A DNA stretch of 5,195 bases, from positions 1 through 5,195 of the forward strand of contig JAGREF010000288.1 in assembly GCA_020446665.1 (NCBI GenBank), given 5' to 3'. The first letter of the stretch is position 1. The number at the start of each line of letters is the position of its first letter. The stretch comes from Sphingomonadaceae bacterium. Its GTDB lineage: Bacteria; Pseudomonadota; Alphaproteobacteria; Sphingomonadales; Sphingomonadaceae. A program made the translations under genes and the position numbers. Of the stretch, positions 1 through 5,195 are shown one piece after another. Below the pieces are notes generated by a model. The model did no database searches, was not told where the DNA came from, and worked only from the letters and a program-made list of their open reading frames with translations.

Positions 1-1106
1 CCAGCGCCGCGCTGATCCTGCACCGCATTTGCGAGGCAGCGCCGGAAGGTCACATCGTGATGATTGACCCGCATGGTGAATATTCCGCGGCCTTCAAGAC
101 CAACGGCCAGATCCTCGACGTTTCCAACCTCCAGATGCCCTACTGGCTGCTCAACTTCGAAGAACATTGCGAAGTTCTGCTCACCAGCACCGGCAATGAC
201 CGGCAGACGGATTCCGACATTCTCGCCAAATGCCTGCTGAAGGCGCGCGGCAAGAGCCGCCTGGCGGCAGAAATCGGGAAGATCACGGTGGATTCGCCGA
301 TCCCCTATCTCCTGTCTGACCTGTCCAACGCCGTTCAGGATGAAATGGGCAAGCTGGACAAGGCGACCAACACGGCGCCGTTCATGCGGATCAAGACCAA
401 GCTGGAAGAGCTGAAATCCGATCCGCGTTACCAGTTCATGTTCTCCGGCATGCTGGTGGGCGACACGATGGCGGATTTCATCTCCAAGGTCTTCCGTATG
501 CCCGGCCATGGCAAGCCGATTTCGATCATCGATGTTTCCGGTGTTCCGTCTGACATTACCTCCACTGTGGTCGCCGTGCTCAGCCGGCTGGTGTTCGACT
601 TTGCCATCTGGGGCCGTGAGGAGAAGACCCGGCCGATCCTGCTGGTCTGCGAAGAGGCGCACCGTTATGTGCCCAACGAGAAGAACGCCGATGGCTCATC
701 CGTGGGCAAAATCCTCAGCCGGATTGCCAAGGAAGGGCGTAAATACGGTATCTCGCTCGGCCTGATCACGCAGCGTCCGTCTGACCTTGCCGAAGGCGTC
801 TTGTCGCAATGCGGCACGATCATCTCCATGCGTCTCAACAACGACCGCGACCAGGCTTTCGTGAAGGCCGCCATGCCCGAAGGGGCGCGCGGTTTCCTCG
901 ATTCCATTCCCGCCCTGCGCAACCGCGAATGCATCATCTGCGGCGAAGGTGTGGCGATCCCGATCCGCGTGGCTTTCGACAATCTCGATGAAGTCAAACG
1001 TCCGGCATCGGAAGACCCCAGCTTCGTCGATCTGTGGAGCAGCAGCGGCGGCGAGGAAGAGGCGGTGCTGCGCACCGTTCAGCGCTGGCGCACGCAAGGC
1101 AACTAG
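1..1106 (+). CDS. HerA-like (DUF87) ATPase / DNA translocase, 5'-truncated by window edge
   Basis: The reading frame is open from base 3, giving 367 visible residues that end at TAG 1104-1106. GTG 57 is not the true start, because the frame upstream reads SAALILHRICEAAPEGHIV, which in this family directly follows the Walker A P-loop. That P-loop should lie just left of the window. Visible motifs are IDPHGEY (63-83), typical of HerA/DUF87 proteins; the Walker B strand ILLVCEEAH (636-662) with the acidic pair at 651-656; and ITQRPSD (765-785), a sensor-like segment after GRKYGIS. HerA proteins are hexameric ATP-driven DNA pumps. In archaea they act with the NurA nuclease in end resection, and bacterial relatives occur both as lone genes and in defence pairs. 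No nuclease partner is visible here, so the role is open. The family assignment is strong. The gene is convergent with the MATE gene. Confidence 0.9.
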   Translation, partial: SAALILHRICEAAPEGHIVMIDPHGEYSAAFKTNGQILDVSNLQMPYWLLNFEEHCEVLLTSTGNDRQTDSDILAKCLLKARGKSRLAAEIGKITVDSPIPYLLSDLSNAVQDEMGKLDKATNTAPFMRIKTKLEELKSDPRYQFMFSGMLVGDTMADFISKVFRMPGHGKPISIIDVSGVPSDITSTVVAVLSRLVFDFAIWGREEKTRPILLVCEEAHRYVPNEKNADGSSVGKILSRIAKEGRKYGISLGLITQRPSDLAEGVLSQCGTIISMRLNNDRDQAFVKAAMPEGARGFLDSIPALRNRECIICGEGVAIPIRVAFDNLDEVKRPASEDPSFVDLWSSSGGEEEAVLRTVQRWRTQGN

Positions 1107-1146
1107 GCAGTTTCGACATTCAGATGCTGACCTGCCGAAACTGCCT
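1105..1146 (+). terminator. Stem-loop at the 3' end of the HerA-like gene, possible terminator
   Basis: An exact 11-bp inverted repeat (AGGCAGTTTCG at 1105-1115 and CGAAACTGCCT at 1136-1146) encloses a 20-nt loop. The loop could form a further small TCAG/CTGA stem (1120-1123 with 1127-1130). The left arm includes the last two bases of the stop codon. No T-run follows on either strand, so it is not a classical intrinsic terminator. It may act as a 3'-end stabiliser or a weak bidirectional terminator between the convergent genes. Confidence 0.45.
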
Positions 1147-1182
1147 GCCAACGGTAATTCGGTTCGATCTTTGTCCATCTTG

Positions 1183-1200
1183 CGGGGCCTGACAGCCCCG
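1183..1200. terminator. Short GC-rich hairpin in the convergent spacer
   Basis: CGGGGC (1183-1188) and GCCCCG (1195-1200) form a perfect 6-bp stem around a 6-nt loop. It lies 31 bp downstream of the MATE stop codon on the minus strand and 77 bp past the HerA-like stop on the plus strand. There is no adjacent T-tract. The position suggests a role in transcript ends, but the call rests only on symmetry and location. Confidence 0.3.
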
Positions 1201-1230
1201 GAAAATCTCTCAGCAACCGCCTGCTATTTG

Positions 1231-2679
1231 CTACAAATTCGGCTTGAACCGGCCCGCCGGGTCGGCATCGGCTCCGCTTTGTTCAGCAGCCTCCAGATCG
1301 TTCTCGGCCCGCGCCGCTTCGCGCCAGCCGGGGCGCCGATAGGCAATCCACGCGAGCGTTGCCGAGACCACCGATCCGACCGGGAAGGACCACCAGATCG
1401 CTTCCGGCCCCAGCCAGCCATAGGTAAGTTCGTAGAAGCCAAGCCGCGCGGGGTAGAGCGCGACCACCAGGATCACCACCGGCATCACCACTGCGCCGCC
1501 AGCGCGCATCGTGCCGAAGAACACCACGGTCGCGCCAAACAGGATGAAGCCCCACACGCCGATCAGCAGCAATTGTTCGCCAATGGCCACGGATTCGCTG
1601 CCTTGAGGCAGGAACAGGCCCAGCGCCCAGTGATCGAGCAGCACCAGCAGGACGCAGAGCGATCCGGTGATGACGAAATTGACCATGATCCCGGCGCGGG
1701 TGGTCGCTTCCAGCCGGTCCCACTTGCCTGCACCGATGGCCTGCGCGGCCATTGCGCTGACAGCGGCACCAATCGCCATGGCGGGCATCTGGACATAGGT
1801 CCATAATTGCATGCTGGCGCCATAGGCAGCGGTGTAGGTCAGCCCTTCCTTGTTGACGAGGCCGATCATGATGAGGCCCGCAGCGGACATGATCATCATC
1901 TGCGCGCCCATCGGCAGGCCCTTGGTGAGAATATAGCCCAGTTCCTCACGCCGGGGGCGCAGCCATGCGAGTTCCCGCCCGCGCAAACGCAGCGGCAGAT
2001 CACGGGCGTAGATATAGGCGACCATGGCAACAAAGCCGATCAGATTGGCGATCACTGTGGCAATGGCGCTGCCGGCAATGCCCAACGCCGGCACCGGGCC
2101 GAGCCCTGCGATCAGGATCGGGTTGAGGATGATATCCAGCCCCACCACCACAGCCATGAAGATCAACGGCGTGCGGGCATCGCCTGCGCCGCGCAGCCCC
2201 ATGGACAGCATCACGAACACCATCACCGGCGGGGTGGATATGAAGATCCAGCGCAGATAGGTGTTGGCCATATCCGCCGCTTCACCAGGAGTACCCATCA
2301 TGTCGAGCAGATAGGGGGAGGCGGACCAGCCCACGGCAGAGGTCAGCAGCGCCATGCCGCCGCAAAAGCCGACGGCGGTACCCATCGTCTTGCGCGCGGC
2401 CTCGATCCGCTTGCCGCCAAAATGCTGCCCGATCTTGACTGTCGCGGCCATGCCAAAGCCGAACACGGTGGCCGCCAGCAGGAACAGGATGATATTGGCA
2501 TTGGCGGTGGCGGCCAGCGCCTCTTCGCCCAGCAGCTTGCCCACCCAGATCGCATTCACTGTGCCGTTCAGCGATTGCAGCAGATTGCTCGCCAGCGTGG
2601 GGATCGAGAAGATCAGCAGCGTGCGCAGGATTGGCCCGCTGGTCAGGTCGCCGCGCTGTTTGGTGTCTGCCCCGCTCAT
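1231..2679 (-). CDS. MATE-family multidrug/toxin extrusion transporter
   Basis: The protein has 482 residues, near the usual 440-480 of bacterial MATE exporters. It is hydrophobic throughout with about twelve likely membrane segments arranged as two MatE halves. The first helix region (about residues 17-40) runs into VNAIWVGKLLGEEALAA (41-57), the conserved opening signature of the family. Here N42 stands where many members have Asp. GLRGAGDARTP (161-171) is the typical loop of the N-terminal half, and FFGTMRAGGAVVMP is its counterpart in the second half. The last 35 or so residues form a charged soluble tail. MATE proteins sit in the inner membrane and export organic cations, drugs or metabolites using a sodium or proton gradient. 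The substrate cannot be read from the sequence. The ATG at 2679 overlaps the queE stop (ATGA), so translation is probably coupled to queE. No strong ribosome binding site of its own is evident. Confidence 0.93.
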   Translation of the reverse strand: MSGADTKQRGDLTSGPILRTLLIFSIPTLASNLLQSLNGTVNAIWVGKLLGEEALAATANANIILFLLAATVFGFGMAATVKIGQHFGGKRIEAARKTMGTAVGFCGGMALLTSAVGWSASPYLLDMMGTPGEAADMANTYLRWIFISTPPVMVFVMLSMGLRGAGDARTPLIFMAVVVGLDIILNPILIAGLGPVPALGIAGSAIATVIANLIGFVAMVAYIYARDLPLRLRGRELAWLRPRREELGYILTKGLPMGAQMMIMSAAGLIMIGLVNKEGLTYTAAYGASMQLWTYVQMPAMAIGAAVSAMAAQAIGAGKWDRLEATTRAGIMVNFVITGSLCVLLVLLDHWALGLFLPQGSESVAIGEQLLLIGVWGFILFGATVVFFGTMRAGGAVVMPVVILVVALYPARLGFYELTYGWLGPEAIWWSFPVGSVVSATLAWIAYRRPGWREAARAENDLEAAEQSGADADPAGRFKPNL

Positions 2680-3410
2680 GTCCCGCGTGTGTCGCCATAG
2701 AGATGGATATGCAAGCGGTCGCTCATGCGAAAGCCATGCTCAAGGCATAGCGGAGCAAGCCATTTCTCGCGGCTGCGCAGCGTTTCGCTGTCAGTCCCCT
2801 CTGGCATCAGGTAAATCCGCGCAGGGTTCATGTGATAGGTCCGGGCAAGCGCCAGCACTTCCTCCACATCCTGCGGCGTGGCGATCACGAACTTCAGGAA
2901 AGCGCGCGGCTCGCTGGCCCAGTGATGCAGCCGGTCGGGGATCAGCGCCAACTCTGCCGGATTGCCCGAATGGGCCAGCTTGGGGCTGACATTGTACTGA
3001 TCGACATGCACGTCCAGCCGCGCGGGGGGCTCCACTGTGCCATTGGTTTCGATCTCTATCGCATGATCGGGCAGCAGCCTTGCCAGCTCCGCCAGCGCAC
3101 CAGCCTGCAACAGCGGTTCCCCGCCAGTGATGACAAGGCGGCGCGGGGCGAAGGCGGTGATGCGCTGTGCCACGTCTGCCACGTCCAGCGTGAGCTGGTT
3201 CGCAATACGCTCGAAATGCGCGTCTGCCCGGTGCGGGCGATTATCGCCTTCAAAGCGCCAGGTATAGGCCGTGTCGCACCACTGGCAGGCGAGATTGCAG
3301 CGGCTCAGCCGCAGGAAGGTGCAGGGCTGGCCCATGCTCGGCCCTTCGCCCTGCAGCGAAGCGAAGATCTCCGCCTCAGCAGGGGCCTGCGTGGCAAGGA
3401 TCAGCTTCAT
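2676..3410 (-). CDS. queE: 7-carboxy-7-deazaguanine synthase QueE (radical SAM)
   Basis: QueE converts 6-carboxy-5,6,7,8-tetrahydropterin to 7-carboxy-7-deazaguanine, the step that builds the 7-deazapurine core on the way to preQ0 and queuosine in tRNA. The 244-residue protein has the N-terminal substrate segment SLQGEGPSMGQP (18-29). It has the QueE-type shortened cluster motif CX3CX2C, with C38, C42 and C45 for the 4Fe-4S cluster, followed by D46-T47; the Thr is associated with magnesium binding in the family. The SAM-binding GGEP lies at 96-99, IEIETNGT at 118-125 and VSPKLAHSGN at 141-150. All expected key residues are present. ATG 3410 fits the usual N-terminus and has a GAGG ten bases upstream. 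queC, queD and queF are not in the window. The gene ends in a 4-bp overlap with the MATE gene, so the two are likely one operon. It is separated from valS by 399 bp. No preQ1 riboswitch is recognisable upstream. Confidence 0.95.
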   Translation of the reverse strand: MKLILATQAPAEAEIFASLQGEGPSMGQPCTFLRLSRCNLACQWCDTAYTWRFEGDNRPHRADAHFERIANQLTLDVADVAQRITAFAPRRLVITGGEPLLQAGALAELARLLPDHAIEIETNGTVEPPARLDVHVDQYNVSPKLAHSGNPAELALIPDRLHHWASEPRAFLKFVIATPQDVEEVLALARTYHMNPARIYLMPEGTDSETLRSREKWLAPLCLEHGFRMSDRLHIHLYGDTRGT

Positions 3411-3420
3411 GCGCTGATCG

Positions 3421-3424
3421 CCTC
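3421..3424 (-). promoter_or_regulatory. queE: Probable ribosome binding site of queE
   Basis: GAGG on the minus strand lies 10 bases before ATG 3410. The spacing is slightly long but usable, and it supports this start over internal alternatives. Confidence 0.4.
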
Positions 3425-3433
3425 AGTCCGGCC

Positions 3434-3451
3434 TGTCACACTTGTCACACT
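3434..3451. repeat. Perfect tandem duplication of a 9-bp unit upstream of queE
   Basis: TGTCACACT occurs twice back to back (3434-3442 and 3443-3451), and a degraded third start (TGTC) follows. On the minus strand this reads as two GTGTGACA-type boxes 24-41 bases before the queE start. It could be a binding site for a dimeric regulator or a simple slippage duplication. No clear -35/-10 pair could be placed around it. Confidence 0.6.
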
Positions 3452-3620
3452 GTCCTGAGCCAGAAAACCAGCCCTCTGAACGGGCACAAATGCAGCGCGG
3501 AACGGGGCCAGAAATGGAGAGGGGAAAAAGGTCATCTCCGCGGTCATGCCATAAAGCGGCGGTGTAGGAAATGCGCCTCCACACCCCTCCACCACGAGCC
3601 GCTTTGCGTCTCGCGATCCC
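3452..3620. other. Intergenic DNA between queE and the palindromic element, no gene seen
   Basis: This is the gene-free stretch upstream of queE. Short frames run through it, but none has a recognisable domain or a convincing start. The queE promoter should lie here or in the tandem repeat next to it, but I could not pick out a confident -35/-10 pair. No tRNA, riboswitch or CRISPR structure was recognised. Confidence 0.5.
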
Positions 3621-3639
3621 CCTTCCCGTGCCGGGGAGG
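3621..3639. repeat. Small hairpin next to the palindromic element
   Basis: CCTTCCC (3621-3627) pairs with GGGGAGG (3633-3639), with one G-T wobble, around the 5-nt loop GTGCC. The C-rich/G-rich arm style matches the hairpins of the neighbouring 137-bp element, so it may be an outlying part of the same repeat cluster. Confidence 0.45.
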
Positions 3640-3662
3640 TTCTTGTGTGGTGCCGCGTAACT

Positions 3663-3799
3663 CCCCCTCTTCTTTAGAGGAGGGGCAGCGAGACTTGGCG
3701 GCGCGCAGCGGCGCGAAGTCGCAGCGGGGTGGTGTGGCAGGCGCGAACGACACTGCGCGTCGCCACCACCCCCAACCCCCTCCTCTGAAGAAGAGGGGG
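3663..3799. repeat. 137-bp nested palindromic element (BIME/MITE-like) between queE and valS
   Basis: The ends are 23-bp inverted repeats (3663-3685 and 3777-3799), paired at 22 positions with one T-G wobble at 3675/3787. Each arm also folds on itself: CCCCTC (3664-3669) with GAGGGG (3680-3685), and CCCCTC (3777-3782) with GAGGGG (3793-3798). Inside are further pairs: GACTT (3692-3696) with AAGTC (3716-3720), and GGGGTGGTG (3726-3734) with CACCACCCC (3764-3772). It carries no gene. From memory, the cores AGCGAGACTTGG and AGTCGCAGCGGGGTGG recur in sphingomonad intergenic regions, which suggests a dispersed repeat. The right arm starts 11 bp past the valS stop codon, so the valS transcript would run into it, and it may form the 3' end. 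On the plus strand the right hairpin is followed by CTTTTC, a terminator-like tail, but no plus-strand gene precedes it. Confidence 0.8.
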
Positions 3800-3809
3800 C
3801 TTTTCTGGC

Positions 3810-5195
3810 TTACCCCAATCGCGCCAGTGCCGCTGTCAGCCGTTCGACCTCTGCCGTGTGATGCGCGTGGTCGGCTTTCGCCTTTTCCACGGCTTCAGGC
3901 TTGGCGCGTTCGATGAAGCTGGCATTGCCCAGCCGCCCTTCGAGCGATTTGGCTTCCTTCTGGCTGGCCGCCAGTGCCTTTTCCAGACGGGCTTTCTCGG
4001 CGTCGATATCGACAATCCCTTCGAGCGGGATGATGAACACATCGCTGCCAGCGCTCACTTGCATCGCGGCACCGGCGGGTGCTGCTGCATTGGCGCGTAC
4101 TTCAAGACGAGCAATCTTCCCAAGAGCTGCGTGCCAGCGGTTCAGAAAGTTTTGCGTTCCAGGGTTTGCCATTTCCAGATATGCGACCAGACGTTGGCCC
4201 GGTGAGATACCAAGTTCGTTCTTTGCTGCTCGGATATTCCTTGTCAGCTCAATGAACCAATCAACTGCCTGCTTTGCGCCGTCGTCAATCGAGGCGCGTG
4301 GATTGGGCCACTTCGCTAAAATCAGTTCGTATTCTCGTTCACCTTGCGCGTTCCAAAGCTCTTCAGTGATGAAGGGCATGAAGGGGTGCAACATGACGTA
4401 AATCTGGTCGAGCACCCAGCCGGCAACACGCTTCGTTTCATCGGCGTGCTCGGGGTAGATAACTGCATCTTCGTTGAGCGTTGGCTTGATCAGCTCCAAA
4501 TACCAATCGCAAAATTGGCTCCAGGTGAATTGATAGATCGTGTTGGCGGCCGCGTCGAAGCGCAGATCGGCCATCGCCTTGTCCAGCGCCTCCACCGTCT
4601 GCTGCACTTCGCCGATGATCCACTGGTTCGCCGCCAGCTTCGCTTGCGGAGCGGCCAGCGTGGTGCTCGCACCAATGCCGTTGGACTGGCAAAAGCGGGT
4701 AGCGTTCCAGAGCTTGGTGGCGAAGTTGCGATAACCCTCGACCCGCTTCTCATCCATCTTGATGTCGCGGCCCTGGCTTTCCATCGCCGCCATGAAGAAG
4801 CGCAAAGCATCCGCGCCATATTGGTCGATCAGGCCGAGCGGATCGACCACATTGCCCTTGGACTTGGACATTTTCGCGCCGTCTGCTGCGCGGACGAGGC
4901 CGTGGAGATAGAGGCGCGGCCATGGGTTCTGCCCGGTCATCTTCGCGCCCTGCATCATCATGCGGGCATCCCAGAAGAACAGGATATCGAAACCGGAAAC
5001 GAGCAGATCGTTGGGGTAATGTTTGGACAAGAGGTTCGGGTTTTCGCCCCATTCCCCCGTTCGTGCTGAGCTTGTCGAAGCACCGCTTTTTTCTTCGGGC
5101 ACTGCGCCAGAAGAGGAGTGCGGCCCTTCGACCGGCTCAGGGCGAACGGGTTGGTAGGGTTGGTCCGGCCAGCCCAGCGTGGCGAAGGGCCACAG
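3810..5195 (-). CDS. valS: Valyl-tRNA synthetase, C-terminal half, with an in-frame insertion; 5' end outside window
   Basis: ValS attaches valine to tRNA-Val in the cytoplasm. The 461 visible residues are about half of the usual 860-950. The frame is open to 5195, so GTG 5102 is not the start. From the right edge the visible order is as follows. [11 protein letters not shown] (5195-5163) is the end of the conserved class Ia segment after the editing domain. An unusual insert follows, then [22 protein letters not shown] of the catalytic domain. KMSKS (4874-4860) is the second ATP-binding signature. [12 protein letters not shown] opens the anticodon-binding helical domain. The C-terminal tRNA-binding coiled coil (about 3813-4013) ends at TAA 3810-3812. 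The HIGH motif and editing domain lie outside. Two features are odd: about 40 extra residues built from an inverted REP pair (5057-5149), and lower GC at about 4141-4560 (about 52% against 60-65% on either side), including a TTA leucine codon at 4317. No frameshift is seen, and all visible motifs are intact. Confidence 0.96.
5057..5149. repeat. Inverted pair of 29-bp REP-like palindromes inside valS
   Basis: Copy A is 5057-5085. Copy B is 5121-5149 in the opposite orientation, after a 35-bp spacer. The copies match at 23 of 29 positions. Each has its own stem: GTGCT (5063-5067) with AGCAC (5079-5083) in A, and AGGGC/GCCCT in B (5123-5127 with 5139-5143). Four of the six differences are two compensatory base-pair changes (5064/5082 and 5065/5081 against their counterparts); the other two fall in the loop. 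Read in the valS frame the copies give [10 protein letters not shown] (B) and [10 protein letters not shown] (A), peptides I remember as typical translated sphingomonad repeats. Confidence 0.85.

Follow-up and report, generated by a model that had tools for sequence, protein, structure and literature searches.

Small palindromic repeats are usually regarded as intergenic, and a 2025 survey (PMC12306157) takes rare overlap with coding regions as part of its definition of REPs, and has an Erythrobacter among its REP-rich genomes. Intragenic REPs are nevertheless already known as a kind. PMC3733652 (2013) describes REPs within ORFs of several species, and its passages on them include tRNA synthetases of E. 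litoralis (printed 'lithoralis') and S. alaskensis. In recB of two Xanthomonas the REPs lie, according to this source, in roughly the same position, but in the other genes of this category the positions differ; it also reports CGTC REPs without a dedicated transposase. In contrast to the usual view, we describe a case in which several unrelated repeat families fill one loop of an essential enzyme.

The window analysed here, a stretch of 5,195 nucleotides, is the whole of contig C211 of a Sphingomonadaceae genome (G000; 448 contigs, 77% complete). A first-pass annotation had read an inverted REP-like pair in its valS gene as a possible RPE-like exaptation in another alphaproteobacterial lineage. 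The element, its dispersal, its reading frame, its absence from most relatives and the predicted disorder of the loop all stood. Exaptation found no support, as the pattern of gain and loss fits tolerance better, and the lineage claim is not new, as the cases listed in PMC3733652 precede it.

Results

The expanded loop of the window ValS

The partial valS gene of the window (Table 1) matches NCBIfam NF004349 (E 1.7e-130, 436.8 bits) and 1gax (E 4e-64); the former score lies below the whole-protein cut-off of 704 because the protein is partial. The contig ends 27 bases past the loop, so the window holds only part of the gene. Its nearest named relatives are, going by names, what we take to be Erythrobacteraceae. 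Between LWPFATLGW and KHYPND the window ValS has 48 residues and that of a genome of the same genus (G001) has 8, so that about 40 in-frame codons of this essential synthetase are extra, as had been proposed. The presence of an in-frame inverted REP-like palindrome pair in this sphingomonad valS is confirmed as a real observation, and we infer from the open frames that the insert is translated as part of ValS.

Table 1. Features of the valS locus in the window
Feature	Position	Strand	Remark
C-terminal half of valS (valine--tRNA ligase), truncated at contig end	3810..5195	-	open frame, 461 codons
Expanded valS loop; W and KHYPND enclose 48 codons	5025..5168	-	8 in same-genus genome G001
Tail GEWGENPN	5034..5055	-	missing from dispersed C242 copy; altered versions in L030, L059, P0071
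Repeated unit (inverted REP-like pair and spacer)	5056..5149	.	88% copy at G000:C242:2240-2332
REP-like arm 2, opposite orientation, valS reading ASTSSART	5057..5082	-	2 mismatches to arm pattern
Spacer separating the REP-like arms	5083..5123	.	
REP-like arm 1, valS reading PVRPEPVEG	5124..5149	+	0 mismatches to arm pattern

The loop of the window valS is predicted to fold far more stably than its dinucleotide shuffles (z -5.6), and an Rfam search of the window gave no match above threshold. Modelling of the protein from 30 close relatives was poor (pLDDT 64.9), and a broader alignment was used instead. In the resulting model the insert is disordered, as had been anticipated, and the core is intact. 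The loop likely tolerates palindromes owing to this predicted disorder of the added residues, which are likely harmless.

A second inverted pair lies at 3663-3799, between queE and valS, with 23-bp arms that are 96% complementary and 91 bases apart. On visual inspection, it looks similar to CCCTCCC-type elements in the valS loops of L082 and L094.

Dispersed copies in host genomes

The repeat also occurs elsewhere in the host genome. When as many as 3 mismatches to the arm pattern were allowed, G000 gave 16 matches, and the reversed-pattern control gave none; two of the 3-mismatch matches (L028 and L029) look like chance. Beyond valS, the genome holds about a dozen arms and one full-length copy of the 94-bp unit (88% identical), which sits on C242 upstream of a hisZ-like gene according to its ORF reading. 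The window element is thus a short imperfect palindrome with many genomic copies, as is typical of a REP, and its two inverted REPs and spacer recur as one unit over 94 bp, as in a REPIN. Numerous full-length copies of the inverted REP-spacer unit are present in another carrier genome, G284. Because the element is nearly symmetric, both orientations give nearly identical peptides.

Ten ValS inserts were concatenated and searched against their ten host genomes. Six had copies in their own genome, namely the window insert, L042 (G135), L159 (G146), L054 (G239), L156 (G360) and L031 (G284). The inserts of L053 (G190), L095 (G145), L183 (G024) and L214 (G168) found only themselves among the matches listed (to about 4e-11); with all families pooled, these four genomes gave 9, 8, 10 and 69 matches, respectively. 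The RAYT-type transposase domain PF01797 was detected in 2 of 20 carrier genomes (G137 and G091) and in 12 of 59 genomes of the family. The same search found none in G000, which is 77% complete, so that a RAYT transposase, expected in a genome with REPINs, was not seen in the genome of the window.

The same ValS site in relatives

We collected 229 ValS loci (L005, L006 and L030-L256), consisting of genomes of the same GTDB family and the 80 best named relatives. Open frames were found in 228, and 210 were distinct over 700 bases from the KMSKS codons onward. One of these, L090, was excluded as a misjoined MAG contig, leaving 209 loops. The loci are the top of similarity-ranked lists (the best ~155 of 373 matching genomes and the best 80 of 580), and carrier frequencies are biased towards carriers because the ranking query itself bears the insert. 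The loop has 8-9 residues in 163 of the 209 (two by eye), 11-21 in 6 and 31-65 in 40; a later addition, L333, is the 41st long loop. The insert is therefore absent from most relatives read, as expected in the first-pass annotation, which would have had to yield if most relatives carried an unrelated loop of equal length; the minority that have such loops carry other palindromes.

The excluded contig, from a MAG named Novosphingobium sp. HKST-UBA127, joins a hisZ-side repeat copy to the C-terminal half of valS, likely by misassembly. This join indicates that the repeat can cause misjoins, and the window insert might likewise be an assembly artefact at a repeat close to a contig end. The window ValS, however, is in frame on both sides of the insert, the strain genome of Q. 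vulgaris DSM 17792 (L059) has a similar arrangement, and similar inserts with similar flanks occur in L030, L059, P0004 and P0071. An artefact was rejected on the in-frame flanks and the L059 arrangement, and its probability is close to negligible.

Nearly all long loops are palindromic. In 40 of 41, the fold was more stable than that of the loop's own dinucleotide shuffles at z < -2 (median -5.5), as against 2 of 40 control segments of equal length further downstream in the same genes; the remaining loop has no clear palindrome by this test. Predicted folding energies range from -38 to -123 kcal/mol. The inserts were grouped by blastn (E 1e-6, at least 40 bases), which gave groups of 14 (CCCTCCC..GGGAGGG types), 9 (CCTCCCC..GACGGAGGGG), 8 (AGCGAAGTCGAG) and 6 (the TTCGAC type of the window itself). 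There were four singletons: L030 and L104 have TTCGAC arms by pattern, L183 is of another kind and L191, as judged by eye, resembles the first group. A single ValS site is thus occupied by at least four to five repeat families unrelated in sequence.

Outside the family, the loop is short in all 26 class-level loci fetched (241 of 289 genomes matched) and in all 117 measurable database proteins of a set of 120, the named ones being mainly from genera such as Azospirillum and Thalassobaculum. When the 120 database ValS proteins closest to the Q. vulgaris protein were examined, the loop exceeded 10 residues in 28. These data bear on the possibility of a single old insertion whose sequence was later replaced by other genomic palindromes and which was repeatedly lost. 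Such a history would suit L183 and L214, which belong to one genus and hold different families at the same site, and the tail GEWGENPN, which the window shares with L030 and, in altered form, with L059. It would, however, demand precise and frequent loss, and the empty loops match the short ones of both outgroup sets; we regard it as unlikely.

Elsewhere in ValS, a whole-protein profile search, split at the main loop and used for other sites only, showed two positions with such elements in at least five genomes (by eye, among the matches listed). Palindrome-like inserts occur at profile column 665 in L063, L101, L104 and L214, all four of which are also filled at the main site, and at column 440 in L032.

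Gain, loss and possible shared descent

With the loop left out of the ValS tree, the 40 carriers need 38 changes, and 200 label shuffles gave a mean of 37 and a minimum of 32, which indicates that insert presence does not cluster on the tree. This count comes from a single gene, with a window row of half length, and pools gains, losses and recombination. Of 12 carriers checked, 8 had an insert-free neighbour as their closest tip. A closer comparison is offered by P0070 and P0094, both named Qipengyuania flava, which are identical at 884 of 902 positions, with a 40-residue insert in one of them. Several of the substitutions sit near the insert, and a segment may thus have been exchanged by recombination. 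Shortened in-frame forms of the Q. flava insert also exist, with 27 residues in five proteins and 19 in P0075 (named Erythrobacter aureus).

YxPVRPE is the common start of the inserts of the window, L030, L059, P0004 and P0071, and all of these except P0004 also have the tail GxWxENPN in common. Judged from these motifs, the five inserts may represent a single event that spread through descent or recombination. A clean target duplication was not found, the alignment of filled and empty Aurantiacibacter valS DNA being misaligned, and no movement of the element was seen among the genomes compared.

In-gene copies outside valS

We surveyed 40 copies in two further genomes: 16 further TTCGAC units and four copies of other types in G284, and 20 copies of the L159 type in G146. 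Consistent with the mostly intergenic location of REPs, only 3 of the 40 lie within a gene recognised on both sides, namely trmD (L263) and glyS (L275) in G284 and glyS (L288) in G146, the two glyS elements being at different positions. The two-sided-domain test covered 20 other spanning frames in these genomes, with some shorter ones left out. None of these 20 was counted as in-gene, as they had no Pfam domain or one only after the element.

In G000, pheT (L022/L303) carries a single arm in frame. Among the PheT loci, which are the best 30 of 98 ranked with an insert-bearing query, G015 (L309) has this site filled as well, as judged by its peptide, and the other 24 of 26 measured loops are empty. 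Class A RNase P RNA of G000 (L020:1480-1672; G000:C92, arm 1501-1526) has a single TTCGAC palindrome in an early stem-loop, which is presumably the P3 position. This RNA is truncated at the contig end and scores 94 bits with Rfam RF00010 (E 1e-29; gathering score 100). Eight more spanning frames of G000 were tested, of which seven had no domain. The eighth, L015 (L015:791-1495; G000:C92:1081-1106), is a frame of 235 codons with an arm between GIY-YIG (residues 7-77) and JAB (111-219) domains; the repeat may join two neighbouring genes.

Recurrent sites were found in two of these proteins. In TrmD, the distance from GGGAGM to PRG is 65-79 residues in 16 of 30 fetched loci and 33-36 in the other 14, the loci being the best 30 of 146 ranked with an insert-bearing query. 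The additions amount to about 29-46 amino acids with no stop codon in the loop, and with L263 included, 13 of 17 inserts fold at z < -2; four are not clearly palindromic. For GlyS, an alignment break at query residues 331-344 was present in 33 of 115 genomes, one of them at a contig edge, and 20 loci were picked for this break. All 20 have an insert after LARWLVEEGIV or its equivalent, drawn from many families by eye, and 19 inserts reach z < -2, compared with none of 20 controls. The GlyS of G284 is empty at this site. At a second variable GlyS position, before LLDFFADRL or its equivalent, L434-L437, L439 and L440 have long insertions of differing lengths that are not palindrome-like. The unrelated palindromes in ValS and the TrmD and GlyS sites escaped the first-pass annotation because it was made without relatives. 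The queE gene, which adjoins valS and served as a control, showed nothing more than 8 residues longer than the query in 71 rows (72 of 149 genomes matched), with a G070 fragment and a G019 match ending at a contig edge omitted.

These sites could reflect targeted insertion, in which a repeat-moving machinery recognises a DNA or single-strand feature at acceptor sites and uses them repeatedly. Unrelated families at one site each in ValS, TrmD and GlyS would be expected from this, as would long ValS loops that are nearly always palindromes (40 of 41) rather than random DNA. On the other hand, by inspection the start of the element shifts by several bases among carriers and no motif is evident across the three genes, and the PF01797 search found no RAYT-type domain in 18 of 20 carriers. 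Targeting is for these reasons quite improbable.

Altogether, six in-gene copies outside valS were found in three genomes (pheT, RNase P RNA, trmD, glyS twice and L015), and as a raw count over the three genomes surveyed, five of the six are in genes with tRNA functions. A strict confinement to such genes was rejected in view of the L015 copy. The same majority would fit a selected function, by which an mRNA hairpin or the disordered loop tunes how much of the enzymes that charge or modify tRNA is made, or how active they are, and so would the very stable predicted folds of the ValS loops. Yet the sixth copy joins GIY-YIG and JAB domains, the ValS insert is missing from most relatives read, presence differs between two proteins named as one species, and neither length nor sequence is conserved. 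We consider a selected function very unlikely.

Discussion

The extra 40 residues of the window ValS are an in-frame copy of a dispersed REP-like pair, in a loop that has likely been entered often by unrelated palindromes within the family and likely tolerates them as disordered segments; we assign this reading a probability of about 0.7. Most likely, as we infer, non-autonomous palindromic repeats insert widely and persist in a few loops that tolerate 30-50 hydrophilic residues. Palindromes would be inserted by a putative trans-acting machinery, and copies disrupting a gene would be lost. Copies that land in one of the few permissive loops that essential enzymes offer would persist, provided that their length is divisible by three and that they are read as a hydrophilic peptide of Pro, Glu, Ser and Gly. 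Later, copies could be shortened by in-frame deletion, lost, or transferred between strains by recombination.

Permissiveness alone fails to explain why most in-gene insertions outside ValS are in tRNA-function genes. A stronger proposal would be that unrelated palindromes are directed to, or selectively retained in, fixed acceptor loops of sphingomonad tRNA-function genes (valS, glyS, trmD, likely pheT and RNase P RNA), forming a shared, exchangeable module of the tRNA machinery. We hold this to be improbable and prefer wide insertion with persistence in tolerant loops.

More widely, the valS insert belongs to a group of acceptor loops that essential genes contain. TrmD and GlyS, which are also essential enzymes acting on tRNA, have comparable sites. 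The ValS loops form a natural series of empty, full and half-deleted states, with different families and an apparent polymorphism within a species. This series allows tests of how repeats that lack a known dedicated transposase are moved, of which rules govern acceptance by a loop, and of any importance of the extra residues or of the mRNA hairpin. Palindrome-filled loops can also disturb alignments and assemblies. In searches of the open-licence literature, we recognised no description of unrelated palindromes repeatedly filling a valS, trmD or glyS loop; the supplement of PMC3733652 may name valS.

Several described systems share features with these elements. The enterobacterial RU elements (PMC2759123) are likewise small, mobile-like repeats that lengthen genes in frame, but they occur in other hosts, and the abstract of that work makes no mention of same-site recurrence. 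REPINs (PMC3116915) have in common with the window element an inverted REP doublet that is dispersed with its spacer as one unit. They differ in their association with RAYT, as PF01797 was absent from the genome of the window (77% complete) and from 17 of 19 other carriers.

Rickettsia palindromic elements (PMC10969869) are also palindromic in-frame additions to conserved proteins, as found here in ValS, TrmD and GlyS, and the likeness drawn to them in the first-pass annotation was right in kind. Their described length is about 150 bp and their hosts are intracellular, whereas the present element has ~94 bp and its site recurs strongly. Closest are the GTAG/CGTC REPs of PMC3733652, which occur inside ORFs as monomers and head-to-head dimers. 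Compared by eye with the description in the text of that paper, the L183 insert fits what is stated there for CGTC REPs (a CGTC tag, a stem of 8-9 bp starting from A-T pairs and a loop of 4-5 bases), and the TTCGAC element of the window has no CGTC tag. In the passages on intragenic REPs, the sites are mostly separate for each gene, whereas here one ValS site takes up unrelated families across a bacterial family.
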